A stretch of 64,000 nucleotides of DNA from Olleya marilimosa CAM030 (GTDB lineage: Bacteria; Bacteroidota; Bacteroidia; Flavobacteriales; Flavobacteriaceae): NCBI RefSeq assembly GCF_000518485.1, contig NZ_JADR01000001.1, positions 372,001-436,000 on the forward strand. Reading direction: 5' to 3'. The notes under the pieces were generated by a model. The model was not told where the DNA came from and did no database searches. It saw only the letters and a list, made by a program, of their open reading frames with translations. Of the stretch, positions 1-64,000 are shown in pieces. Within the stretch, counting starts at the first letter, position 1. The number at the start of each line of letters is the position of its first letter. Position numbers and translations under genes: made by a program.

Positions 1-928
1 GTAAAGCTTCCGTACCATCATGTAATGTTACTATTGGTGTTGTATTGTTGTTTATAGCATCAGCAAAAGATTCTAATTCATCTAAAATGGCATTATTGGC
101 AGCAATTTCAGGATTGTCAAAGTAAATTTGCTTTTTAACACCTTCTGCATTTTGTAAAACCATATCAAAATCTCCAGGAGTTTCTGGTGCATCTTTCATT
201 TTTACAACTTCACATTTTTTCTCTAAAAAGTCAACAGAGATATAAGCATCACGTTGAAAAAAACGTGTTTTACGCATATTTTTAAGTGAGATTCTACTAG
301 CAGTTAAATTAGCAACACAACCATTAACAAACTCGATACGTGCATTAGCAATATCAGGTGTGTCACTTATCACTGAAACTCCGCTTGCAGATACATTTTT
401 AACTTTAGATTTAACTACACTTAAAATAACATCAATGTCATGAATCATTAAATCTAAAACCACAGGTACATCTGTCCCACGAGGATTAAACTCGGCTAAA
501 CGATGCGCTTCAATAAACATTGGACTATCTAATTGGTCTTTAACTGCGATAAATGCAGGATTAAAACGCTCGACATGACCTACTTGACCTTTTACACCAT
601 TTTCTGCAACTAAAGCTCTAATACTTTCGGCTTCATGCACAGTATTGGTTATTGGTTTTTCAATAAATATATGTTTACCTTTAGATATAGCTTGTTTAGC
701 ACAATCGTAATGAGAAAGGGTAGGTGTGACAATGTCTACAACATCTACAGCATCTATTAAACCCTCAATGGTATTAAAATATTTGTAACCAAATTCGGCT
801 TCTACTTTTTTAGCGTTGTCCTCATCAGCATCATAAAATCCTACTAATTGAAATTTGTCTGATTGATTTAATAATCTAAGATGAATTTTTCCAAGGTGAC
901 CAGCACCTAATACACCAGCTTTTAGCAT
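1..928 (-). CDS. Gfo/Idh/MocA-family oxidoreductase (partial, C-terminus outside window)
   Basis: I translated this from the reverse strand; it starts at ATG 928-926 and runs off the left edge. The N-terminus MLKAGVLGAGHLGKIH is a Rossmann dinucleotide-binding motif (GxGxxG). It is followed by the EKP segment (FIEKPIT) and a GHVERFNPA segment, both typical of NAD(P)-dependent sugar/inositol dehydrogenase-like Gfo/Idh/MocA proteins. Substrate is not predictable. A TATTTTTG -7 element lies just upstream (954-947, minus), giving a very short leader. It is divergent from pcm. Family is confident; function beyond a cytosolic NAD(P)-linked oxidoreductase is unknown. Confidence 0.85.
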   Translation of the reverse strand, partial: MLKAGVLGAGHLGKIHLRLLNQSDKFQLVGFYDADEDNAKKVEAEFGYKYFNTIEGLIDAVDVVDIVTPTLSHYDCAKQAISKGKHIFIEKPITNTVHEAESIRALVAENGVKGQVGHVERFNPAFIAVKDQLDSPMFIEAHRLAEFNPRGTDVPVVLDLMIHDIDVILSVVKSKVKNVSASGVSVISDTPDIANARIEFVNGCVANLTASRISLKNMRKTRFFQRDAYISVDFLEKKCEVVKMKDAPETPGDFDMVLQNAEGVKKQIYFDNPEIAANNAILDELESFADAINNNTTPIVTLHDGTEAL

Positions 929-946
929 AGTTTGTTCTGTTTTCAA

Positions 947-954
947 CAAAAATA
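947..954 (-). promoter_or_regulatory. -7 promoter element of the Gfo/Idh/MocA gene
   Basis: The minus strand reads TATTTTTG, matching the Bacteroidota TAnnTTTG consensus, about 19 bases before the start codon at 928. Confidence 0.5.
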
Positions 955-1088
955 AGTTTTTTTATACAGTATTTAATATGAATTTGATAATTATATAATC
1001 GATTTAAGACAAAATTATAAATTGAATGAAAAACCTTTTCAGCTTTAAATTTTTGAAGTAATTTTATGCTCTAAACTATCCACTACCA

Positions 1089-1730
1089 TTGAAAGACACT
1101 TTTAAACATCAAGGCTTACGACAGCAGCTAGTAGCTGTTTTGAAGGACAAAGGAATTACTAATACAGCAGTTTTAGCTGCAATTGGCAGAATACCAAGAC
1201 ATTTGTTTATGGATTCTAGTTTTTTGGATCATGCGTATCAGGATAAGGCATTTCCTATTGCTGCAGACCAAACCATTTCTCAGCCATATACTGTTGCTTT
1301 TCAAACCGAATTAATGCAAGTTAAACGAGGTGATAAAGTGTTAGAGATTGGTACAGGTAGTGGTTACCAAACTGCTGTGCTTTGCGAACTTGGTGCTAAA
1401 GTGTATAGTATTGAAAGACAACAAGAGTTATTTAAAATTACGAGTCGTTTTTTACCTAAATTAGGATATAGAGCAAAAAAATTGATTTTTGGAGATGGTT
1501 ATAAAGGTTTAAAAACCGAAGCGCCTTTTACTAGTATTATTGTTACTGCAGGTGCGCCTTTTGTGCCAAACCCTTTATTAGCACAATTAGAAATTGGTGG
1601 ACGTTTAGTAATACCTGTTGGTGATAAAGTACAAACAATGACGCTTTTTGTTAGAAAAGGTCCAAAGGATTTTGAGAAAACAGAGTTTGGCGAGTTTAGA
1701 TTTGTTCCGCTTTTAGAGGATAAAAATTAA
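1089..1730 (+). CDS. pcm: Protein-L-isoaspartate O-methyltransferase
   Basis: Repairs damaged proteins by methylating L-isoaspartyl residues with S-adenosylmethionine. The 213 residues match the family length. SAM-binding motif I (VLEIGTGSGYQT) lies at residues 84-95, and the N-terminal SQPYTVA segment (64-70) is the conserved substrate-side motif. The start codon is TTG (1089-1091): the nearest upstream ATG (1065) is followed at once by a stop, and the family begins with a KDTFKHQG-like segment, so TTG is the best start. A weak TAATTTTA -7 candidate sits at 1059-1066. The gene is divergent from the oxidoreductase and convergent with the next gene. Confidence 0.92.
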   Translation: MKDTFKHQGLRQQLVAVLKDKGITNTAVLAAIGRIPRHLFMDSSFLDHAYQDKAFPIAADQTISQPYTVAFQTELMQVKRGDKVLEIGTGSGYQTAVLCELGAKVYSIERQQELFKITSRFLPKLGYRAKKLIFGDGYKGLKTEAPFTSIIVTAGAPFVPNPLLAQLEIGGRLVIPVGDKVQTMTLFVRKGPKDFEKTEFGEFRFVPLLEDKN

Positions 1731-1740
1731 CTTGTAAGTC

Positions 1741-2415
1741 CTAGTCATTTTCGTAATCATGAACAAAAGTAATATGATTACTGCTTGCCATTAAATTAGG
1801 GTTTGTTCCTTCAATGCCTTCTGGAATTGATTGGTTACGTGCTTTGTAATATTTAACCCAACTAGATAAAGGTTTACCAGAACTATCGTTAAAAGTCATT
1901 GGGTGTGTCAAAAACGGAATAGAATATTTAGGTAAGTCTTGAGTTGAAAACATTTTGTAAACTAACTCTGAGCAATAATAGGAGGTGTCATCCCATAAAA
2001 AAATATCATCATAAGGTGTGTTAACTTTGTTAATACCATATTGTATTGCTGTTTTTAGATAAGGCTTGTAGTAGTTGTCTAGCCTTGCGACTGTGGTTTG
2101 CGATTTATTAAATTTATTTTTATTCCTTTCTAAAAATTTAACTATTGGTGTTATGCAAACGCCTTGTTTAGGTATAGCTTCTACAACAAACCATTTGTTA
2201 TCTTTTTGCATAGCCATACCAACATGAGAATAATTTTTGGCAGAAGCAGTTGCTGTAACGTCTTTTATAGCATTATCAATGTCGTCTGATCCTGTGTTTT
2301 GGAATAGTAAATCCCCTTCTTTTAACTCAAAACTACTGTTAGTTTTTTTATTGCAACTTAACAAAATACATGAGAGTAATACAATGTATGATATGCGTCG
2401 TAAAAAATGATTCAT
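1741..2415 (-). CDS. YiiX/YebB-like NlpC/P60-superfamily lipoprotein (permuted papain-like hydrolase)
   Basis: 224 residues. The N-terminus (LLSCILLSC, Cys21) is a lipobox, so the mature protein is probably a membrane-anchored lipoprotein. The body has the permuted papain-like fold signature: GDLLFQ near residue 34, SHVGMAM with His64, a VVEA strand (about 77-80) and YYCSELVY with Cys148. His64 and Cys148 are the likely catalytic pair. Family members are putative amidases or peptidases of the cell envelope; the true substrate is unknown. It is convergent with pcm, with only 10 bases between the stops. Confidence 0.8.
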   Translation of the reverse strand: MNHFLRRISYIVLLSCILLSCNKKTNSSFELKEGDLLFQNTGSDDIDNAIKDVTATASAKNYSHVGMAMQKDNKWFVVEAIPKQGVCITPIVKFLERNKNKFNKSQTTVARLDNYYKPYLKTAIQYGINKVNTPYDDIFLWDDTSYYCSELVYKMFSTQDLPKYSIPFLTHPMTFNDSSGKPLSSWVKYYKARNQSIPEGIEGTNPNLMASSNHITFVHDYEND

Positions 2416-2600
2416 TATTTAAAAGTATTAAAATGAAATATCAAAATTACATAAAAACTGTACTTGATTAAAGCGAATACTGTAAAATACAAAAGCTTTT
2501 TATTTTTTTAAATTTAAGTTAAGTCTTAAAAAATGTTAATGGTTGCTAATAATAAGACTTACATGTTGTTTCTTTGTTTGCTTATAAATAAAAATAAATT

Positions 2601-3224
2601 ATGACTTTTTTTATATGCTTACTTTTAGGTTTTTGTATTGCTGCTTTAGGTAGTATTACTCCTAGTTTTTTAAATTTAACAGTTGTAAAGTATAGCTTAA
2701 AAAACGGTAAAAAATCTACATTTTATTTAATAGCTGGTTATGCAACAGTTTTGTTTTTTCAAGCAAATTTAGGCGCTTATTTGGCTAATATTTTAATGAA
2801 AAATTCTGAATACATCACCTTAATACAAAAAATAGGAACAGGTATTCTCTTTTTGTTATCCATTAATTTTTTTAGACTTTATTTTTCTCCTAAAAAGGAA
2901 GTTAGTGAGAAAGAAATTCCTAAATCTAAATCCTATTTTTACGGTATTTTAATGTCCTCATTAAATATGATGGCTATTCCGTTTTACTTTACATTTATTT
3001 CGTTATTAATTGGTTTTAAATACTTTGAATACAATGTGTTTAATGCCTTTTATTTTTCAATCGGTTCTACCATTGGTTCTTTTACTTTGTATACGATTTA
3101 TGCGATTGTTGCTAAAAATATTGAACATAAACTAACTTACATTGCTTCTAAAATGGATTTTATCTTAGGTTGTTTAACTGGTGTTGTTGGTATTGGTAAT
3201 GTGATCTATTTGTTTAGTAAGTAG
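2601..3224 (+). CDS. LysE-type transporter-like membrane protein
   Basis: 207 residues with about six hydrophobic segments. The N-terminal part (GFCIAALGSITPSFLNLTVV) corresponds to the LysE/RhtB exporter start, in which a G..PGP-like loop follows TM1; here the loop is GSITPS. A charged loop (SPKKEVSEKEIPKSK, about 96-110) divides the two halves as in LysE proteins. It probably exports amino acids or small metabolites across the inner membrane. It stands alone, convergent with the DUF5686 gene 20 bases downstream. The family call is moderately sure; substrate unknown. Confidence 0.7.
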   Translation: MTFFICLLLGFCIAALGSITPSFLNLTVVKYSLKNGKKSTFYLIAGYATVLFFQANLGAYLANILMKNSEYITLIQKIGTGILFLLSINFFRLYFSPKKEVSEKEIPKSKSYFYGILMSSLNMMAIPFYFTFISLLIGFKYFEYNVFNAFYFSIGSTIGSFTLYTIYAIVAKNIEHKLTYIASKMDFILGCLTGVVGIGNVIYLFSK

Positions 3225-3243
3225 TATAGGTAGTAGGCCTATA

Positions 3244-5712
3244 TTAAAAACTAAACCCAAACATAAAGGTATCGTTAACCAATCCGCTTCCTTGGTAAGC
3301 CCTAACGTAGTCTACACGTAAAAAACGCATTTTTCCCCAACCTAAATTACTTAATCCAAGAGAGTATTCAGTATAAGGTTTATTTTCTTTAGTTGCTGCT
3401 GCATTAAATCCAGCAACCAAATTAAAATTAAGCTTATTTAATAGCGGAATCTTATTTAATATATAACCCTTAAAATTGTGTTCTGCATGTATTTCGGCGT
3501 AAGCCTTATTAGTACTTAATGCGTAGTATGGTAATATTTTAAAAGCATTAATATAATTACCGTCTATAACCGTATTGGTTTGATTACCATTAAAATGGTG
3601 GTAGTCTACAAAAGCAATATTGTCTGCATTGTTAAATACACCTCCTTTGGCTAAGTAGGTTAAATCACCTTTGTTACCTAGGTTTAAGCTTTGGTAAATT
3701 TGAGCTTTAAATTGATCAAAATTATAGTCAGCGTTACTGCTTCCAAAACCTTTTTCGTATCCTAAATATAATGTCGGTATTTTACTATTTGGAAGGTTGT
3801 ATTTGCCAAAAGGATAACTCATGTAGTTTTGTCCAAAGTTAATACGCGTATTAAGATTAAACTTCATGATATTGTGCGCATCAAAGGATGCAACACCATT
3901 TGCAGAAGGATCTATTGGATTATTGCTAGTGTAATCTCTGTCATCTTGTGGTTGCCAAGTTTGATCTGTAGTGTTAAATAATGGTTTACGGTCGTTATAA
4001 CTTAGGTCTGAGTATACATGTAAACCGTTTAGTACTTCTTGACTATAATTTAATTGAGCAAAATTACGGTCGTAAATTTTTAGATAATTTTTTTCTGCCC
4101 ACAGAGAGTAAGAGGTGTTTAATACATCTAAACTAGTTAAGTTAGGATTAAATTGTTCCACTTTACTACCTCCTGATAAGGACACAAATGCTCTGTTTTT
4201 TTTATCAAATCTGTAATTTATAATTCCTGTAGCTCTTAATCTATCCTCTGACTCCCCATAGTTAATTGTAGATGACATATTAAAATACTCTGGACTATCG
4301 TCCTTAAATCGCTTAGTAAAACTTGCAGTTAATGATCCATTCCAACCTTGAACAGTGTTAAATCCTAGTTTGCGAATAGGAGAGGAGATATTAAAATACG
4401 TTTTGTTATACGAGTCACGATAACTGTAACCACCTAAAATATCACCAATTTTAAACTTGTTATCTACTTGGTCAACGGAGTCTAAATAGGTTTTGGATTC
4501 TCTGATTAATTGTATACTATCTCTTCTAACATAATCATTAGCCTCTACAGTAGTTAATGGAACTGGTCTTTTGGCATCCCAATATAACGAGTCCTTTTTA
4601 TTTGCATTATCTTGAAAAGATAGGACTTCTCTGGTAAAATTCTTTTTATCAAAATTTGGGTTAAAGTCATAATCACTGTAAGCTGCTGTAAAACGTCCAT
4701 CACCATTAAATCCAAAAATTCCAAACTCAAAATCAAATAGTTGTGTGGTTTTAACCCATTGTTTTTCTTGGTCGTAATAGGTAAACGTTTGTTTAATTTT
4801 AAATAGATCCACAGCAGGTATTTGTGCTTGTTGTCCAGTTAAAGTGACGTCTGTTCCAAATAAACTCCATTGGTCTTCAACAATATAAATAAATCCTCCA
4901 AATGCTTTATCATTTTTTCGTTTTGGAAGTAATTCAATCTTATTAATAAGGTTACCTAAATCGTCATAAAAGGTACCAACAAGTTTGTATTTGTAGTAGT
5001 TAAAGGCAAAGTCAGCAATAGGAGATACAATTTCGCTACCCAACTCAAAGGTGTTTTGATAAAAATTAAATTCGACGTCAGTCGCATTATTAAAGCTAAA
5101 ACCATTACTGTCTCCACTAATTTTAGAGGCCACAATGGTTTCTTTAATAGGTTTAGGAGATTGATATTCTAGTTTGGATATTGTCTCTGATAAATAGACA
5201 ATACCTGTTCTAGTAGAGTCTAATGCACCATCTAAATCGCCAACCTCTTGACCCATAATTTTTTCTGGGACATTGACCATTTTTAGTAACCCTCTGGAGT
5301 AAAACTCGGCTTTAAACGATTTAAGTTTATTTAAATTCTCTTTTCGTTTAGCAATGGTCTGCCTGATAATTGCATTTGCTGGATTTTCATCCGAATTAAT
5401 AACAACCTCGTCTAAATTGATATCTTCTTCAATTAAAACAACATCTAGTACAAACGGAAGCTTTGTTATAACGACCTTCTTTTTTATAGTTTTATAACCT
5501 AAGTATTGAAACGTAATGGTGTAATCACCTGTTTTATTGATGTCCAATATGTAATTACCATCATTATTGGTTGTGGTACCAGTGTACGTATTTTCAATAA
5601 AAATATTGACTACAGGAAGAGGTTCGTTTTGGTTTGATGTAACGGTTCCTGTAATTTGAGAAAAGGCAAAGCTGCTAAATAGGGTAAATAGAGTAAGTAA
5701 AGAGTATTTCAT
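3244..5712 (-). CDS. DUF5686 / carboxypeptidase-regulatory-like outer membrane protein
   Basis: 822 residues. A Sec signal peptide (MKYSLLTLFTLFSSFAFSQ) is followed by a carboxypeptidase D regulatory-like beta-sandwich (about 20-95, ITGTVTSNQNEPLPVVNIF) and a long DUF5686 region. The C-terminal half has alternating beta-strands, many aromatic residues and a terminal Phe (FMFGFSF), as expected of an outer-membrane barrel. This architecture is common in Flavobacteriia; its function is not established. The gene is monocistronic by spacing. The nearby smaller frame inside it (4554-4736) is a shadow. Confidence 0.82.
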   Translation of the reverse strand: MKYSLLTLFTLFSSFAFSQITGTVTSNQNEPLPVVNIFIENTYTGTTTNNDGNYILDINKTGDYTITFQYLGYKTIKKKVVITKLPFVLDVVLIEEDINLDEVVINSDENPANAIIRQTIAKRKENLNKLKSFKAEFYSRGLLKMVNVPEKIMGQEVGDLDGALDSTRTGIVYLSETISKLEYQSPKPIKETIVASKISGDSNGFSFNNATDVEFNFYQNTFELGSEIVSPIADFAFNYYKYKLVGTFYDDLGNLINKIELLPKRKNDKAFGGFIYIVEDQWSLFGTDVTLTGQQAQIPAVDLFKIKQTFTYYDQEKQWVKTTQLFDFEFGIFGFNGDGRFTAAYSDYDFNPNFDKKNFTREVLSFQDNANKKDSLYWDAKRPVPLTTVEANDYVRRDSIQLIRESKTYLDSVDQVDNKFKIGDILGGYSYRDSYNKTYFNISSPIRKLGFNTVQGWNGSLTASFTKRFKDDSPEYFNMSSTINYGESEDRLRATGIINYRFDKKNRAFVSLSGGSKVEQFNPNLTSLDVLNTSYSLWAEKNYLKIYDRNFAQLNYSQEVLNGLHVYSDLSYNDRKPLFNTTDQTWQPQDDRDYTSNNPIDPSANGVASFDAHNIMKFNLNTRINFGQNYMSYPFGKYNLPNSKIPTLYLGYEKGFGSSNADYNFDQFKAQIYQSLNLGNKGDLTYLAKGGVFNNADNIAFVDYHHFNGNQTNTVIDGNYINAFKILPYYALSTNKAYAEIHAEHNFKGYILNKIPLLNKLNFNLVAGFNAAATKENKPYTEYSLGLSNLGWGKMRFLRVDYVRAYQGSGLVNDTFMFGFSF

Positions 5713-5830
5713 GATAAGTTGGTTGTTTAATAGTATAGACGCACATTTTTATAAAATGGTTGCCTAGCCTCAAACATATAACTTATTGAAATTGAATATT
5801 GTTATAGAAATTATAAAATTTTAAAACGAC

Positions 5831-6289
5831 TTAATTATAGATTTTTTTAATTCTATCTAAGTTTCGTTTATTATCTCTATCCTTAAGTGTTTCGCGTTTA
5901 TCGTATAGTTTTTTTCCTTTAGCTAAAGCAATATCTAATTTAGCTAAACCTTTTTCATTTAAAAATAAGCGTAACGGAATAATGGTTAAACCAGAGGTGT
6001 TTACCTCTTTTAATAATTTTTTAAGCTCACGTTTGTTAAGTAACAATTTGCGTTCTGCTTTTGGTCTGTGGTTATAATAGTTTCCAAATGCATATTCCTG
6101 GATATTCATGTTAATAACAAACAATTCGCCTTGCTCATTAAATTCGCAAAAAGATTCGGCAATAGACGCTTGACTATTTCTAATAGATTTAATCTCTGTT
6201 CCGGTTAAAACAATTCCAGCAGTGTATTTGTCTAAAATTTCATATTGAAATTTAGCCTTTTTGTTAAGTATGTTTATCTTTTTTTGCAT
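5831..6289 (-). CDS. smpB: SsrA-binding protein SmpB
   Basis: Binds tmRNA and brings it to stalled ribosomes for trans-translation. 152 residues is the normal length. Conserved elements seen are the N-terminal NKKAKFQYEI, GIVLTGTEIKSIR (strand and turn), YNHRPKAERKLLLN (tmRNA-binding region) and the basic C-terminal tail KGKKLYDKRE...DLDRIKK-type sequence. It lies upstream of a GNAT gene on the same strand, but the tmRNA gene itself is not in the window. Confidence 0.95.
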   Translation of the reverse strand: MQKKINILNKKAKFQYEILDKYTAGIVLTGTEIKSIRNSQASIAESFCEFNEQGELFVINMNIQEYAFGNYYNHRPKAERKLLLNKRELKKLLKEVNTSGLTIIPLRLFLNEKGLAKLDIALAKGKKLYDKRETLKDRDNKRNLDRIKKIYN

Positions 6290-6323
6290 TAGTGCAAAGC
6301 TAATAAAATAGAAGTTAAAGTAA

Positions 6324-6830
6324 TTATAATTGTTTACTCATTTTATACATCCCATTAAATTGACCTAAAATTAAATCAAAATCTAATGCGTATGAGTCCA
6401 CGATTTTAAAACCACATTGTTTGTAAAACTGTAAAGCTTGTAATTGTGTGTCCATTGCTTCTAACCAAATGGATTTGGATTGGTTTGCTCTAGCAAAATC
6501 ATAGCTTAGTTGCATTAATTGTTTACCTAAACCTAAACCTTGATAATCTTGGTCTAAATATAAGCGATGTAGTTTTGTGGTTGCTAATGACTTTTGATGG
6601 ACCAATCTTAAAATGCCAATGGTTTTGTTATTGTATTCTACAAAATAATAATTGGCGTTTTTGTCTTGTAACTCTGTAGTGAGCTGTTTTAAATTATATT
6701 GCGAGTTTATGTACCAATTACAATCATTGTTTATCCATAAGTGTTGGTAAGCAGGAGGATAAATACGTTGCATTAATTGCAATAATGCATCGTGTTTGGC
6801 TAATGTAATGGGTTGTAAATGTAATTTCAA
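6324..6830 (-). CDS. GNAT-family N-acetyltransferase
   Basis: 168 residues. The acetyl-CoA binding motif A is visible as LHRLYLDQDYQGLGLGKQLM (about 87-106, with the Q/RxxGxG/A pattern QGLGLG). This is followed by SIWLEAMDTQLQALQFYKQCGFKIV, the motif B region with the usual FYKxxGF. It therefore acetylates an amine of a small molecule or protein; the substrate cannot be told. It starts only 10 bases after the end of deoD, so it is probably co-transcribed with deoC-deoD. Confidence 0.85.
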   Translation of the reverse strand: MKLHLQPITLAKHDALLQLMQRIYPPAYQHLWINNDCNWYINSQYNLKQLTTELQDKNANYYFVEYNNKTIGILRLVHQKSLATTKLHRLYLDQDYQGLGLGKQLMQLSYDFARANQSKSIWLEAMDTQLQALQFYKQCGFKIVDSYALDFDLILGQFNGMYKMSKQL

Positions 6831-6840
6831 ACGATCAGTT

Positions 6841-7539
6841 TTAAGCTAACTCTAAAGCAATATCTATCATGTCTTTAAAAGTAGTTTCGCGTTCTTTACT
6901 AGTTGTTTTTTCTCCAGTGACTAATGAGTCTGAAATGGTACAAATAGTTAAAGCGTTAACATTGTGTTTAGCAGCAACAGTGTATAATCCAGCAGTTTCC
7001 ATCTCTACGCAAAGCACACCAAATTTACTCCATTTTTTATAGGACTCAAAATCGTCTGCATAAAACTCGTCTGACGTAAAAACGTTACCAGCTTTAATGG
7101 CAATATTTTTACTTTTAGCAGCTTCAACAGCTTTTTGAAACAATTCAAAACTAGCTGTAGGTGCATAATCTGCACCACCAAATCTAAGCTCGTTTACACC
7201 AGAGTTGGATGAGGCAGCCATAGCCAATACTACATCTCTAATTTTAATGTGTTTTTGGTACGATCCAGCGCTACCAACACGAATCAGGTTTTTTACACCA
7301 AATTGTGTAATTAATTCATGTGCATAAATAGATATGCTTGGTACACCCATTCCTGTTCCCATTACAGAGACACGTTTACCTTGATACATGCCAGTATATC
7401 CTAACATACCTCTAACTTCGTTAAAGCATACAGGATTTTCAAAAAAAGTTGTGGCAATCCACTTGGCACGTAAGGGGTCACCAGGTAATAATATAGTTTC
7501 TGCAACGTCGCCTTTTTGGGCTCCAATATGTATGCTCAT
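6841..7539 (-). CDS. deoD: Purine-nucleoside phosphorylase (DeoD type)
   Basis: Phosphorolysis of (deoxy)nucleosides to base plus (deoxy)ribose 1-phosphate. 232 residues with the DeoD start [29 protein letters not shown], the GDPLRAK phosphate-binding loop, [14 protein letters not shown], and the [10 protein letters not shown] segment that closes the nucleoside site. It is followed by GNAT and preceded (37 bases) by deoC, forming a deoxynucleoside salvage/catabolism pair. Confidence 0.95.
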
Positions 7540-7576
7540 AATTTTATTTATTTAATTGAAATGAATAGCCTAGTGT

Positions 7577-8248
7577 TTAATAACTTTTATCTCCTAATGC
7601 GTTGCCTGTCACAATTGCAATTCCGTTTGAGGTTCCAATACGATCAACACCTAAATTAATGTATTGTAACGCAGTGTCTGTGTCTCTAATCCCTCCAGAG
7701 GCTTTTATTTTTGTAGTACCATTATTAATGGCTTCTTTCATTATAGTTATAGCTTCAATAGTAGCACCTGATTTACCAAATCCTGTTGAGGTTTTAATAA
7801 ATTCGGCTTTAGCCTTAATAGCTAATTTACTAGCTTCGTTTATCTCTTGGTTGTCTAGATAACATGTTTCTAATATTACTTTTAATGTGTTGTTAGGCAT
7901 CACTTTTTTTACAGCTTCTATGTCTTTAAAAGCAGCATCAAAATCATGACTTTTAAGAAGGCCAATATTTAACACCATATCAATCTCGTCTGCACCATCG
8001 TGTAACGCTTGTTTGGTTTCTTCAACTTTTGCTTTAGTGCTCATAGCACCTAACGGAAATCCAATAACACTACACACCTTAACATCGCTATTTTTTAATT
8101 CGGCTTTAGCCAAACCAACATAGCAACTATTTACACATACCGAAAAAAAGTTATGAGTTATAGCTTCTTGACATAATTTTACAATATCAGCTTTAGTTGC
8201 AGTTGCTTTTAAAATGGTGTGATCTATGTATTTGCTTAATGGTTTCAT
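7577..8248 (-). CDS. deoC: Deoxyribose-phosphate aldolase
   Basis: Cleaves 2-deoxyribose 5-phosphate to glyceraldehyde 3-phosphate and acetaldehyde. 223 residues with the DeoC signatures IDHTILKATAT, VCSVIGFPLGAM, GADEIDMVLNIG, and the Schiff-base lysine in FIKTSTGFG (Lys152). The KASGGIRD phosphate-binding segment is near residue 182. It is the first gene of a likely deoC-deoD-GNAT operon. Confidence 0.95.
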   Translation of the reverse strand: MKPLSKYIDHTILKATATKADIVKLCQEAITHNFFSVCVNSCYVGLAKAELKNSDVKVCSVIGFPLGAMSTKAKVEETKQALHDGADEIDMVLNIGLLKSHDFDAAFKDIEAVKKVMPNNTLKVILETCYLDNQEINEASKLAIKAKAEFIKTSTGFGKSGATIEAITIMKEAINNGTTKIKASGGIRDTDTALQYINLGVDRIGTSNGIAIVTGNALGDKSY

Positions 8249-8354
8249 CTAAAAATATTAAGATATAAAGTTAGTGGTTTTTTGATTAAAAAATGAATAG
8301 GTTTTATTATCAAATTACATGCAGCAAAAACAATAAAAAAACTTACTTAAACAA

Positions 8355-8397
8355 TGACATAAGTCAGCTTTTGTGTTTTAAGTCTCGCTTAAATTTG
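8355..8397 (+). promoter_or_regulatory. ompW promoter with FNR/CRP-like box (TGAC-ATAA-GTCA) and -7 TAAATTTG
   Basis: The palindrome occupies 8355-8366 (centre 8360.5). A perfect -7 element TAAATTTG is at 8390-8397. Centre to first base of the -7 is 29.5 bp, the same distance as at five other promoters in this window, placing the box near -41.5. The leader to ompW is about 26 bases. Confidence 0.65.
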
Positions 8398-8428
8398 TAG
8401 TATACAAAAACAACTAATTTAATTTATT

Positions 8429-9046
8429 ATGAAAAAAATAATTATACCCTTTGTGTTACTATTACTATTATCTTTTAGTGTAAAGGCACAAGATGCACCA
8501 TCTAACGATTCTGATTTTAATACTTGGCAAGCTCGTTTTAGAGTAGCATCTGTAATTCCATCTCCTGGAGATAATCTTGAAGGTGCAGATGTTGATATTT
8601 CTACAACCGTAATTCCAGAGGTTGACTTTACTTATTTTTTTACCAAGCATTGGGCTGCAGAGCTTATTTTGGCAACCACTAAACATGAGGTTGAGGTTGA
8701 AGGTTTGGATTTAGGTCATGTATGGTTATTACCTCCAACTTTAAATGTGCAATATCATTTTTATTCAGGTGATTTTAAACCTTACGTTGGAGCAGGTGTA
8801 AACTATACTATTTTTTATGGAGAAGATGCTGGAGATGTTGTGGGTATGGATTATGAAAACTCGGTAGGCTTTTCATTTCAAGCGGGAATTGACTATAATT
8901 TAAACGATAAATGGTTTTTAAATTTAGACATTAAGCAACTATTGCTTAGTACAGATGTAACTGTTAATGCAGGAGAAGCTGTAATACCTGTAGAGGTAGA
9001 TATTAATCCTTTAATTATAGGTCTAGGGATTGGTGTTAAGCTATAA
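8429..9046 (+). CDS. ompW: OmpW-family outer membrane protein
   Basis: 205 residues. The Sec signal peptide ends at VKAQ. The mature part has an eight-stranded barrel pattern: the WQARFRVASVIP first strand, FTYFFTKHWAAELILATT, the LPPTLNVQYHFY segment diagnostic of OmpW, KPYVGAGVNYT, WFLNLDIKQLLL, and a hydrophobic C-terminal strand. Small outer-membrane channels of this family take up hydrophobic compounds or act in stress. It has its own promoter with a TGAC-N4-GTCA box upstream and a strong terminator downstream. E. coli ompW is FNR-activated, so the box may mark oxygen control here. Confidence 0.85.
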   Translation: MKKIIIPFVLLLLLSFSVKAQDAPSNDSDFNTWQARFRVASVIPSPGDNLEGADVDISTTVIPEVDFTYFFTKHWAAELILATTKHEVEVEGLDLGHVWLLPPTLNVQYHFYSGDFKPYVGAGVNYTIFYGEDAGDVVGMDYENSVGFSFQAGIDYNLNDKWFLNLDIKQLLLSTDVTVNAGEAVIPVEVDINPLIIGLGIGVKL

Positions 9047-9065
9047 TGATTGAATAAATATTATT

Positions 9066-9097
9066 AAAAAAGACTACAATTTGTAGTCTTTTTTTTT
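9066..9097 (+). terminator. Rho-independent terminator after ompW
   Basis: Inverted repeat with arms AAGACTACA / TGTAGTCTT followed by an unbroken run of T, 20 bases past the ompW stop. Confidence 0.85.
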
Positions 9098-9152
9098 GTT
9101 TCAAATTTATTATCTCGTTGGACTTATTTATATTTAAAAAAAATAAATCTAG

Positions 9153-10634
9153 ATGAATCAAAGTAAAATAGAGAAGGAATACGATTTAATTTGTGTTGGA
9201 GGCGGAATTATGAGTGCTACATTAGCACTAATGTCTAAAATACTTAAACCAGATTTAAAAGTATTAATTGTCGAACGTTTAGATGATGTTGCTCAAGAGA
9301 GCTCTGCTGCTTGGAATAACGCAGGTACAGGACATTCTGCGCTTTGCGAACTTAATTATTGCCCAGAAGAAGACGGTAAAGTCATAATTGATAAAGCTAT
9401 AAAAATTTGCCAGCAGTTTGAGGAGTCTAAACAATTTTGGAGCTATTTAGTACAACAAGGTTTATTGAAAGATCCAGACCGTTTTATTGCAGCAGTACCA
9501 CACCATAGTTGGGTTTTAGGTGAAGAAAATGCAACGTATTTAGAACAACGTTTTAACACAATGAAACATCATTTTATGTTTGATTCTATCCAATTTACAA
9601 AGGATAAAAATAAAATGAAAGACTGGTTTCCGTTAATTATGCATAACAGAGATGACAACGAAGTTATGGCTGCTTCTAGAATAGATAGAGGTACAGAGGT
9701 TAACTATGGTGCTTTAACAAAAACCTTATTTAATATTCTAGAAACCAAATTTGATACACCTGTATATTGTAATATGGAAGTTAAAGATATTGATCCAAGT
9801 CCAGATATTGATTGGACGGTAGAGATGGAAAATCTTAAAACTAACCAAAAATATAATCTAGAATCTAAACATGTTTTTATTGGAGCAGGAGGAGGAAGTT
9901 TATTGTTATTACAAAAAGTAGAAATTGAAGAAAAAGAAGGGTATGGTGGTTTTCCTATAAGTGGCGAATGGCTAGTTTGTAAAAATCAAGATATTATTAA
10001 CCAGCATAATGCAAAAGTATATAGTAAAGCAGGTATTGGAGATCCACCTATGTCTACACCACATTTAGATACACGTTATATAAACGGAAAACGTGAATTG
10101 TTGTTTGGACCTTTTGCAGGTTTTAGTCCTAAATTTTTAAAAGAAGGGTCTAATTTTGATTTATTAAAATCGGTTAAATTTGATAATATTTCGCCTTTAT
10201 TAGGTGCTTTTTGGCATAATTTACCGTTAACCAAATATTTAATAGAACAAGTGACCTCGTCACATGAAGACCGCATGAAGGAGTTACGCAAATTTGTTAA
10301 AGATGCAAATAGTGACGATTGGGAAATTTTAGTAGCAGGACAACGTGTTCAGATTATTAAAAAGGACGAATTTGAAGGAGGTGTTTTACAATTTGGGACA
10401 GAAGTGGTAAGTAGTAAAGATGGAAGTATTACTTGTTTGTTAGGAGCGTCTCCTGGTGCATCTACAGCAACATCAGTCATGTTGCAAGTGCTAGAAAAAG
10501 CTTTTCCAGAAATTTTACATTCAGAAGAAGGTAAAGCTATTATGGATAAAATGATTCCTTTTTATAACGCTCAGGTTGATGAAGCTTTGTTTAAAGCGCA
10601 GCTAAAACAAAGCGCTTTGGCTTTGAAATTGTAA
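9153..10634 (+). CDS. mqo: Malate:quinone oxidoreductase
   Basis: FAD-dependent, membrane-peripheral oxidation of malate to oxaloacetate with electrons to (mena)quinone. 493 residues, close to family length. The N-terminal FAD-binding motif is ICVGGGIMSATLA (about 13-25), followed by the SSAAWNNAGTGHS and CELNYCP segments characteristic of Mqo. The C-terminal LLGASPGASTATSVM segment is also conserved. It is a single gene and marks quinone-linked malate oxidation in the TCA cycle. Confidence 0.95.
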   Translation: MNQSKIEKEYDLICVGGGIMSATLALMSKILKPDLKVLIVERLDDVAQESSAAWNNAGTGHSALCELNYCPEEDGKVIIDKAIKICQQFEESKQFWSYLVQQGLLKDPDRFIAAVPHHSWVLGEENATYLEQRFNTMKHHFMFDSIQFTKDKNKMKDWFPLIMHNRDDNEVMAASRIDRGTEVNYGALTKTLFNILETKFDTPVYCNMEVKDIDPSPDIDWTVEMENLKTNQKYNLESKHVFIGAGGGSLLLLQKVEIEEKEGYGGFPISGEWLVCKNQDIINQHNAKVYSKAGIGDPPMSTPHLDTRYINGKRELLFGPFAGFSPKFLKEGSNFDLLKSVKFDNISPLLGAFWHNLPLTKYLIEQVTSSHEDRMKELRKFVKDANSDDWEILVAGQRVQIIKKDEFEGGVLQFGTEVVSSKDGSITCLLGASPGASTATSVMLQVLEKAFPEILHSEEGKAIMDKMIPFYNAQVDEALFKAQLKQSALALKL

Positions 10635-10666
10635 ATTAAAGAGAGATAAAAACCTTATTTTAAAGG

Positions 10667-11068
10667 CTATAACGCTTCAAGATTTTTCTCATTTTCTTGT
10701 TTTATAATTTCAGAGGTCCAAAGTATGGTGTCACTTAAATTTTTGAAAAGCTTGAAAGGTTTGTTATGAAACTTGTTTTCAAACTTAGAAGTTTCACGCA
10801 TTTTATGGTCAGTACTAATAACTGCAAAAGCAACTAAATTTGGTATTGATTTTGCTGCATTGTAAACCAAAGGGTTAACTGTGTAAGAGACTACACGATT
10901 GGATATAAATGCAAAATTTTTATTTTTGAAATACTTACCTATTATTTCAACAAAAAGTTCTGTTTCATCATCACTGATAAATGCACCTTCTTTAACTTGT
11001 TTAATTAAAAAGTCATCAAAGACATAAACTTCGGCATTACCAATATCGTAATAATGAAATTTTCCCAT
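10667..11068 (-). CDS. Conserved hypothetical protein, SpoIIAA/STAS-like size
   Basis: 133 residues, no signal peptide or membrane segment. I see an alternating alpha/beta pattern (VYVFDDFLIKQVKEGAFIS, NFAFISNRVVSYTVNPLVY, LVAFAVISTDHKMRETSKFE, FKLFKNLSDTILWTSEII). This resembles small SpoIIAA-like or STAS-fold proteins known from Bacteroidota, but that is a guess from pattern only. No catalytic motif is obvious. It is convergent with mqo. An imperfectly spaced palindrome (TTGAT-N5-ATCAA, 11094-11108) is upstream but has the wrong spacer for the FNR-like boxes found elsewhere. Confidence 0.6.
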   Translation of the reverse strand: MGKFHYYDIGNAEVYVFDDFLIKQVKEGAFISDDETELFVEIIGKYFKNKNFAFISNRVVSYTVNPLVYNAAKSIPNLVAFAVISTDHKMRETSKFENKFHNKPFKLFKNLSDTILWTSEIIKQENEKNLEAL

Positions 11069-11261
11069 GTTGTTTAGTAAACTTGTGATTAAGTTGATTT
11101 AGCATCAAGATAGTAATAAAAAAGAGTTTTTAAAAACCAATGCCTACTGCAAAATTAATTTAATTTTAATTATAAACAATTAACATTACCTATCAAATAG
11201 TAATACACTAATTATTGTGTTACATTTTAAATTATTAGTAATAAGATAATTTGTAAATGTT

Positions 11262-13208
11262 TTAATCATTAAAATAGCGTACTTGCTTAATATATAATGC
11301 TCTATCGTCTCCATCCAATTTAAACTCGATATCCAACCCAAACTCTAAGTACTTCTGTTTGGATTTATACACGTTATAGTAATAGTGTTTTTTGATTTTT
11401 TCTAATTGTTCGGAGAGTGTAATTATTTCGGCTTCAGTCATCACTAGTTTACCATTGTTAAGGTTAGAGTGTGATATGATTTCGACAATACGTTTGTCGT
11501 TATATAATTTAGAAGATGATCCAGAATAACAAATAACCTGGTCGCAGGTTACACCATCTTCAGGTTTTACAACACTTGCGTCTCCAACTTGGACATTAAT
11601 AACATTGCCTAGATAGTTTTTTCGATACAAATTTTTGGTAATAGCAACACCATTGGCTTTCTCGTTAGGGAAGGAGCGATGCACTAAAATTCCCATTGCA
11701 ATGCTATTTTGGTCAATATTAAAGTAGTCTCGTTCTAAAAAGGCACGCTCGTACCATAAACTTGACCATACTTTTTTGATTGCTTTTTCAATAGATTTTT
11801 TCCTGCTACCAACAATACCTGTTTTAGAGTCGTATAATCCTGCTCCAGAAAATCCAACAATATCTTCTGCATTTGTCGAGCTTCTAAAACGTAACTGAGT
11901 ATGGTTACCTAAACTTTTAATTTTAGCTTCAACTTTGGATATTAATTCAGGATCTAAAGGTGTCTTTTTTATTAATTTCTGAATTGTTTTTAGTTGCTCT
12001 GTTAGTTTATTAGCATCTTGATTGATTTTGTAATCATAAATCATTTGCTTGACTAAGCTGTCTGCTCCAGACGTTTTTAGATGTGCTTCATAATAGTAAA
12101 ACGGAATAGCAAATGCAGATTCCGGAATGTTAAAGGCTTCTTTTTTAGCTAAATCATATAACACACCAAAATTAGCTGCTTTGCCACCAACAGTGTTTAT
12201 TGAGTTTTGACTTAAATTGTCTGCATTAATTAAGGTTTTTATAGTTGTGTTTTTTTCTAGAAATAACGTCGCTTTTTTCTGTTTTTTAGTTTTTCTTTCA
12301 AATTGTTCTTTAGAGATTGGTTTGATGTAAAAGGTGTCTAAAGCTACTTCAAAAGAAACATATTGATTGTCAAAGCTTTTTAAAATATCAGATTGCATAG
12401 CCTTAGTGTATGCTGCAATAGGGATTTTTCTATTTTTTCCTAATACCGAAATGTGACTTAATGGTGTTTGCAAAATAGTGGTTATAACACCAGCAGTAAT
12501 AGGTAATTCTAAGATAGGTTGATTAATAACAATTATATCATGTTTACCAATATTGTATTGTTTTAACGAATCCACAGCTACAAATTTTAAGCATCCATAG
12601 CTTTTTTGAGTACTTACCGCTTGATACGTTTGTTCTCCATATAAATCTGAAGCAGATATTGTGGGAATATCTAAAACTGCATTTAAATGCTCTAAACGTG
12701 CAGTATTTAAAAAGAAATTAAAGCTTTTAAAAAAGGTAGCTTTTTTAATGGCTTCATAAAAGGTTTTAATATCTGCAATTTGCATATCATCAATAGGAGA
12801 AAGCTCTAGGTTATAGGTGTCGTTTGCTAAATAATGATTGATGTTTCCTAATAAAAAACGTTTGTTTTTATGCTGTGCTTTGTAGTTAGAATTATTAAAT
12901 TCTTTTAAGGTTTCAGGAATTTCTAAAAAGCCTTTACAGAAATGGTAATGGTATTTGTAATTTTTACTATTGATAAAGTAGAGCTGTTGTTCTTTAATAT
13001 CAAAAACGACTTTTAAAGCATCAATATTTCCATATTTATTAGTATTTGGAGATGTTTTTAAGGCATTAAAATCGGTTTTAGAAGTTAATACACGTTTAAA
13101 CTTAGTCTGAGATAAAACAAATGTTGAGGTTAATATAAAAAGAACGACGAGATGTTTTTTAATTAGAGATGTAATCAAGCTAAGTGGTTTTTTATTAGAG
13201 TAATACAA
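11262..13208 (-). CDS. Exported PEP/pyruvate-binding-domain protein with dikinase-like phosphohistidine domain
   Basis: 648 residues. A hydrophobic stretch LVVLFILTSTFVLSQ (20-34) looks like a signal peptide, preceded by a basic N-terminus. A phosphohistidine (mobile) domain motif LQTPLSHISVLGKNRKIPIA lies at 246-265 with candidate His252. It is followed by a PPDK/PEP-synthase-type ATP-grasp domain: VGGKAAN (340-346), LRFRSSTNAED (439-449), GFSGAGLYDS (452-461) and IEFKLDG...IKQVR near the end. The His domain before the nucleotide-binding domain is the order of glucan water dikinase, opposite to PEP synthase. No PEP-binding TIM barrel is present. An ATP-using fold in the envelope is odd; substrate unknown. 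Confidence 0.75.
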   Translation of the reverse strand: MYYSNKKPLSLITSLIKKHLVVLFILTSTFVLSQTKFKRVLTSKTDFNALKTSPNTNKYGNIDALKVVFDIKEQQLYFINSKNYKYHYHFCKGFLEIPETLKEFNNSNYKAQHKNKRFLLGNINHYLANDTYNLELSPIDDMQIADIKTFYEAIKKATFFKSFNFFLNTARLEHLNAVLDIPTISASDLYGEQTYQAVSTQKSYGCLKFVAVDSLKQYNIGKHDIIVINQPILELPITAGVITTILQTPLSHISVLGKNRKIPIAAYTKAMQSDILKSFDNQYVSFEVALDTFYIKPISKEQFERKTKKQKKATLFLEKNTTIKTLINADNLSQNSINTVGGKAANFGVLYDLAKKEAFNIPESAFAIPFYYYEAHLKTSGADSLVKQMIYDYKINQDANKLTEQLKTIQKLIKKTPLDPELISKVEAKIKSLGNHTQLRFRSSTNAEDIVGFSGAGLYDSKTGIVGSRKKSIEKAIKKVWSSLWYERAFLERDYFNIDQNSIAMGILVHRSFPNEKANGVAITKNLYRKNYLGNVINVQVGDASVVKPEDGVTCDQVICYSGSSSKLYNDKRIVEIISHSNLNNGKLVMTEAEIITLSEQLEKIKKHYYYNVYKSKQKYLEFGLDIEFKLDGDDRALYIKQVRYFND

Positions 13209-13216
13209 TATATAAT

Positions 13217-13261
13217 AAAAAAAAGCAACACGCCACTTTTGTAAAGTATTGTGTTGCTTTT
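13217..13261 (-). terminator. Terminator of clpB
   Basis: On the minus strand, arms AAAGCAACAC and GTGTTGCTTT enclose a 19-base loop and are followed by a T run. It lies 67 bases beyond the clpB stop. Confidence 0.75.
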
Positions 13262-13327
13262 CAACTAACCAACCATTATTAAAACGTACGTTTATACGCT
13301 TTATTTTATGTTAACAGAACTTTGTGA

Positions 13328-15937
13328 TTATAGTTCTTTAGTTACTAATTCACTTTGATTTCTAAAGACTAATTCACCATCAAAAGCATCAAGTAAAATA
13401 ATACTATCTGTAGTTACTTTTCCTGATAAAATTTCTTTACTTAACTGATTAAGCACGTCTTTTTGTATGACACGTTTTACAGGTCTTGCTCCATATTCTG
13501 GATTATATCCTTTGTCTGCTAAATATTTTACAGCTTCAGGTGTTGCATCAAAAGTAATCCCTTGTTTTGCTATCATTTTAGAAATACCTTTTAATTGTAA
13601 TCCTACAATTTCTGTAATATTATCTTGTGTTAAAGGTGTAAACATAATGATGTCGTCAATACGGTTTATAAACTCTGGTCTAACCGTTTGTTTTAGTAAT
13701 GCTAAAACATCCACTTTTGCACCTTCAATAGCAGTTTCTACGTCTTTTACAGCATCAAATCGTTCTTGTATTATTTGACTTCCCATGTTGGAAGTCATGA
13801 TAATAATAGTGTTTTTAAAATCTGCAATACGACCTTTGTTGTCTGTTAAATGTCCTTCGTCTAATACTTGTAATAAGATATTAAATGTGTCTGGATGTGC
13901 TTTTTCAATTTCGTCTAAAAGCACTACAGAATAAGGTTTACGTCTAACCGCTTCGGTTAATTGTCCACCTTCATCGTAACCAACATATCCTGGAGGCGCA
14001 CCAACTAATCTGCTTACCGCATGACGCTCTTGGTACTCGCTCATATCTATTCTAGTCATTGCACTTTCATCATCAAAAAGGTATTCTGCCAATGCTTTTG
14101 CTAATTCCGTTTTACCAACACCAGTTGTTCCTAAAAACAGAAAGGTTCCAATTGGTTTTTCTGGATTTTGTAAACCTGCACGACTACGTCTTACAGCATC
14201 ACTAACCGCAACAATAGCTTCTTCTTGACCAACCACACGTTTATGTAATTCCTTTTCAAGATTTAATAGTTTTTCGCGATCACCTTGTAGCATTTTGGTA
14301 ACAGGAATACCTGTCCATTTTGCAACAACCTCTGCAATATCCTCATAAGTAACTTCTTCTTTGATTAAAGAATTTTCAGATTGGTTATCTGCTAAGTCTT
14401 TCTGTAATTTTTCTAATGCCTCTTGAGCTTCTTTAATCTTACCATAACGTAACTCTGCAACCTTACCGTAATCTCCATCACGTTCTGCTTTTTCAGCTTC
14501 AAGCTTAAAGTTTTCAATGTCTTGCTTTCTGTTTTGTATGTTATCTACTACTTCTTTTTCGCTAATCCATTTTGCATTAATTTCATTACGTTCTTCTTTT
14601 AAGTTAGCTAAATCTGATTGTAATATTTTTAATTTGTTATCATCTTTTTCTCGCTTAATAGCCTCTATTTCAATTTCTAACTGCATCACTTTTCTGTCTA
14701 AAACATCAAGTTCTTCTGGTTTAGAATTGATTTCCATACGCATTTTAGCAGCAGCTTCATCCATTAAGTCAATTGCTTTATCTGGCAAAAATCTGTTGGT
14801 AATGTAGCGTTGAGACAACTCTACAGCACCAATAATGGCATCATCTTTTATACGTACTTTATGGTGTGTTTCGTATTTTTCTTTAATACCTCTTAAAATT
14901 GAAATAGCACTTTCTGTATCAGGCTCGTCCACCATTACTTTTTGGAAACGACGCTCTAAAGCTTTGTCTTTTTCAAAATACTTTTGGTACTCGTCTAAGG
15001 TCGTTGCACCAATAGCACGTAATTCTCCACGCGCTAAAGCAGGTTTTAAGATGTTTGCAGCATCCATTGCACCTTGTCCGCCACCTGCACCAACAAGCGT
15101 ATGGATTTCGTCAATAAATAGTACAATATCTCCTTCGCTTTCTGTTACTTCTTTAATAACTGCTTTAAGACGTTCTTCAAATTCTCCTTTAAATTTAGCA
15201 CCTGCAATTAGTGCTCCCATGTCTAGTGCAAAAATTTGCTTGTCAACTAAGTTTTCTGGGACGTCACCATCTACAATTCTATGCGCTAAACCTTCTGCAA
15301 TAGCAGTCTTACCAGTTCCTGGCTCACCTACTAAGATTGGGTTATTTTTAGTACGACGAGATAAAATTTGAAGGATTCTTCTAATTTCTTCGTCACGACC
15401 AATTACAGGATCTAATTTTCCATCTCTTGCTAATTGATTTAAATTTTTAGCGTATTTATTAAGGGAGTTGTAAGTTTCCTCTTGACTTTGAGAGGTGACA
15501 CGATCCCCTTTTCTTAATTCATCAATAGCAGCTTTTAAACCTTTTTCTGTTACGCTTTGGTCTTTAAGCATTTGTGCTATTTTGCTGTTTGATTTAAAAA
15601 CAGCTAAAATAAAGTGCTCTATTGATACGTAGTCGTCATTCATTGCTTTTGCAATAATAGACGCTTCGTTAAGTGTTTTACTAGCTTCACGAGACAGCAT
15701 TAAATCTGCACCTGTAACTTTAGGAAAACTTTCTAGTTGCTTATCTAATGCTAATTCTAAAACATTAAGATTTACATTTAATTTTTTTAAAATGAATGGT
15801 AGTACGTTTTCATCTACCTCAAAAATGGCTTTAAAAAAGTGTTCATTTTCTATTTGCTGATGACCATAACTTTGCGCAATTTGTTGCGCACGTTGTATGG
15901 CTTCTTGCGATTTAATTGTATAATTATCTGGGTTCAT
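13328..15937 (-). CDS. clpB: ATP-dependent disaggregase ClpB
   Basis: Hexameric AAA+ chaperone that, with DnaK, extracts polypeptides from aggregates. 869 residues, the normal size. Order: N domain (1-150), AAA-1 with Walker [11 protein letters not shown] (near 205) and Walker [11 protein letters not shown], coiled-coil middle domain (about 400-525), AAA-2 with Walker [11 protein letters not shown] (near 605) and [12 protein letters not shown], and the C-terminal domain with [10 protein letters not shown]. The IGF-type ClpP loop is not evident, consistent with ClpB rather than ClpA/C. Monocistronic, with its own terminator; the upstream region carries palindromes that may be heat-shock operators. 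Confidence 0.97.
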
Positions 15938-15954
15938 ATATTGTGTGTGTTTTT

Positions 15955-15974
15955 ATTTCCGCGTAAGCGAAAAT
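15955..15974. repeat. Dispersed palindrome, copy 1 (ATTTCCGCGTAAGCGAAAAT)
   Basis: One of four near-identical copies of a TTTTCGCTTTCGCGGAAAT-type sequence in this window; this one is inverted and sits in the clpB leader. Others are at 20463, 21785 and 29684. Confidence 0.7.
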
Positions 15975-16036
15975 CTTATGTTTATTATTGTTTTACGAAA
16001 GCTATATTTCAATTACCTTACCAATTGTATTTGCAA

Positions 16037-16081
16037 GACAAAATGTCGCTATCGCATTAGTTTTAGCTGACTTTTAGTCAG
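16037..16081. promoter_or_regulatory. Two palindromes upstream of clpB, possible stress operators
   Basis: GACAAAATGTC (16037-16047) and CTGAC-N5-GTCAG (16067-16081) lie about 100-145 bases upstream of clpB and between it and ytxJ. A weak -7 candidate for clpB (TAGCTTTC, 16004-15997, with TTG 17 bases upstream) lies between them and the gene. Role is inferred from position only. Confidence 0.35.
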
Positions 16082-16158
16082 TTTGTAGTTGTTTGATATT
16101 TCTATGTAAGTTAATTAAAACCTTTCGACATAATCTATGATTAGTATCATAAAAATGA

Positions 16159-16166
16159 TATTTTTG
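16159..16166 (+). promoter_or_regulatory. -7 element of the ytxJ operon
   Basis: TATTTTTG fits TAnnTTTG and lies 40 bases before ytxJ. No clear -33 TTG was seen at the right spacing. Confidence 0.45.
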
Positions 16167-16205
16167 TTTAACTTATAGCAGTTATATTGCTAAAAAGAAA
16201 TTATT

Positions 16206-16586
16206 ATGTTTGGAAAATTATTTGGAGGTTCTAAAGAGCCAAAAGCAAAGAAAATACTTGCTTGGAAAAACTTAACTGAAGTAGCTCAATTAGATGAAAT
16301 AGAAAAATTATCTAAAGGAAAGACACAAGTTATATTTAAACACTCTACACGTTGTGGTATAAGTAGTATGGTTATGAATCAGTTTGTAGATGCTTTTGAT
16401 GTAGATTCAAATTTGGACCTATATTATTTAGATTTATTAAATTACAGAGAGGTATCAAACGAAACTGGTTATAAGTTTCAGGTTATGCACCAAAGTCCAC
16501 AACTATTGGTAATAAAAAATGGAGTAGTGGTAACGCATGCTAGTCATGGCGCGATTAATGAAATTGACCTAACTAAATTTGTTTAA
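16206..16586 (+). CDS. ytxJ: Bacillithiol-system redox protein YtxJ
   Basis: 126 residues, cytosolic thioredoxin-like protein of the monothiol bacilliredoxin type. The single active-site cysteine lies in HSTRCGISSM (Cys50), as in YtxJ, which is thought to reduce bacillithiol-mixed disulfides. The YLDLLNYREVSNE and HQSPQLLVIKNG (cis-Pro) segments also match. First gene of a three-gene operon (next gene 3 bases later), suggesting that this organism uses bacillithiol or a related thiol. Confidence 0.88.
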   Translation: MFGKLFGGSKEPKAKKILAWKNLTEVAQLDEIEKLSKGKTQVIFKHSTRCGISSMVMNQFVDAFDVDSNLDLYYLDLLNYREVSNETGYKFQVMHQSPQLLVIKNGVVVTHASHGAINEIDLTKFV

Positions 16587-16589
16587 ATT

Positions 16590-17096
16590 ATGAGATATGT
16601 ATTACTTTTTATTGTTGTGTTAGTAACTTTTGGTTGCGAAACTAAAACAGAAGACGTTTATGTGGCTTCCAATAATTGGAAAGCAATGCAATGGAATAAA
16701 CCACTTAGTGACTCGTTAGTTTCTGGATCGTCTTATTTATCGGTTTATTCACAAATTTATAGTGTAACAGAACATAAGCGTCACGATTTGACAGCAACTA
16801 TTAGTATTAGAAATATTAATAAAAAGGATACAATTTTTATAAAAGAAGCAGATTTTTACAATACAAAAGGTGATTTAATTAAAACTTATTTTACTGAAAC
16901 GATTTATGTTAATCCAATGCAAACTATTGAAATTGTGATTAATGAAAGAGATGTTGAAGGAGGAACTGGAGCTAATTTTGTTTTTGATTGGTTAGCGTCT
17001 AAAGATGTAAAACCACCATATTTTGAAGCAGTAATGATATCTACATCTGGTCAGCAAGGTTTGTCTTTTACAACAAAAGGTGTTGAAATTAATTAA
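16590..17096 (+). CDS. DUF3124 lipoprotein
   Basis: 168 residues. The N-terminus MRYVLLFIVVLVTFGCE is a lipoprotein signal (Cys16). The body carries the DUF3124 pattern: YLSVYSQIYSVTEHKRHDLTATISIRN, then DFYNTKGDLIKTYF, a Pro/Met strand and GGTGANFVFDW. Function of the family is unknown; the fold looks like a periplasmic beta-sandwich. Its TAA stop shares an A with the ATG of marC, so translation is probably coupled. Confidence 0.8.
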   Translation: MRYVLLFIVVLVTFGCETKTEDVYVASNNWKAMQWNKPLSDSLVSGSSYLSVYSQIYSVTEHKRHDLTATISIRNINKKDTIFIKEADFYNTKGDLIKTYFTETIYVNPMQTIEIVINERDVEGGTGANFVFDWLASKDVKPPYFEAVMISTSGQQGLSFTTKGVEIN

Positions 17097-17707
17097 TGTT
17101 TATGAAAGAAATATTAACGACGTTTTTATTTTTAGTTGCAGTAATTGATCCATTAGGATCCATACCTGTGTATTTAGAAGCTACCAAAAATTTTGATAAA
17201 AAATATAAAAAACGCATTGCTGTTAGAGCTAGTTTTGTTGCTTTTTTAGTGCTATTATTTTTTATTGTTATTGGACAATTAATTTTAGAAGGAATGAATG
17301 TTACGTTAGATGCGTTTCAGATTTCTGGAGGAGTGATATTGTTTTTATTTGCATTAACTATGATTTTTGGAGAAGGAAAACCAGAAACAGAAAAGCATGG
17401 TATTAAAGATTATAAACATGTTACTATTTTTCCGGTAGCTATTCCGTCTATAGCATCTCCAGGTGCTATTATGGCTGTTGTATTGCTAACGGATAATCAT
17501 ATTTACAACATACAGCAACAGTTATTTACTACAATATTAGTGCTTATAGTTATTGTCCTAACTAGCTTGTTATTATTGGCAGCTAATAAGGTCCAAGAAC
17601 GTATTGGAGAATATGGTATTACCGTAATTAGTAAAATTATGGGATTAATATTAGCATCCTACGCTGTGCAAAGTATTTTAAGCGGATTAAAAGACTTTTT
17701 TGCTTAA
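17096..17707 (+). CDS. MarC-family integral membrane protein
   Basis: 203 residues with six hydrophobic helices. The MarC signature is present: AVIDPLGSIPVYL (TM1 with the DP.G..P motif), ISGGVILFLFALTMIFGE, and FPVAIPSIASPGAIMAVVLL. MarC proteins were once linked to multiple antibiotic resistance, but this is not supported and their transport substrate is unknown. It is the last gene of ytxJ-DUF3124-marC, with a strong bidirectional terminator just after the stop. MKE at 17102 is an alternative start. Confidence 0.9.
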   Translation: MFMKEILTTFLFLVAVIDPLGSIPVYLEATKNFDKKYKKRIAVRASFVAFLVLLFFIVIGQLILEGMNVTLDAFQISGGVILFLFALTMIFGEGKPETEKHGIKDYKHVTIFPVAIPSIASPGAIMAVVLLTDNHIYNIQQQLFTTILVLIVIVLTSLLLLAANKVQERIGEYGITVISKIMGLILASYAVQSILSGLKDFFA

Positions 17708-17712
17708 CATAT

Positions 17713-17744
17713 AAAAACTCCCAAATTTATTTGGGAGTTTTTTT
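17713..17744. terminator. Bidirectional terminator between marC and the lipoprotein gene
   Basis: Arms AACTCCCAAA / TTTGGGAGTT flanked by A and T runs, between two convergent genes. Confidence 0.85.
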
Positions 17745-17762
17745 AAATGATGAGATTAAAAC

Positions 17763-18944
17763 TTAGCTTTTAAAAGTATATCTAGTTATTATGTCTTTTA
17801 ATTTATATTTTAAATCTTCTCCTGTGTCATAAACCATTTGTTCGTTACTAGGAAAACGTACTTGTCTGTTTTTTAATAATAGTAAATCTTCATTATTTAA
17901 AGCTCTACGATCACCTTTTACAGTTCCAAAAGTGTTTTCAAATACAAACTGACTATCTATTGAAAAGTTATCCAATATTTGGTTTTGCTTTACATCTGTA
18001 TAAACAACTTTAGCAATCACTTGTGTAGATTTATGTTGGTTAACTTCAAAAAATCTAGCTTTAATATTTACTATTTTATCCTGTTTAATATCGTTTCCTA
18101 AACTGTCTTTTACAACATTACCATTATCATCTAAAGCATATTCCCAACCATCAATAATATTTTTTTGACGTAATAATTGTCTTTCTGTAATATGTTCTGG
18201 TGATATGTTAATACGTTGTAATTGTAACTCCATATTATAATCATAGTCTATAGTGTTATCTTGATTGGCATGATAAACTGTCCAAAACTGATTTAAACCA
18301 TAAGTGTCAAAGTTTAATAAATCTGATTCTAAACGTTGTGGTATTATTTGATGTGTTTGATTTATAATAGATACTAAAACAAAGTCAGTACCATAAAAAT
18401 GAGCTTCCTGTAATAGGTGTCTTACATCTTTATAATTTGGATTTATACTTTCTATTTCATTTAATAAAGTATAAGCATCACGATTAGCATACTTGTTATG
18501 CGTTTGCATTAATTGTAATGCTTGTTCGTGTTTGTATTCGGATACTTTAGCTCTGTAATTTACAATTTCATCACTATAATCGTTAAAACTTAGCTCTAAA
18601 GTTTTACCATTTAGTTGTAAAGGTAAAACACGTTTTATTGCGTTTTGACGCGTTTCTAAATCCAAATAGGTATTATATATTGTTTCGTACAGTTCCGGAT
18701 TACCATCTTTAGTTAGATGGTTAAGAGTATTATGGTCGTCTTCAACAACTTTGTAATAAGCATCTTGTAATAAAGCAACATAGTCTTGCTTGCGCTTTTT
18801 ATCTTTGTTATTTTCTAATTTTTTTAAGGCATTACTAATTGCCAAATCATAATTACCAGAGTGTAATTGCTTCTCGATTTGTTTTCTTCCAACACAAGAT
18901 GTAAGTACTAGAAGAACTACTAAAATAAGTGTGAAGTTTCTCAT
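17763..18944 (-). CDS. Hypothetical lipoprotein with helical N-terminal half
   Basis: 393 residues, not recognised. The start MRNFTLILVVLLVLTSCVG is a lipobox (Cys17). The N-terminal half is rich in charged helices (QIEKQLHSGNYDLAISNALKKLENNKDKKRKQDYVALLQDAYYKV) with a TPR-like look. The C-terminal half appears beta-rich. It is probably anchored in the outer or inner membrane facing the periplasm. It stands alone between the marC terminator and the fahA terminator. Confidence 0.7.
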   Translation of the reverse strand: MRNFTLILVVLLVLTSCVGRKQIEKQLHSGNYDLAISNALKKLENNKDKKRKQDYVALLQDAYYKVVEDDHNTLNHLTKDGNPELYETIYNTYLDLETRQNAIKRVLPLQLNGKTLELSFNDYSDEIVNYRAKVSEYKHEQALQLMQTHNKYANRDAYTLLNEIESINPNYKDVRHLLQEAHFYGTDFVLVSIINQTHQIIPQRLESDLLNFDTYGLNQFWTVYHANQDNTIDYDYNMELQLQRINISPEHITERQLLRQKNIIDGWEYALDDNGNVVKDSLGNDIKQDKIVNIKARFFEVNQHKSTQVIAKVVYTDVKQNQILDNFSIDSQFVFENTFGTVKGDRRALNNEDLLLLKNRQVRFPSNEQMVYDTGEDLKYKLKDIITRYTFKS

Positions 18945-19010
18945 CTTTTTTGGATTTAATTGGTTTCTATATGTTTAGAATTTCAATTTACGTGCCAAAC
19001 CCAAAAAAGA

Positions 19011-19038
19011 AACCCTTAAATTTTAAAATTTAAGGGTT
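19011..19038 (-). terminator. Terminator of fahA
   Basis: A 28-base perfect palindrome (arms AACCCTTAAATTTT / AAAATTTAAGGGTT) 25 bases after the fahA stop, followed on the minus strand by a T-rich stretch. Confidence 0.75.
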
Positions 19039-19062
19039 AACTATTTGATATTTAATAAGTTG

Positions 19063-20355
19063 TTATTTTGCCTTTTTAGGCTCAAAGACTGGTAGTAATT
19101 TTGTTTTTACTTCTCCAAAACCAATTCTAGTTCCTTCTTTTTCGCAATACCCTCTCATGATAACAGTATCATTATCATTAATAAATTTACGCTCTGTACC
19201 ATCATTAAGTTTAACAGGCTTTTCACCTCTCCAAGATAATTCCAACATCGATCCATAACTATCAGGTGTTGGTCCAGAAATAGTACCACTTCCCATCATG
19301 TCTCCAGAGTTAACAGGACAACCATTTACAGTGTGATGTGCTAATTGTTGAGACATGCTCCAATACATGTGTTTAAAGTTAGATTTGCTTACAACTGTTT
19401 CTTTAGCTTTTTCAGGTTGAATAGCAACTTCTAAATTAATATCGTAGCTTTTTTTACCACTTTGTTGTAAGTAAGGTAAAAGTTTTTTAAGTGGTTTTGG
19501 GCTCTCAGCTTTAAAGGGTTGTAATGCATCCAAAGTAACAATCCATGGAGATATTGATGATGCAAAGTTTTTAGCTAAAAATGGTCCTAATGGTACATAT
19601 TCCCACTTTTGGATATCACGTGCAGACCAGTCATTAAATAATACTAAACCAAAAATATATTCTTCAGCTTCATTAACCGGAATTGGTTCTCCTAAGTCGT
19701 TAGCATCTGTAGTAATAAAAGCCATTTCTAACTCAAAGTCTACTAATTTACTTGGTCCAAAAACAGGTTCTGTAGCTCCTGCTGGTAAGGTTTGACCTTG
19801 TGGTCTATGTACTGGTATTCCAGAAGGTATGATAGAGCTGCTTCTACCATGGTAACCCACAGGAATATGAAGCCAGTTTGGTAATAAAGCATTATCAGGA
19901 TCTCTAAACATCGTTCCAACATTAGTTGCATGCTCTATGCTTGAGTAAAAATCTGTATAATCACCAATTTGCACTGGCAATTGCATTTCAATTTCATCTA
20001 GTCTAAATAAAACAATTTCTTTATGTTTTACGTTGTTTTTAAGCAAATCATTCTCTGCATCAAAAATTTCAGCAATTCTATTTCTTACTAAACGCCAAGT
20101 TTTGCGTCCATCTGCAATAAAATCGTTTAAGGTATCTTGAAGAAAAATATCATCTGTTAAAGGGATACCCTCAAAATAGCCTAGTTGGTGTAAAGCGCCT
20201 AAATCAATTGCTGTGTCTCCAATTCGTGTTCCAATGGTAATAATGTCGTCTCTAGTTAAGAAAACTCCAAATGGAATATTTTGAACAGGAAAGTCCGAGT
20301 TTTTATCGACGTGTAACCATGATTTTCTGTCTGGATTATTTGCGGATAATGGCAT
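19063..20355 (-). CDS. fahA: Fumarylacetoacetase
   Basis: Last step of tyrosine/homogentisate catabolism: hydrolysis of fumarylacetoacetate to fumarate and acetoacetate. 430 residues as in the family. Signatures: DFYSSIEHATNVGTMFRD, the PVGYHGRSSSI catalytic loop with His and Arg, the DFELEMAF metal-binding Glu motif, LFNDWSARDIQKWEY, and the C-terminal SGDMMGSGTISGP. It is divergent from glyA. Other homogentisate genes are not adjacent. Confidence 0.96.
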   Translation of the reverse strand: MPLSANNPDRKSWLHVDKNSDFPVQNIPFGVFLTRDDIITIGTRIGDTAIDLGALHQLGYFEGIPLTDDIFLQDTLNDFIADGRKTWRLVRNRIAEIFDAENDLLKNNVKHKEIVLFRLDEIEMQLPVQIGDYTDFYSSIEHATNVGTMFRDPDNALLPNWLHIPVGYHGRSSSIIPSGIPVHRPQGQTLPAGATEPVFGPSKLVDFELEMAFITTDANDLGEPIPVNEAEEYIFGLVLFNDWSARDIQKWEYVPLGPFLAKNFASSISPWIVTLDALQPFKAESPKPLKKLLPYLQQSGKKSYDINLEVAIQPEKAKETVVSKSNFKHMYWSMSQQLAHHTVNGCPVNSGDMMGSGTISGPTPDSYGSMLELSWRGEKPVKLNDGTERKFINDNDTVIMRGYCEKEGTRIGFGEVKTKLLPVFEPKKAK

Positions 20356-20432
20356 ATATATAATTGTTGATTTGTTGTTTATAAATTCTAAGTAAATATA
20401 TGTTTTTTGAATTATTTACAAGCAGTATTTCT

Positions 20433-20440
20433 TATTTTTG
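20433..20440 (+). promoter_or_regulatory. -7 element of glyA
   Basis: TATTTTTG, with a TTTG 23 bases upstream (20406-20409) as a possible -33. It gives a leader of about 55 bases that contains a copy of the dispersed palindrome. Confidence 0.5.
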
Positions 20441-20462
20441 ATAAATATTTAACGATAAAACT

Positions 20463-20483
20463 ATTTTCGCTTTAAGCGGAAAT
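20463..20483. repeat. Dispersed palindrome, copy 2, in the glyA leader
   Basis: ATTTTCGCTTTAAGCGGAAA followed by T, 16 bases before the glyA start. Variant centre TTTAAG instead of TTTCGC. Confidence 0.65.
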
Positions 20484-20499
20484 TTAAAAACATACAATT

Positions 20500-21774
20500 A
20501 TGCAACGCGACGAACAAATTTTTGAACTAATTCAAGCAGAAAAAGAACGCCAACTAGATGGTATAGAATTAATTGCATCCGAAAACTTTGTCAGTGACCA
20601 AGTTATGGAAGCAGCTGGATCTGTATTAACTAACAAATATGCCGAAGGGTATCCAGGAAAGCGCTATTATGGTGGTTGTGAAGTGGTTGACGAAGTCGAG
20701 CAAATCGCAATTGACAGAGCAAAAACTTTGTTTGGAGCAGAATATGCTAACGTGCAACCACATTCTGGTAGCCAGGCTAACACAGCAGTTTATCATGCAG
20801 TATTAAAACCAGGAGATAAAATATTAGGATTTGACTTGTCGCATGGTGGACATTTAACGCATGGCTCTCCTGTTAACTTTTCTGGAAAATTATATAATCC
20901 AGTATTTTACGGAGTAGAGGAAGCTACAGGCGTTTTAAATTACGATACCATCCAAGAGATAGCAACACGTGAAAAGCCACAATTAATAATTGCTGGAGCT
21001 TCTGCGTATTCTAGAGATATTGATTTTAAACGTTTTAGAGCAATTGCAGATAGTGTTGGCGCTTTATTATTAGCAGATATATCACATCCTGCTGGATTAA
21101 TTGCAAAAGGGATTTTAAACGATCCATTACCACACTGTCATATTGTAACAACAACAACACACAAAACATTACGTGGACCAAGAGGAGGTATGATATTAAT
21201 GGGTAAAGATTTTGAAAACCCATTTGGATTAAAACTTAAAAACGGAAATTTAAAAATGATGTCCTCACTTTTAGATTCAGGTGTATTTCCTGGAAATCAA
21301 GGTGGACCATTAGAGCATATTATTGCTGCTAAAGCAATAGCTTTTGGTGAAGCGCTAACAGAGCCATTTATGCATTATATGTTACAGGTTAAGAAAAATG
21401 CATCTGCTATGGCTGAGGCTTTTGTAAAACGTGGCTACAAAATTATATCTGGAGGTACAGATAACCACATGATGTTAATTGATTTACGTAACAAAAACAT
21501 TACAGGTAAAGATGCTGAAAAAGCATTAGTAAAAGCAGACATTACTGTAAACAAAAACATGGTTCCTTTTGATGATAAATCTCCATTTGTAACCTCTGGA
21601 ATTAGAATTGGAACAGCTGCAATTACAACAAGAGGTTTAAAAGAAAATGAAATGGAAGCTATTGTGGAGCTTATTGATCAAGTAATCATGAATCATGAAA
21701 ACGAAGAGTTATTAGATGAAATAGCAATAAAAGTTAATGCAATGATGAGTGAATTACCATTATTTGTAGCTTAA
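20500..21774 (+). CDS. glyA: Serine hydroxymethyltransferase
   Basis: PLP enzyme interconverting serine and glycine with tetrahydrofolate; main source of one-carbon units. 424 residues. Signatures: LIASENFVS near 19-27, [38 protein letters not shown] and the PLP lysine in [14 protein letters not shown] (near 228). It has its own promoter and terminator, both neighbouring copies of the dispersed palindrome. Confidence 0.98.
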
Positions 21775-21784
21775 TTAAATAGAT

Positions 21785-21803
21785 AATTTCGCTTTCGCGG
21801 AAA
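21785..21803. repeat. Dispersed palindrome, copy 3, downstream of glyA
   Basis: AATTTCGCTTTCGCGGAAA immediately before the glyA terminator stem. Confidence 0.7.
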
Positions 21804-21836
21804 AAAAGCCTGCTATATTTTAGCAGGCTTTTTTTG
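21801..21836. terminator. Terminator between glyA and the convergent secreted-protein gene
   Basis: Arms AAAAGCCTGCTA / TAGCAGGCTTTT with flanking A and T runs; can serve both convergent genes. Confidence 0.85.
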
Positions 21837-21838
21837 TT

Positions 21839-22456
21839 TTATAATCTTCTAAAGATATCGTTTAAGGTTTTAAAATCGCTACGCTTATATCTAACATCGT
21901 CTCTTTCTCTTAAATATTTGATTAAATCATGTTTAGGTCCAGAAGTCCAAAAATTCCAAGTTTCAATTAATTGATTATTTACATCAATAATAACTTCGTT
22001 AACTAATTTATTATCAAAAGGATAATTAGCAGTATCATAAACTATAACGTCTATATTATTATCAAAAACTTTTCTGTATAACTTTCCATCATCTTTAATA
22101 AAATTAAACATAGTGTTAGCATCAGAATTTGGATTGTATAGCATAACATCATTAATTTCATCTTTACAATAATAATTGTAAGTTTCTCCATCGTCATGCA
22201 GCACTACATAATTGTCTGCAATAGAATTGTTTAAGCTAAAATATCCAATAATAATTGATCCATCATTCAAAGTCATTTCACCTTGATAAAAGTCATTTGG
22301 ATAATCATTTAATGTACTAAGAAAAGTAATTAAATTAAGGGTCTCTAAAGCTATTACGCTGGAGTTACTTTTGTGTTTAGTTTGGCCATTTGCAGTAATC
22401 ATAAATAATAATAAAACAAAAGCTGCAATACGTTGGGTAATTTTACTTGATTTCAT
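21839..22456 (-). CDS. Hypothetical secreted protein
   Basis: 205 residues, not recognised. A signal peptide is clear (AFVLLLFMITANGQ, cleavage near residue 25). The mature protein contains beta-rich segments GEMTLNDGSIIIGYFSLNN and YVVLHDDGETYNYYCKDEIND, and many Asp/Asn residues, as in small periplasmic or surface proteins of this group. No catalytic motif. It ends inside the shared terminator region after glyA. Confidence 0.65.
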   Translation of the reverse strand: MKSSKITQRIAAFVLLLFMITANGQTKHKSNSSVIALETLNLITFLSTLNDYPNDFYQGEMTLNDGSIIIGYFSLNNSIADNYVVLHDDGETYNYYCKDEINDVMLYNPNSDANTMFNFIKDDGKLYRKVFDNNIDVIVYDTANYPFDNKLVNEVIIDVNNQLIETWNFWTSGPKHDLIKYLRERDDVRYKRSDFKTLNDIFRRL

Positions 22457-22546
22457 AAGATTATTTTTAAGAGATTAAACTTTTTGTTTATTCTCAATAA
22501 TCAGACCAATTTAATTTAATTATAAAATTAGAAGTTAATTAGGAGG

Positions 22547-22768
22547 TTATAGATAGTCTTCAGAGTCATAAGAAGAGAGGTTAGTTGATTTGTAAAATGG
22601 ACAAAAAGCTGTAACACTAGCAAATAAAAACATGGCTGAAACTACTATAATTATAAAAGCTATTAGACCTTTAAATTCTCCAACATATAATATTGATATA
22701 AGCAGCAAAACCACAATAAAACGGACTAATCTATCAAAATTGCTCATATTTCTTTTTAATTTTATCAT
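22547..22768 (-). CDS. DUF2892 (YgaP-like) inner membrane protein
   Basis: 73 residues with two hydrophobic helices (LVRFIVVLLLISILYVG and LIAFIIIVVSAMFLFASVTAF) ending in FCPFYKS. This is the DUF2892 pattern, in which a short N-terminal R-I-R-like segment precedes two TM helices and a CPLY-like motif. Homologues are often fused to rhodanese domains or stand alone. The start could be the first Met (22768) or the MSNFDR Met eight codons later; the longer form resembles family members starting with a few basic residues. Confidence 0.75.
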   Translation of the reverse strand: MIKLKRNMSNFDRLVRFIVVLLLISILYVGEFKGLIAFIIIVVSAMFLFASVTAFCPFYKSTNLSSYDSEDYL

Positions 22769-22844
22769 GACTAAATAATTGAGGGTTGTTATTTAGTTCA
22801 AAACTAAAAGAAAAAGCAAGTGCTATTTTATTCTTTCGTTCAAT

Positions 22845-24398
22845 CTAGAAAATGATATGTTGAAATGCACCTAAGTCTGGACTAGTGGTTCTGTTAACTC
22901 CTAAAATATCATTTGGTACTTGACTAGAAAAAGTAGTATTACCTTGACCATTAGCAGCTGAGTCTTCTCCAATTTTTAAATTATTTTCCAAAGGATTTTC
23001 AAAATCAGGAGCTTCGTTAAAAATCATGTTTTCGTAATGTGTGGTATCATCAAAATCATAATTTGGACTAGAAAAGAAGTTGCTGTTATCCTGAAAACGT
23101 AATAAGCAATTTGTGAATTTAAAATTAAAAACTACCGAAGGATCTTCAATTTGGTCAATTAATAATTCAGGATTATCATTTCCGTAAATAATACAGTTGT
23201 TAAAATTAGCTTCGGTTAAATCCGAAATAAAAGCAGTATTGTCTGCATCCACCACAAAATTATTTATTAATAAGGCAGGAAATTGTCTAAAACTACTATT
23301 CCAATAATTAGCAATTGTTGAGTGTGTGACGTTGTATTTTCCTCCAAGAGTCGCACCAAAACTAGCTTGTCCAGCATTATTTAATACTATATTTTCTGCA
23401 CGAATCGAGGTGTTTCTACCTAAAATACCAAACGTACTAATATTATATATTTGAGTATTAGTAATGGTTAATTTATCAATTACAGCATCTGCATTACCAT
23501 CTGATAATACACCAACCGTTGCGTTTTTTATAGTTGCATGATTAATGGTATTATTTTGACTGCCTTCAAATAACCAAATAGTTCCCCATTGTCCAGGTAC
23601 ATCACTATAGATAGGCTCCAAACGGTCACCTTCAAAAATCACTTCGTTTTCTAATACTTCAGGATCAGTACTTAAAGCACCATTAACATTTAAAGTTGCA
23701 CCTTCTGATACTAATAATCCAGAATTAGCATGAAAATGCACACGTGCTCCAGCATCTATTGTTAACGTTTGGTTATTTGGTACTGCTGCATAACCATAAA
23801 TAACATAGGGTTTATCATTGGTAAAGTTTAGTTCTTCAGGTAATAACTCGCGACCTTGTATATCTGTATCAACAGACTCACCATCAATGGTTAAAGTTAA
23901 GGTTTCAATAACACCTGTTGTATTGTCTTTATCAGGATAAATAAAAACAGCATCTTTAACTAAGGTCACTAAATCTACATCTTGAAGATTGTCTCCAGAA
24001 TCAAAGATTATTTTATCAGTATATAAATATTGATTATCTGTAATTGGTGTGTTATCCGTATTAAAAGTAGTTTCTATAAAAACAAAAAGACTATCTTTTG
24101 CTAATATTTGTACGTTTTCAAAGCTTTTTCCTGCTTGTCCATCTACATTTAAACGATAACCAGAATTAATTCCATTTTGTAAAGAGACATTTGGTATGTA
24201 GATATCGTCGTCACTATTATTATAAACTTTTAAGTTATAAGTGCTTGACCCTATGTTTGCAAAAATAGTATCTAAATATACTGTGTCTTTAGAAAAGCCT
24301 AAACTTCCTGAACTAGCCTGAAATTCGAAATCCTTACGACAAGAACTCCATAATAAGATAAACCCAATACAGCAGATAAAATATAGCGTACGCTTCAT
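22845..24398 (-). CDS. Lipoprotein with right-handed beta-helix-like region
   Basis: 517 residues. Signal MKRTLYFICCIGFILLWSSC with lipobox Cys20. The first part (about 30-150) is an Ig-like beta region (DTVYLDTIFANIGSSTYNLKVYNNS). From about residue 195 come repeats of INHATIKNATVGVLSDGNAD, ITNTQIYNISTFGILGRN and FNNCIIYGND type, typical of pectate-lyase-like parallel beta-helices. It ends with SPDLGAFQH, common in such Bacteroidota surface lipoproteins. No catalytic residues can be named; a surface adhesion or glycan-related role is only a guess. Confidence 0.75.
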   Translation of the reverse strand: MKRTLYFICCIGFILLWSSCRKDFEFQASSGSLGFSKDTVYLDTIFANIGSSTYNLKVYNNSDDDIYIPNVSLQNGINSGYRLNVDGQAGKSFENVQILAKDSLFVFIETTFNTDNTPITDNQYLYTDKIIFDSGDNLQDVDLVTLVKDAVFIYPDKDNTTGVIETLTLTIDGESVDTDIQGRELLPEELNFTNDKPYVIYGYAAVPNNQTLTIDAGARVHFHANSGLLVSEGATLNVNGALSTDPEVLENEVIFEGDRLEPIYSDVPGQWGTIWLFEGSQNNTINHATIKNATVGVLSDGNADAVIDKLTITNTQIYNISTFGILGRNTSIRAENIVLNNAGQASFGATLGGKYNVTHSTIANYWNSSFRQFPALLINNFVVDADNTAFISDLTEANFNNCIIYGNDNPELLIDQIEDPSVVFNFKFTNCLLRFQDNSNFFSSPNYDFDDTTHYENMIFNEAPDFENPLENNLKIGEDSAANGQGNTTFSSQVPNDILGVNRTTSPDLGAFQHIIF

Positions 24399-24470
24399 AA
24401 AAATGTAATTGTAACTTTGGTTGACTAAAATATAACTTTTTTAAAGGGTAATTAGTATGTGTTTCCAAAA

Positions 24471-24854
24471 TTATTGAAAAAGGTCAATGATTTCAAGTGT
24501 AATTCTAGAAGGTTTATTTGTAGTCACGTTAATAAAACACCATTTTGTTTCGGAATAAGCACAAATTTTATTGCCAACTAAAATTTCTACAACCCTAATT
24601 GAGGTTACACCCTCACACGCTTTTACATAGGTTTTTAAAGTTACTGTATCTTTAAGAATTATTTGATGTTTGTAATCAATATGATGAGATAATAATACCC
24701 AATAATAATTACTTAGCATGTGTGATGTAGCTTGAGTATGCCAATGTGATTTGGCTATTTGATTTACCCAATCTATATACCTGACATTGTTAACATGATT
24801 AAGATCATCAAGGTCTTTTTTAGTAACTATTAAGGTTTGACTATGTGTTTTCAT
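24471..24854 (-). CDS. Acyl-CoA thioesterase (hotdog fold)
   Basis: 127 residues, the size of a single hotdog domain. The start VTKKDLDDLNHVNNVRYIDWVNQIAKSHW contains the 4-hydroxybenzoyl-CoA thioesterase motif (DLDDLNHVNN.RY..W) with a candidate catalytic Asp. A further strand HHIDYKHQIILKDTVTLKT follows. It hydrolyses an acyl-CoA or acyl-ACP; the chain specificity is unknown. It lies 27 bases downstream of the next minus-strand gene and may be co-transcribed. Confidence 0.82.
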   Translation of the reverse strand: MKTHSQTLIVTKKDLDDLNHVNNVRYIDWVNQIAKSHWHTQATSHMLSNYYWVLLSHHIDYKHQIILKDTVTLKTYVKACEGVTSIRVVEILVGNKICAYSETKWCFINVTTNKPSRITLEIIDLFQ

Positions 24855-24881
24855 GACTAAAGTAAAGGTCTAAATTACCAC

Positions 24882-25634
24882 TTATTGTCGGTTTTTAAAG
24901 TCTGCAATAATTTTATTAAAAGCTTTGCCTTTTTGTACAAAAAGTTCTATTAAATCGACTTCTTTATCTTTTTCTAAAAGCTTGCTGTCCAGTTTGTTTT
25001 TTATAATAAATTCAAAAAAAAGTGGAATATATTCTTCTTCAATTGCTAGATCCTGAGTTAAAAATCGTCTGTTAAATATGCTAGAATTTTCAAAAAGCGA
25101 TTCTAAATCCTCAAAAGTCATTTCAATAAAAGGTGGTTCGATATATTTATCTTTATTTTCAAACAATTTAGCAATCAGACCAATAACTTGTATAATATCA
25201 ATTCCGCCTGCTGTTCGTTGTTTAGAGTAGAGGTGAGGATTATTTTTTATATCTGCCAAAATCTGGTTTTTAAGCTCAGTTTCAACAACATTAATATTTG
25301 CTAAAGTCTCCTTGTATGGCTCAATAAGTTGTACTTCGTCTAAAGTATTAAGTACTTGTTTAAGCTCAATAACTACACTTTCGTGGAAATGATAATCTTT
25401 TAAGACTAACTTTTGCTCGTTATAAAATACCGAACTAACATGAAGCGTATCTCCAATTTTTGCTGCTATTGAAAACGTTCCGTTAGTATCGGAAGCTGCC
25501 ATTTTATTGGAAGACAAGTTAGTTATTTTAATATTTTCAATGGTAGTAATGGAGTCGTAAACAATACCATTTACTGTTTGTGCAGACACAAAACAGCTTG
25601 TTAAAAATACAATTAAAAGCGTAAGATTTTTCAA
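24882..25634 (-). CDS. Secreted carboxypeptidase-regulatory-like domain protein
   Basis: 250 residues. The signal peptide ends at FVSAQ (residue 19). Residues 20-95 form a carboxypeptidase D regulatory-like beta-sandwich (TVNGIVYDSITTIENIKITNLSSN, DTNGTFSIAAKIGDTLHVSS), as found at the front of SusC and DUF5686 proteins, but without a barrel behind it. The C-terminal half is helical and acidic. This arrangement occurs in several Flavobacteriia with no known function. Probably periplasmic. Confidence 0.72.
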   Translation of the reverse strand: MKNLTLLIVFLTSCFVSAQTVNGIVYDSITTIENIKITNLSSNKMAASDTNGTFSIAAKIGDTLHVSSVFYNEQKLVLKDYHFHESVVIELKQVLNTLDEVQLIEPYKETLANINVVETELKNQILADIKNNPHLYSKQRTAGGIDIIQVIGLIAKLFENKDKYIEPPFIEMTFEDLESLFENSSIFNRRFLTQDLAIEEEYIPLFFEFIIKNKLDSKLLEKDKEVDLIELFVQKGKAFNKIIADFKNRQ

Positions 25635-25743
25635 GAGTTGGTTGGTTGATTCGTTTCAAATTTAGATTTATCAAAGACATGAAAAATTTAATTAAGAGAC
25701 TTTAACACCTAATTTATAATCTTTTAACTTTTAGGTTATTGTA

Positions 25744-26781
25744 TTAGTTTTCTACAATTTTTACCTCAAATAATTTATCCCAACGTTTTCCGGTTAAGAA
25801 AAACGTTTGTGTTTCTGGGTTGTAAGCAATACCATTTAAACAGTTTTCGTTAATTGAAAAATTAGGAATTTGTTTTGTTAAGATTGTACAGTCAATAACC
25901 GCTTCTACAGCACCATTTTTAGGGTTGATTATAGCAATTCCGTTTTTCTCCCAAATGTTAGCGTATAACTTGTTGTTAGCAAATTCAATTTCGTTTAATC
26001 TTCCAATTTTTCCTTTTGTAGTGCACACTTGTATGTGATCTTCTTCAATTAGCGTATCTGGATTTAGACTCCAAATTAAACTAGTACCATCACTTTTATA
26101 TAGTTTAGTTCCGTCGTTTGCAAAACCCCAACCTTCTTGACTTTGTCCATAGTTAAAGCTGCTTTTCTTTTCTAAGGTAGTGGCATCATAAGTAAATCCT
26201 TTACGACCTTGCCAAGTTAAATGGTAAACGGTATTGTTTAAAACTGTAATTCCTTCTCCAAAAAAAGCATCAGGAATCGCTGTTTCAATGATAACGTCAC
26301 CAGTTTTGTAATCTATTTTCCTGATCTTAGATTCGCCACGTTGTCCAGTACTTTCAAATAACACACCATTATTAAACTCTAAACCTTGAGTAAAAGAAGT
26401 ATTATCATGCGGAAAAGTATTAATAATTTCTACCGTTAAAAATTTTGGAGCTACATCACTTAATAATGCAATAGTTTGATTGACTTCTGTTGTTTCGCCA
26501 TCAAAATTAATAATTGCTTTTAAAGTATGCTCTCCTAATTTAAAATCGGAAAGTGTTTGTTTATCCTCAATAGTTTTTCCGTCTAATTGATAACTGACAG
26601 AAGACACTTGGATGTTTTTAGGGTTTTTTAAAGACAATTCTAGCGTTTTATCAATGCTAATTGTACCATTTTTAGCGTTAGTTGTTACTGAAAAGCTCTT
26701 TTTTTGAGCTTCAATGTCTTCACCACAAGAAAAAAGAGTAGTGGCTAAAAATATGATTGTAAGGTATTTAAATGCTTTCAT
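25744..26781 (-). CDS. Glutaminyl-peptide cyclotransferase lipoprotein
   Basis: 345 residues. Lipobox in TTLFSCGED (Cys19). After an Ig-like N-terminal region (about 30-110) comes a beta-propeller of the plant/bacterial glutamine cyclotransferase type: FPHDNTSFTQGLEF, LFESTGQRGESKIRK, GEGITVLNNTVYHLTWQ, GWGFANDGTKLYKSDG, LNEIEFANNKLYANIWE and NGIAYNPETQTFFLTGKRWDKLFEV. It cyclises N-terminal glutamine to pyroglutamate on exported peptides. Monocistronic; the SRP RNA promoter follows on the other strand. Confidence 0.92.
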   Translation of the reverse strand: MKAFKYLTIIFLATTLFSCGEDIEAQKKSFSVTTNAKNGTISIDKTLELSLKNPKNIQVSSVSYQLDGKTIEDKQTLSDFKLGEHTLKAIINFDGETTEVNQTIALLSDVAPKFLTVEIINTFPHDNTSFTQGLEFNNGVLFESTGQRGESKIRKIDYKTGDVIIETAIPDAFFGEGITVLNNTVYHLTWQGRKGFTYDATTLEKKSSFNYGQSQEGWGFANDGTKLYKSDGTSLIWSLNPDTLIEEDHIQVCTTKGKIGRLNEIEFANNKLYANIWEKNGIAIINPKNGAVEAVIDCTILTKQIPNFSINENCLNGIAYNPETQTFFLTGKRWDKLFEVKIVEN

Positions 26782-26835
26782 TTTGTAAACTTATTTGAGA
26801 GCAAGTTATTTATTAAAATTCATTATAAAAAATGA

Positions 26836-26865
26836 TTGCAAGAAAATAAAATGTGTGTATCTTTG
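26836..26865 (+). promoter_or_regulatory. Promoter of the SRP RNA
   Basis: TTG (26836-26838), 19-base spacer, then TATCTTTG (26858-26865): a perfect Bacteroidota -33/-7 promoter placing transcription start at about 26871, the first base of the RNA. Confidence 0.8.
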
Positions 26866-26870
26866 CACCT

Positions 26871-26964
26871 GGCAAGTCCTACACAACCAGCTCCTGTTGA
26901 ATCCTCCAGGTCGGGAACGAAGCAAAGGTAGATGGTCGTAGCGGTGTGATGTAGGTAGCTTGCC
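26871..26964 (+). ncRNA. ffs: Signal recognition particle RNA (4.5S type)
   Basis: About 94 nt. The termini GGCAAG and CTTGCC pair. The apical domain contains the universally conserved SRP sequences: CAGGTCGGGAACGAAGCA with the GGAA tetraloop, and AGGTAGATGG on the return strand. It binds Ffh and targets nascent membrane proteins to the translocon. A T run directly after the closing stem acts as terminator. This accounts for the 26.8-27.1 kb gap. Confidence 0.93.
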
Positions 26965-27109
26965 TTTTTTTGATTATTATAAATCCTTTTTTTAAAAGAG
27001 ATTTAAAAACATAAAATAAAGATTTGTTAGTTAATTCTAGCAAATCTTTTTTGGTTACAGTCGTTTTGTGCTTTCAACTTTTTTACTTTTAACTTTTAAA
27101 ATTATTTAC

Positions 27110-27910
27110 ATGTCTAAAGTCGTATTAATTACAGGAGGTTCTTCTGGAATTGGAAAATCTATTGGAGAGTTTTTAACCGATAAAGGGTTTATCGTTTATG
27201 GTACCAGTCGTAATCCTTTAAACTATACTAATAATAAGTTTAAGTTGGTTGCTTTGGATGTAAATGATACGGTAACTATTGCAGCAGCTGTTAGTACAGT
27301 GATTGAAGCAGAAGGTAAGCTGGATGTATTAGTTAACAATGCAGGTGTGGGAATTAATGGTGCTATTGAAGAAATTCCGCAAGAGCAAATCCAACATAAT
27401 TTTAATACTAACTTTTTTGGACCTATAAATGTTATCAAGGCAGTGTTACCACAAATGAGATCACAACAGTCAGGTTTGGTTATAAACATTACATCTATTG
27501 CTGGATATATGGGTTTACCTTATAGAGGCATTTATAGTGCTAGTAAAGGAGCTTTAGAGATTGTAACAGAAGCATTACGTATGGAGACCAAAGATTTTGG
27601 TGTACAATTTACTAACATTGCTCCAGGTGATTTTGCTACAAATATAGCAGCTGGACGTTATCATGCTCCAGTTTTAAAAGATTCTCCGTACACTAAATAT
27701 CCAAATGTTTTAAAGGATATTGATGATCATGTAGATAATAGTAGCTCACCAATTGCAGTGGCTAAAAAAGTACATCAGGTTATTAATACTAAAAAACCAA
27801 GAATACATTACAAGGTTGGAGCACCAATGCAAAAATTTTCGATAGTATTAAAGTTTTTATTACCTGATACGATGTACGAAAAGTTGCTTTTAAACCATTA
27901 TAAGTTATAG
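27110..27910 (+). CDS. Short-chain dehydrogenase/reductase
   Basis: 266 residues from ATG 27110; a longer in-frame GTG start at 27068 would add a hydrophobic tail that is not part of SDR proteins, so I prefer the MSKVVLITGG start. NAD(P)-binding motif GGSSGIGKSIG lies at 9-19, NNAGVG near 80, the catalytic Ser in INITSIAGYMG, and YSASKGA gives Tyr and Lys of the active site. A classical SDR oxidoreductase; substrate unknown. Confidence 0.9.
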   Translation: MSKVVLITGGSSGIGKSIGEFLTDKGFIVYGTSRNPLNYTNNKFKLVALDVNDTVTIAAAVSTVIEAEGKLDVLVNNAGVGINGAIEEIPQEQIQHNFNTNFFGPINVIKAVLPQMRSQQSGLVINITSIAGYMGLPYRGIYSASKGALEIVTEALRMETKDFGVQFTNIAPGDFATNIAAGRYHAPVLKDSPYTKYPNVLKDIDDHVDNSSSPIAVAKKVHQVINTKKPRIHYKVGAPMQKFSIVLKFLLPDTMYEKLLLNHYKL

Positions 27911-28056
27911 GAAATTCCAAGTAACAAATTAAAAATTCCAAGTTCTTATATTAATACAATCCATTGGAATTATTTTTAACCTCGTAAAAACGTTTGACTT
28001 TAATTAAAATGTTAATATCATTTGATATCATTATTTTACTTGCAAAAGTTAAATTG

Positions 28057-28064
28057 TAACTTTG
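28057..28064 (+). promoter_or_regulatory. -7 element of the 6S-like RNA / fsa unit
   Basis: TAACTTTG fits TAnnTTTG; start of transcription would be close to 28069-28071. Confidence 0.6.
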
Positions 28065-28068
28065 CGTT

Positions 28069-28157
28069 GCGTTAAGGATGGAAGTGGCATCCTTTTTTTG
28101 CTGCCACAAATGGCAAAAAAAGATATAACGGACAGCCTGACCCTTGTGGTAACGCCC
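28069..28157 (+). ncRNA. Structured small RNA, 6S-like (6S-Flavo type) candidate
   Basis: The ends pair (GCGTTA 28069-28074 with TAACGC 28150-28155). Inside are a hairpin GGATG...CATCC and a second hairpin whose T-rich and A-rich strands (TTTTTTTGC / GCAAAAAAA) close around GCCA...TGGC. G/C-rich blocks such as GGACAGCCTGACCC are unusual in an AT-rich genome. A -7 element lies just upstream. Size, long closing stem and large internal region fit a 6S-type RNA; I recall similar sequences as 6S-Flavo, but cannot check. It could instead be an fsa leader, whose start is 38 bases later. Confidence 0.55.
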
Positions 28158-28194
28158 AAAATAATTATATACACAACTTAAATATTTTTTTAGA

Positions 28195-28848
28195 ATGAAA
28201 TTTTTTATTGATACTGCCAATTTAGACCAAATTAGAGACGCTCAGGATATGGGTATTTTAGATGGTGTGACTACTAATCCATCTTTAATGGCTAAAGAAG
28301 GTATTACAGGTCACGATAATATTATGAAACATTATGTTGACATTTGCAATATTGTGGATGGTGATGTGAGTGCAGAAGTAATATCTACTGACTTTGAAGG
28401 CATGGTAAGAGAAGGTGAGGCGCTTGCTGAATTACATGATCAAATCGTGGTTAAATTACCAATGATTAAAGATGGTGTTAAGGCTTGTAAATACTTTAGT
28501 GATAAAGGTATTAAAACTAATGTAACGTTAGTATTTTCTCCTGGTCAAGCATTATTAGCTGCTAAGGCTGGTGCAACTTATGTGTCACCTTTTATTGGAC
28601 GTTTGGATGATATCTCTACGGATGGTTTAAACCTGATTGCAGAAATCAGACATATTTTTGATAACTATGCTTTTGAAACTGAAATTTTAGCTGCATCTGT
28701 ACGTCACACAATGCACGTTATTGATTGTGCTAAATTAGGTGCAGATGTTATGACTGGTCCTTTAAGCTCTATTGAAGGTTTATTAAGACATCCTTTAACA
28801 GACAGCGGTTTAGCTAAGTTTTTAGAAGATTACAAAAAAGGAAACTAG
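28195..28848 (+). CDS. fsa: Transaldolase-like fructose-6-phosphate aldolase
   Basis: 217 residues, the short TalC/FSA subfamily. [31 protein letters not shown] is its standard start, and the Schiff-base lysine is in IVVKLPM (Lys87). A later SPFIGRLDD segment is the phosphate site. It either acts as transaldolase in the pentose phosphate pathway or as fructose-6-phosphate aldolase; sequence alone does not decide. Transcribed downstream of the 6S-like RNA and ended by a strong terminator. Confidence 0.92.
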
Positions 28849-28905
28849 TTATTAGTAACAGTAGTAATTAGTAAATTAACAAATACTGTTTTTAATATAT
28901 ATTAT

Positions 28906-28941
28906 AAAAAAAATCCCAAGATATTTACTTGGGATTTTTTT
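28906..28941. terminator. Terminator between fsa and the DUF2452 gene
   Basis: Arms AAAATCCCAAG / CTTGGGATTTT with flanking A and T runs, between convergent genes. Confidence 0.85.
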
Positions 28942-28942
28942 G

Positions 28943-29377
28943 TTATTGTAATTGTTGTGTTTTGTCGTCTTCTTGATCTGTCCTTTTCCAGATATGCTCT
29001 GAATTTAAATAAAAACTACCAACAAAATCAAAATTGCATTGGTCTGGAGAGATAATAGATAAAAAGGGTTGTCCATTTTTGTCTCTGTACAAATGATAGG
29101 TATCTCCAATTATTGGCTGAAAACTAAACTTAGCGTTATAGACTAGATTGTTGTATTCTAGCTCATCCATCATTTTTTCGTATTCAGCTTTTAGCTCTAA
29201 ATACTTAGCTTTAATTTGTTGGTTAGCTTTGTGTACGTTTTTGTTTTTCCAGGTGACGTTTTCTGTTACTTTTATAGCAGGAGCACCAACATTTGTAGCA
29301 TACGGTTTTAATGATGCATCGTATTTTTGTGTCTCTTGGTTAAAGACAATATTATCAGGTTTTTTAGTGTCTGACAT
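28943..29377 (-). CDS. DUF2452 family protein
   Basis: 144 residues from the MSDTKKP start at 29377; an in-frame Met at 29404 adds a basic stretch not usual for the family. Cytosolic, no signal. Conserved look: KPDNIVFNQETQKYDASLKPYATNVGAPAI, a helical middle (KANQQIKAKYLELKAEYEKMMDELEYN) and FSFQPIIGDTYHLYRDKNGQPFLSIISPDQ. The latter reads like a small beta-domain. Function of DUF2452 is unknown. Confidence 0.78.
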   Translation of the reverse strand: MSDTKKPDNIVFNQETQKYDASLKPYATNVGAPAIKVTENVTWKNKNVHKANQQIKAKYLELKAEYEKMMDELEYNNLVYNAKFSFQPIIGDTYHLYRDKNGQPFLSIISPDQCNFDFVGSFYLNSEHIWKRTDQEDDKTQQLQ

Positions 29378-29459
29378 TCTTTTTCTTTTTATGTAAAGAT
29401 ACAAAATACTAGATAGTTATTTGTGATTTAAACCAGTAGGTCTTCTTTTTAACCTAATT

Positions 29460-31040
29460 TTAAGAGCTACAAGATAGCATAGAACAGCCTACTTTATGTC
29501 TAGCCCATTCTGGTCGTTTTGCAAACCATTTTTGATGTTTAGGTTGCTCTGCATAAGGTTGTTTTAAAAGGTTATATAGCTCGTCAATTAATTTGTAATC
29601 TCCTTTGTTAGCATCGTCTATTGCTAATTGTGCCATGTAATTACGTAACACATATTTTGGGTTTACTTTGTTCATGTTTTCTTTTTTCGCTTTCGCGGAA
29701 ATTGACTCGCGTTGTAAACGGTCTGCATAACTATTAAACCATAAGTTCCATCTGTCTTTTATAGCTTCGGTTACAGATTTTATGTCGTAAAAAGACTCAC
29801 GAATAATTTGTAATCCGTTAGTAGGAGTAGTGCTATTGAAATCTGATAGGTTACGGAAAAAGATAGTCATATCTGTTTCTGCTAACTGTAAACAATCTTC
29901 TAGTTCCTGAATAAGGTTGGCATCTAGTTGTTCTTTGGATGACAATCCAATTTTACTACGCATCATTTTTAAGTGTTTGATGTCTTTTTGTTCGGCATAA
30001 TTAGCCAAAACAGCTTCTAAACCTTCTGCTTCTTCAATTAATGGGTATAATGCGTTTGCTAATTGGTACAAATTCCAAAGTACAATGTCAGGTTGTGTAC
30101 CAAATTGATAACGCTTGTTTTGTCTGTCTGTCGTATTTGGTGTCCAACCAGGCTCATAACCTTCTAACCAGCCATAAGGTCCATAATCTATGGTTAATCC
30201 TAAAATGGATAAATTATCAGTATTCATTACACCATGCACAAAACCAACACGTTGCCAATGAATAACCATGTCTAAACTACGTGTAGCAACATCGTTAAAA
30301 AACTGAACGTAGGTTTGTTTGTTTATTTCTGCTTTTGTGTTAGCAGTAACAAGATGAGAAAAATGAGAGTTTATAGTGTAATCTACAAGTGTTTTTAAAG
30401 TTGATAAATCGTTACGAGAGGCATGTATCTCATAACTACCAAAGCGTAAAAAACTAGGAGATACTCTGGTGACGATAGCACCTTTTTCGTAAGCCGGATT
30501 GCCATTATACATCACATCACGTAAGACTTGGTCTCCGGATAACGCTAAGCTTAAAGCACGAGTGGTTGGTACACCTAAATGATACATAGCTTCGCTACAT
30601 AAATACTCTCTAACAGAACTTCTTAAAACTGCTAAACCATCTGCTGTTCTAGAATAAGGGGTTTCTCCAGCGCCTTTTAATTGTAATTTCCAATTTTGAT
30701 TATTGTGTTGGGCTTCAAATAAATTAATAGCACGTCCATCACCTAATTGTCCAGCCCAATGTCCAAATTGATGACCACCATAACACATGGCGTATGGCGT
30801 GGTGCCTTCCAATACAGTATTACCTGAAAACACGTTTAAAAACTGTTTTGTTTTAGCATCGTTTTCTGACAAACCTAAGGTGTCCAACATCTCTGGAGAA
30901 ACGTGTACTATTTTAGGATTAGCAGTTGGTTTTGGTATTACAAAACTATAGCAGGCTTTAGTGACTTGACGTCTACTATTGTCTGTTATTGGATCTGCGG
31001 GAAGTTGTGAGGTAAATGTATTTTTTATGTTCAGTTTCAT
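29460..31040 (-). CDS. selO: Protein adenylyltransferase SelO (YdiU)
   Basis: Pseudokinase-fold enzyme that transfers AMP to protein Ser/Thr/Tyr residues, known for redox-stress roles. 526 residues. Signatures: AMCYGGHQFGHWAGQLGDGRA, LQLKGAGETPYSRTADG, RALSLALSGD, FVHGVMNTDNLSILGLTIDYGP (catalytic loop) and the C-terminal GCSMLSCSS. Residues near the C-terminus (ESISAKAKKE) are encoded by a copy of the dispersed palindrome. It has its own -7 element (31065-31058, minus), so it need not depend on the upstream patatin gene. Confidence 0.94.
   Translation of the reverse strand: MKLNIKNTFTSQLPADPITDNSRRQVTKACYSFVIPKPTANPKIVHVSPEMLDTLGLSENDAKTKQFLNVFSGNTVLEGTTPYAMCYGGHQFGHWAGQLGDGRAINLFEAQHNNQNWKLQLKGAGETPYSRTADGLAVLRSSVREYLCSEAMYHLGVPTTRALSLALSGDQVLRDVMYNGNPAYEKGAIVTRVSPSFLRFGSYEIHASRNDLSTLKTLVDYTINSHFSHLVTANTKAEINKQTYVQFFNDVATRSLDMVIHWQRVGFVHGVMNTDNLSILGLTIDYGPYGWLEGYEPGWTPNTTDRQNKRYQFGTQPDIVLWNLYQLANALYPLIEEAEGLEAVLANYAEQKDIKHLKMMRSKIGLSSKEQLDANLIQELEDCLQLAETDMTIFFRNLSDFNSTTPTNGLQIIRESFYDIKSVTEAIKDRWNLWFNSYADRLQRESISAKAKKENMNKVNPKYVLRNYMAQLAIDDANKGDYKLIDELYNLLKQPYAEQPKHQKWFAKRPEWARHKVGCSMLSCSS
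29684..29702. repeat. Dispersed palindrome, copy 4, inside selO
   Basis: TTTTCGCTTTCGCGGAAAT within the coding region, read in frame as ISAKAK on the minus strand. Confidence 0.7.
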
Positions 31041-31057
31041 GTAAAGCCTTTATATAA

Positions 31058-31065
31058 CAAAGATA
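31058..31065 (-). promoter_or_regulatory. -7 element of selO
   Basis: Minus strand TATCTTTG, about 18 bases before the selO start. No FNR-like box at the 29.5-bp position. Confidence 0.5.
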
Positions 31066-31124
31066 CGTAATTGCTTGTCATAATAAGAGTCTTGCATCTT
31101 GGGGAATGTTTACTAATTACATAA

Positions 31125-31886
31125 TTAAGTATTAGTCTGATTCTCTTTTAAGGCTGCTTTCATGCTGTCGTAACCAATTTTATAAATAGCATCGATATTT
31201 CTTTTATCAAAAAGCGCAAACTGACTTAAGGCATGAGGTGCCACTAAAATATCACAATCGGAAAACTTTTGTATATCAGCTTGTACTGCACCAATAGTAA
31301 TGGAGCGTTCAATAATATTATGAAAATGTTTTAATTGCGCTTGTGTTTTGGTTTTGTATAAGTTTAAATAAACACCAATGACTTGATCGCAGTCTTTTTG
31401 TAATAGCTCTACAGGAAAGTTATTTAACACACCACCATCTACATATAATCCTTGTTTCATTTTTATTGGCGAAAACAATCCTGGGAAAGAGGCAGATGCT
31501 AGTACTGGTTTAATTAACTCTCCATCTGTAAACACCTCTGAATCGCCACTTAAAATATTAGTAGCAGTTATAAAAAGTTTTTTGTTTAATGCCCTAAAAT
31601 TATCTTCAGGAAACTGTTTTTTAAAGTAGTTATAATATTTTTCGGCATCAATAAATCCTGGTTTACTAACAGCAAATTTTCTGTAATTAAAAAGCTGTGT
31701 TGTTTTTAAAAAGTCCAACATTTTTTCGCAAGAAAAACCATAAGCATACAATGCGCCAATAATTGCACCAGCACTAGCACCTGCTATATGTGTTGGGAAA
31801 ATGTTGTGTTCTTCTAACGCTTTTATGGCGCCAATATGTGCTGCGCCACGCATACCACCACCAGAAAGGACTAAGCCTATATTCAT
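31125..31886 (-). CDS. Patatin-like phospholipase
   Basis: 253 residues, cytosolic. The oxyanion hole GGGMRG (9-14), nucleophile elbow GASAG (36-40, Ser38) and catalytic Asp in YVDGGVLNNF (Asp150) are all present, so the Ser-Asp dyad is intact. It hydrolyses lipid acyl chains. The start is 7 bases after the stop of the universal stress protein gene, so it is the second gene of that operon and under the FNR-like box at 32789-32800. Confidence 0.92.
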   Translation of the reverse strand: MNIGLVLSGGGMRGAAHIGAIKALEEHNIFPTHIAGASAGAIIGALYAYGFSCEKMLDFLKTTQLFNYRKFAVSKPGFIDAEKYYNYFKKQFPEDNFRALNKKLFITATNILSGDSEVFTDGELIKPVLASASFPGLFSPIKMKQGLYVDGGVLNNFPVELLQKDCDQVIGVYLNLYKTKTQAQLKHFHNIIERSITIGAVQADIQKFSDCDILVAPHALSQFALFDKRNIDAIYKIGYDSMKAALKENQTNT

Positions 31887-31893
31887 GTTTTAA

Positions 31894-32736
31894 TTATTCG
31901 TGAAGCACTAAAAAAGGTACGTCTGTTTGATAACTTATGTTTTCCACTTTGCTATGAAAAAGTATTTGCTGAAAATAATTAAGATTTTTAGCAACCATTG
32001 CAATTATATCTATGTTATTATCTTGTACAAAAGATTGTATAGCTGCTTCAATTTTTGTATTAGTAAGGTAATGAAAATTATGCTTATTAGCACTAAAGTA
32101 ATCTGCAACAAACTCTTTATTTTTTTCTTGATCACTATTTAAATCTGAGTTTTTCTTTGCAATATGCAAAACCCTTAATGTGGCCTCAAATTGTTCTAAA
32201 ATGTCAACTATTGGATGTAAAGTTGTTATGCCATAAAACTGCAAAAAATCTGTAGGAAAGGCCACTTGACGTATGTTTTTAAATTTAGCATTTTCAGGAA
32301 CTACCAAAGTATTGCATTTTACTTTAGTTATTATATCTGCTGTATTGCTACCTAAAATTAGTTTTTCTAATCCAGTAGCACCTTTAGTACCCATGACTAT
32401 AAGATCTATCTTTTTTTCTAAGACCTGCTTTCTAATTGCATCTATAAAAAAATCGGCTTCGTTAATTGTGTAAAAGGCGTGATTTGAATTGTTTGGGAAT
32501 TGTAATGCTATTTTTTTTAAAAGTGATGTTAATTGTTTTTTAGCAGCAACAGTATAAGTGTCTTCAATAACTGCTGAATTGATGTTATAATCTAATGTAT
32601 TTACAGAAATTTCTGATAATCTGTTAACATGCATTAAATAGAATGTACATGGTGTGTTTGCACAAAATTTAATAGCATATTCAATAGCGTTCCAAGAGTT
32701 TTTAGAAAAATCTGTAGGTAATAATATAGATTTCAT
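31894..32736 (-). CDS. Universal stress protein, tandem Usp domains
   Basis: 280 residues. The N-terminal Usp domain starts KSILLPTDFSKNSWNAIEYAI and has the ATP-binding signature IVMGTKGATGLEKLILGSNTADI near 115-137. The second domain (about 150-280) has no clear G-2x-G-9x-G motif, so only the first is likely to bind nucleotide. Universal stress proteins rise under starvation or oxygen limitation. The gene is preceded by an FNR/CRP-like box and forms an operon with the patatin gene. Confidence 0.88.
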   Translation of the reverse strand: MKSILLPTDFSKNSWNAIEYAIKFCANTPCTFYLMHVNRLSEISVNTLDYNINSAVIEDTYTVAAKKQLTSLLKKIALQFPNNSNHAFYTINEADFFIDAIRKQVLEKKIDLIVMGTKGATGLEKLILGSNTADIITKVKCNTLVVPENAKFKNIRQVAFPTDFLQFYGITTLHPIVDILEQFEATLRVLHIAKKNSDLNSDQEKNKEFVADYFSANKHNFHYLTNTKIEAAIQSFVQDNNIDIIAMVAKNLNYFQQILFHSKVENISYQTDVPFLVLHE

Positions 32737-32757
32737 TTAATTTTTATCTTATAAAAA

Positions 32758-32800
32758 CAAATCTATACGTAACATGTGTTTTAAAAAATGATAAAAATCA
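32758..32800 (-). promoter_or_regulatory. usp-patatin promoter with FNR-like box (TGAT-N4-ATCA) and -7 TAGATTTG
   Basis: Box at 32789-32800 (centre 32794.5). The -7 TAGATTTG on the minus strand occupies 32765-32758. Centre to first base of the -7 is 29.5 bp. No -33 TTG at the standard spacing, as expected of an activator-dependent promoter. Confidence 0.75.
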
Positions 32801-32823
32801 TATAGTCTTTAATTAAAGTGTAA

Positions 32824-33873
32824 TTAATTAACTTCCTTAAGTTTCTCTACATCAATTATTTTAATATTACGACCTTCAATTTCTATTAAACCTTGTTTTT
32901 TGAAACTAGAAATAGTCCTAATTAAAGTTTCAGTTGCAATACCAGCAACACTAGCTAAATCATTTCTAGAGATTTTAATGGGCTCTTTAGGTTTGCAATT
33001 TAGTTTCTCTGCAAATTTTAAAATGGTAGTGGCTGTTTTTTTATATACCGAACTGTAAGCCATTTCTAATAATTGATTTTTAACTCCAGATAGATCATCT
33101 GTTAATAGTTGTATTAGCTCTAATGTTAATTTGTGATTGGTGTTTAAAATATTGGTTAATTCATTTTTAGATAGCCCAACTAAATCGGTGTCACTAATTG
33201 TTGTTGCTGTTTCTTGATAAGGAATGTTTTGGGTAAAGGAGGTATAACCAAACAAATCATCTTCTTTATGTAAAGCGGTTGTTAACTCTTTACCTTTTTC
33301 GTCTAATTTGTGACATTTTACTATACCTTTAAGTATTAGATAAATATAATTAGAGTTTTGACCTTCTTTATAAATGTTTTCGTCTTTACCGTAGTTAAAG
33401 ACTTCACCATTATCATCAAAAAAGTTTTTTAAGTCATTTAAATTTCTTAGCGTATCTGTATTATCTTCTTCAAGGTTTTTTTTATCACGTCTGTCCTTTA
33501 AAATTGCAGCTTTTGCTAATCTACTTTCAATAGCACTAATAATTTCGTCTTCGCTAAACGGTTTTGTAATATAATCGTCAGCACCTAAATCCATACCTTT
33601 TCTAACATCTTGTCTTTCGGTTTTTGCAGACAAAAATATAAACGGAATATGCATTGTGCTTTCTTGTTTTGCTAAGCCTTCTAGTACACCATAACCATCT
33701 AATTCTGGCATCATTATATCACAGATAATAATATCAGGATTGGTAGATAAAGCAGCATTTAATCCTAACTTTCCGTTTGATGCGGTTGTTACGTGATAGT
33801 CGGAAAGTTCTAAAAGCTCTTTAGTGTTTTCTCTTAAAACTGCGTCATCTTCAATTAAAAGTATGGTTTTCAT
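32824..33873 (-). CDS. Response regulator with receiver, cyclic-nucleotide-type and CRP/FNR helix-turn-helix domains
   Basis: 349 residues. Receiver domain 1-120 with phospho-acceptor Asp52 (IIICDIMMPELDG), Ser82 and Lys104. Domain 2 (about 150-265) is a CRP-type effector barrel (IYKEGQNSNYIYLILKGIVKCHKL). The C-terminal HTH (about 300-335, SRNDLASVAGIATETLIRTISSFKKQG) has Glu315 and Arg319 in the FNR E-xxx-R spacing (FNR Glu209, Arg213), while FNR Ser212 is replaced by Ile. No N-terminal Cys cluster, so no Fe-S sensing. Its ATG overlaps the kinase stop by one base (TAATG), so the pair is translationally coupled. Likely binds the TGAT-N4-ATCA boxes nearby. Confidence 0.9.
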   Translation of the reverse strand: MKTILLIEDDAVLRENTKELLELSDYHVTTASNGKLGLNAALSTNPDIIICDIMMPELDGYGVLEGLAKQESTMHIPFIFLSAKTERQDVRKGMDLGADDYITKPFSEDEIISAIESRLAKAAILKDRRDKKNLEEDNTDTLRNLNDLKNFFDDNGEVFNYGKDENIYKEGQNSNYIYLILKGIVKCHKLDEKGKELTTALHKEDDLFGYTSFTQNIPYQETATTISDTDLVGLSKNELTNILNTNHKLTLELIQLLTDDLSGVKNQLLEMAYSSVYKKTATTILKFAEKLNCKPKEPIKISRNDLASVAGIATETLIRTISSFKKQGLIEIEGRNIKIIDVEKLKEVN

Positions 33874-35009
33874 TAGTTTGGTTTGTTTGGTATAGTAATA
33901 GTAAAAGTAGAACCTACGTTTTCAATACTTTTAAAACTTATTGTTCCACCTAAATTTTCAATATGTGTTTTAACAATGTTTAATCCAATTCCTGTCCCTT
34001 GGTTTAACAGTGCGTTTTCGGCTCTAAAATAACGATTAAAAATATTTTTTTGATCGTTTTCTGGAATACCAATTCCGTTATCAATAATTGTAAAAGTGGT
34101 ATTGATTTGATCTTGTTGGACTTTTAATTGGATGGTTGTGTTTTCAGGCGAGTATTTTATTGCATTATGTACAAGGTTTGACAATGCTAATTCAATTGTT
34201 TTTTCGTCTTGAATTAAGGATATATCGTCTATGTTTTCTGGATAATTTATTTTTTGTCCTTCTTTTAAAAGCATATTTGCGTTATAAATAACTTCATTTA
34301 TGACCTTACTTAATCTAAACTCTGTAAACTTATAATTTACTTTACCAGATTCTAATTTTTCAACAGATAAAAAGTCGTTTAAAATATTATTTAAATACTG
34401 TACTTTACTGTTTATGGTATTAATATGCTTATCACGTTTATCCTGTTGCTCTGCTAATTTATATTTGCTTAGAAGGATTGAAGAGGTTAAAATACCAGTT
34501 AAAGGTGTTTTAAATTCATGCGAGACTAACGACAAAAATTTTGTTTTTAAATCGTTTAGTTCCTTTTCAATTGCTAATGCTTCGGTAAGCTGTTTAGTGC
34601 GCTCTATAACTGTTTTTTCAAGTTTATCTGTATAATTTTTTCGTTCTGTAATATCTATAGCCAAAGCCATTACATACTTTTTATTCGAAACATTAAATGG
34701 GTTTAAACCGACTTCAATAGGAAAAGTATTACCATCTTTTCGTGCACCATATAGCTCACGTCCTTTGCCCATTGTACGTTTTTCGCTGTTTTTGTAATAC
34801 GTGTCAAATTGGTGTCCATGACCTTTATGGTAGGTTTTGGGGATTAAAATCTCCAATGGTTTATTGTTTAATTCGTCTTTATCATAACCAAACATCTCTT
34901 CTGTAGAAGAGTTTACGGCTATAATTGTTTGGTTTTCATCGACTATCAAAATACCTTCAGATATGGCTTCAGATAGTATTTCAAAAACATCCTGATTAGT
35001 TTTTAGCAT
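33873..35009 (-). CDS. PAS-domain sensor histidine kinase
   Basis: 378 residues without TM helices, hence cytosolic. PAS domain 10-122, then a short coiled stretch, HisKA with phospho-acceptor His164 (SHEFKTPL), and HATPase with N box NAIKYS (Asn282), G1 DNGIGIP (Asp310) and GTGIGLNI. The PAS region resembles FixL: if aligned without gaps, His64 and Arg84 (20 apart, as FixL His200 and Arg220) fall on the haem-contact positions, though many non-haem PAS domains share this look. Partner is the REC-CRP regulator that follows immediately. Confidence 0.9.
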   Translation of the reverse strand: MLKTNQDVFEILSEAISEGILIVDENQTIIAVNSSTEEMFGYDKDELNNKPLEILIPKTYHKGHGHQFDTYYKNSEKRTMGKGRELYGARKDGNTFPIEVGLNPFNVSNKKYVMALAIDITERKNYTDKLEKTVIERTKQLTEALAIEKELNDLKTKFLSLVSHEFKTPLTGILTSSILLSKYKLAEQQDKRDKHINTINSKVQYLNNILNDFLSVEKLESGKVNYKFTEFRLSKVINEVIYNANMLLKEGQKINYPENIDDISLIQDEKTIELALSNLVHNAIKYSPENTTIQLKVQQDQINTTFTIIDNGIGIPENDQKNIFNRYFRAENALLNQGTGIGLNIVKTHIENLGGTISFKSIENVGSTFTITIPNKPN

Positions 35010-35047
35010 ATAGTGTTTAAAACGATATTATATTAAGAATAAAATTA

Positions 35048-35090
35048 CAAAAAAAAGCGAGAGCACGCTGCCTTTTGCTGATTTATATCA
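35048..35090 (-). promoter_or_regulatory. Possible divergent use of the 35079 box for the kinase operon
   Basis: From the box centre 35084.5, the minus-strand sequence 35055-35048 reads TTTTTTTG, one mismatch from TAnnTTTG, at the same 29.5-bp distance. A further TAATTTTA is at 35047-35040. This would make the box bidirectional; less certain than the plus-strand side. Confidence 0.4.
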
Positions 35091-35121
35091 TGAAATACGT
35101 TAAACATTCGGCTTAATTTTA
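35079..35121 (+). promoter_or_regulatory. FNR-like box (TGAT-TTAT-ATCA) and -7 TAATTTTA upstream of the TerB-like gene
   Basis: Box 35079-35090, -7 at 35114-35121; centre to -7 is 29.5 bp. Leader of about 13 bases to the start at 35140. Confidence 0.7.
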
Positions 35122-35139
35122 GGTATTATATTTTTTGAT

Positions 35140-35523
35140 ATGAAAAAGGAAGACCATGCAAATACAATGTTTTACCAAAATCTAGGTAAGTTATTTTATG
35201 CAATAGCCTGTGTAGATGGTATTATTGAAGTTGATGAAATAAACACCTTAAAAACAATGGTGGAAGAGGAGTGGAGTATTAATGAAGATGCATTAACCAT
35301 TTTGGACAGCTTTAATTGGTTGCACATGGATCAAGACTATGATTCTAATACGTGTTTTAATAGTTTTTTGAATTTTTTGAATATGAATAAATCATTATTT
35401 ACTGAAAACAGAAAAACACTAATACTAAAAACAGCAAATGCAATTGCTAGTAGTTTTTCTAATCGTAATAAATCTGAATTAATAATATTAGCGAGACTTG
35501 ATATGGAATTAAAAAAAATATGA
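35140..35523 (+). CDS. TerB-like small protein
   Basis: 127 residues, all helical by pattern, no signal peptide. The segment LGKLFYAIACVDGIIEVDEINTLKTMVEE matches the start of TerB/DjlA-type domains (A..DG.i...E). TerB-like domains bind metals or lipids at the membrane surface in stress systems; a specific role here is unknown. It has an FNR-like box in its promoter. Its TGA overlaps the ATG of the degraded gene behind it (ATGA). Confidence 0.65.
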   Translation: MKKEDHANTMFYQNLGKLFYAIACVDGIIEVDEINTLKTMVEEEWSINEDALTILDSFNWLHMDQDYDSNTCFNSFLNFLNMNKSLFTENRKTLILKTANAIASSFSNRNKSELIILARLDMELKKI

Positions 35524-35735
35524 AAAACCATCTTTTAATTATAGCTGTTTTATCACTATAGACTTGTCAAACTAAAACAGATAAAATCCAACCAACAGAG
35601 CAAAATTTAACTCAATCTGTATACACGTCTGTAATTATCCAACCAGATGGTTTATACCAAGTTAAAGGCTAAAAAAAGATTAGAGTTTTGCAAAACGTAC
35701 AGACAGGATTATCACCATGGAGGATGGTAGGATAA
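35520..35735 (+). pseudogene. Remnant of a lipoprotein, probably an RND-efflux adaptor (HlyD/MFP type)
   Basis: An ATG at 35520 opens MKNHLLIIAVLSL, then an in-frame TAG (35559), then TCQTKTDKIQPTEQNLTQSVYTSV...DGLYQVKG up to a TAA (35670), and after it KKIRVLQNVQTGLSPWRMVG to a TAA (35733), all in one frame. The first part looks like the lipoprotein signal and N-terminus of Bacteroidota RND membrane-fusion proteins (SVYASG.V..-like). The last part looks like their C-terminal K-R-V-x-x-G-L-x-x-G strand. I infer a gene reduced by a large internal deletion and point mutations. No functional product expected. Confidence 0.5.
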
Positions 35736-35761
35736 TTAGCTAATTATTAACTCCTTAAAAC

Positions 35762-35804
35762 TGATTTTAATCATATTATTCTTGTAACTTTAAAAGTAAA
35801 TTTA
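35762..35804 (+). promoter_or_regulatory. FNR-like box (TGAT-TTTA-ATCA) and -7 TAAATTTA of the cbpA operon
   Basis: Box 35762-35773 (centre 35767.5), -7 at 35797-35804, again 29.5 bp apart. Leader to the first gene about 19 bases. Confidence 0.7.
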
Positions 35805-35828
35805 TAATAATTAAACAGGTGTAGGATT

Positions 35829-36029
35829 ATGAAAACAGAACAAGAGTTATTACAACAAATTACTGAGTTAACTTATAAAATTGAGACAGATTATCCAGAA
35901 TTGTATGAATTACTATTAGAAGACCCAAGTACAATTCCCTCCATGGAACATCCAAAAATAAACCCTAAAGTTTTACAAGATTATTTGAACACTTTAAAAC
36001 AGCATATTGAACATCATAAAACAAAATAA
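35829..36029 (+). CDS. Small helical protein upstream of cbpA
   Basis: 66 residues, not recognised. MKTEQELLQQITELTYKIETDYPELYELLLEDPSTIPS suggests a helical hairpin, followed by a C-terminal helix (KVLQDYLNTLKQHIEHHKTK). No Cys, no signal peptide. Its stop is directly followed by the cbpA ATG (TAAATG), so it is the first gene of the chaperone operon and likely works with CbpA/CbpM. It is well placed but too short for a family call. Confidence 0.7.
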   Translation: MKTEQELLQQITELTYKIETDYPELYELLLEDPSTIPSMEHPKINPKVLQDYLNTLKQHIEHHKTK

Positions 36030-36923
36030 ATGGCAGTTATAGATTATTATAAAACGTTGGGTATTTCCAAAACTGCGTCAGATAAGGACATAAAGAAAGC
36101 CTACAGAAAATTAGCCCGAAAATATCATCCAGATTTAAACCCAAACGATAAGGAAGCTGAAAAAAAGTTTAAAGAGATAAATGAAGCTAATGAGGTGTTG
36201 AGCAATCCAGAAAATCGTAAAAAATACGACCAATATGGAGAGCATTGGAAAAACTCTGAAGCCTACGAACAAGCAAAACAACAGCAACAACAGCAACAAC
36301 GTGCATATCAAGGTCAGGCAGGAAATTCTGGAGGTTACAGCGAGCAGGATTTTGAAGATATTTTTGGAAGTATGTTTGGTGGTCAAGCATCTGGAAGACA
36401 AAGAAGCACAAAATTTAGAGGTCAAGATTTTAACGCAGAGCTTCAGTTAGACCTTAAAGATGTTTACACAGAGCACAAACGTACACTTACTGTTAACAAT
36501 AAAAACATTAGAATTACCATTCCTGCAGGAGTAGAAAATGGACAAACCATAAAAATTAAAGGTCATGGTGGAAAAGGTGTAAATGGAGGACCAAATGGCG
36601 ATTTGTATATTCAGTTTTCTATTCAAAATCATTCCAAATTCAAAAGAGATAAAGACAACCTTTTCACTACTGTAGATTTAGATTTATACACTGCACTATT
36701 GGGAGGCGATTTAATGGTAGATACGTTTAATGGTAAAGTAAAATTAACCGTTAAACCAGAAACCCAAAACGGAACAAAAGTGAAGTTAAAAGGCAAAGGA
36801 TTTCCTAAGTATAAAAAAACAGATCAGTTTGGTGATTTATACATAACCTACCAAATAAAAACGCCAACAAAGCTTACAGATAAAGAGAAAGAATTATTTA
36901 CAGAACTTCAAAAACTTAGATAA
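36030..36923 (+). CDS. cbpA: DnaJ-family co-chaperone CbpA
   Basis: 297 residues, the CbpA length. J domain (1-70) with HPD at 33-35 (KYHPDLNP). Then a Q-rich and G-rich linker (about 86-120, EDIFGSMFG), and two C-terminal substrate-binding domains ([49 protein letters not shown]). It lacks the zinc-finger of DnaJ, hence the CbpA class. It stimulates DnaK ATPase. The next gene, cbpM, is its known modulator. Transcribed with the 66-residue gene under an FNR-like box. Confidence 0.94.
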
Positions 36924-36925
36924 TT

Positions 36926-37222
36926 ATGGAAGTAACAGATTTAATTTCTATAACAACTTTTTGCACGCATTATAACGTGCCTACAACATTTATAAATGAT
37001 TTAAAAGATTATGAACTGATTGAAATTGTGGTTTCGGACAACGATAATTATATTAAAACAACACAAATTAGCGAGGTTGAAAAGCTCATGCGTTTACATT
37101 TTGATTTAAATATAAATTTAGAGGGTTTGGATGCAGTTTATAATTTATTACAACGTGTAGAAGACATGCAAAACCAAATAACATCGTTAAATAATAAATT
37201 AAGACTTTACGAAGATTTATAA
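36926..37222 (+). CDS. cbpM: Chaperone modulator CbpM
   Basis: 98 residues, MerR_2-like HTH fold. SITTFCTHYNVPTTFINDLKDYELIEIV and a C-terminal helix with heptads (VYNLLQRVEDMQNQITSLNNKLRLYEDL) match CbpM, which binds the J domain of CbpA and inhibits it. It starts 2 bases after cbpA, the classic cbpA-cbpM order. Confidence 0.85.
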   Translation: MEVTDLISITTFCTHYNVPTTFINDLKDYELIEIVVSDNDNYIKTTQISEVEKLMRLHFDLNINLEGLDAVYNLLQRVEDMQNQITSLNNKLRLYEDL

Positions 37223-37229
37223 TTAACTA

Positions 37230-38132
37230 ATGGACGCAATTCAGCAATGGTTTAAAGATTATCCACTACTTCAAAGTATATTAAAATACCTTGTAATTGT
37301 TGTGTTTGTACTATTATGTGTGCAATTTATTAGACGCTTTTTAAAAAAGAATATAGCCAATACATCAGTTAGATACAAGTCGCAAAAAGGCATCGAGTTA
37401 TTAGGTTATTTTCTGTTAGCTTTTGTTACTGTTTTATACTTTACAGGAAGCATTAAAGACTTTACGGTAACACTTGGTTTGTTGTCTGCTGGATTAGCGT
37501 TTACACTACAAGAGTTAATTTTAAGCATTGCAGGATCAGTGTACATTTTTGTTGTAAAAGTGTATGAGCCAGGAGACAGAATAGAAATTAACGGAATTAA
37601 AGGAGATGTCATTGATGTAGATAGTATTTACACCACAATGATGGAAATTGGGCAATGGGTAGAAAGTGATAATTATACAGGCCGAATTGTAAAACTAAGC
37701 AACGCATTTGTGTTTAAGGGTCCTGTTTACAACTACTCTAAAGATTTCCCATTTATTTGGGACGAGTTTAATTTGCCAATACGTTATGGCTCTGATATTG
37801 AGTTAGCAAAAGCCATAATTATAAAAGCAGCTACAACAACACTTACAGAATACACTAAAGCATCAAAAGATCAATGGAAAGATGTCGTTACAAAATACTA
37901 CATTGAAGATGCAATGGTAGTGCCTACATTGGCAACTACACTAACAGATAATTGGGTTAAATTTAATTTAAGATACATTGTAGATTACAAAAAACGAAGA
38001 GTAACCAAGCACGTATTAAACGATTTAATTAGAAAAGAAATTGAAGCTACAAACGGAAAAGTTGTTTTGGCGTCTCAGACTATTGAATTAATTAAAATTC
38101 CTGATTTAAAAGTTAATGTAAATGAATCCTAA
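37230..38132 (+). CDS. MscS-family mechanosensitive ion channel
   Basis: 300 residues. Two N-terminal TM helices (about 15-35, 53-72), and the pore-lining TM3 region LSAGLAFTLQELILSIAGSVYIF (about 85-107), then the MscS beta domain (VYEPGDRIEINGIKGDVIDVDSIYTTMMEIG) and the C-terminal alpha/beta part. Opens under membrane tension to release solutes. It starts 7 bases after cbpM, so it belongs to the same operon, an unusual link between chaperones and turgor. Confidence 0.88.
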   Translation: MDAIQQWFKDYPLLQSILKYLVIVVFVLLCVQFIRRFLKKNIANTSVRYKSQKGIELLGYFLLAFVTVLYFTGSIKDFTVTLGLLSAGLAFTLQELILSIAGSVYIFVVKVYEPGDRIEINGIKGDVIDVDSIYTTMMEIGQWVESDNYTGRIVKLSNAFVFKGPVYNYSKDFPFIWDEFNLPIRYGSDIELAKAIIIKAATTTLTEYTKASKDQWKDVVTKYYIEDAMVVPTLATTLTDNWVKFNLRYIVDYKKRRVTKHVLNDLIRKEIEATNGKVVLASQTIELIKIPDLKVNVNES

Positions 38133-38158
38133 AGGCATTCGTTTTAAAACAGTTAGAC

Positions 38159-38201
38159 TGATATTTATCATTTAATTTTTAGGAAAGTATTACTACATTT
38201 A
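38159..38201 (+). promoter_or_regulatory. FNR-like box (TGAT-ATTT-ATCA) and -7 TACATTTA
   Basis: Box 38159-38170 (centre 38164.5), -7 at 38194-38201, 29.5 bp apart. Leader of about 24 bases to the PepSY-like gene at 38231. Confidence 0.7.
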
Positions 38202-38230
38202 TTATAATATTAATTTTAAATGTTAGTAAG

Positions 38231-38734
38231 ATGAAAAAAGTAATAATTGGTTTATTTATTTTTGGTTTAACCTTCCAAATGTATGCACAAGATCCAGATC
38301 CTATTAAATTAGACGAAGTAATATTGGTGCATAACTACAAATATCTTAGTAGTACAGACGCAACAGATATGCCTATTGAAGCAGATCAATTGCAAATAAG
38401 AGTAGCTAATTTTGATATTAAAACATTAGATGTTTATGCAGACGAATATGAATTTTATGATGTATATTTTATAATACCAGATGGAAAAATACTTGCTACT
38501 TATGATAGTAATGGAAAAATATTACGAACAGCTGAGAAATATAAAGATGTAGATTTGCCAATGCCAATATTAAAATCTGTATTAAAAAGATTTCCAAATT
38601 GGGACATAACAAAAGATGTGTATTTAGTTAAATATACAGAAGGAGAAGAAGCTAAGAAAAAATACAAAATCACTTTAACAAATGGTGATCAACGTATAAA
38701 AGTTAAATTAGACGCAGAAGGTAATTTTCTATAA
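38231..38734 (+). CDS. Secreted PepSY-like protein
   Basis: 167 residues. Signal peptide ends at QMYAQ (residue 20). The remainder has the pattern seen in BLIP/PepSY-like Bacteroidota proteins: YFIIPDGKILATYDSNGKILRTAEKYKDVDLPMPILKSVLKRFPNWDITKDVYLV, then YKITLTNGDQRIKVKLDAEGNFL. Such domains are thought to inhibit peptidases or bind extracytoplasmic ligands. The own promoter carries an FNR-like box; the next gene (38784) has no separate promoter that I can see. Confidence 0.7.
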   Translation: MKKVIIGLFIFGLTFQMYAQDPDPIKLDEVILVHNYKYLSSTDATDMPIEADQLQIRVANFDIKTLDVYADEYEFYDVYFIIPDGKILATYDSNGKILRTAEKYKDVDLPMPILKSVLKRFPNWDITKDVYLVKYTEGEEAKKKYKITLTNGDQRIKVKLDAEGNFL

Positions 38735-38783
38735 TATTTTTAACTTAATTTAATAAAATTCACAGCAAATAAATAAAATAGAT

Positions 38784-39248
38784 ATGTTTAAAAATTTAGA
38801 AGAAAAAGAAATCGAATATATTTTAGAGAACAATTATATTGGACAATTGGGTTACATTTTTAACAATACACCTTATGTTGTGCCTATTACTTATTTTTTT
38901 GATAAAGAAAGTAACGCAATAATATGTTATTCTGGAGATGGTCATAAAATGAATGCGATGCGTAAAAACCCAAAAGTTTCATTGCAAATATCAGATGTTA
39001 ATACTGTTACTAATTGGAAATCTGTATTAGTACATGGTAATTTTGAACAGCATTTTGGTAGTGATGCTAAAGCGTACTTGCACAAGTTTTCTTTAGGTAT
39101 TAAAGATATTATTTTAGAGAAAGAACACAGTAAAGCTAACTTTATAAGTGACTTTTCAAGTAAGATTTATAAGGATGATATTCCGGCTGTATTTTTAATT
39201 AATATAGAAGCTATAACAGGTAAAAAGCGTTTAGATTTTAAAGCCTAA
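38784..39248 (+). CDS. Pyridoxamine 5'-phosphate oxidase-like flavin-binding protein
   Basis: 154 residues. The FMN-binding split barrel signature is seen: LEENNYIGQLGYIFNNTPYVVPITYFFD-like start, VICYSGDGHKMNAMRKNPKVSLQISD, and WKSVLVHGNFEQHF. This is the nitroimidazole-resistance/PNPOx-like clan, binding FMN, F420 or haem. The reaction is unknown. It lies 49 bases behind the PepSY-like gene and is probably in its transcript, so also under the FNR-like box. Confidence 0.82.
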   Translation: MFKNLEEKEIEYILENNYIGQLGYIFNNTPYVVPITYFFDKESNAIICYSGDGHKMNAMRKNPKVSLQISDVNTVTNWKSVLVHGNFEQHFGSDAKAYLHKFSLGIKDIILEKEHSKANFISDFSSKIYKDDIPAVFLINIEAITGKKRLDFKA

Positions 39249-39274
39249 TACTTATAAGTTTACAAATTAAACAT

Positions 39275-39304
39275 AAAAAAAAGAGCTATTAACTAGCTCT
39301 TTTT
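39275..39304. terminator. Terminator between the PNPOx-like and sigma-like genes
   Basis: Arms AAAGAGCTA / TAGCTCTTT with A and T runs on the two sides, between convergent genes. Confidence 0.85.
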
Positions 39305-39322
39305 AGTTCTTTTCTAAATAGT

Positions 39323-40093
39323 TTAACTATATAAATATCTATTAAATAAACTGACCTGTAAAGCCTGTTTGGCATTGTTTAGTAACGTTTTAACTTCGTT
39401 TATTTTAGATTTTCTAATTAAAGCGATTTCTTCTAAGGATAAATGTTCATTAGTAAACAATTCAAAAACTTGACGCATGGCATGAGGCAAATTTCTTATA
39501 ACTAAAGCTGTATGATTTTTTAAAACATCTTGCTTTAAGTGGTTATCTATTTTTTCAATAAAATCAGCTTCGTTTTCTTCAATAAAAATAGGTTTTAGTT
39601 CATAATCGTTATGATTGTATGAACTGTCATTTAATTCTTCAATTAATAGTAAATCTCCATCTGCATCTTTAGTATATTTTTCTTCCATAGCATCCCATTC
39701 AGGTTTAGAATAAGTGTCAATATTTTTAAAAAATAACTCATTAAATTCTTCTTCAACTTGAATATCTTTCATTATTTCATCAACTTTTAAGTATAACCAA
39801 GCGTAGAAGTCTTTTTCCTGTTTCACCTCTTCAATATGATCATAAATTTCAATAAAAAGCTGATCAATAATATCGTCACCTTTATATTTTCCTTTAGAAA
39901 AATGTCCTTGGCTAATGTAAACATTTAGTTGCCTATTAATATAATTCCTTAAAATTGGTAAAATTTTTAAAACAAGATTATTAAAAGTCTCTTTATCTCT
40001 ATTCTTTTTAAACTGAAGAAGACTAGCGTGAGATTGTTGTACAAATAAGCGAAATTCTTTTTTGTTTTGATAGTATTTAATATCTGTATTCAT
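39323..40093 (-). CDS. Sigma-70-family protein with long acidic insert
   Basis: 256 residues. Residues 40-115 resemble sigma region 2 (ILRNYINRQLNVY, KGDDIIDQLFIEIYDHIEEV, DFYAWLYLKVDEIM). Residues 195-245 fit region 4 (IRNLPHAMRQVFELFTNEHLSLEEIALIRKSKINEVKTLLNNAKQAL). Between them is an acidic insert of about 75 residues (EEEFNELFF...FIEENEAD), longer than in ordinary ECF factors and without anti-sigma partner nearby. The promoter has an FNR-like box, so it could act below the REC-CRP regulator as a second-level regulator. Weak sequence similarity; call is moderate. Confidence 0.7.
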   Translation of the reverse strand: MNTDIKYYQNKKEFRLFVQQSHASLLQFKKNRDKETFNNLVLKILPILRNYINRQLNVYISQGHFSKGKYKGDDIIDQLFIEIYDHIEEVKQEKDFYAWLYLKVDEIMKDIQVEEEFNELFFKNIDTYSKPEWDAMEEKYTKDADGDLLLIEELNDSSYNHNDYELKPIFIEENEADFIEKIDNHLKQDVLKNHTALVIRNLPHAMRQVFELFTNEHLSLEEIALIRKSKINEVKTLLNNAKQALQVSLFNRYLYS

Positions 40094-40109
40094 AGTTATG
40101 TGTTTGAAA

Positions 40110-40152
40110 TAAAATTACTTAAAAAATATATTGTAAAGTATGATATTAATCA
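40110..40152 (-). promoter_or_regulatory. FNR-like box (TGAT-N4-ATCA) and -7 TAATTTTA for the sigma-like gene
   Basis: Box 40141-40152 (centre 40146.5). On the minus strand the -7 TAATTTTA covers 40117-40110, 29.5 bp away. The plus-strand side (40176) shows no -7, so the box points to the sigma-like gene and not to the sugar transporter. Confidence 0.7.
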
Positions 40153-40286
40153 CCTTACAAAATCCAATAAGAAGACTTCTATAATCCAATACTTACATTT
40201 TAAAATAACTACCTATACAAAAACCAAACATCTTGTATTTATTATCATTTTAATAGTATATTTATTGGCTAACAAAAATTATTTAA

Positions 40287-41663
40287 ATGAAAAAAGGTGT
40301 TTTTTTACTTCTAATAGCAGCTGTATCTGCATTAGGAGGTTTACTATTTGGTTATGATACAGGTGTTATTAATGGTGCACAATTTTATCTTACAGAACAT
40401 TTTAAATTAAGTGATGCTTTAAAAGGATGGGTTGTAGGTAGCGCACTTTTAGGTTGTTTTGTTGGAGCAATTGTAGCAGGACCTTTAAGTATAAAAATAG
40501 GTAGAAAATGGTCATTAATTATTTCGGCAATATTATTTACATTATCTGCTTATGGTTCTGGTCTACCAGAGATGTTTCCACAATCGGTAAGTATGTTAGT
40601 GTTTTTTAGAATTTTAGGAGGTTTAGGTATTGGAGTGGCATCAATGAATGCACCAATGTATATAGCAGAGATAGCACCTTCAAACATCAGAGGACGTATG
40701 GTTACATATTACCAATTAGCCATAGTAATTGGTTTTTTTGTTGTGTTTTTAGCTACCTATTATATTGGAAATAATTTAACAGTAGCAGAAAACATAGAAT
40801 TTGGATGGCGTCGTATGTTTTGGTCAGAGTTAATACCAAGTGGATTATTTTTAATATTGTTATTCTTTGTGCCTAAAAGTCCAAGATGGTTAGCTTTAAA
40901 AGGTAAAGATAAAGAGGCATTAACAGTTTTAGAACAAATAAATGATACGCAATTAGCGTCTAAGGAGATGCTACAAATTAAAAACTCTTTAAACCAAAAT
41001 AACGACGGAATTAAGGTTAGTTATTTTTCTAAAGCTATATTAATAATCATTGCAATAGGGACAGTGTTGTCAATGTTACAACAATTTACAGGTATTAATG
41101 CTGTGTTATATTATGGTGCGGATATCTTTGAAAAAGCACTAGGTTTTGGAAAAGAAGATGTATTAGCACAACAAATATTATTAGCATTTGTAAATCTAGT
41201 ATTTACATTTGTTGCGATGTTTACAGTAGATAAATTTGGTAGAAAACCTTTGCTTTATATAGGATCTGTAGGTATGATTATTGGATTTTTATTATTAGGT
41301 GTTACATTACAACAAGAAAATGTTGGAATGTTATCTTTAATAGGAGTTTTAATTTTTATTGCATCTTTTGCATTATCAATGGGACCAGTAGTATGGGTTT
41401 TGTTGTCAGAAATGTTTCCAAATAAAATACGTAGTGTAGCTATGTCAGTAGCTGTTGCTGCGCAATGGGCTGCAAACTATGTGGTGTCTCAATCGTTTCC
41501 AATGGTTATGGGAAGCGAAACAAATAATAGTGCACCATGGAATGGTTCTTTACCTTATTTTATTTTTATAGCATTTATATTAATTATAGTATTTGTAACC
41601 TATAAGTTTATACCAGAAACAAAGGGTAAAACATTAGAGGAAATTGAAGGATTTTGGGAATAA
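40287..41663 (+). CDS. Sugar porter MFS transporter (XylE/AraE-like proton symporter)
   Basis: 458 residues with 12 TM helices. MFS sugar-porter signatures: LGGLLFGYDTGVINGA (TM1), GRKWSLI (loop 2-3), RILGGLGIGVASMNAPMYIAEIAPSNIRGRMV, FVPKSPRWL, TGINAVLYYG (TM7), DKFGRKPLL, and PETKGKTLEEIE at the C-terminus. It imports a hexose or pentose with H+. Monocistronic with a strong terminator; no FNR-like box on its side. Confidence 0.94.
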   Translation: MKKGVFLLLIAAVSALGGLLFGYDTGVINGAQFYLTEHFKLSDALKGWVVGSALLGCFVGAIVAGPLSIKIGRKWSLIISAILFTLSAYGSGLPEMFPQSVSMLVFFRILGGLGIGVASMNAPMYIAEIAPSNIRGRMVTYYQLAIVIGFFVVFLATYYIGNNLTVAENIEFGWRRMFWSELIPSGLFLILLFFVPKSPRWLALKGKDKEALTVLEQINDTQLASKEMLQIKNSLNQNNDGIKVSYFSKAILIIIAIGTVLSMLQQFTGINAVLYYGADIFEKALGFGKEDVLAQQILLAFVNLVFTFVAMFTVDKFGRKPLLYIGSVGMIIGFLLLGVTLQQENVGMLSLIGVLIFIASFALSMGPVVWVLLSEMFPNKIRSVAMSVAVAAQWAANYVVSQSFPMVMGSETNNSAPWNGSLPYFIFIAFILIIVFVTYKFIPETKGKTLEEIEGFWE

Positions 41664-41679
41664 AGCCCAAGCTAGTATT

Positions 41680-41717
41680 AAAAAAAAAAGCCATAACAAT
41701 TGTTATGGCTTTTTTTT
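41680..41717 (+). terminator. Terminator of the sugar transporter
   Basis: Arms AAAGCCATAACA / TGTTATGGCTTT with long A and T runs, 17 bases after the stop. Confidence 0.85.
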
Positions 41718-41865
41718 ATGCAAACTAATTAGACTGCAAAAGCGGTGTTATATAATATTATAAGGCCGATTATAATTACCTAAAAATAACTTTTAGTTTT
41801 AATAGCATTAATTAGAACATGCCTTTAATTTAGAATAGGTAAAATTAATGTCAGAATTATTAAAT

Positions 41866-41896
41866 AAAAAAGCCTTACATAAAATGTAAGGCTTTT
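41866..41896 (-). terminator. Terminator of tRNA-Ser
   Basis: Arms AAAAGCCTTACAT / ATGTAAGGCTTTT directly after the 3' end of the tRNA on the minus strand, followed by T residues. Between 41717 and 41866 I see no gene. Confidence 0.8.
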
Positions 41897-41897
41897 G

Positions 41898-41982
41898 CGG
41901 AGAATGAGGGATTCGAACCCCCGGAGGTGTGACCCTCAACAGTTTTCAAGACTGCCGCATTCGACCACTCTGCCAATTCTCC
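41898..41982 (-). tRNA. tRNA-Ser (anticodon TGA)
   Basis: 85 nt with a long variable arm. The minus strand begins GGAGAATTGGCAGAGTGGTC and ends with GGTTCGAATCCC and the acceptor ATTCTCC plus G. The anticodon loop CTTGAAA gives TGA (reads UCA, UCN family). CCA is not encoded. Confidence 0.95.
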
Positions 41983-42018
41983 TTGAGTGTCTCATTGGAT
42001 ATTCTCCAATTGCGAGTG

Positions 42019-42050
42019 CAAATATAGATATGATTTTAGTTTATTTCAAA
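42019..42050 (-). promoter_or_regulatory. Promoter of tRNA-Ser
   Basis: Minus strand TTTG (42050-42047), 20-base spacer, TATATTTG (42026-42019), a near-perfect match; about 30 bases of leader before the tRNA. Confidence 0.8.
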
Positions 42051-42188
42051 TAAAAAATGCATTATTTTTTAAAAACTTGTTTTTCAATATGATACAAAGT
42101 GATATTATCCGTGATTATTTACAAATCAATGGTGAATTATGTTTTTTTGATGCTTCATTAGCTTTATTTTTGCCTAAAAAAGGAAAAT

Positions 42189-42821
42189 ATGAATATAATT
42201 GAACAACTTAATTGGAGATACGCCACAAAAAGTTTTGATTCAGAAAAAATAATTGGAGAAGATGATATAAATACTTTACTGGAAGCGTTTAATTTAACAG
42301 CAACGTCTTACGGTCTACAACCAATTAAATTAATAGTTATAAAAGACAAAGCTTTACAAGAGCAATTAGTTCCATTATCTTTTAACCAAAAACAAGTTAT
42401 GGAAGCATCTCATTTATTTGTATTTTGTATTGATTCAAAAATGGATACGCCTTTTATTTTAGATTATTTTAATAGGGTTAAGGATATTAGAAATACGCCT
42501 AATGAGATTTTAGATCCTTTTAAAACGTTTTTAGTTGAAGATTTTGGTTCAAAAACACAGATTGATAAAGAAAACTGGGCAGCAAAACAAGCTTATTTAG
42601 CGATGGGTAATTTAATGACGGTTTGTGCATTGCTAAATATAGATGCATGTCCAATGGAAGGTTTTTCTCCAAAAGACTATGATGCTATTCTAAATTTAGA
42701 AAAATTAAAATTAAAATCCGTACTTATAATGCCTATAGGCTACAGAGCTAAAGATGATTTTATGTCAAAACTTAAAAAAGTAAGAAAGCCAATAAATGAA
42801 AGCGTAATTATTTGGAAATAG
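42189..42821 (+). CDS. NAD(P)H-dependent nitroreductase
   Basis: 210 residues, FMN-containing nitroreductase fold. Signatures: the N-terminal LNWRYATKSFD (FMN phosphate site, WRYATK), NLTATSYGLQPIKLIVI, and near the C-terminus LMPIGYRAKDD. The typical homodimer reduces nitro groups or quinones and works as oxidative stress enzyme or dihydropteridine reductase-like protein. A -7 TATTTTTG lies 17 bases before the start (42165-42172), giving a very short leader. Confidence 0.9.
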   Translation: MNIIEQLNWRYATKSFDSEKIIGEDDINTLLEAFNLTATSYGLQPIKLIVIKDKALQEQLVPLSFNQKQVMEASHLFVFCIDSKMDTPFILDYFNRVKDIRNTPNEILDPFKTFLVEDFGSKTQIDKENWAAKQAYLAMGNLMTVCALLNIDACPMEGFSPKDYDAILNLEKLKLKSVLIMPIGYRAKDDFMSKLKKVRKPINESVIIWK

Positions 42822-42839
42822 AATTTAGTGGCAAGATTA

Positions 42840-42868
42840 TTGTTATGTCATTAAAAAGAATATTTTTG
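42840..42868 (+). promoter_or_regulatory. Promoter of the exported thioredoxin gene
   Basis: TTG (42840-42842), 18-base spacer, TATTTTTG (42861-42868). Confidence 0.65.
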
Positions 42869-42888
42869 TAAAGCTTAACACTCTTAAT

Positions 42889-43356
42889 ATGAAAAATTTA
42901 TTGTATTTGTTTGTTTTATGTCTGTCATTAACTGTTTCTGCTCAAGAAGAAGACGAAGACATGTCTAACCTAAATTGGTTAACGGACTTAAATGAAGCCA
43001 AAAAGGAGGCTATTTCATCTAAAAAACCAATTTTGATTTACTTTACAGGTAGCGACTGGTGTGCACCTTGTAAAATGCTAAAAAAAGATTTTTTTAATAC
43101 AGAAGCTTTTGAAGAAAAGGCAGACTCCTTTGTATTAGTTATGGTTGACATGCCAAGACGTACAGATATTATCAGTAAAGAACAACAACAAAAAAATAAT
43201 ACGGTTGTAAGTAAATATAATACCAGTGGTGGTTATCCTAATTTGGTGGCTTTAAACGATCAATTAAATGTTATTGGAGAATTATCTGGTTATACCTTTT
43301 TACGTGAAACAGACAGACATTTTGCATTTATAGAATCTATTTTAGAAAATTATTAA
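42889..43356 (+). CDS. Exported thioredoxin-family protein
   Basis: 155 residues. Signal peptide ends at TVSAQ (residue 19), so it is periplasmic. The active site is GSDWCAPCKML with Cys58 and Cys61, in a thioredoxin_7-like fold (KPILIYFTGSDWCAPC). The GGYPNL segment supplies the cis-proline. It probably reduces or oxidises disulfides outside the cytoplasm. It has its own promoter and a terminator after it. Confidence 0.88.
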   Translation: MKNLLYLFVLCLSLTVSAQEEDEDMSNLNWLTDLNEAKKEAISSKKPILIYFTGSDWCAPCKMLKKDFFNTEAFEEKADSFVLVMVDMPRRTDIISKEQQQKNNTVVSKYNTSGGYPNLVALNDQLNVIGELSGYTFLRETDRHFAFIESILENY

Positions 43357-43385
43357 AAATATTAACTACACTTATAGTATATAAA

Positions 43386-43417
43386 GCGTCTAAATTAATT
43401 TTTAGACGTTTTTTTTA
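43386..43417 (+). terminator. Terminator of the exported thioredoxin gene
   Basis: Arms CGTCTAAA / TTTAGACG followed by a run of T. Confidence 0.8.
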
Positions 43418-43432
43418 TTGCTTAAATTCTGT

Positions 43433-43440
43433 TAGATTTG
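43433..43440 (+). promoter_or_regulatory. -7 element of the DegT aminotransferase gene
   Basis: TAGATTTG, 22 bases before the start codon; spacing to a -33 TTG is short. Confidence 0.45.
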
Positions 43441-43462
43441 AATATTAACCAATATTATACAG

Positions 43463-44656
43463 ATGCCAGGATTTGAAAGCTTTGGAGCTTTAGAAAGAAA
43501 AGAAGTAGAAGATGTTTTAGATAATGGTGTTTTGATGCGCTATGGTTTTGACGCCATGAGAAATGGGCATTACAAAGCACAATCTTTAGAAGAAGAAATA
43601 CAAAAAACACTAGAAGTTAGTCATGCACAATTAGTCACAAATGGTACAGCAGCAGTATCTGTAGCTCTAGCCTTAGCAGGTATTGGAGCAGGAGATGAGG
43701 TCATTATGCCATGTTTTACATTCGTAGCTAGTTTTGAGGCTATTATGATGTTAGGTGCAATCCCGGTTTTAGTAGATATTGATGATACTTTAACTTTAAA
43801 CCCTGAAGCAGTAACTAAGGCTATTACTAACAAGACTAAAGCCATTATGCCAGTACACATGTGTGGAAGTATGGCAAATTTAGATGCATTAATGACGATA
43901 GCTAAAGATCATAATCTAAAGCTTATCGAAGATGCATGTCAAGCTATTGGTGGAACTTATAAAGGTAAATACCTTGGTACTTATGGTGACTTAGGTTGTT
44001 TTAGTTTTGATTTTGTAAAAACCATTACTTGTGGAGAAGGTGGAGCAGTAGTTACCAATAATGCACAATACGCTAAAAATGCTGATTTATTTACCGATCA
44101 TGGTCATGACCATATTGGTAATGATAGAGGAGCAGAATTACACCCTTACTTAGGATATAATTTTAGAATATCGGAGTTAAATGCTGCTGTTGGATTAGCG
44201 CAAATAAGACGTTTAAAGGATTTTATCGCTATTCAGAAAAAAAACTACACAATATTAAGAGAGGCTTTATCTGTGTTTCCAGAAGTGACTTTTAGAACGG
44301 TTCCAGAAGGAGGAGAAGAAAGTTACGCGTTTTTAAACTTTTTCTTACCTAATTTAGATATTGCCAGAAAAGTATCTTCTACTTTTAAAGAAACTAGTGT
44401 GGATGCTTGTTTTCATTATTATGATAATAATTGGCATTATATTAGAAAATGGGAGCATTTAAAAGATATCAAAACTTTGTATCCTGTATCTAACGATGTT
44501 AAAAATGGATTAGCTTATTTGCAAACTAAAACATTTGAAGCTTCAGACCATTTTATTGGTAGAAACATATCTTGTTTGATAAAGTTATCTTGGACAGAAC
44601 AACAAGTCCGTGAGCGTGCTCAACTTATGGTAGACGCTATAAAACAATCTCTATAA
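43463..44656 (+). CDS. DegT/DnrJ/EryC1/StrS-family PLP aminotransferase
   Basis: 397 residues. The PLP lysine is in SFDFVKTITCGEGG (Lys186) and Asp157 (EDACQAIGGTYKG) contacts the pyridine nitrogen. MPCFTFVASFEAI and NFRISELNAAVGLAQ fit the sugar aminotransferase group. Members transaminate keto-sugars for cell-surface glycans, but no glycosyl genes are close, so the substrate stays open. Followed closely (41 bases) by the large transglutaminase-like gene. Confidence 0.9.
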   Translation: MPGFESFGALERKEVEDVLDNGVLMRYGFDAMRNGHYKAQSLEEEIQKTLEVSHAQLVTNGTAAVSVALALAGIGAGDEVIMPCFTFVASFEAIMMLGAIPVLVDIDDTLTLNPEAVTKAITNKTKAIMPVHMCGSMANLDALMTIAKDHNLKLIEDACQAIGGTYKGKYLGTYGDLGCFSFDFVKTITCGEGGAVVTNNAQYAKNADLFTDHGHDHIGNDRGAELHPYLGYNFRISELNAAVGLAQIRRLKDFIAIQKKNYTILREALSVFPEVTFRTVPEGGEESYAFLNFFLPNLDIARKVSSTFKETSVDACFHYYDNNWHYIRKWEHLKDIKTLYPVSNDVKNGLAYLQTKTFEASDHFIGRNISCLIKLSWTEQQVRERAQLMVDAIKQSL

Positions 44657-44697
44657 TCTTTAATTTAAAATTACAATCCCTTAAACCAACCAATTAA

Positions 44698-47600
44698 ATG
44701 AAAAAAATCACAATATTATGTTTTTTGCTAAGCTTTTATTCGGCTATAGCCCAAGATAATTATAATCAATTTTGGCAAGAGTTATTAAGTAATAATCGTA
44801 CTTCGGCAACTGCAACACTAAAAAACGTTAATGATAATTCTGTCAAAAACCTTATTGTTAATGAAATGATGAGGGTTGAAAATGGGAAGTTTAGAACTAA
44901 CAAAGATTTTTTACCAGCTTTTTTAAATGATAAAAATTACCAGTATTATTTATATGCTTTATGGAACGAAAACTATTTATTTAATACCTACTTAGAAACA
45001 GGATTTAATAGCAAAAATATAGGAGCAATTCGAAGCGTTGCTAAAAAAAATCCTACTCACAGCACTATTAAAGATGCTATAATTTACCTAGAATCTGTTT
45101 TAGCTAGAGATAGTAAAGATTGGAAAACCTATAGGTCAAAAATGAATGATATTCCTTCATTTAGACATTGGCAGTATTGCGGTGTTTTTGAAAATTTAAA
45201 TAAAAGTGGTCTTGATCGTGTGTATGGTCCAGAAACAAACGCTAATAGTGATGCACCTTTTGATGCAGAAAGTAATGGTTTTGTTAATTGGTATACAGCA
45301 AAAAACCAAGAAGAGGCGTATCAATTTTTTACTAATCATGAAGAGTATGGTTCTGGTGTTAATTATGCGCAGACCTTTGTTACAGCAGACAAAGACGAAA
45401 CAGTAATATTGCGTATTGGAAGTGGATCGGCTTTTAAAATATGGTTAAATGATGTTGTTATTTTTGAAAACAAACAGGATGTTGTTACAGACCTAGATGC
45501 CTATCAAGTAAAGGTGACCTTTCCTAAAGGTAATAATAGACTGTTAATTAAAACAGCCGAGAGCGATTACGGTAGTTATTTTATAGTTAGTCCATTAAAT
45601 CTAGATGGCTCTCACAATACTAATTTAAAAGATTCGGCAAACTATGCAGCATATAACAAAAGTACAGCAAGTCAATTAGTTGCTGTCCCAATTACAAATA
45701 GTTTTGAAACCTTTTTTGCAGATAAGCTAAGTCAAAATCCAAATGATTTTTTTAATGCGTATTGCTTAGTAAAAACGTATTTAAGAAACTCTAAGTATGA
45801 GGAAGCTAAAAAAGTATTACAACCATTTTTAGACCAATATCCAAAAAGCTCTTTATTAAGAAAATTAATGATTTCGGTATATTCATTAGAAGAAGATTAT
45901 ACTAGTATTCAGGAAATTAATAAAAACATGGAATTGGATGACGAATCCTATTATCTACCTGTTTTATTAAAAGTTATGTTGTTTGATGAGTTGACTAGAA
46001 TGAGTCTAACAGAGTTGGAAGAGTATCTTGAAAAACTTAAAAAAACAATAGATTTAGAAATCATGCACGAAACTGCAGATTTTATCTATAACGCCAGACA
46101 AGAAGACAAAGCTAAAGTCAGAAAAAATCTTGATAAATTAATGAAAATGGCAGATGGCAATACTAAGTTAATATTACGTTACGCTCCATTATACGCTTCG
46201 TTATTTGAAGAAGAAAATAAGACAATTAGCCTATTAGAAAATTTAGAAAAAAGCACCTTTGACTTAGCTTTAGTTAGACAACTTGTGTCGTATTACGATA
46301 GACGCAATCAAAAAGATAAAGTCATGGATATGCTAACCAATGAGATTGAATATCTAGGTACAGACAATTATTATTTAAGATCAATTATTAATAAATTACA
46401 CCAATATCAAAAACATAAAGAATCATTAAAATATATTGATCAAGGGTTGTCTAATTTTCCAGATTCGTTTGTTTTTCAAGAATTAAAAGGTGATGCATTG
46501 CTTCAAATTGATAAAAAGAAAGCCATAATTGCTTATCAAGCATCATTAGCTCACAATAGTAATGATAAATCACTAAGAAAAAAATTAAAGGATTTAAACA
46601 ACGAAAACAACGTTTTAAAAGACTTAGTTGTTGAAGATGCTTACAGCTTAATTAGTGATACAAGAGGTAAAATTGTCACCAATAATTATGGATTTAATAT
46701 TTTACATGATAATAGTACTGTAGAGTTATATAGTGAAGGAGGAGGAAATTATAGATCTGTTTTTATTTATGAAATTACTTCTGACAATGGAGTAGAGCGT
46801 TTTAAAGAATATGATTTAGGACTAAGCGGAACTTATAACATCACTAAATCCGAAATTGTTAAACAAGATAAAAGTATTGTGCCAGCAGATAAAAGTGGAT
46901 CTAGCCTAGTTTTTAATGGATTGTCCGTAGGAGATGTTATTTATTTAGATTACGAATATTCGTTCTCAAAATCTGGTCGTTTTTACAAAACGTACTCTGA
47001 TCGTTTTATGTTAGGTTCTTTTCATCCCACAACCTCTTCAGCTGTAAAAATAATTGCACCTAAAGATTATAAATTAAATTATAAAAGTGTTAATGGTAAT
47101 ACACAACCTAAAATAACAACTAAAGGCGATTCTAAATTATACGAATGGACCATTGTAAATAATCCAGGTTTGCCTCAAGGAGAAGACTATATGCCTAGTG
47201 ACGTAGACGTAGCAGAGTATATCCACTTAAGTACAATTGATAGCTGGAATGAAATTTCAATATGGTATTCTGATTTAGTTAGAAGTGTAATGGAGGTTAA
47301 TGCAACTGTACAAGATACCTTTGATACATTATTTCCTGATGGATACAAACATTTATCAGAGGATCAACGTGCTAAAATTATTTACAATTACATACGTAAT
47401 AACTTTACTTACAGTTATGTTAGTTTCAGACAAAGTGGATTTGTACCACAAAAACCATCCAAAACAATTAAAACTAGTTTAGGAGACTGTAAAGACTTTT
47501 CTACATTATTTGTAACATTAGCAAAGAAAGCAGACTTAGAAGCTAATTTAGTACTTGTTTTAACCTCAGACTATGGTTATAATAGTTTGGTGTTACCAAG

Positions 47601-48438
47601 TACTGACTTTAATCACTGTATAGCAAAAGTAAAAATTGATGGAAAAGATCAGTTTTTAGAATTAACAGACAAGTATTTACCTTATAAATCGTTACCAACA
47701 TCATTAAGAGGTGCTACTGCTTTAGAAATTCCTTTAGATAGAAAAGATACTAAAATTTACGATTTATTTAAATTAGAAGATTTGGCTAGAGAGCAAGCAA
47801 TCTCTAAAAACGTGGTCACGTTAAACATTAATAAAGATAAAATAGGAATGTTGATAGACTCAGAATATACTGGACATATTAACTCTTATTATTCAAGTGT
47901 GTTTTCAGAGCCTAATGCAGAAGTAATTAAAACATCGATTTATGATGATTACAACAATAGATTATCCGACGACTTTACTTTAAATAGTGTTAGTAATATT
48001 GAGCGTAAAAATGATGACATGTTGATTAAGTTTACATCAGACATGACTTTAAATAAAAAAATAAATAAGATAGGTTCTACCAATATATTACAATTACCAA
48101 TGGTATCTAATCCATACACTAGTAGTATTGTTAGTTTAGAAAAACGCGAACACGTTATAGATTATACTCAATATGAAAACATGGACATTTACCAAGTTGA
48201 TTACATTGTAAATATTGAAGCTGATCAGACTTTTACTGAAATTCCGGAAAACGTTAGTCTAAAGTTTAAGGATCATTTTTACAGTATCAATTATAGTAAG
48301 CTAAAAGCCAATCAATTAAAAGTTGAAATAAAATCTACACCTTCAATGAAGCGTATTGAAGCTTCAGAGTATCCAGAGTTTAAGACTTATGTTAAAAATG
48401 TCTTAGATGCACAAGATACTTTTATAGGTTATAAGTAA
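44698..48438 (+). CDS. Large exported TPR / DUF3857 / transglutaminase-like protein
   Basis: 1246 residues. Signal peptide ends at AIAQ (about residue 19). The N-terminal 650 residues are helical repeats (FNAYCLVKTYLRNSKYEEAKKVLQPFLDQYP, TPR pattern). A DUF3857 beta domain follows (EYDLGLSGTYNITKSEIV, GLSVGDVIYLDYEY). The transglutaminase-like core near 920-1030 shows GDCKDFSTLFVTLAKKA, DFNHCIAKV and ELTDKYLP, giving a Cys-His-Asp triad. Probably periplasmic or outer-membrane-facing; enzymatic role not established. Operonic with the DegT gene. Confidence 0.85.
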   Translation: MKKITILCFLLSFYSAIAQDNYNQFWQELLSNNRTSATATLKNVNDNSVKNLIVNEMMRVENGKFRTNKDFLPAFLNDKNYQYYLYALWNENYLFNTYLETGFNSKNIGAIRSVAKKNPTHSTIKDAIIYLESVLARDSKDWKTYRSKMNDIPSFRHWQYCGVFENLNKSGLDRVYGPETNANSDAPFDAESNGFVNWYTAKNQEEAYQFFTNHEEYGSGVNYAQTFVTADKDETVILRIGSGSAFKIWLNDVVIFENKQDVVTDLDAYQVKVTFPKGNNRLLIKTAESDYGSYFIVSPLNLDGSHNTNLKDSANYAAYNKSTASQLVAVPITNSFETFFADKLSQNPNDFFNAYCLVKTYLRNSKYEEAKKVLQPFLDQYPKSSLLRKLMISVYSLEEDYTSIQEINKNMELDDESYYLPVLLKVMLFDELTRMSLTELEEYLEKLKKTIDLEIMHETADFIYNARQEDKAKVRKNLDKLMKMADGNTKLILRYAPLYASLFEEENKTISLLENLEKSTFDLALVRQLVSYYDRRNQKDKVMDMLTNEIEYLGTDNYYLRSIINKLHQYQKHKESLKYIDQGLSNFPDSFVFQELKGDALLQIDKKKAIIAYQASLAHNSNDKSLRKKLKDLNNENNVLKDLVVEDAYSLISDTRGKIVTNNYGFNILHDNSTVELYSEGGGNYRSVFIYEITSDNGVERFKEYDLGLSGTYNITKSEIVKQDKSIVPADKSGSSLVFNGLSVGDVIYLDYEYSFSKSGRFYKTYSDRFMLGSFHPTTSSAVKIIAPKDYKLNYKSVNGNTQPKITTKGDSKLYEWTIVNNPGLPQGEDYMPSDVDVAEYIHLSTIDSWNEISIWYSDLVRSVMEVNATVQDTFDTLFPDGYKHLSEDQRAKIIYNYIRNNFTYSYVSFRQSGFVPQKPSKTIKTSLGDCKDFSTLFVTLAKKADLEANLVLVLTSDYGYNSLVLPSTDFNHCIAKVKIDGKDQFLELTDKYLPYKSLPTSLRGATALEIPLDRKDTKIYDLFKLEDLAREQAISKNVVTLNINKDKIGMLIDSEYTGHINSYYSSVFSEPNAEVIKTSIYDDYNNRLSDDFTLNSVSNIERKNDDMLIKFTSDMTLNKKINKIGSTNILQLPMVSNPYTSSIVSLEKREHVIDYTQYENMDIYQVDYIVNIEADQTFTEIPENVSLKFKDHFYSINYSKLKANQLKVEIKSTPSMKRIEASEYPEFKTYVKNVLDAQDTFIGYK

Positions 48439-48452
48439 TAAAACAACCTAAT

Positions 48453-48490
48453 AAAAAAGCTCCAATTAATAATTAATTGGAGCTTTTTTT
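48453..48490. terminator. Bidirectional terminator between the transglutaminase-like gene and ribB
   Basis: Arms AAAAAAGCTCCAATTAAT / ATTAATTGGAGCTTTTTT, between convergent genes. Confidence 0.9.
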
Positions 48491-48508
48491 ATTTTATAAA
48501 GTTATTAA

Positions 48509-49663
48509 TTAATAACCGACGTATTCAATAATTTCTAAACCATATCCAATCATACCAACACGTTTTGTTTGTTGCGAGTTAGATATTAATTTTAATTTAT
48601 GAATATTTAAATCATGTAAAATTTGTGCTCCAATCCCAAAATCTTTACTATCCATTGCTATAGCAGGAGCTTTAGCAACAGTGTTTGGCTTTTGCGCACT
48701 TTTTAAAACAGACAAGCGTTGCAGTAAATTCATAGATTCTGCTTGCTGGTTAATAAACAGTATAGCTCCACGTCCTTCGTCATTAATTACTCGGAACATA
48801 TCATCTAATTTCTCGTCAGCATTATTAGTTAACGTACCTAAAATATCGTTATTTACTAAAGTAGAATTTACACGAGTTAAAACAGTGTCTTCACTAGTCC
48901 AATCTCCTTTAGTTAATGCTATATGCACTTGGTTATTAGTGGTTTGTTGGTAAGCTCTTAATCTAAAACTACCAAATCTAGTTTCAATTTGAAAATCGTC
49001 CTTTTTAACAATTAAAGAATCGTGATCCATTCTGTAGGCAATTAAGTCCTCAATGGATACTAATTTTAAATCAAACTTTTTAGCCACTTCAATTAATTGA
49101 GGTAAGCGTGCCATACTTCCATCTTCGTTCATAATTTCAACAATCACACCAGCTGGTTGTAAGCCTGCTAACCTTGCAAAATCAATAGCAGCTTCTGTAT
49201 GACCTGTACGTCTTAAAACGCCACCTTCTTTAGCGACTAATGGAAAAATATGTCCAGGTCGTGCTAAATCAAAAGGTTTAGTGTCAGGATTAGTTAAGGA
49301 TAATACGGTTTTAGCTCTGTCACCTGCAGATATTCCTGTAGTTACACCATTACCTTTTAAGTCTACAGATACTGTAAAAGCAGTTTCCATATGATCGGTA
49401 TTGTTAGTAACCATCATGTGTAAATCTAATTCTTGACATCTGTGCTCTGTTAAAGGTGTACAAATTAAACCTCTACCATGAGTTGCCATAAAATTGATCA
49501 TTTCAGGCGTTACTAATTCGGCAGCAGCCAAAAAATCACCTTCATTTTCTCTGTCTTCATCATCTACTACGATAATGACTTTTCCTGCTTTTATATCTTG
49601 AATGGCTTCTTCAATTGTATTTAATTTAAATGAAGATTTGCGTTCTGTTTTTGTAGTAATCAT
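48509..49663 (-). CDS. ribB: 3,4-dihydroxy-2-butanone 4-phosphate synthase with degenerate GTP-cyclohydrolase II domain
   Basis: 384 residues from ATG 49663. Makes the four-carbon precursor of riboflavin. N-terminal domain (to about 205) has VVDDEDRENEGDF, HGRGLICTPL and HTEAAIDFARLAGL. The C-terminal GCHII-like domain keeps the shape (RFGSFRLRAYQ, GIGAQILHDLNI) but lacks the zinc-binding C-x2-GDxxxSxRC-like residues; the corresponding region reads RVNSTLVNNDILGTL without Cys, so it is unlikely to open GTP. A TATCTTTG -7 element at 49689-49682 overlaps an upstream in-frame TTG (49684); the true start is therefore the ATG at 49663. Confidence 0.88.
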   Translation of the reverse strand: MITTKTERKSSFKLNTIEEAIQDIKAGKVIIVVDDEDRENEGDFLAAAELVTPEMINFMATHGRGLICTPLTEHRCQELDLHMMVTNNTDHMETAFTVSVDLKGNGVTTGISAGDRAKTVLSLTNPDTKPFDLARPGHIFPLVAKEGGVLRRTGHTEAAIDFARLAGLQPAGVIVEIMNEDGSMARLPQLIEVAKKFDLKLVSIEDLIAYRMDHDSLIVKKDDFQIETRFGSFRLRAYQQTTNNQVHIALTKGDWTSEDTVLTRVNSTLVNNDILGTLTNNADEKLDDMFRVINDEGRGAILFINQQAESMNLLQRLSVLKSAQKPNTVAKAPAIAMDSKDFGIGAQILHDLNIHKLKLISNSQQTKRVGMIGYGLEIIEYVGY

Positions 49664-49681
49664 AACATTTGTGTTGTGCTG

Positions 49682-49689
49682 CAAAGATA
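49682..49689 (-). promoter_or_regulatory. -7 element of ribB
   Basis: Minus strand TATCTTTG, 19 bases before ATG 49663 and overlapping a possible TTG start, which would then lie upstream of the transcript. Confidence 0.6.
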
Positions 49690-49713
49690 TTGCATATTTC
49701 TTAGTTAGTATAA

Positions 49714-51879
49714 CTAAGTGTCTAGTTTTTGAGTTCTAAAGTAATGTGCGATTGGGTAAAAAACAGCTCCTAAAATGGTTATTAAAGGGTTGTCTTTTAC
49801 TTGTATTATTTTTAATAATTTTTTGTATTCCACAGTAGCTTTTATGTAATTAAACAGAAAAACAATATAAGATATTACGCTAATTTGTATGCTAGCTTGA
49901 GAGAATACAGGAAGTTTATTGTTTTTAAACACAAAAAATAAAATGAATAAAACCAACGCGATTATAAAAAACACGTAACTTAATTTAGACATTATTTTAT
50001 AGTCTTTAATATCGCTATCTTCTAGTGTTATAGAAGTTGTAGTTATAGGATTTATAGTATTATCGTCTATTGGTGATAAGTTATAATCTGTTCCTGTTGT
50101 TAGTTTTTGTACTCTTAGGATATAAATTAATGGATATAAGATAACACCTAATATAGTTTGTATAATTGGTTCTTTTTTATCTGAAATGAGTTTATGTAAC
50201 TTAATAAAGCTTAAAGAAGATTTTACATAATTAAAAACAAAAACTATAAATGAAATTAAACTAATTTGGATACCTGCTAAAGCTACGACTGGTAATTTGT
50301 TGTTTTTAAACACAAAATATAAAATAAATAAAGCAAGACTTATGGTATAAAAAGTAATACTAAGTGTAGATAAAATTTTATAGCTAGCTTTTTCTGTTTC
50401 TGGAAGTTGGATTGTATCAACACCTATGGTATTAGTTTCGTTTTTTGCTTTTCCAAATTTAGAATTGTACCAATTTTTGATAGGAACTGTAATGTGATCA
50501 AATTCAAAAATACCTCTATCCTGAGTAGCGCGTTTAGTCAAAAATATACTTAAAGGTAACATGATTAAAGTAGAAAACCAAGCGGCTAATACAGGATTTA
50601 GTTTACCATTTTTAGCACTGTTTTCTGCAAATAATCCGATAAAATGATAACTTAAAAATAGGACAATAGCAATAACCATTGGTAATCCTAAACCTCCTTT
50701 ACGTATTAATGCACCTAATGGCGCACCAACAAAAAACAGAATAATACAGGCTATACCTAAAGCAAATTTTTTGTGTAGTTGTATACCATGCTTATAAATA
50801 TTAGAGCTTTTAATTTGTAATGCTGTTGTCTTAGATTTTAATATTTGTTGTGTGCTTGATACACTATTTACAGCATAATCTAAAACTTGTATCTTACGTT
50901 TAGTATTAAAAATATCTAAAACGTTTCCATCATAAATACTATCCTTAATAGATTTTATTGTCAGATTTAAAGTAGGAAGGTTAGTCCTGTTATAAATTGT
51001 GTTAGAAAACTCATTAACTACATCCTTGCGTTCTGTTTTAAGAGAGTCTATGGTGTAATTTAACTCTGATACGTTAAGCATCGTATATTTGTTTTCTACA
51101 TTTTTTTCATCTAAATCAATATTATTTAATTCAGACAAGTCAATTGCTAAAACGTGTTTTTTAAACTCGGCTTTACTAAAAGGTTTCTTGTTTCGTTCTT
51201 CAGCTTTTCTAGGAGGTGTATCATCATAATAATAACCATCATACAAAACTAAATTAAGCACGTTTGAGTCCTCTTTACTAGCTAATTCTCCATGGTCTGC
51301 AACAATTGTAGTAAAGTTACCAGACATGCGACTGGAACCTTTTTTATGTATGGTTATACCTTTAAGAAACTTACCATTTTTACCCGATTTTTCTTCAACT
51401 TTAATATTAAATGCATCACCAATATCATTAAACTGACCTTCAGCAATAATCATTGCAGGTTTTACATTGGCAATGTTTCTTCTTAAATTAAAACTGTTAT
51501 ATTCTGCCCAAGGAATAACGTTATTGCTAAAAAAGAAAGTTAAAACGCCCAAGCCTACAATAAAAATTCCTAATCCAGACATTGCACGTTGTAATGATAT
51601 ACCTGTAGATTTCATTGCTGCAAACTCATAGTTTTCAGCAAAATCTCCAAATACCATTATGGACGCTAACAAGATTGTTAATGGTAAAATTAATGGTATA
51701 AGGGTAGGAGTGATATACATTAAAAACTTTAAGACAGTAACAATGTCTAAGTCTTTTCCTGCTAACTCTTTAATGTATAGCCATATAGCTTGTAAAACAA
51801 AAATCAGCATGAGTATAACAAACACGCTGATAAAGGTTTTAAGATATGTAGTTAATATGTACCTATCTAATATTTTCAC
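49714..51879 (-). CDS. LptF/LptG (YjgP/YjgQ) family permease with extended C-terminus
   Basis: 721 residues; the core is about 480. It begins MKILDRYILTTYLKTFISVFVIL with the usual first TM, then FGDFAENYEFAAMKSTGISL (the gate loop) and the periplasmic jelly-roll. The last TMs run to GLGLPMVIAIVLFLSYHF. It extracts lipopolysaccharide from the inner membrane with LptB. Beyond residue about 499 comes an extra region: two copies (499-596 and 626-721) of a two- to three-TM unit that are near-identical (FVFKNNKLPV). The extension is not part of LptF/G and its role is unknown. It is 6 bases before lolA on the same strand. Confidence 0.88.
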   Translation of the reverse strand: MKILDRYILTTYLKTFISVFVILMLIFVLQAIWLYIKELAGKDLDIVTVLKFLMYITPTLIPLILPLTILLASIMVFGDFAENYEFAAMKSTGISLQRAMSGLGIFIVGLGVLTFFFSNNVIPWAEYNSFNLRRNIANVKPAMIIAEGQFNDIGDAFNIKVEEKSGKNGKFLKGITIHKKGSSRMSGNFTTIVADHGELASKEDSNVLNLVLYDGYYYDDTPPRKAEERNKKPFSKAEFKKHVLAIDLSELNNIDLDEKNVENKYTMLNVSELNYTIDSLKTERKDVVNEFSNTIYNRTNLPTLNLTIKSIKDSIYDGNVLDIFNTKRKIQVLDYAVNSVSSTQQILKSKTTALQIKSSNIYKHGIQLHKKFALGIACIILFFVGAPLGALIRKGGLGLPMVIAIVLFLSYHFIGLFAENSAKNGKLNPVLAAWFSTLIMLPLSIFLTKRATQDRGIFEFDHITVPIKNWYNSKFGKAKNETNTIGVDTIQLPETEKASYKILSTLSITFYTISLALFILYFVFKNNKLPVVALAGIQISLISFIVFVFNYVKSSLSFIKLHKLISDKKEPIIQTILGVILYPLIYILRVQKLTTGTDYNLSPIDDNTINPITTTSITLEDSDIKDYKIMSKLSYVFFIIALVLFILFFVFKNNKLPVFSQASIQISVISYIVFLFNYIKATVEYKKLLKIIQVKDNPLITILGAVFYPIAHYFRTQKLDT
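49717..50385. repeat. Tandem duplication inside the lptF/G-like gene
   Basis: Two units of about 290 bases, coding for residues 499-596 (50385-50092) and 626-718 (50004-49717). They share stretches such as YK-I-S-L, F-VFKNNKLP-V and IQIS-IS-IVF-FNY. The DNA is also similar around TTTTTAAACACAAAA. The linker between them is about 29 residues. Confidence 0.75.
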
Positions 51880-51885
51880 TTAGAA

Positions 51886-52521
51886 TTAATCCAGTTTATT
51901 GATGTAATAGTCCTTAAATTTATTTTTGTCAAAGGTAAATAAGGATTTTGATAAAGTCTCATTAGTTTTAAAAGAATTAACAGTCAAAGTTGTTTTTGTT
52001 CCGTTTTTTCCAACTTCTATTAATCGGTAGATGTGTTTAGTCTTTGTATCAATACCTAATAACACATATTTAATTTCGGAATTAGAATCCATAGGTGATA
52101 GTTTTACATATTGTATTTTTCTACCACTAACATCTTGCACAATATCCATTTTAAAAGTAAATCCTTCTTTGTAAAACGTTAGCATTTTACTTGGTGTAAT
52201 AGTGCTTTCATCTTGATCACTTCCTTTAGATACTGTTACTTCTTCATCCTCTGGACTAATGCTATATATGTTTTGTCCATCATATATACGTGTGATACCT
52301 AAAATATTTAAACGGTATTTGTCACCTTCCATGACAACATCACCTTTAGTTTCTTGTTTTATGTTTTCTTCAGTATTTTCTAAAACATATTTAAAAGCTA
52401 TAGAGATATTGTTATAACTTTTAGCTTTAGTCGATACTTCATTTAAAAGTTTGTTTGCTTCATTATCCTGAGCAAAAATGGTGCTTGTCGCTAATAAAAA
52501 TAATACTAATAATTTTTTCAT
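51886..52521 (-). CDS. lolA: Outer-membrane lipoprotein carrier LolA-like protein
   Basis: 211 residues. Signal peptide ends at TIFAQ (residue 18). The mature protein has the incomplete barrel pattern of LolA: ANKLLNEVSTKAKSYNNISIAFKYVLEN, KGDVVMEGDKYRLNILG, RIYDGQNIYSISPEDEEVTV, and YVLLGIDTKTKHIYRLIEVG. It carries lipoproteins through the periplasm to the outer membrane. It lies between ftsK (12 bases) and the LptF/G gene (6 bases) in one operon. Confidence 0.87.
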   Translation of the reverse strand: MKKLLVLFLLATSTIFAQDNEANKLLNEVSTKAKSYNNISIAFKYVLENTEENIKQETKGDVVMEGDKYRLNILGITRIYDGQNIYSISPEDEEVTVSKGSDQDESTITPSKMLTFYKEGFTFKMDIVQDVSGRKIQYVKLSPMDSNSEIKYVLLGIDTKTKHIYRLIEVGKNGTKTTLTVNSFKTNETLSKSLFTFDKNKFKDYYINKLD

Positions 52522-52533
52522 TTTAAATGTAAT

Positions 52534-54957
52534 TTATTGTCTTTCGTTTTCTAATAGTTGATCAAGAGCTACTAAATCTACAACTAAGACTTGTCTTGCT
52601 TTACTACCTTCAAAACCACCTACAATTCCTGCTGCTTCTAATTGGTCAATTAAGCGACCTGCACGATTGTAACCTAATTTTAATTTACGTTGTAGTAAAG
52701 AAGCTGATCCTTGTTGAGCTGTGACAATTATTTCAGCAGCATCTCTAAATAAAGCATCTCTTTCAGATATATCTATATCAAGACTTGTGCCACTTTCTTC
52801 ACCAACGTACTCTGGTAATAAATAAGCGTCAGGATATGCTTTTTGGTTACCAATAAAATCAACTATTTTTTCTACTTCTGGAGTGTCAACAAAAGCACAT
52901 TGTATACGTATCATGTCATTACCTTGTGTATATAACATATCTCCACGTCCAATTAATTGATCTGCTCCTCCTGCATCTAAAATGGTTCTAGAGTCTATTT
53001 TACTAGATACCCTAAAAGCTATACGTGCTGGGAAGTTAGCTTTAATTATACCTGTAATAACGTTTACAGATGGACGTTGTGTTGCAATAATTAAGTGGAT
53101 ACCAATTGCACGTGCTAATTGTGCAAGTCTTGCTACAGGTGTTTCCACCTCTTTACCTGCTGTCATAATTAAATCTGCAAACTCATCAACTACCAAAACA
53201 ATATATGGTAAGTAGGCATGACCTTCGTTTGGATTTAATTTACGCGCTTTAAATTTTGTGTTATATTCTACAATGTTACGACATAATGCATTTTTAAGCA
53301 TTTCGTAACGGTTATCCATCTCAATACATAATGAGTTTAGCGTGTGTATAACCTTGGTATTATCTGTTATAATAGCTTCTGCTTCATCAGGAAGTTTAGC
53401 TAAATAATGTCTTTCAATTTTATTAAATAAAGTTAACTCTACTTTTTTAGGATCTACTAAAACAAACTTGACTTCAGCAGGATGTTTTTTGTATAGTAAT
53501 GAGGTTAATACAGCATTTAAACCTACAGATTTACCTTGTCCAGTTGCACCAGCCATTAATAAGTGAGGCATTTTAGCTAAGTCAATGACTAAGGTTTCGT
53601 TACTAATTGTTTTACCAATAGCAATTGGTAAATGCATTTCTGTTTTCTGAAATTTTTGAGATGCAATAACAGACCTCATGGATACTATAGTTGCATTTTT
53701 ATTTGGTACCTCGATACCAATGGTTCCTTTTCCTGGTATTGGAGCAATAATACGAATACCTAAAGCAGAAAGCGATAAAGCAATATCGTCTTCTAGGTTT
53801 TTAATTTTAGAAATTCTAATACCTGCTTCTGGAACAATCTCATATAAAGTCACGGTTGGTCCAATGGTTGCTTTAATACTAGCAATTCCAATTTTGTAAT
53901 TATTTAAAGTTTCTACAATTTTGTTTTTATTTTCTTCTAATTCTTCTTGGTTAATGGTAACCCCTTCATTATCATATTTTTTTAATAAATCTAAAGGAGG
54001 GAATTGATATTTGCCTAACTCTAAAGTAGGGTCAAACTGTCCAAAGTCTTCCACTAACTTATTAGCAAGATTATCTGTTTCGGATATTTCTTCTTTAACA
54101 GTTTCTACCTCAATTTCCATTTGAGGTTCTTCTATTTCAATTTTAGGAGTTGTAATTTCTGTTTTAATTTCTTTTTTAGAAACTTCAGGAGTAGTAACCT
54201 CTTGTGTAAGTTCTATATTATTTGTGGTTTCTATTTTTGAATGATTTGAAATTGTAGGTTCTACCTTTTTGTCTACCTCAAATGCAGATTTCATAGCTTC
54301 AGCTTCATCTGAATACGAATTATCTACAGGTACAAAATCATCTTTAAAATCGTCTTTAATATTCTTTTTGGCATTTTTAAATATAGAAGCAATACGTTGT
54401 GGTGTAAACTTAAAGCGAATAGCTAAATAACTTATAAAAGCAAAAGCCAATAAAAGTATAGTACCAATTTTACCAATATAATCTTGAAAAAAACTATTTA
54501 TTTCAAATCCTATAGTTCCGCTTAGTGTATCATTTTTATGTGCGAAAAAGCCAAATAATATAGATAGCCATATTACCACTAAAATTCCCCAAAACCAGTG
54601 TTTGCGTAATTTAGCTTTACTTAAATCTGTAAGTACATAAACTCCAGATAAAAAGGTAAGACCAGAAAATATAAATGCTGCTATACCAAAACCACGTTGG
54701 ATAAATAGGTCGCTAATCCAAGCACCAATTTTGCTTAACCAATTTTGGGTTTCGACGTCTCTAGAAGAAAATTCAGATAACGCACTTTGATCTACCTTAC
54801 CAGTAAATAAGTAAGATAAAAAGGATATAAAAAACAAGACTCCTAAAATTATTAAAAAGCTACCTAATACCAGTTTTTGTTGGCTTGTAAGGGTTAAGTC
54901 TGGTTTTTTAAAACCAATCTTCTTTTTTGTTTTAGTTTGTTTTTTTGCTTTCGCCAT
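52534..54957 (-). CDS. ftsK: DNA translocase FtsK/SpoIIIE
   Basis: 807 residues. Four N-terminal TM segments (about 28-180), an acidic linker (about 215-300), and the motor: GATGQGKSVGLNAVL (Walker A), VLVVDEFADL (Walker B) and RLAQLARAIGIHLIIATQRPS. The gamma winged helix is at the C-terminus (SASLLQRKLKLGYNRAGRLIDQLE...), which reads KOPS-like signals. Pumps DNA at the septum during division. First gene of the ftsK-lolA-lptF/G run. Confidence 0.96.
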   Translation of the reverse strand: MAKAKKQTKTKKKIGFKKPDLTLTSQQKLVLGSFLIILGVLFFISFLSYLFTGKVDQSALSEFSSRDVETQNWLSKIGAWISDLFIQRGFGIAAFIFSGLTFLSGVYVLTDLSKAKLRKHWFWGILVVIWLSILFGFFAHKNDTLSGTIGFEINSFFQDYIGKIGTILLLAFAFISYLAIRFKFTPQRIASIFKNAKKNIKDDFKDDFVPVDNSYSDEAEAMKSAFEVDKKVEPTISNHSKIETTNNIELTQEVTTPEVSKKEIKTEITTPKIEIEEPQMEIEVETVKEEISETDNLANKLVEDFGQFDPTLELGKYQFPPLDLLKKYDNEGVTINQEELEENKNKIVETLNNYKIGIASIKATIGPTVTLYEIVPEAGIRISKIKNLEDDIALSLSALGIRIIAPIPGKGTIGIEVPNKNATIVSMRSVIASQKFQKTEMHLPIAIGKTISNETLVIDLAKMPHLLMAGATGQGKSVGLNAVLTSLLYKKHPAEVKFVLVDPKKVELTLFNKIERHYLAKLPDEAEAIITDNTKVIHTLNSLCIEMDNRYEMLKNALCRNIVEYNTKFKARKLNPNEGHAYLPYIVLVVDEFADLIMTAGKEVETPVARLAQLARAIGIHLIIATQRPSVNVITGIIKANFPARIAFRVSSKIDSRTILDAGGADQLIGRGDMLYTQGNDMIRIQCAFVDTPEVEKIVDFIGNQKAYPDAYLLPEYVGEESGTSLDIDISERDALFRDAAEIIVTAQQGSASLLQRKLKLGYNRAGRLIDQLEAAGIVGGFEGSKARQVLVVDLVALDQLLENERQ

Positions 54958-55017
54958 TATTGGGTTTAATTTGCGTAAAAATACAAATAGTTAACGTTTA
55001 TCCTAATGGATAATTGT

Positions 55018-55386
55018 TTAAAATAGCTTTGGTATATAAATAATCAAACCAATAATACTAGCAGCTATAGATGCTATAAAAACTGCACCTGCAGCAATAT
55101 CTTTAATAAATCCAATTTTTTCATGATGTTCTGGGTGTACAAAATCTGCAATTGCTTCAATAGCAGTATTTACACCTTCTACACTCATGACTAAACCTAT
55201 GGCAAAGCATTGCATAATCCACTCGGTAGACGAGATTTTAAAATAAAAACCAGCAACAGTAACAATAAGAGCAATACAAAATTGGATTTGTATACTGGCT
55301 TCAGTTTTTAAAAGTAAGAGCATGCCTTTAAAGGCATACCCTACACTTTTTAAACGATTGATTATAAAAGGTTCTTTTTTACTCAT
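55018..55386 (-). CDS. dgkA: Diacylglycerol kinase
   Basis: 122 residues with three TM helices, the bacterial DgkA/UdpK type. Key residues: FIINRLKSVGYAFKGMLLLLKTEASIQIQ (with the E in TEASIQ) and SVEGVNTAIEAIADFVHPEHHEKIGFIKDIAAGAV. It phosphorylates diacylglycerol or undecaprenol. Its start overlaps the tpx stop by 8 bases, so the two are co-transcribed. Confidence 0.92.
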   Translation of the reverse strand: MSKKEPFIINRLKSVGYAFKGMLLLLKTEASIQIQFCIALIVTVAGFYFKISSTEWIMQCFAIGLVMSVEGVNTAIEAIADFVHPEHHEKIGFIKDIAAGAVFIASIAASIIGLIIYIPKLF

Positions 55387-55885
55387 CTAATAATGCGTAA
55401 AGCGACGCTTTGTAGTTAGGTTCGTCAGCTACTTCTTTAACTTGCTCTGTATATTGTACAATACCATTTTCGTCTAAAACGACTACACATCTAGAGTGTA
55501 ATCCTTCAAAAGGACCAGAAGCAAATTCTAAACCATAATCTTTACCAAATTGTCCAGTTTTAAAATCGGATAACATCATTACATTATCAATGCCTTCCGC
55601 ACCACAAAAACGGGCTTGAGCAAATGGTAAATCTCTAGAGATACACAGGACCTTTGTGTTTTCCATTTCAGCAGCTTCTTTATTAAATGATCTAACAGAT
55701 GTTGCACAAGTGCCAGTATCTACACTCGGAAAAATGTTTAATACCACTTTATGCCCTTCAAAATCTGATAGTTTTTGAGTAGATAAATCACTTAATGTTA
55801 AGGTGAAATCTGGAGCTTTTTCTCCAACTTTTGGTAATTGACCTATAGTTTCAACAGGAGTACCTCCTAATGTTATTTTTGCCAT
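55379..55885 (-). CDS. tpx: Thiol peroxidase
   Basis: 168 residues from MAKITLGG at 55885; an in-frame Met 13 codons upstream adds an unlikely tail. Signatures: ITLGGTPVETIGQLPKVGEKAPDF, the peroxidatic Cys in VDTGTCATSVRSFN, and the resolving Cys in LPFAQARFCG. It reduces peroxides with thioredoxin. Directly upstream of dgkA, and divergent from katG, another peroxide defence gene. Confidence 0.94.
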   Translation of the reverse strand: MAKITLGGTPVETIGQLPKVGEKAPDFTLTLSDLSTQKLSDFEGHKVVLNIFPSVDTGTCATSVRSFNKEAAEMENTKVLCISRDLPFAQARFCGAEGIDNVMMLSDFKTGQFGKDYGLEFASGPFEGLHSRCVVVLDENGIVQYTEQVKEVADEPNYKASLYALLDE

Positions 55886-56016
55886 TTTTATAGTTTTTAA
55901 GTTATAGTAAGTAAAAATAGTCAATAATGGTGTGGTACAATAGGTCTTTACAAAATTTTATCAAATAATTTAAAGCTATCATAAATATATTATCAATAAG
56001 TAAAAGCTATTGTTAA

Positions 56017-58329
<2,313 letters not shown>

Positions 58330-58349
58330 TCCAAGTCTACATATAAATT

Positions 58350-58386
58350 AAAGGAATGTGTTTTACCTAAAATTCATTCCTTTTTT
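58350..58386 (+). terminator. Terminator of katG
   Basis: Arms AAAGGAATG / CATTCCTTT around a 16-base loop, followed by T residues. Confidence 0.7.
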
Positions 58387-58406
58387 ATTGTAAAAAATCA
58401 TTTAAA

Positions 58407-58426
58407 TAGAACTTTTTAAAGTTCTA
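58407..58426. repeat. Inverted repeat between katG and the ankyrin gene
   Basis: Arms TAGAACTTT / AAAGTTCTA with a two-base gap, 17 bases before the ankyrin start. No T run follows, so it may be an operator and not a terminator. Confidence 0.45.
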
Positions 58427-58442
58427 AAAAAACACAAGAAAA

Positions 58443-58913
58443 ATGGATAACATAGATAAAGTATTTAATAGTATTAAAAATAATGATAATGCAACATTAA
58501 ATACACTTTTAACCGAAAACCCAAAATTAGCAGAAGCTAAAGACCAACGCGGATTTACACCATTAATTTTGGCAACGTATTTTGATAACGAAGCTGCAAC
58601 TAAAACTTTAATAAAACATAATGCACCAATAAACGACAAAGATGCTTCTGGTAACACTGCGTTAATAGGTGTAAGTTTTAAAGGGAATGTAGAATTTGCA
58701 AAGTTTTTAATTGAAAATGGAGCTAATCTAGATGAAGTTAATAATAATGGCACTACAGCGTTAACTTTTGCTACGCAATATAATAAAGTTGAGATTGTAA
58801 AATTATTACTTGACCATGGCGCAGATATTACTGTTAAAGACAATGACGGTAAAACCGCTTTAGATTACGCTCAAGATAAAAAGTTTACAGAGTTAATTAC
58901 ACTTTTAGGATAA
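58443..58913 (+). CDS. Ankyrin-repeat protein (AnkB-like catalase partner)
   Basis: 156 residues made of about four ankyrin repeats, each with TPLILATYFDNEAATKTLIKHNAPIN-type sequence (DxxGxTAL...A..........LL..GA). No signal peptide. In Pseudomonas the katB-ankB pair is known and AnkB is needed for catalase activity in the periplasm; here the ankyrin gene follows the catalase-peroxidase, so a helper role is likely but not proven. Confidence 0.88.
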   Translation: MDNIDKVFNSIKNNDNATLNTLLTENPKLAEAKDQRGFTPLILATYFDNEAATKTLIKHNAPINDKDASGNTALIGVSFKGNVEFAKFLIENGANLDEVNNNGTTALTFATQYNKVEIVKLLLDHGADITVKDNDGKTALDYAQDKKFTELITLLG

Positions 58914-58917
58914 TGTA

Positions 58918-58971
58918 ATTAACTTATTTTAAATATAACCAAGTTTGGATAGGTGATTAACTTATTTTAAA
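58918..58971. repeat. 16-bp direct repeat at the ankyrin / LysR junction
   Basis: ATTAACTTATTTTAAA occurs at 58918-58933 and 58956-58971. The second copy includes the LysR stop codon (complement of 58962-58964). Confidence 0.55.
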
Positions 58972-58983
58972 CTTGGTTTTTTA
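58937..58983 (+). terminator. Terminator of the ankyrin gene, overlapping the LysR 3' end
   Basis: Arms AACCAAGTTT / AAACTTGGTT, then T run. The right arm lies inside the last codons of the convergent LysR gene. Confidence 0.7.
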
Positions 58984-59849
58984 TTTATCCATTTTGCACA
59001 GTCTATAACCTTAGTAATAGTTTTATTAGCTTCATTTTTTCGCCAATGCATGTATAAATCTATAGTTTGGTCTAAATCTATAAAACGTACATTATTAAAA
59101 TTTGAATGTTTAAACGAATTGGGTAGAATAGAAATGCCAAGTCCTTTAGACACAAGATTTAAAATCATACCACCAAAATCTGATTCGATGCTAATTTTAG
59201 GTTCAAATCCTAATTGATTAAATAAGTTGCGTAATAAAGACGAAAAAAATGTGGTTTGATGCAAACCAGTAATTATAAAGTTTTCCTGTTGCAATTTATC
59301 AATATTGTTAATGGAATTTTTATCTAGCCAATGGTTGCTAGGTACAGCAATGCAAATAGGCTCGGTAGAAAGTTTTACAGTTTGGATATTAGTATGCTGT
59401 ATATTATCGCGACTAAAGGCAATATCTGTATCGTAGTTTAGTAATAGTTTTTGGTGGTTTTCATCGCTAAGTTCTGCTAATTCTAGCTTTAGGTCAGGTA
59501 GATTAGTTTTAATTATTTCTAAAAAATTAGGTAGAAAACTAAAAGTAATAGAACCTGGATACGAGATAGAAACATGTCCTGCATCGCCTTGATCTATTTT
59601 TTTTGCTTGACGCTGTATTTGGTCTAATTCACCTATGGTTTTTGTCCAATGCTTTTGCAGAAATTTGCCAGCATCGGTTAATTTGACATTTCTTTTATTT
59701 CTTTCGAAAAGTGAAAAACCCAATTCTTCTTCTAAAGCTTGAATTTGTCTTGTTAATGAGGATTGTGAGATATACATTTTTTCGGCAGTGTTCCAAAAAT
59801 GAAGTTCTTCTGCTAAACCTAAAAAGTATTTTATTTGCTGAATTGTCAT
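58962..59849 (-). CDS. LysR-family transcriptional regulator
   Basis: 295 residues. N-terminal winged HTH (QIKYFLGLAEELHFWNTAEKMYISQSSLTRQIQALEEELGFSLFERNKR), then the effector-binding type 2 periplasmic-binding fold (VSISYPGSITFSFLPNFLEII). It is divergent from a LysE-type exporter, the usual layout of an exporter with its regulator. A palindrome near the start (59854-59870) may be its own operator. Effector unknown. Confidence 0.93.
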   Translation of the reverse strand: MTIQQIKYFLGLAEELHFWNTAEKMYISQSSLTRQIQALEEELGFSLFERNKRNVKLTDAGKFLQKHWTKTIGELDQIQRQAKKIDQGDAGHVSISYPGSITFSFLPNFLEIIKTNLPDLKLELAELSDENHQKLLLNYDTDIAFSRDNIQHTNIQTVKLSTEPICIAVPSNHWLDKNSINNIDKLQQENFIITGLHQTTFFSSLLRNLFNQLGFEPKISIESDFGGMILNLVSKGLGISILPNSFKHSNFNNVRFIDLDQTIDLYMHWRKNEANKTITKVIDCAKWINKKPSLK

Positions 59850-59853
59850 AACA

Positions 59854-59870
59854 AATGCATTTTTTGCATT
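59854..59870. promoter_or_regulatory. Candidate LysR operator
   Basis: AATGCA-N5-TGCATT, perfect arms, of the T-N11-A kind, just upstream of the LysR start in the LysR/LysE divergent region. Confidence 0.5.
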
Positions 59871-59957
59871 ACTGAATCAAAAATATGTATTTTTTAGCAG
59901 ATTCAATCCTAGTTTCTTTGTGTAACATTTTTTTTATAACCTGTAAACTGAAACAGT

Positions 59958-60584
59958 ATGTTAGGCATCGAGAATTTTATGACCTTTATGGTTACCGCTT
60001 TATTATTTATAATGACACCAGGAATTGATACGGTTTTTGTATTAAATAAATCTATTGGTCAAGGTCGTAAATCTGGAATAGTATCAGCAATGGGTATTAA
60101 TACTGGTGTTTTAACACATACGTTTTTGTCTGCAATTGGGTTAACGGTTTTAATTGCAAAATCTGCAATTGCCTTTATGGTTATTAAGTATATTGCTGCA
60201 GCTTATCTAATCTATATTGGCGTAAAAAAGTATAGGGATACCTCTGTTTTATTTGCCGAAAACAGCGTAAGTGAAGTTAATAATAGCTCAAAAACTGACT
60301 TTTGGTCTGGTTTTTTTACAAATTCATTAAATCCAAAAGTTGCATTATTCTTTTTGGCTTTTTTTCCGCAATTTATTACACCTTCAAAATTAGAAGATCC
60401 AGTTCCTTTTGTTTTATTGGGTATTACGTTTGCAATAATTGGTGTAATTTGGTATGTGGTTTTAACGTTGTTTGCAAGTACGTTTTCAACTAAAATTAAA
60501 GGGTATCCAAATTCAGGGATTTTGCTTAATAAAATAAGTGGATTTGTGTTTGTGTTAATGGGATTACAGATTGCTTTTGGGTAG
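59958..60584 (+). CDS. LysE/RhtB-family amino acid exporter
   Basis: 208 residues with six TM helices. MTPGIDTVFVLNKSIGQGRKSGIVSAMGINTG is the family N-terminus (MTPGPD-like), and FWSGFFTNSLNPKVALFFLAFFPQF is the second signature. It exports amino acids or derivatives, e.g. homoserine, threonine or lysine. Divergent from LysR, which probably activates it. Confidence 0.92.
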   Translation: MLGIENFMTFMVTALLFIMTPGIDTVFVLNKSIGQGRKSGIVSAMGINTGVLTHTFLSAIGLTVLIAKSAIAFMVIKYIAAAYLIYIGVKKYRDTSVLFAENSVSEVNNSSKTDFWSGFFTNSLNPKVALFFLAFFPQFITPSKLEDPVPFVLLGITFAIIGVIWYVVLTLFASTFSTKIKGYPNSGILLNKISGFVFVLMGLQIAFG

Positions 60585-60601
60585 TTATTGTTTAAAATAA
60601 A

Positions 60602-60632
60602 AAAACCACTTTACAAAGGTAAAGTGGTTTTA
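60602..60632. terminator. Terminator between lysE and the DUF6952 gene
   Basis: Arms AAACCACTTTAC / GTAAAGTGGTTT with A and T runs, between convergent genes. Confidence 0.85.
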
Positions 60633-60658
60633 ACTATTAATTTTTCTTTTTCTAATGC

Positions 60659-60916
60659 TTATTTATCAATGGATCCTAAAACACGTTTCATAAAGTTATT
60701 AACTGCCTCTTTTTTAGGCGTTCCTTCTTTAATCATTTTGTTAACTTCAATAGCACCATACATATTAGAGATTAGCTCTCCAATAACGTCTAACTCTTCA
60801 TCTTTTAAAGATGGTACTTCGGTTAGTGCTTCAAGAGTTTCAATGGTTTCAACTAAGTAGTCTTCATCATTGTCTTCTATAAATTGTGTTAAATGCTTTA
60901 TTACTGGTAATTTCAT
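60659..60916 (-). CDS. Small DUF6952-like protein
   Basis: 85 residues, helical, no signal peptide. MKLPVIKHLTQFIEDNDEDYLVETIETLEALTEVPSLKDEELDVIGELISNMYGAIEV and a basic tail (GTPKKEAVNNFMKRVLG). The family is found next to thioredoxin/peroxiredoxin genes in Bacteroidota, as here, which suggests work in peroxide reduction; no catalytic residue is visible. Separated from the thioredoxin gene by an 81-base gap filled by a large palindrome. Confidence 0.72.
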   Translation of the reverse strand: MKLPVIKHLTQFIEDNDEDYLVETIETLEALTEVPSLKDEELDVIGELISNMYGAIEVNKMIKEGTPKKEAVNNFMKRVLGSIDK

Positions 60917-60934
60917 TGATATTGGTTTTTTTAA

Positions 60935-60987
60935 GTCGGATTGAAAATAGCCGAAGTATTTTACGCTTCGACTATGCTCAACCTGAC
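60935..60987. repeat. Large imperfect palindrome, REP-like
   Basis: 22-bp arms (60935-60956 and 60966-60987; 17 of 22 positions match) around a 9-base loop. The right arm read on the minus strand starts GTCAGGTTGAGC and ends AGTCGAAG. I recognise this type as a dispersed repeat in Bacteroidota genomes, but could not search. It lies between two operon members. Confidence 0.7.
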
Positions 60988-60997
60988 ATATTTGTTG

Positions 60998-61306
60998 TTA
61001 TGCTACTTCGTCAACTAACTCTTTTAAAACGTCAAATTTGTTAGTCTGTGTTTGATTTACAAATTGTCCACCTTTAAAGGTTGCGAAAGTTGGTAAATTA
61101 TCGACAGTAGCTAATTTTCTTGATTCCGGAAATTTTTCCGCGTCAGCGATAACAAACGTTATATTATCTAATTCGCTAGCTAATTTTTTAACCTTTGGTT
61201 TCATAATACGACAGTTACCACACCATGTAGCCGAATATTGTACTACTACAGTATCGTTGTTTGCTATGATTTCGCTTAAGTTATCTTGACTTAGTTCTTG
61301 TAACAT
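60998..61306 (-). CDS. Thioredoxin-family protein
   Basis: 102 residues, one thioredoxin domain without signal peptide. The active site WCGNCRIM has Cys29 and Cys32. NLPTFATFKGG supplies the cis-Pro. It lies 6 bases after the peroxiredoxin gene and likely reduces it. The internal sequence encoding VIADAEKF resembles the dispersed palindrome but is native to the family. Confidence 0.92.
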   Translation of the reverse strand: MLQELSQDNLSEIIANNDTVVVQYSATWCGNCRIMKPKVKKLASELDNITFVIADAEKFPESRKLATVDNLPTFATFKGGQFVNQTQTNKFDVLKELVDEVA

Positions 61307-61312
61307 AATAGT

Positions 61313-61957
61313 TTAGTTTACGTGGTTTGCTAAATAAGCTGCAGTACCTTTAGCGTTAGCTTGCATTGCATCTTTACCTTCTTCCCAGTTTGCAGGACAA
61401 ACCTCTCCTTTTTCTTGTACGTGTGTTAAAGCATCTACTAAACGAATGTATTCTCCAACGTTTCTACCTAATGGCATGTTGTTGATGCTTTCGTGTTGTA
61501 CGATACCGTCTTCATCAATAATGTAAGTTGCTCTGTAAGTTACGTTATCACCTTCAACTTGTACAGTACCAGTTTCTTCATCAAAAACTTCATTTTTAAT
61601 ATCTAAAATACCTAAAATGCTAGATAAGTTACGGTTACTATCTGCAAGGATTGGGTAAGTTACACCTTCAATACCACCATTATCTTTAGCTGTATTTAAC
61701 CAAGCAAAGTGTACTTCTGGAGTATCACATGATGCACCAATTACAATTGTATTTCTTTTTTCAAATTCTGCTTTAGCAGCTTGAAATGCGTGTAATTCTG
61801 TTGGACAAACAAAAGTAAAATCTTTTGGGTACCAGAATAAAACTACTTTTTTCTTGTTGTTTTTTGCTTCTTCAAGAACGTTTAATTTGAAAGTGTCTCC
61901 CATTTCGTTCATTGCGTCTACGTTTAAATCTGGAAACTGTTTTCCTACTATTGCCAT
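61313..61957 (-). CDS. Peroxiredoxin (AhpC/Prx1 type)
   Basis: 214 residues. The peroxidatic Cys51 is in DFTFVCPTELHAF and the resolving Cys187 in GEVCPANW, a typical 2-Cys peroxiredoxin. It reduces hydrogen peroxide and organic peroxides. Its promoter at 62001-62030 is strong. With the thioredoxin and the DUF6952 gene it forms a peroxide-reduction operon. Confidence 0.94.
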   Translation of the reverse strand: MAIVGKQFPDLNVDAMNEMGDTFKLNVLEEAKNNKKKVVLFWYPKDFTFVCPTELHAFQAAKAEFEKRNTIVIGASCDTPEVHFAWLNTAKDNGGIEGVTYPILADSNRNLSSILGILDIKNEVFDEETGTVQVEGDNVTYRATYIIDEDGIVQHESINNMPLGRNVGEYIRLVDALTHVQEKGEVCPANWEEGKDAMQANAKGTAAYLANHVN

Positions 61958-62000
61958 TTGTTTAAATTTTTATAATTAATTACTTTGTTTTTTCAGTTTG

Positions 62001-62030
62001 CAAAAGTACAGCATGATATTAAAAAAACAA
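62001..62030 (-). promoter_or_regulatory. Promoter of the peroxiredoxin operon
   Basis: Minus strand TTG (62030-62028), 19-base spacer, TACTTTTG (62008-62001). The -33 lies inside the tail of the nhaC terminator. Confidence 0.75.
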
Positions 62031-62061
62031 GCCTAATAAAATTTTTAAATCTTATTAGGCT
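62021..62061 (-). terminator. Terminator of nhaC
   Basis: Arms GCCTAATAA / TTATTAGGC, followed on the minus strand by TTGTTTTTTT; directly downstream of nhaC. Confidence 0.75.
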
Positions 62062-62098
62062 ATAAATTTTAATTATAGTTAATGTAAAAAGGTATAAT

Positions 62099-63571
62099 TT
62101 ATAATGATTTATCTTTTAACATTCTTATTTTAATGTTAAGTGCAGCAAAAAATAAGGTTGTAAAAGGACTAAGCCAATTAAAAATGGCATACACAAAATA
62201 CTCTCCAACACCAACACCTAATACACCAGATTGGTAGGCACCACAAGTATTCCATGGTATAAGTACAGAGGTTACAGTTCCAGAATCTTCCAAAGTACGA
62301 CTTAAATTTTCTGGAGCAAGACCTTTATCTTCATAGGCTTTTTTAAACATTTTACCAGGTATTACTAACGCTAGATATTGGTCACTTGCAATTGCATTTA
62401 AACCTAAACAGCTAATAACAGTACTAGCAAATAATCCAAAAACTGAAGTTGCTAATTTTAAAAGGGCTTTTGTTAGTCTTGATAATGCACCAATAGCATC
62501 CATAATACCTCCAAAAACCATTGCACAACAAATTAATAAAATAGTCCAAAGCATACCTTGCATACCTCCAGCGCTAAATAAGTCGTTAAGTTTGTCGTTA
62601 TCTGTTGTGATTTGTGTATCTGTTAAAATAGATTTTATGATGGCAGTAAAATTTGAGTCTGCTAATCCATTTAATACATTGGACTGAAATATAAAAGCGA
62701 AAATAGCTGCAAGTATAACTCCAGTAACTAAAGCGATTAATGGTTTAGTTTTAAATAATATTAATACAATTACAACTAATGGTACAATAAATAACATTGG
62801 AGTGATATTAAATGTACCTTCTATACTAGTTAATAAACCACTAATGTCAGCGCTTCCAGTGGTTTCTATAGTAGCACTCATAATACCAAAAGCAATTAAT
62901 GTAATTATTACAGTTGGTACAGTTGTAAAGGTCATATATCTAATGTGAGTAAATAAATCTGTTCCAGCCATAGCAGGAGCAAGGTTGGTGGTGTCACTTA
63001 AAGGCGACATTTTATCTCCAAAATAGGCACCAGATATTACAGCACCAGCAATCATACCAGGACTAATACCTAATGCGCTTCCAATACCTATTAAGGCAAT
63101 TCCAACGGTTGCAGAAGTTGTCCAAGAGCTTCCCGTTGCTATGGATATAATGGCACAAATAATAACAGAGGCTGGTAAAAATATAGCAGGACTTAGTACT
63201 TGCAATCCATAATAGACCATTGCAGGTATTACACCACTGACTAACCAAGTACCAGCTAAAGCACCAACTAAAAACAAAATCATGATTGGTACAAAAACAC
63301 TTTGTAGGTTTTCCCAAATTTCTTTAATCATAGGTTTAACAGAAACTTTATTAAATAATCCTACAATTGCAGCTGCTGCACCACCTAAAAGTAAGATGAT
63401 TTGGTTAGTGTAAGTTCCAAACCACTCTTGACTTTCTACAAAAAAAATGTTGTATGCCAACATTGCCATAAGTATCACGACAGGAATTAGAGCTTCAATA
63501 AAATTAAGTTCTTTATTTTCAACTATATTTTGATCGTTTGCTTTAAATTCTGAAATATTGTCGTCTTGCAT
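62099..63571 (-). CDS. nhaC: Na+/H+ antiporter, NhaC family
   Basis: 490 residues with about 12 TM helices. NhaC signatures: GAYFGDKMSPLSDTTNLAPA (the GD.SP.SDTT motif for ion binding), CLGLNAIASDQYLALVIPGKMF near the C-terminus, and SLTTSWVWNTCGAYQ-like IPWNTCGAYQSGVLGV. It exports sodium in exchange for protons, useful in a marine habitat. Monocistronic; followed by a terminator. Confidence 0.93.
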   Translation of the reverse strand: MQDDNISEFKANDQNIVENKELNFIEALIPVVILMAMLAYNIFFVESQEWFGTYTNQIILLLGGAAAAIVGLFNKVSVKPMIKEIWENLQSVFVPIMILFLVGALAGTWLVSGVIPAMVYYGLQVLSPAIFLPASVIICAIISIATGSSWTTSATVGIALIGIGSALGISPGMIAGAVISGAYFGDKMSPLSDTTNLAPAMAGTDLFTHIRYMTFTTVPTVIITLIAFGIMSATIETTGSADISGLLTSIEGTFNITPMLFIVPLVVIVLILFKTKPLIALVTGVILAAIFAFIFQSNVLNGLADSNFTAIIKSILTDTQITTDNDKLNDLFSAGGMQGMLWTILLICCAMVFGGIMDAIGALSRLTKALLKLATSVFGLFASTVISCLGLNAIASDQYLALVIPGKMFKKAYEDKGLAPENLSRTLEDSGTVTSVLIPWNTCGAYQSGVLGVGVGEYFVYAIFNWLSPFTTLFFAALNIKIRMLKDKSL

Positions 63572-63804
63572 GTTAGTTAGTTTTTTTAGTGTTGTAATGT
63601 TACGATTTTACAATAAGTTATGCAAATGGATTTATGTGCTGAAAATTAGTAAGTTAAAAGTATTAGCTTGCAAAAACTATTAAAGTACTAACTTTAGATT
63701 AATATTTATGTAAATTTTGAAAAGGTGATTTAGCAGTTAAATAAGGGTAGTTTGAAGTATAATTACAAACTTTATTAAAGGTTGTTTTTGTACCTTTTTA
63801 AATG

Positions 63805-63842
63805 AAAAAAAAAGCCTGAACATTAAATTTGTTCAGGCTTTT
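63805..63842 (-). terminator. Terminator of the Cys/Met PLP enzyme gene
   Basis: Arms AAAAGCCTGAACA / TGTTCAGGCTTTT with T run on the minus strand, past the stop at 63863. The rest of 63572-63804 shows no gene; an AAAGGT/ACCTTT hairpin at 63777-63799 has no gene to serve. Confidence 0.8.
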
Positions 63843-63862
63843 AATATGAAGATATTTTTATA

Positions 63863-64000
63863 TTATGTAGTTTCTAATTGTAAAACGCCAACTTCAATCA
63901 TGCAAGCTTTAATCATATTAAAGGTGCGCTCTATATCGTCATCCAATCCAATAGAAAATCTAATAAGACCTTCGCTTAATCCCATTTCAGCTTGTTCTTC
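63863..64000 (-). CDS. Cys/Met-metabolism PLP-dependent enzyme (partial, C-terminus only)
   Basis: The last 45 residues lie in the window; the stop is TAA at 63865-63863. The reading is EEQAEMGLSEGLIRFSIG (start of the visible part), then LDDDIERTFNMIKACMIEVGVL. The GLIRFSIGLDDD segment is the C-terminal signature of cystathionine gamma-synthase, beta-lyase and methionine gamma-lyase. Which of these cannot be told. Confidence 0.8.
   Translation of the reverse strand, partial: EEQAEMGLSEGLIRFSIGLDDDIERTFNMIKACMIEVGVLQLETT

Follow-up and report, generated by a model that had tools for sequence, protein, structure and literature searches.

Five FNR-like boxes surround a gene for a regulator that fuses a receiver to a Crp-type DNA-binding domain (REC-CRP) in Olleya marilimosa CAM030. 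We asked whether these boxes and the genes behind them form a regulon of that protein, and which signal such a regulon would answer. The window, the whole stretch of DNA analysed, is 64,000 nucleotides long.

A composite promoter of fixed geometry

Exact TGAT-N4-ATCA boxes stand at 32789, 35079, 35762, 38159 and 40141, each with an N4 spacer of A and T only, precisely as the first-pass annotation had reported. The promoters and genes of the island, together with one outlying site, are as follows.

8355..8397, plus strand: outlying composite promoter of ompW (TGACATAAGTCA), TGAC form; OmpW match at E 1e-27, below the NCBIfam cut-off
31125..31886, minus strand: patatin-like phospholipase (Pfam Patatin, E 1.8e-37), second gene of the universal stress protein unit, without a composite box of its own
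31894..32736, minus strand: universal stress protein (Pfam Usp, E 3.7e-25), first gene 3′ of the regulator
32758..32765, minus strand: −7 element TAGATTTG of the universal stress protein promoter; gap of 23 kept in 7/7 genus members
32789..32800, minus strand: box TGATTTTTATCA of the same promoter; identical 12-mer in 7/7 regulator-bearing genomes of the genus
32824..33873, minus strand: REC-CRP response regulator with receiver, cNMP-binding-like domain and Crp helix-turn-helix (Pfam)
33873..35009, minus strand: sensor histidine kinase with FixL/DosP-like PAS, HisKA and HATPase domains (Pfam; FixL as best PDB match)
35079..35121, plus strand: box TGATTTATATCA, 23-base gap, −7 TAATTTTA (pattern match)
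35140..35523, plus strand: small protein of 127 aa without family match, earlier called 'TerB-like'
35762..35804, plus strand: box TGATTTTAATCA, 23-base gap, −7 TAAATTTA (pattern match)
35829..36029, plus strand: 66-aa protein of unknown family (Pfam and NCBIfam profile searches)
36030..36923, plus strand: CbpA/DnaJ-type co-chaperone (NCBIfam DnaJ, E 6e-81, and curved DNA-binding protein, E 3e-60, both below cut-off)
36926..37222, plus strand: MerR_2 protein (Pfam MerR_2, E 1e-26), which we take to be CbpM-like
37230..38132, plus strand: MscS-type mechanosensitive channel (NCBIfam MscS, E 2e-8, below cut-off)
38159..38201, plus strand: box TGATATTTATCA, 23-base gap, −7 TACATTTA (pattern match)
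38231..38734, plus strand: PepSY-like secreted protein (Pfam PepSY_like, E 1.4e-4, below cut-off)
38784..39248, plus strand: PNPOx-like flavin-binding protein (Pfam Pyridox_ox_2, E 7.5e-12), without a composite box of its own
39323..40093, minus strand: divergent sigma-70/ECF-like protein (NCBIfam sigma70-ECF, E 5e-8, below cut-off)
40110..40152, minus strand: box TGATTAATATCA, 23-base gap, −7 TAATTTTA (pattern match)

The window holds seven TGATNNNNATCA matches against 1.32 expected, a number reached by none of 100 shuffles; the two beyond the five (16138 and 24796) are not part of the island and lack a TAnnTTTR at a 23-base gap. At all five island promoters the gap from box to TAnnTTTR is exactly 23 bases (29.5 from box centre to first base), oriented toward the gene, and all other gaps from 5 to 44 yielded four single matches in the whole window. 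With a mean of 0.01 and a maximum of 1 composite (box-N23-TAnnTTTR) in 400 Markov-1 simulated windows, the fixed distance proves stronger than had been claimed and a chance origin is indeed implausible. Leaders of 10–25 bases had been proposed, and the coordinates place them at about 12–25 nt when −12 is assigned to the initial T of the −7 element. In the window, no box stands 23 bases from a −7 element ahead of the regulator operon itself; the nearest −7 match lies at gap 31.

Across the genome, TGAY-N4-RTCA-N23-TAnnTTTR occurs 17 times versus 3 for the reversed pattern. That the regulon is closed finds no support: four more TGAT-N4-ATCA composites lie outside the window, two of them within ORFs. 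The geometry of the site at ompW, proposed as a sixth member, fits, but the site lies 24 kb beyond the range given for the regulon and its TGAC form is common at FNR-type genes.

Conservation across flavobacterial loci

We counted gaps from 5 to 45 in 80 flavobacterial loci around the same regulator (1.5 Mb). Gap 23 accounted for 328 box/−7 pairs and any other gap for at most 8, and in 649 kb made up of the window and 31 further stretches the corresponding numbers were 104 and at most 4. A box at fixed distance that overlaps the upstream core element is the arrangement of a class II promoter, and these 328 pairs display it. TTG stands 17–21 bases 5′ of the −7 element in 37 of the 328 composites, which is near the chance level by a rough estimate of our own, made without a computed control, and agrees with the earlier remark that a −33 TTG is missing at normal spacing.

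Composite cores lie outside ORFs in 320 of 328 cases (inside being more than 25 nt from the ORF ends), and a start follows within 250 nt in 305, at a median of 24 nt after the −7 element. The two kilobase bins after the regulator contain 0.91 and 0.52 composites per kb, the bin just upstream of the operon 0.53 and the other bins 0.00–0.25, except for the last (0.55), which is covered by only 11 loci. The promoter 3′ of the regulator carries the composite in 59 of 79 loci, the box without a strict −7 element in 15 and neither in 4, one locus being cut; the gene behind it has a similar start in most of the 79, as read by eye. The first-pass proposal had called for conservation upstream of orthologues, and the boxes are conserved both in the genus and in the 80 loci.

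Together, the 60 genomes scanned contain 221 composite TGAT sites versus 16 for the reversed pattern (summed by hand). A phylum scan of 148 genomes with TAnnTTTG, its reversed-pattern sums also made by hand, gave 117 versus 2 in 14 family genomes besides that of O. marilimosa, 69 versus 4 in 20 other genomes of the class outside the order, and 39 versus 5 in 111 other genomes of the phylum.

The targets form a coherent stress gene set, as had been suggested. One cluster comprises 153 of 303 target genes, spread over 72 loci, and 152 of its members match the universal stress protein of the window, about half of the target genes across loci being universal stress proteins. Boxes precede members of the 127-aa protein family in 37 of the 80 loci; neither Pfam (E 0.01) nor NCBIfam (E 0.001) yields a match for this protein, so that its name 'TerB-like' is unsupported. 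A single locus (L165) of the 80 has the kinase among its box targets.

The regulator and its FixL-like kinase

The receiver of REC-CRP (Pfam, E 2.6e-28) has the acidic pair, phospho-Asp, Ser/Thr and Lys of two-component receivers, with E8, D9, D10, D52, S82 and K104 invariant in 16 aligned sequences. PF00027 and PF13545, both above cut-off, place the remainder in the Crp/Fnr superfamily. For the Crp part, NCBIfam ranks FixK first, with a score below cut-off, and REC-CRP matches the FixK2 structure, mycobacterial Crp-family structures scoring slightly better. The cAMP residues of the CRP phosphate-binding cassette are FGE...RS; the REC-CRP of the window lacks this signature and reads FGYTSF...ETA (alignment, by eye). 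The four cluster cysteines of FNR are likewise missing, the only invariant cysteine in the 16 aligned sequences being C51, inside the receiver.

The adjacent kinase, to which the first-pass annotation gave no FixL-like PAS, lends support to its low-oxygen idea. The best PDB match of the PAS domain is FixL (E 7e-13), and FixL or DosP/EcDOS haem PAS domains make up 13 of 17 PDB matches, with a single other match among the best 14. Kinase His64, in the F helix, aligns with what we take to be the proximal haem ligand of FixL, and Arg84 with the FixL arginine of GxGR/GxDR. Among the 16 PAS matches of the O. marilimosa genome this is the one with the haem-ligand histidine, which is absent from the other 15.

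REC-CRP might instead bind the boxes in response to another signal, the PAS domain having lost haem or sensing NO, CO, redox state or another ligand. The likeness to FixL is one of sequence, the arginine is a lysine in one genus member (G002), and His64 is missing in a few relatives (not His in 6, unaligned in 2). Against this, His64 is kept in 68 of 76 relatives, haem PAS domains dominate the PDB matches with LOV-type matches far weaker, and the target set and shared FNR-type sites fit low oxygen, so that we regard a non-oxygen signal as rather unlikely. Such a signal would also be compatible with the FNR overlap described below.

Overlap with an FNR-like protein

The same genome encodes an FNR-like protein beside cbb3 genes (C5:129.7-130.4 kb; best NCBIfam match Fnr, below cut-off). 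It has CxxC and no receiver, and REC-CRP is split from the 14 FNR proteins in the tree with support of 100/100. Nevertheless, Flavobacteriaceae FNR-type promoters share the box core and gap with the island: the same box and 23-base gap occur in the promoters of the cbb3 and hemN genes that adjoin the FNR gene. Genomes without REC-CRP also contain TGAT-N4-ATCA composites: G026 at cbb3, G014 and G017 at NosZ units, and G017 also at a universal stress protein unit. In G008 and G009, which belong to the genus but lack the regulator, the composite box of the 127-aa gene is retained (TGATTAATGTCA or TGATTTATGTCA). Box and gap thus look like a general Crp/Fnr activator layout of the family, one that is no proof of which regulator binds. 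The geometry does not mark this regulon, as had been thought, and the assignment of the five boxes to REC-CRP is unsupported in the form first given.

All five might simply be FNR boxes at which the FNR-like protein acts, with REC-CRP only residing among them or acting elsewhere. The presence of that protein, the sites shared with FNR islands and the boxes retained without REC-CRP at universal stress protein and 127-aa gene promoters all speak for this. We nevertheless consider it unlikely, since boxes cluster around REC-CRP in the 80 loci and site preferences differ. Base 5 is A in 68 of 120 half-sites just after REC-CRP versus 63 of 72 in FNR islands (p 6e-6; p 0.0025 on unique 12-mers), a difference that may derive partly from shared ancestry, and the island of a sister REC-CRP clade, B, carries sites of a form of their own, TGACC-NN-GGTCA. 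These two observations argue that REC-CRP proteins bind local sites. At the same time, the FNR-like protein very likely shares the same sites, judging from their sequence.

Position 4 is C in 27 of 108 half-sites in clade A islands outside the 80-locus set versus 31 of 72 in FNR islands (p 0.015), and in 229 of 656 half-sites of the 80 loci. The O. marilimosa genome had suggested a rule in which TGAT marks REC-CRP and TGAC marks FNR; we rejected it because cbb3 sites beside FNR in G005, G006, G022 and G026 are TGAT-N4-ATCA and because many REC-CRP-linked sites have TGAC. The presence or absence of REC-CRP bears no clean relation to the genome-wide number of boxes. Nor can the recognition helix separate the three groups, because nearly all rows share E-x-x-I-R (T for I in G034).

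That the boxes repress, as their overlap with the expected −33 position could suggest, or that the pattern is a chance product of A/T-rich intergenic sequence, is highly improbable, given the fixed class II placement without an evident −33 TTG, which fits activation, and the gap histograms, reversed-pattern controls and conservation, which exclude chance.

A model for the island

We favour, with some confidence, a FixL-like kinase acting via the fused REC-CRP on a stress island of dormancy type that is conserved among marine flavobacteria, and on which FNR control overlaps. The kinase would probably bind haem and be inhibited by O2; when O2 is low it would phosphorylate the receiver of REC-CRP, encoded just after it. 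Phosphorylated REC-CRP would then bind TGAY-N4-RTCA boxes centred near −41.5 and, as a class II Crp/Fnr activator, replace the −33 element, 23 bases from the −7 TAnnTTTR. The induced set would include universal stress proteins, the CbpA/CbpM/MscS unit, the flavin-binding protein, the sigma-like factor and others, and may serve dormancy or low-oxygen survival. The separate FNR-like protein, recognizing nearly the same box, very likely has some of these promoters among its targets.

Relation to known systems

In E. coli class II CRP/FNR promoters the activator is likewise centred at −41.5; the island differs in having a −7 TAnnTTTR instead of a −10 element and a gap fixed at 23. FixL-FixJ-FixK of Alphaproteobacteria also combines a FixL-like PAS kinase with a Crp-type output, and FixK-like boxes have the core TGAT-N4-ATCA. 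There, FixJ (a receiver with a LuxR-type helix-turn-helix) and FixK are separate proteins, whereas the island fuses the receiver directly to Crp and so has one transcriptional step fewer; its Bacteroidota −7 element and stress-protein targets are further differences. DosR and OsdR are NarL-type regulators with another operator, whereas the output of the island is a Crp-type helix-turn-helix and not of the NarL/LuxR type; the likeness is at most functional, the output domain not being homologous. As in the actinobacterial DosS/T-DosR (DevR) and OsdR dormancy regulons, a two-component system adjoins a stress island with many universal stress proteins and a PNPOx-like protein; a paper on OsdR names hypoxia as the DevR signal (PMC5069765). 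Among the literature matches listed (titles and abstract starts, with subscription journals mostly outside the scope, hence weak evidence), none describes such a promoter grammar, or a regulon of a REC-CRP protein, for Flavobacteriaceae.

The balance is even on a broader proposal: that in marine flavobacteria the rhizobial FixL-FixJ-FixK has been condensed to a haem-PAS kinase and one REC-CRP directly driving a DosR-like dormancy island, with the sister REC-CRP proteins of clades A and B each lying in a separate island that has a particular operator form, and all superimposed on FNR via one rigid class II grammar (box, 23 bases, −7 TAnnTTTR) readable from sequence alone.

Because promoters of Bacteroidota differ from those of E. 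coli, regulons in this phylum are hard to infer from sequence. The invariant distance from box to −7 element would permit a low-noise listing of Crp/Fnr-type promoters throughout the large marine family Flavobacteriaceae, with their orientation and likely starts. The evolution of Crp-type specificity could be studied in the two REC-CRP clades, whose operators differ, and the circuit, if true, would join FixL-type sensing to a dormancy-type island via a different output domain.

Organization of the regulator island

The REC-CRP regulator (receiver plus Crp-type domains) lies between two sets of genes, the universal stress protein and patatin-like genes following it in a minus-strand group and the others lying on the far side of the kinase/regulator pair.

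After REC-CRP, minus-strand group: universal stress protein gene, then patatin-like gene
32824-33873, minus strand: REC-CRP response regulator, overlapping the end of the kinase gene
33873-35009, minus strand: PAS-HisKA-HATPase kinase
35140-35523, far side of the pair: 127-aa protein without known family
Far side of the pair: CbpA/CbpM/MscS unit
Far side of the pair: PepSY-like and PNPOx-like genes
39323-40093, far side of the pair: divergent sigma-like gene

The closest named relatives of the regulator that we found, in a set that may lack records very near the window, belong to Winogradskyella, Flaviramulus, Gelidibacter and Algibacter (71-74% identity). Ahead of the CbpA unit, 35520-35740 is an internal-deletion scar. 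It retains the N-terminal 48 residues of a lipoprotein, with 62% identity to a protein of genome G001, and the C-terminal 18 residues of an ABC-type ATPase; in four compared genomes (G001, G003, G005 and G006) intact ORFs, presumably for an ABC-type transporter, separate the 127-aa gene from that unit.

A single fixed gap between box and -7 element

TGAT-N4-ATCA occurs seven times in the window against 1.32 expected, and a TAnnTTTR element lies exactly 23 bases from each of the five island boxes, towards the gene, while the remaining gaps between 5 and 44 give four pairs in total. Simulated windows (n=400) held a mean of 0.01 such composites and a maximum of one, bearing out the first-pass annotation's claim that five boxes at one fixed distance are not chance. 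Across the genome, a looser composite occurs 17 times versus 3 for the reversed pattern; freeing the gap (9-39) gives 66 versus 46, a smaller excess, as expected if one gap alone matters.

The geometry persists in relatives. In 649 kb (the window plus 31 fetched stretches, picked around regulators and boxes, so that box density is biased and the gap is not), TGAY-N4-RTCA and TAnnTTTR pair 104 times at gap 23 and 0 to 4 times at each of the remaining gaps between 5 and 45; none of three control palindromes paired at gap 23 there. In 80 named loci, the best of 589 candidates and selected solely by their regulator, gap 23 yields 328 pairs and the next-highest gap 8, with some species present twice and at least two loci (L175, L200) from organisms of the earlier relatives set. 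The promoter after REC-CRP carries the strict composite in 59 of 79 loci, a box without strict -7 element in 15 and neither in 4; the last is cut there by a contig end, with a composite visible too, and the count leaves out one more locus, whose regulator ORF has no defined bounds. The predicted conservation upstream of orthologues is thus upheld. By eye, all seven regulator-bearing genus members have the 12-mer TGATTTTTATCA ahead of the stress protein gene at the same gap; six have TAGATTTG as the -7 element, and the middle of the spacer is variable.

Which regulator uses the boxes

In the same genome an FNR-like protein adjoins cbb3 genes, and the cbb3 and hemN promoters of its island carry the same box at the same gap. 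Genomes without REC-CRP have composites before cbb3 genes (G026), NosZ units (G014, where NCBIfam gives the name, and G017), a universal stress protein unit (G017) and others; G008 and G009, also without it, keep the composite at the syntenic 127-aa gene. The geometry is therefore shared. Fixed geometry had been taken as the sign of a regulon around REC-CRP: the boxes do cluster there, but their geometry does not set that regulon apart.

Clustering, a base-5 difference and the site form of clade B, a sister REC-CRP group, are evidence that REC-CRP may also use local sites. In half-sites just after REC-CRP, A stands at base 5 in 68/120, versus 63/72 in FNR islands (p 6e-6; p 0.0025 for unique 12-mers alone), a significance overstated because related sites count as independent. 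TGACC half-sites make up 33/66 in clade B islands and 5/108 in islands of the window's type (clade A), with 62/656 in the 80 loci and 2/72 in FNR islands, under the same counting.

A fully supported branch parts REC-CRP proteins from 14 FNR proteins, with clade B a separate group, in a tree of 55 rows that samples roughly one in four named loci. Across 16 aligned REC-CRP sequences the receiver phosphorylation residues are invariant, and no conserved set of cluster cysteines was found. A flavobacterial FNR-like protein (L107:9703-10437) carries CEHC close to its N-terminus and further cysteines, at a spacing that we take to differ from that of E. coli.

A FixL-like sensor domain

The best PDB match of the kinase PAS domain is FixL (E 7e-13). 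The 17 matches comprise seven FixL, six DosP/EcDOS and one other multi-sensor histidine kinase; the remaining three, all weaker than 1e-5, are blue-light receptors or a FixL chimera of such a receptor. His64 aligns with the FixL histidine that we take to be the haem ligand. Histidine occupies this position in 68 of 76 regulator-adjacent kinases, with another residue in six and two unaligned, although the alignment may have picked up a different PAS in kinases with several; three of 79 loci have no kinase-like ORF upstream of the regulator. The genome has 16 PAS_9 matches, two of which fall below the family cut-off; as a control, the His-bearing segment is confined to the match in this kinase, the others being gapped there in the alignment.

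Target genes

Of 328 composites in the 80 loci, 8 have their core within an ORF; for 23, no gene starts within 250 nt. Single-linkage clustering sorts the 303 distinct target genes into 43 groups. Universal stress proteins make up the largest, with 153 genes from 72 loci, of which 152 match the protein of the window. The 127-aa family, a target in 37 of the 80 loci (38 genes), is a conserved unknown of these islands, its tested members having no Pfam or NCBIfam match. Next in size among the clusters are a 149-aa unknown (16), S30AE ribosome-associated proteins (14), thioredoxin (7), presumably CcoS-like proteins (7) and Hsp20 (4), with S30AE, thioredoxin and Hsp20 each named from a single representative. 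Several islands place a beta-CASP-type metallo-beta-lactamase nuclease (L108:1516-2889 and homologues; NCBIfam matches below cut-off), preceded by a presumably ATP-cone-type gene, alongside universal stress proteins.

Sister islands and known systems

Clade B islands (L100, L101-L105, L090) join the sister REC-CRP and a larger kinase in a stress island of their own, with YtxH, a ferritin-like Dps type, oleate hydratase, PEP synthase and a sigma-like paralogue of the gene at 39323. Their operators, such as TGACCTAGGTCA, again stand at a 23-base gap. The sigma-like protein, which has a long insert, occurs at:

Window 39323-40093
L100:6769-7539
L101:11658-12435, split over two ORFs
L103:12472-13248

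In the mostly open-access literature searched, we found no description of this REC-CRP system. According to PMC5069765, the predicted OsdR regulon includes universal stress proteins, nitroreductase, pyridoxamine 5'-phosphate oxidase and pyruvate phosphate dikinase. The kinase/REC-CRP pair would work as a FixLJ-FixK system in which FixJ and FixK are one protein, and its island resembles those of actinobacterial dormancy regulons, but by output domain it is a member of neither. The operon, domains, boxes, gap, conservation and target classes are legible in sequence; we infer the roles of haem, oxygen, phosphotransfer, binding and class II activation. The sigma-like protein, a box target in the window with clade B copies 48-63% identical, may be a cascade step linking window-type and clade B islands.
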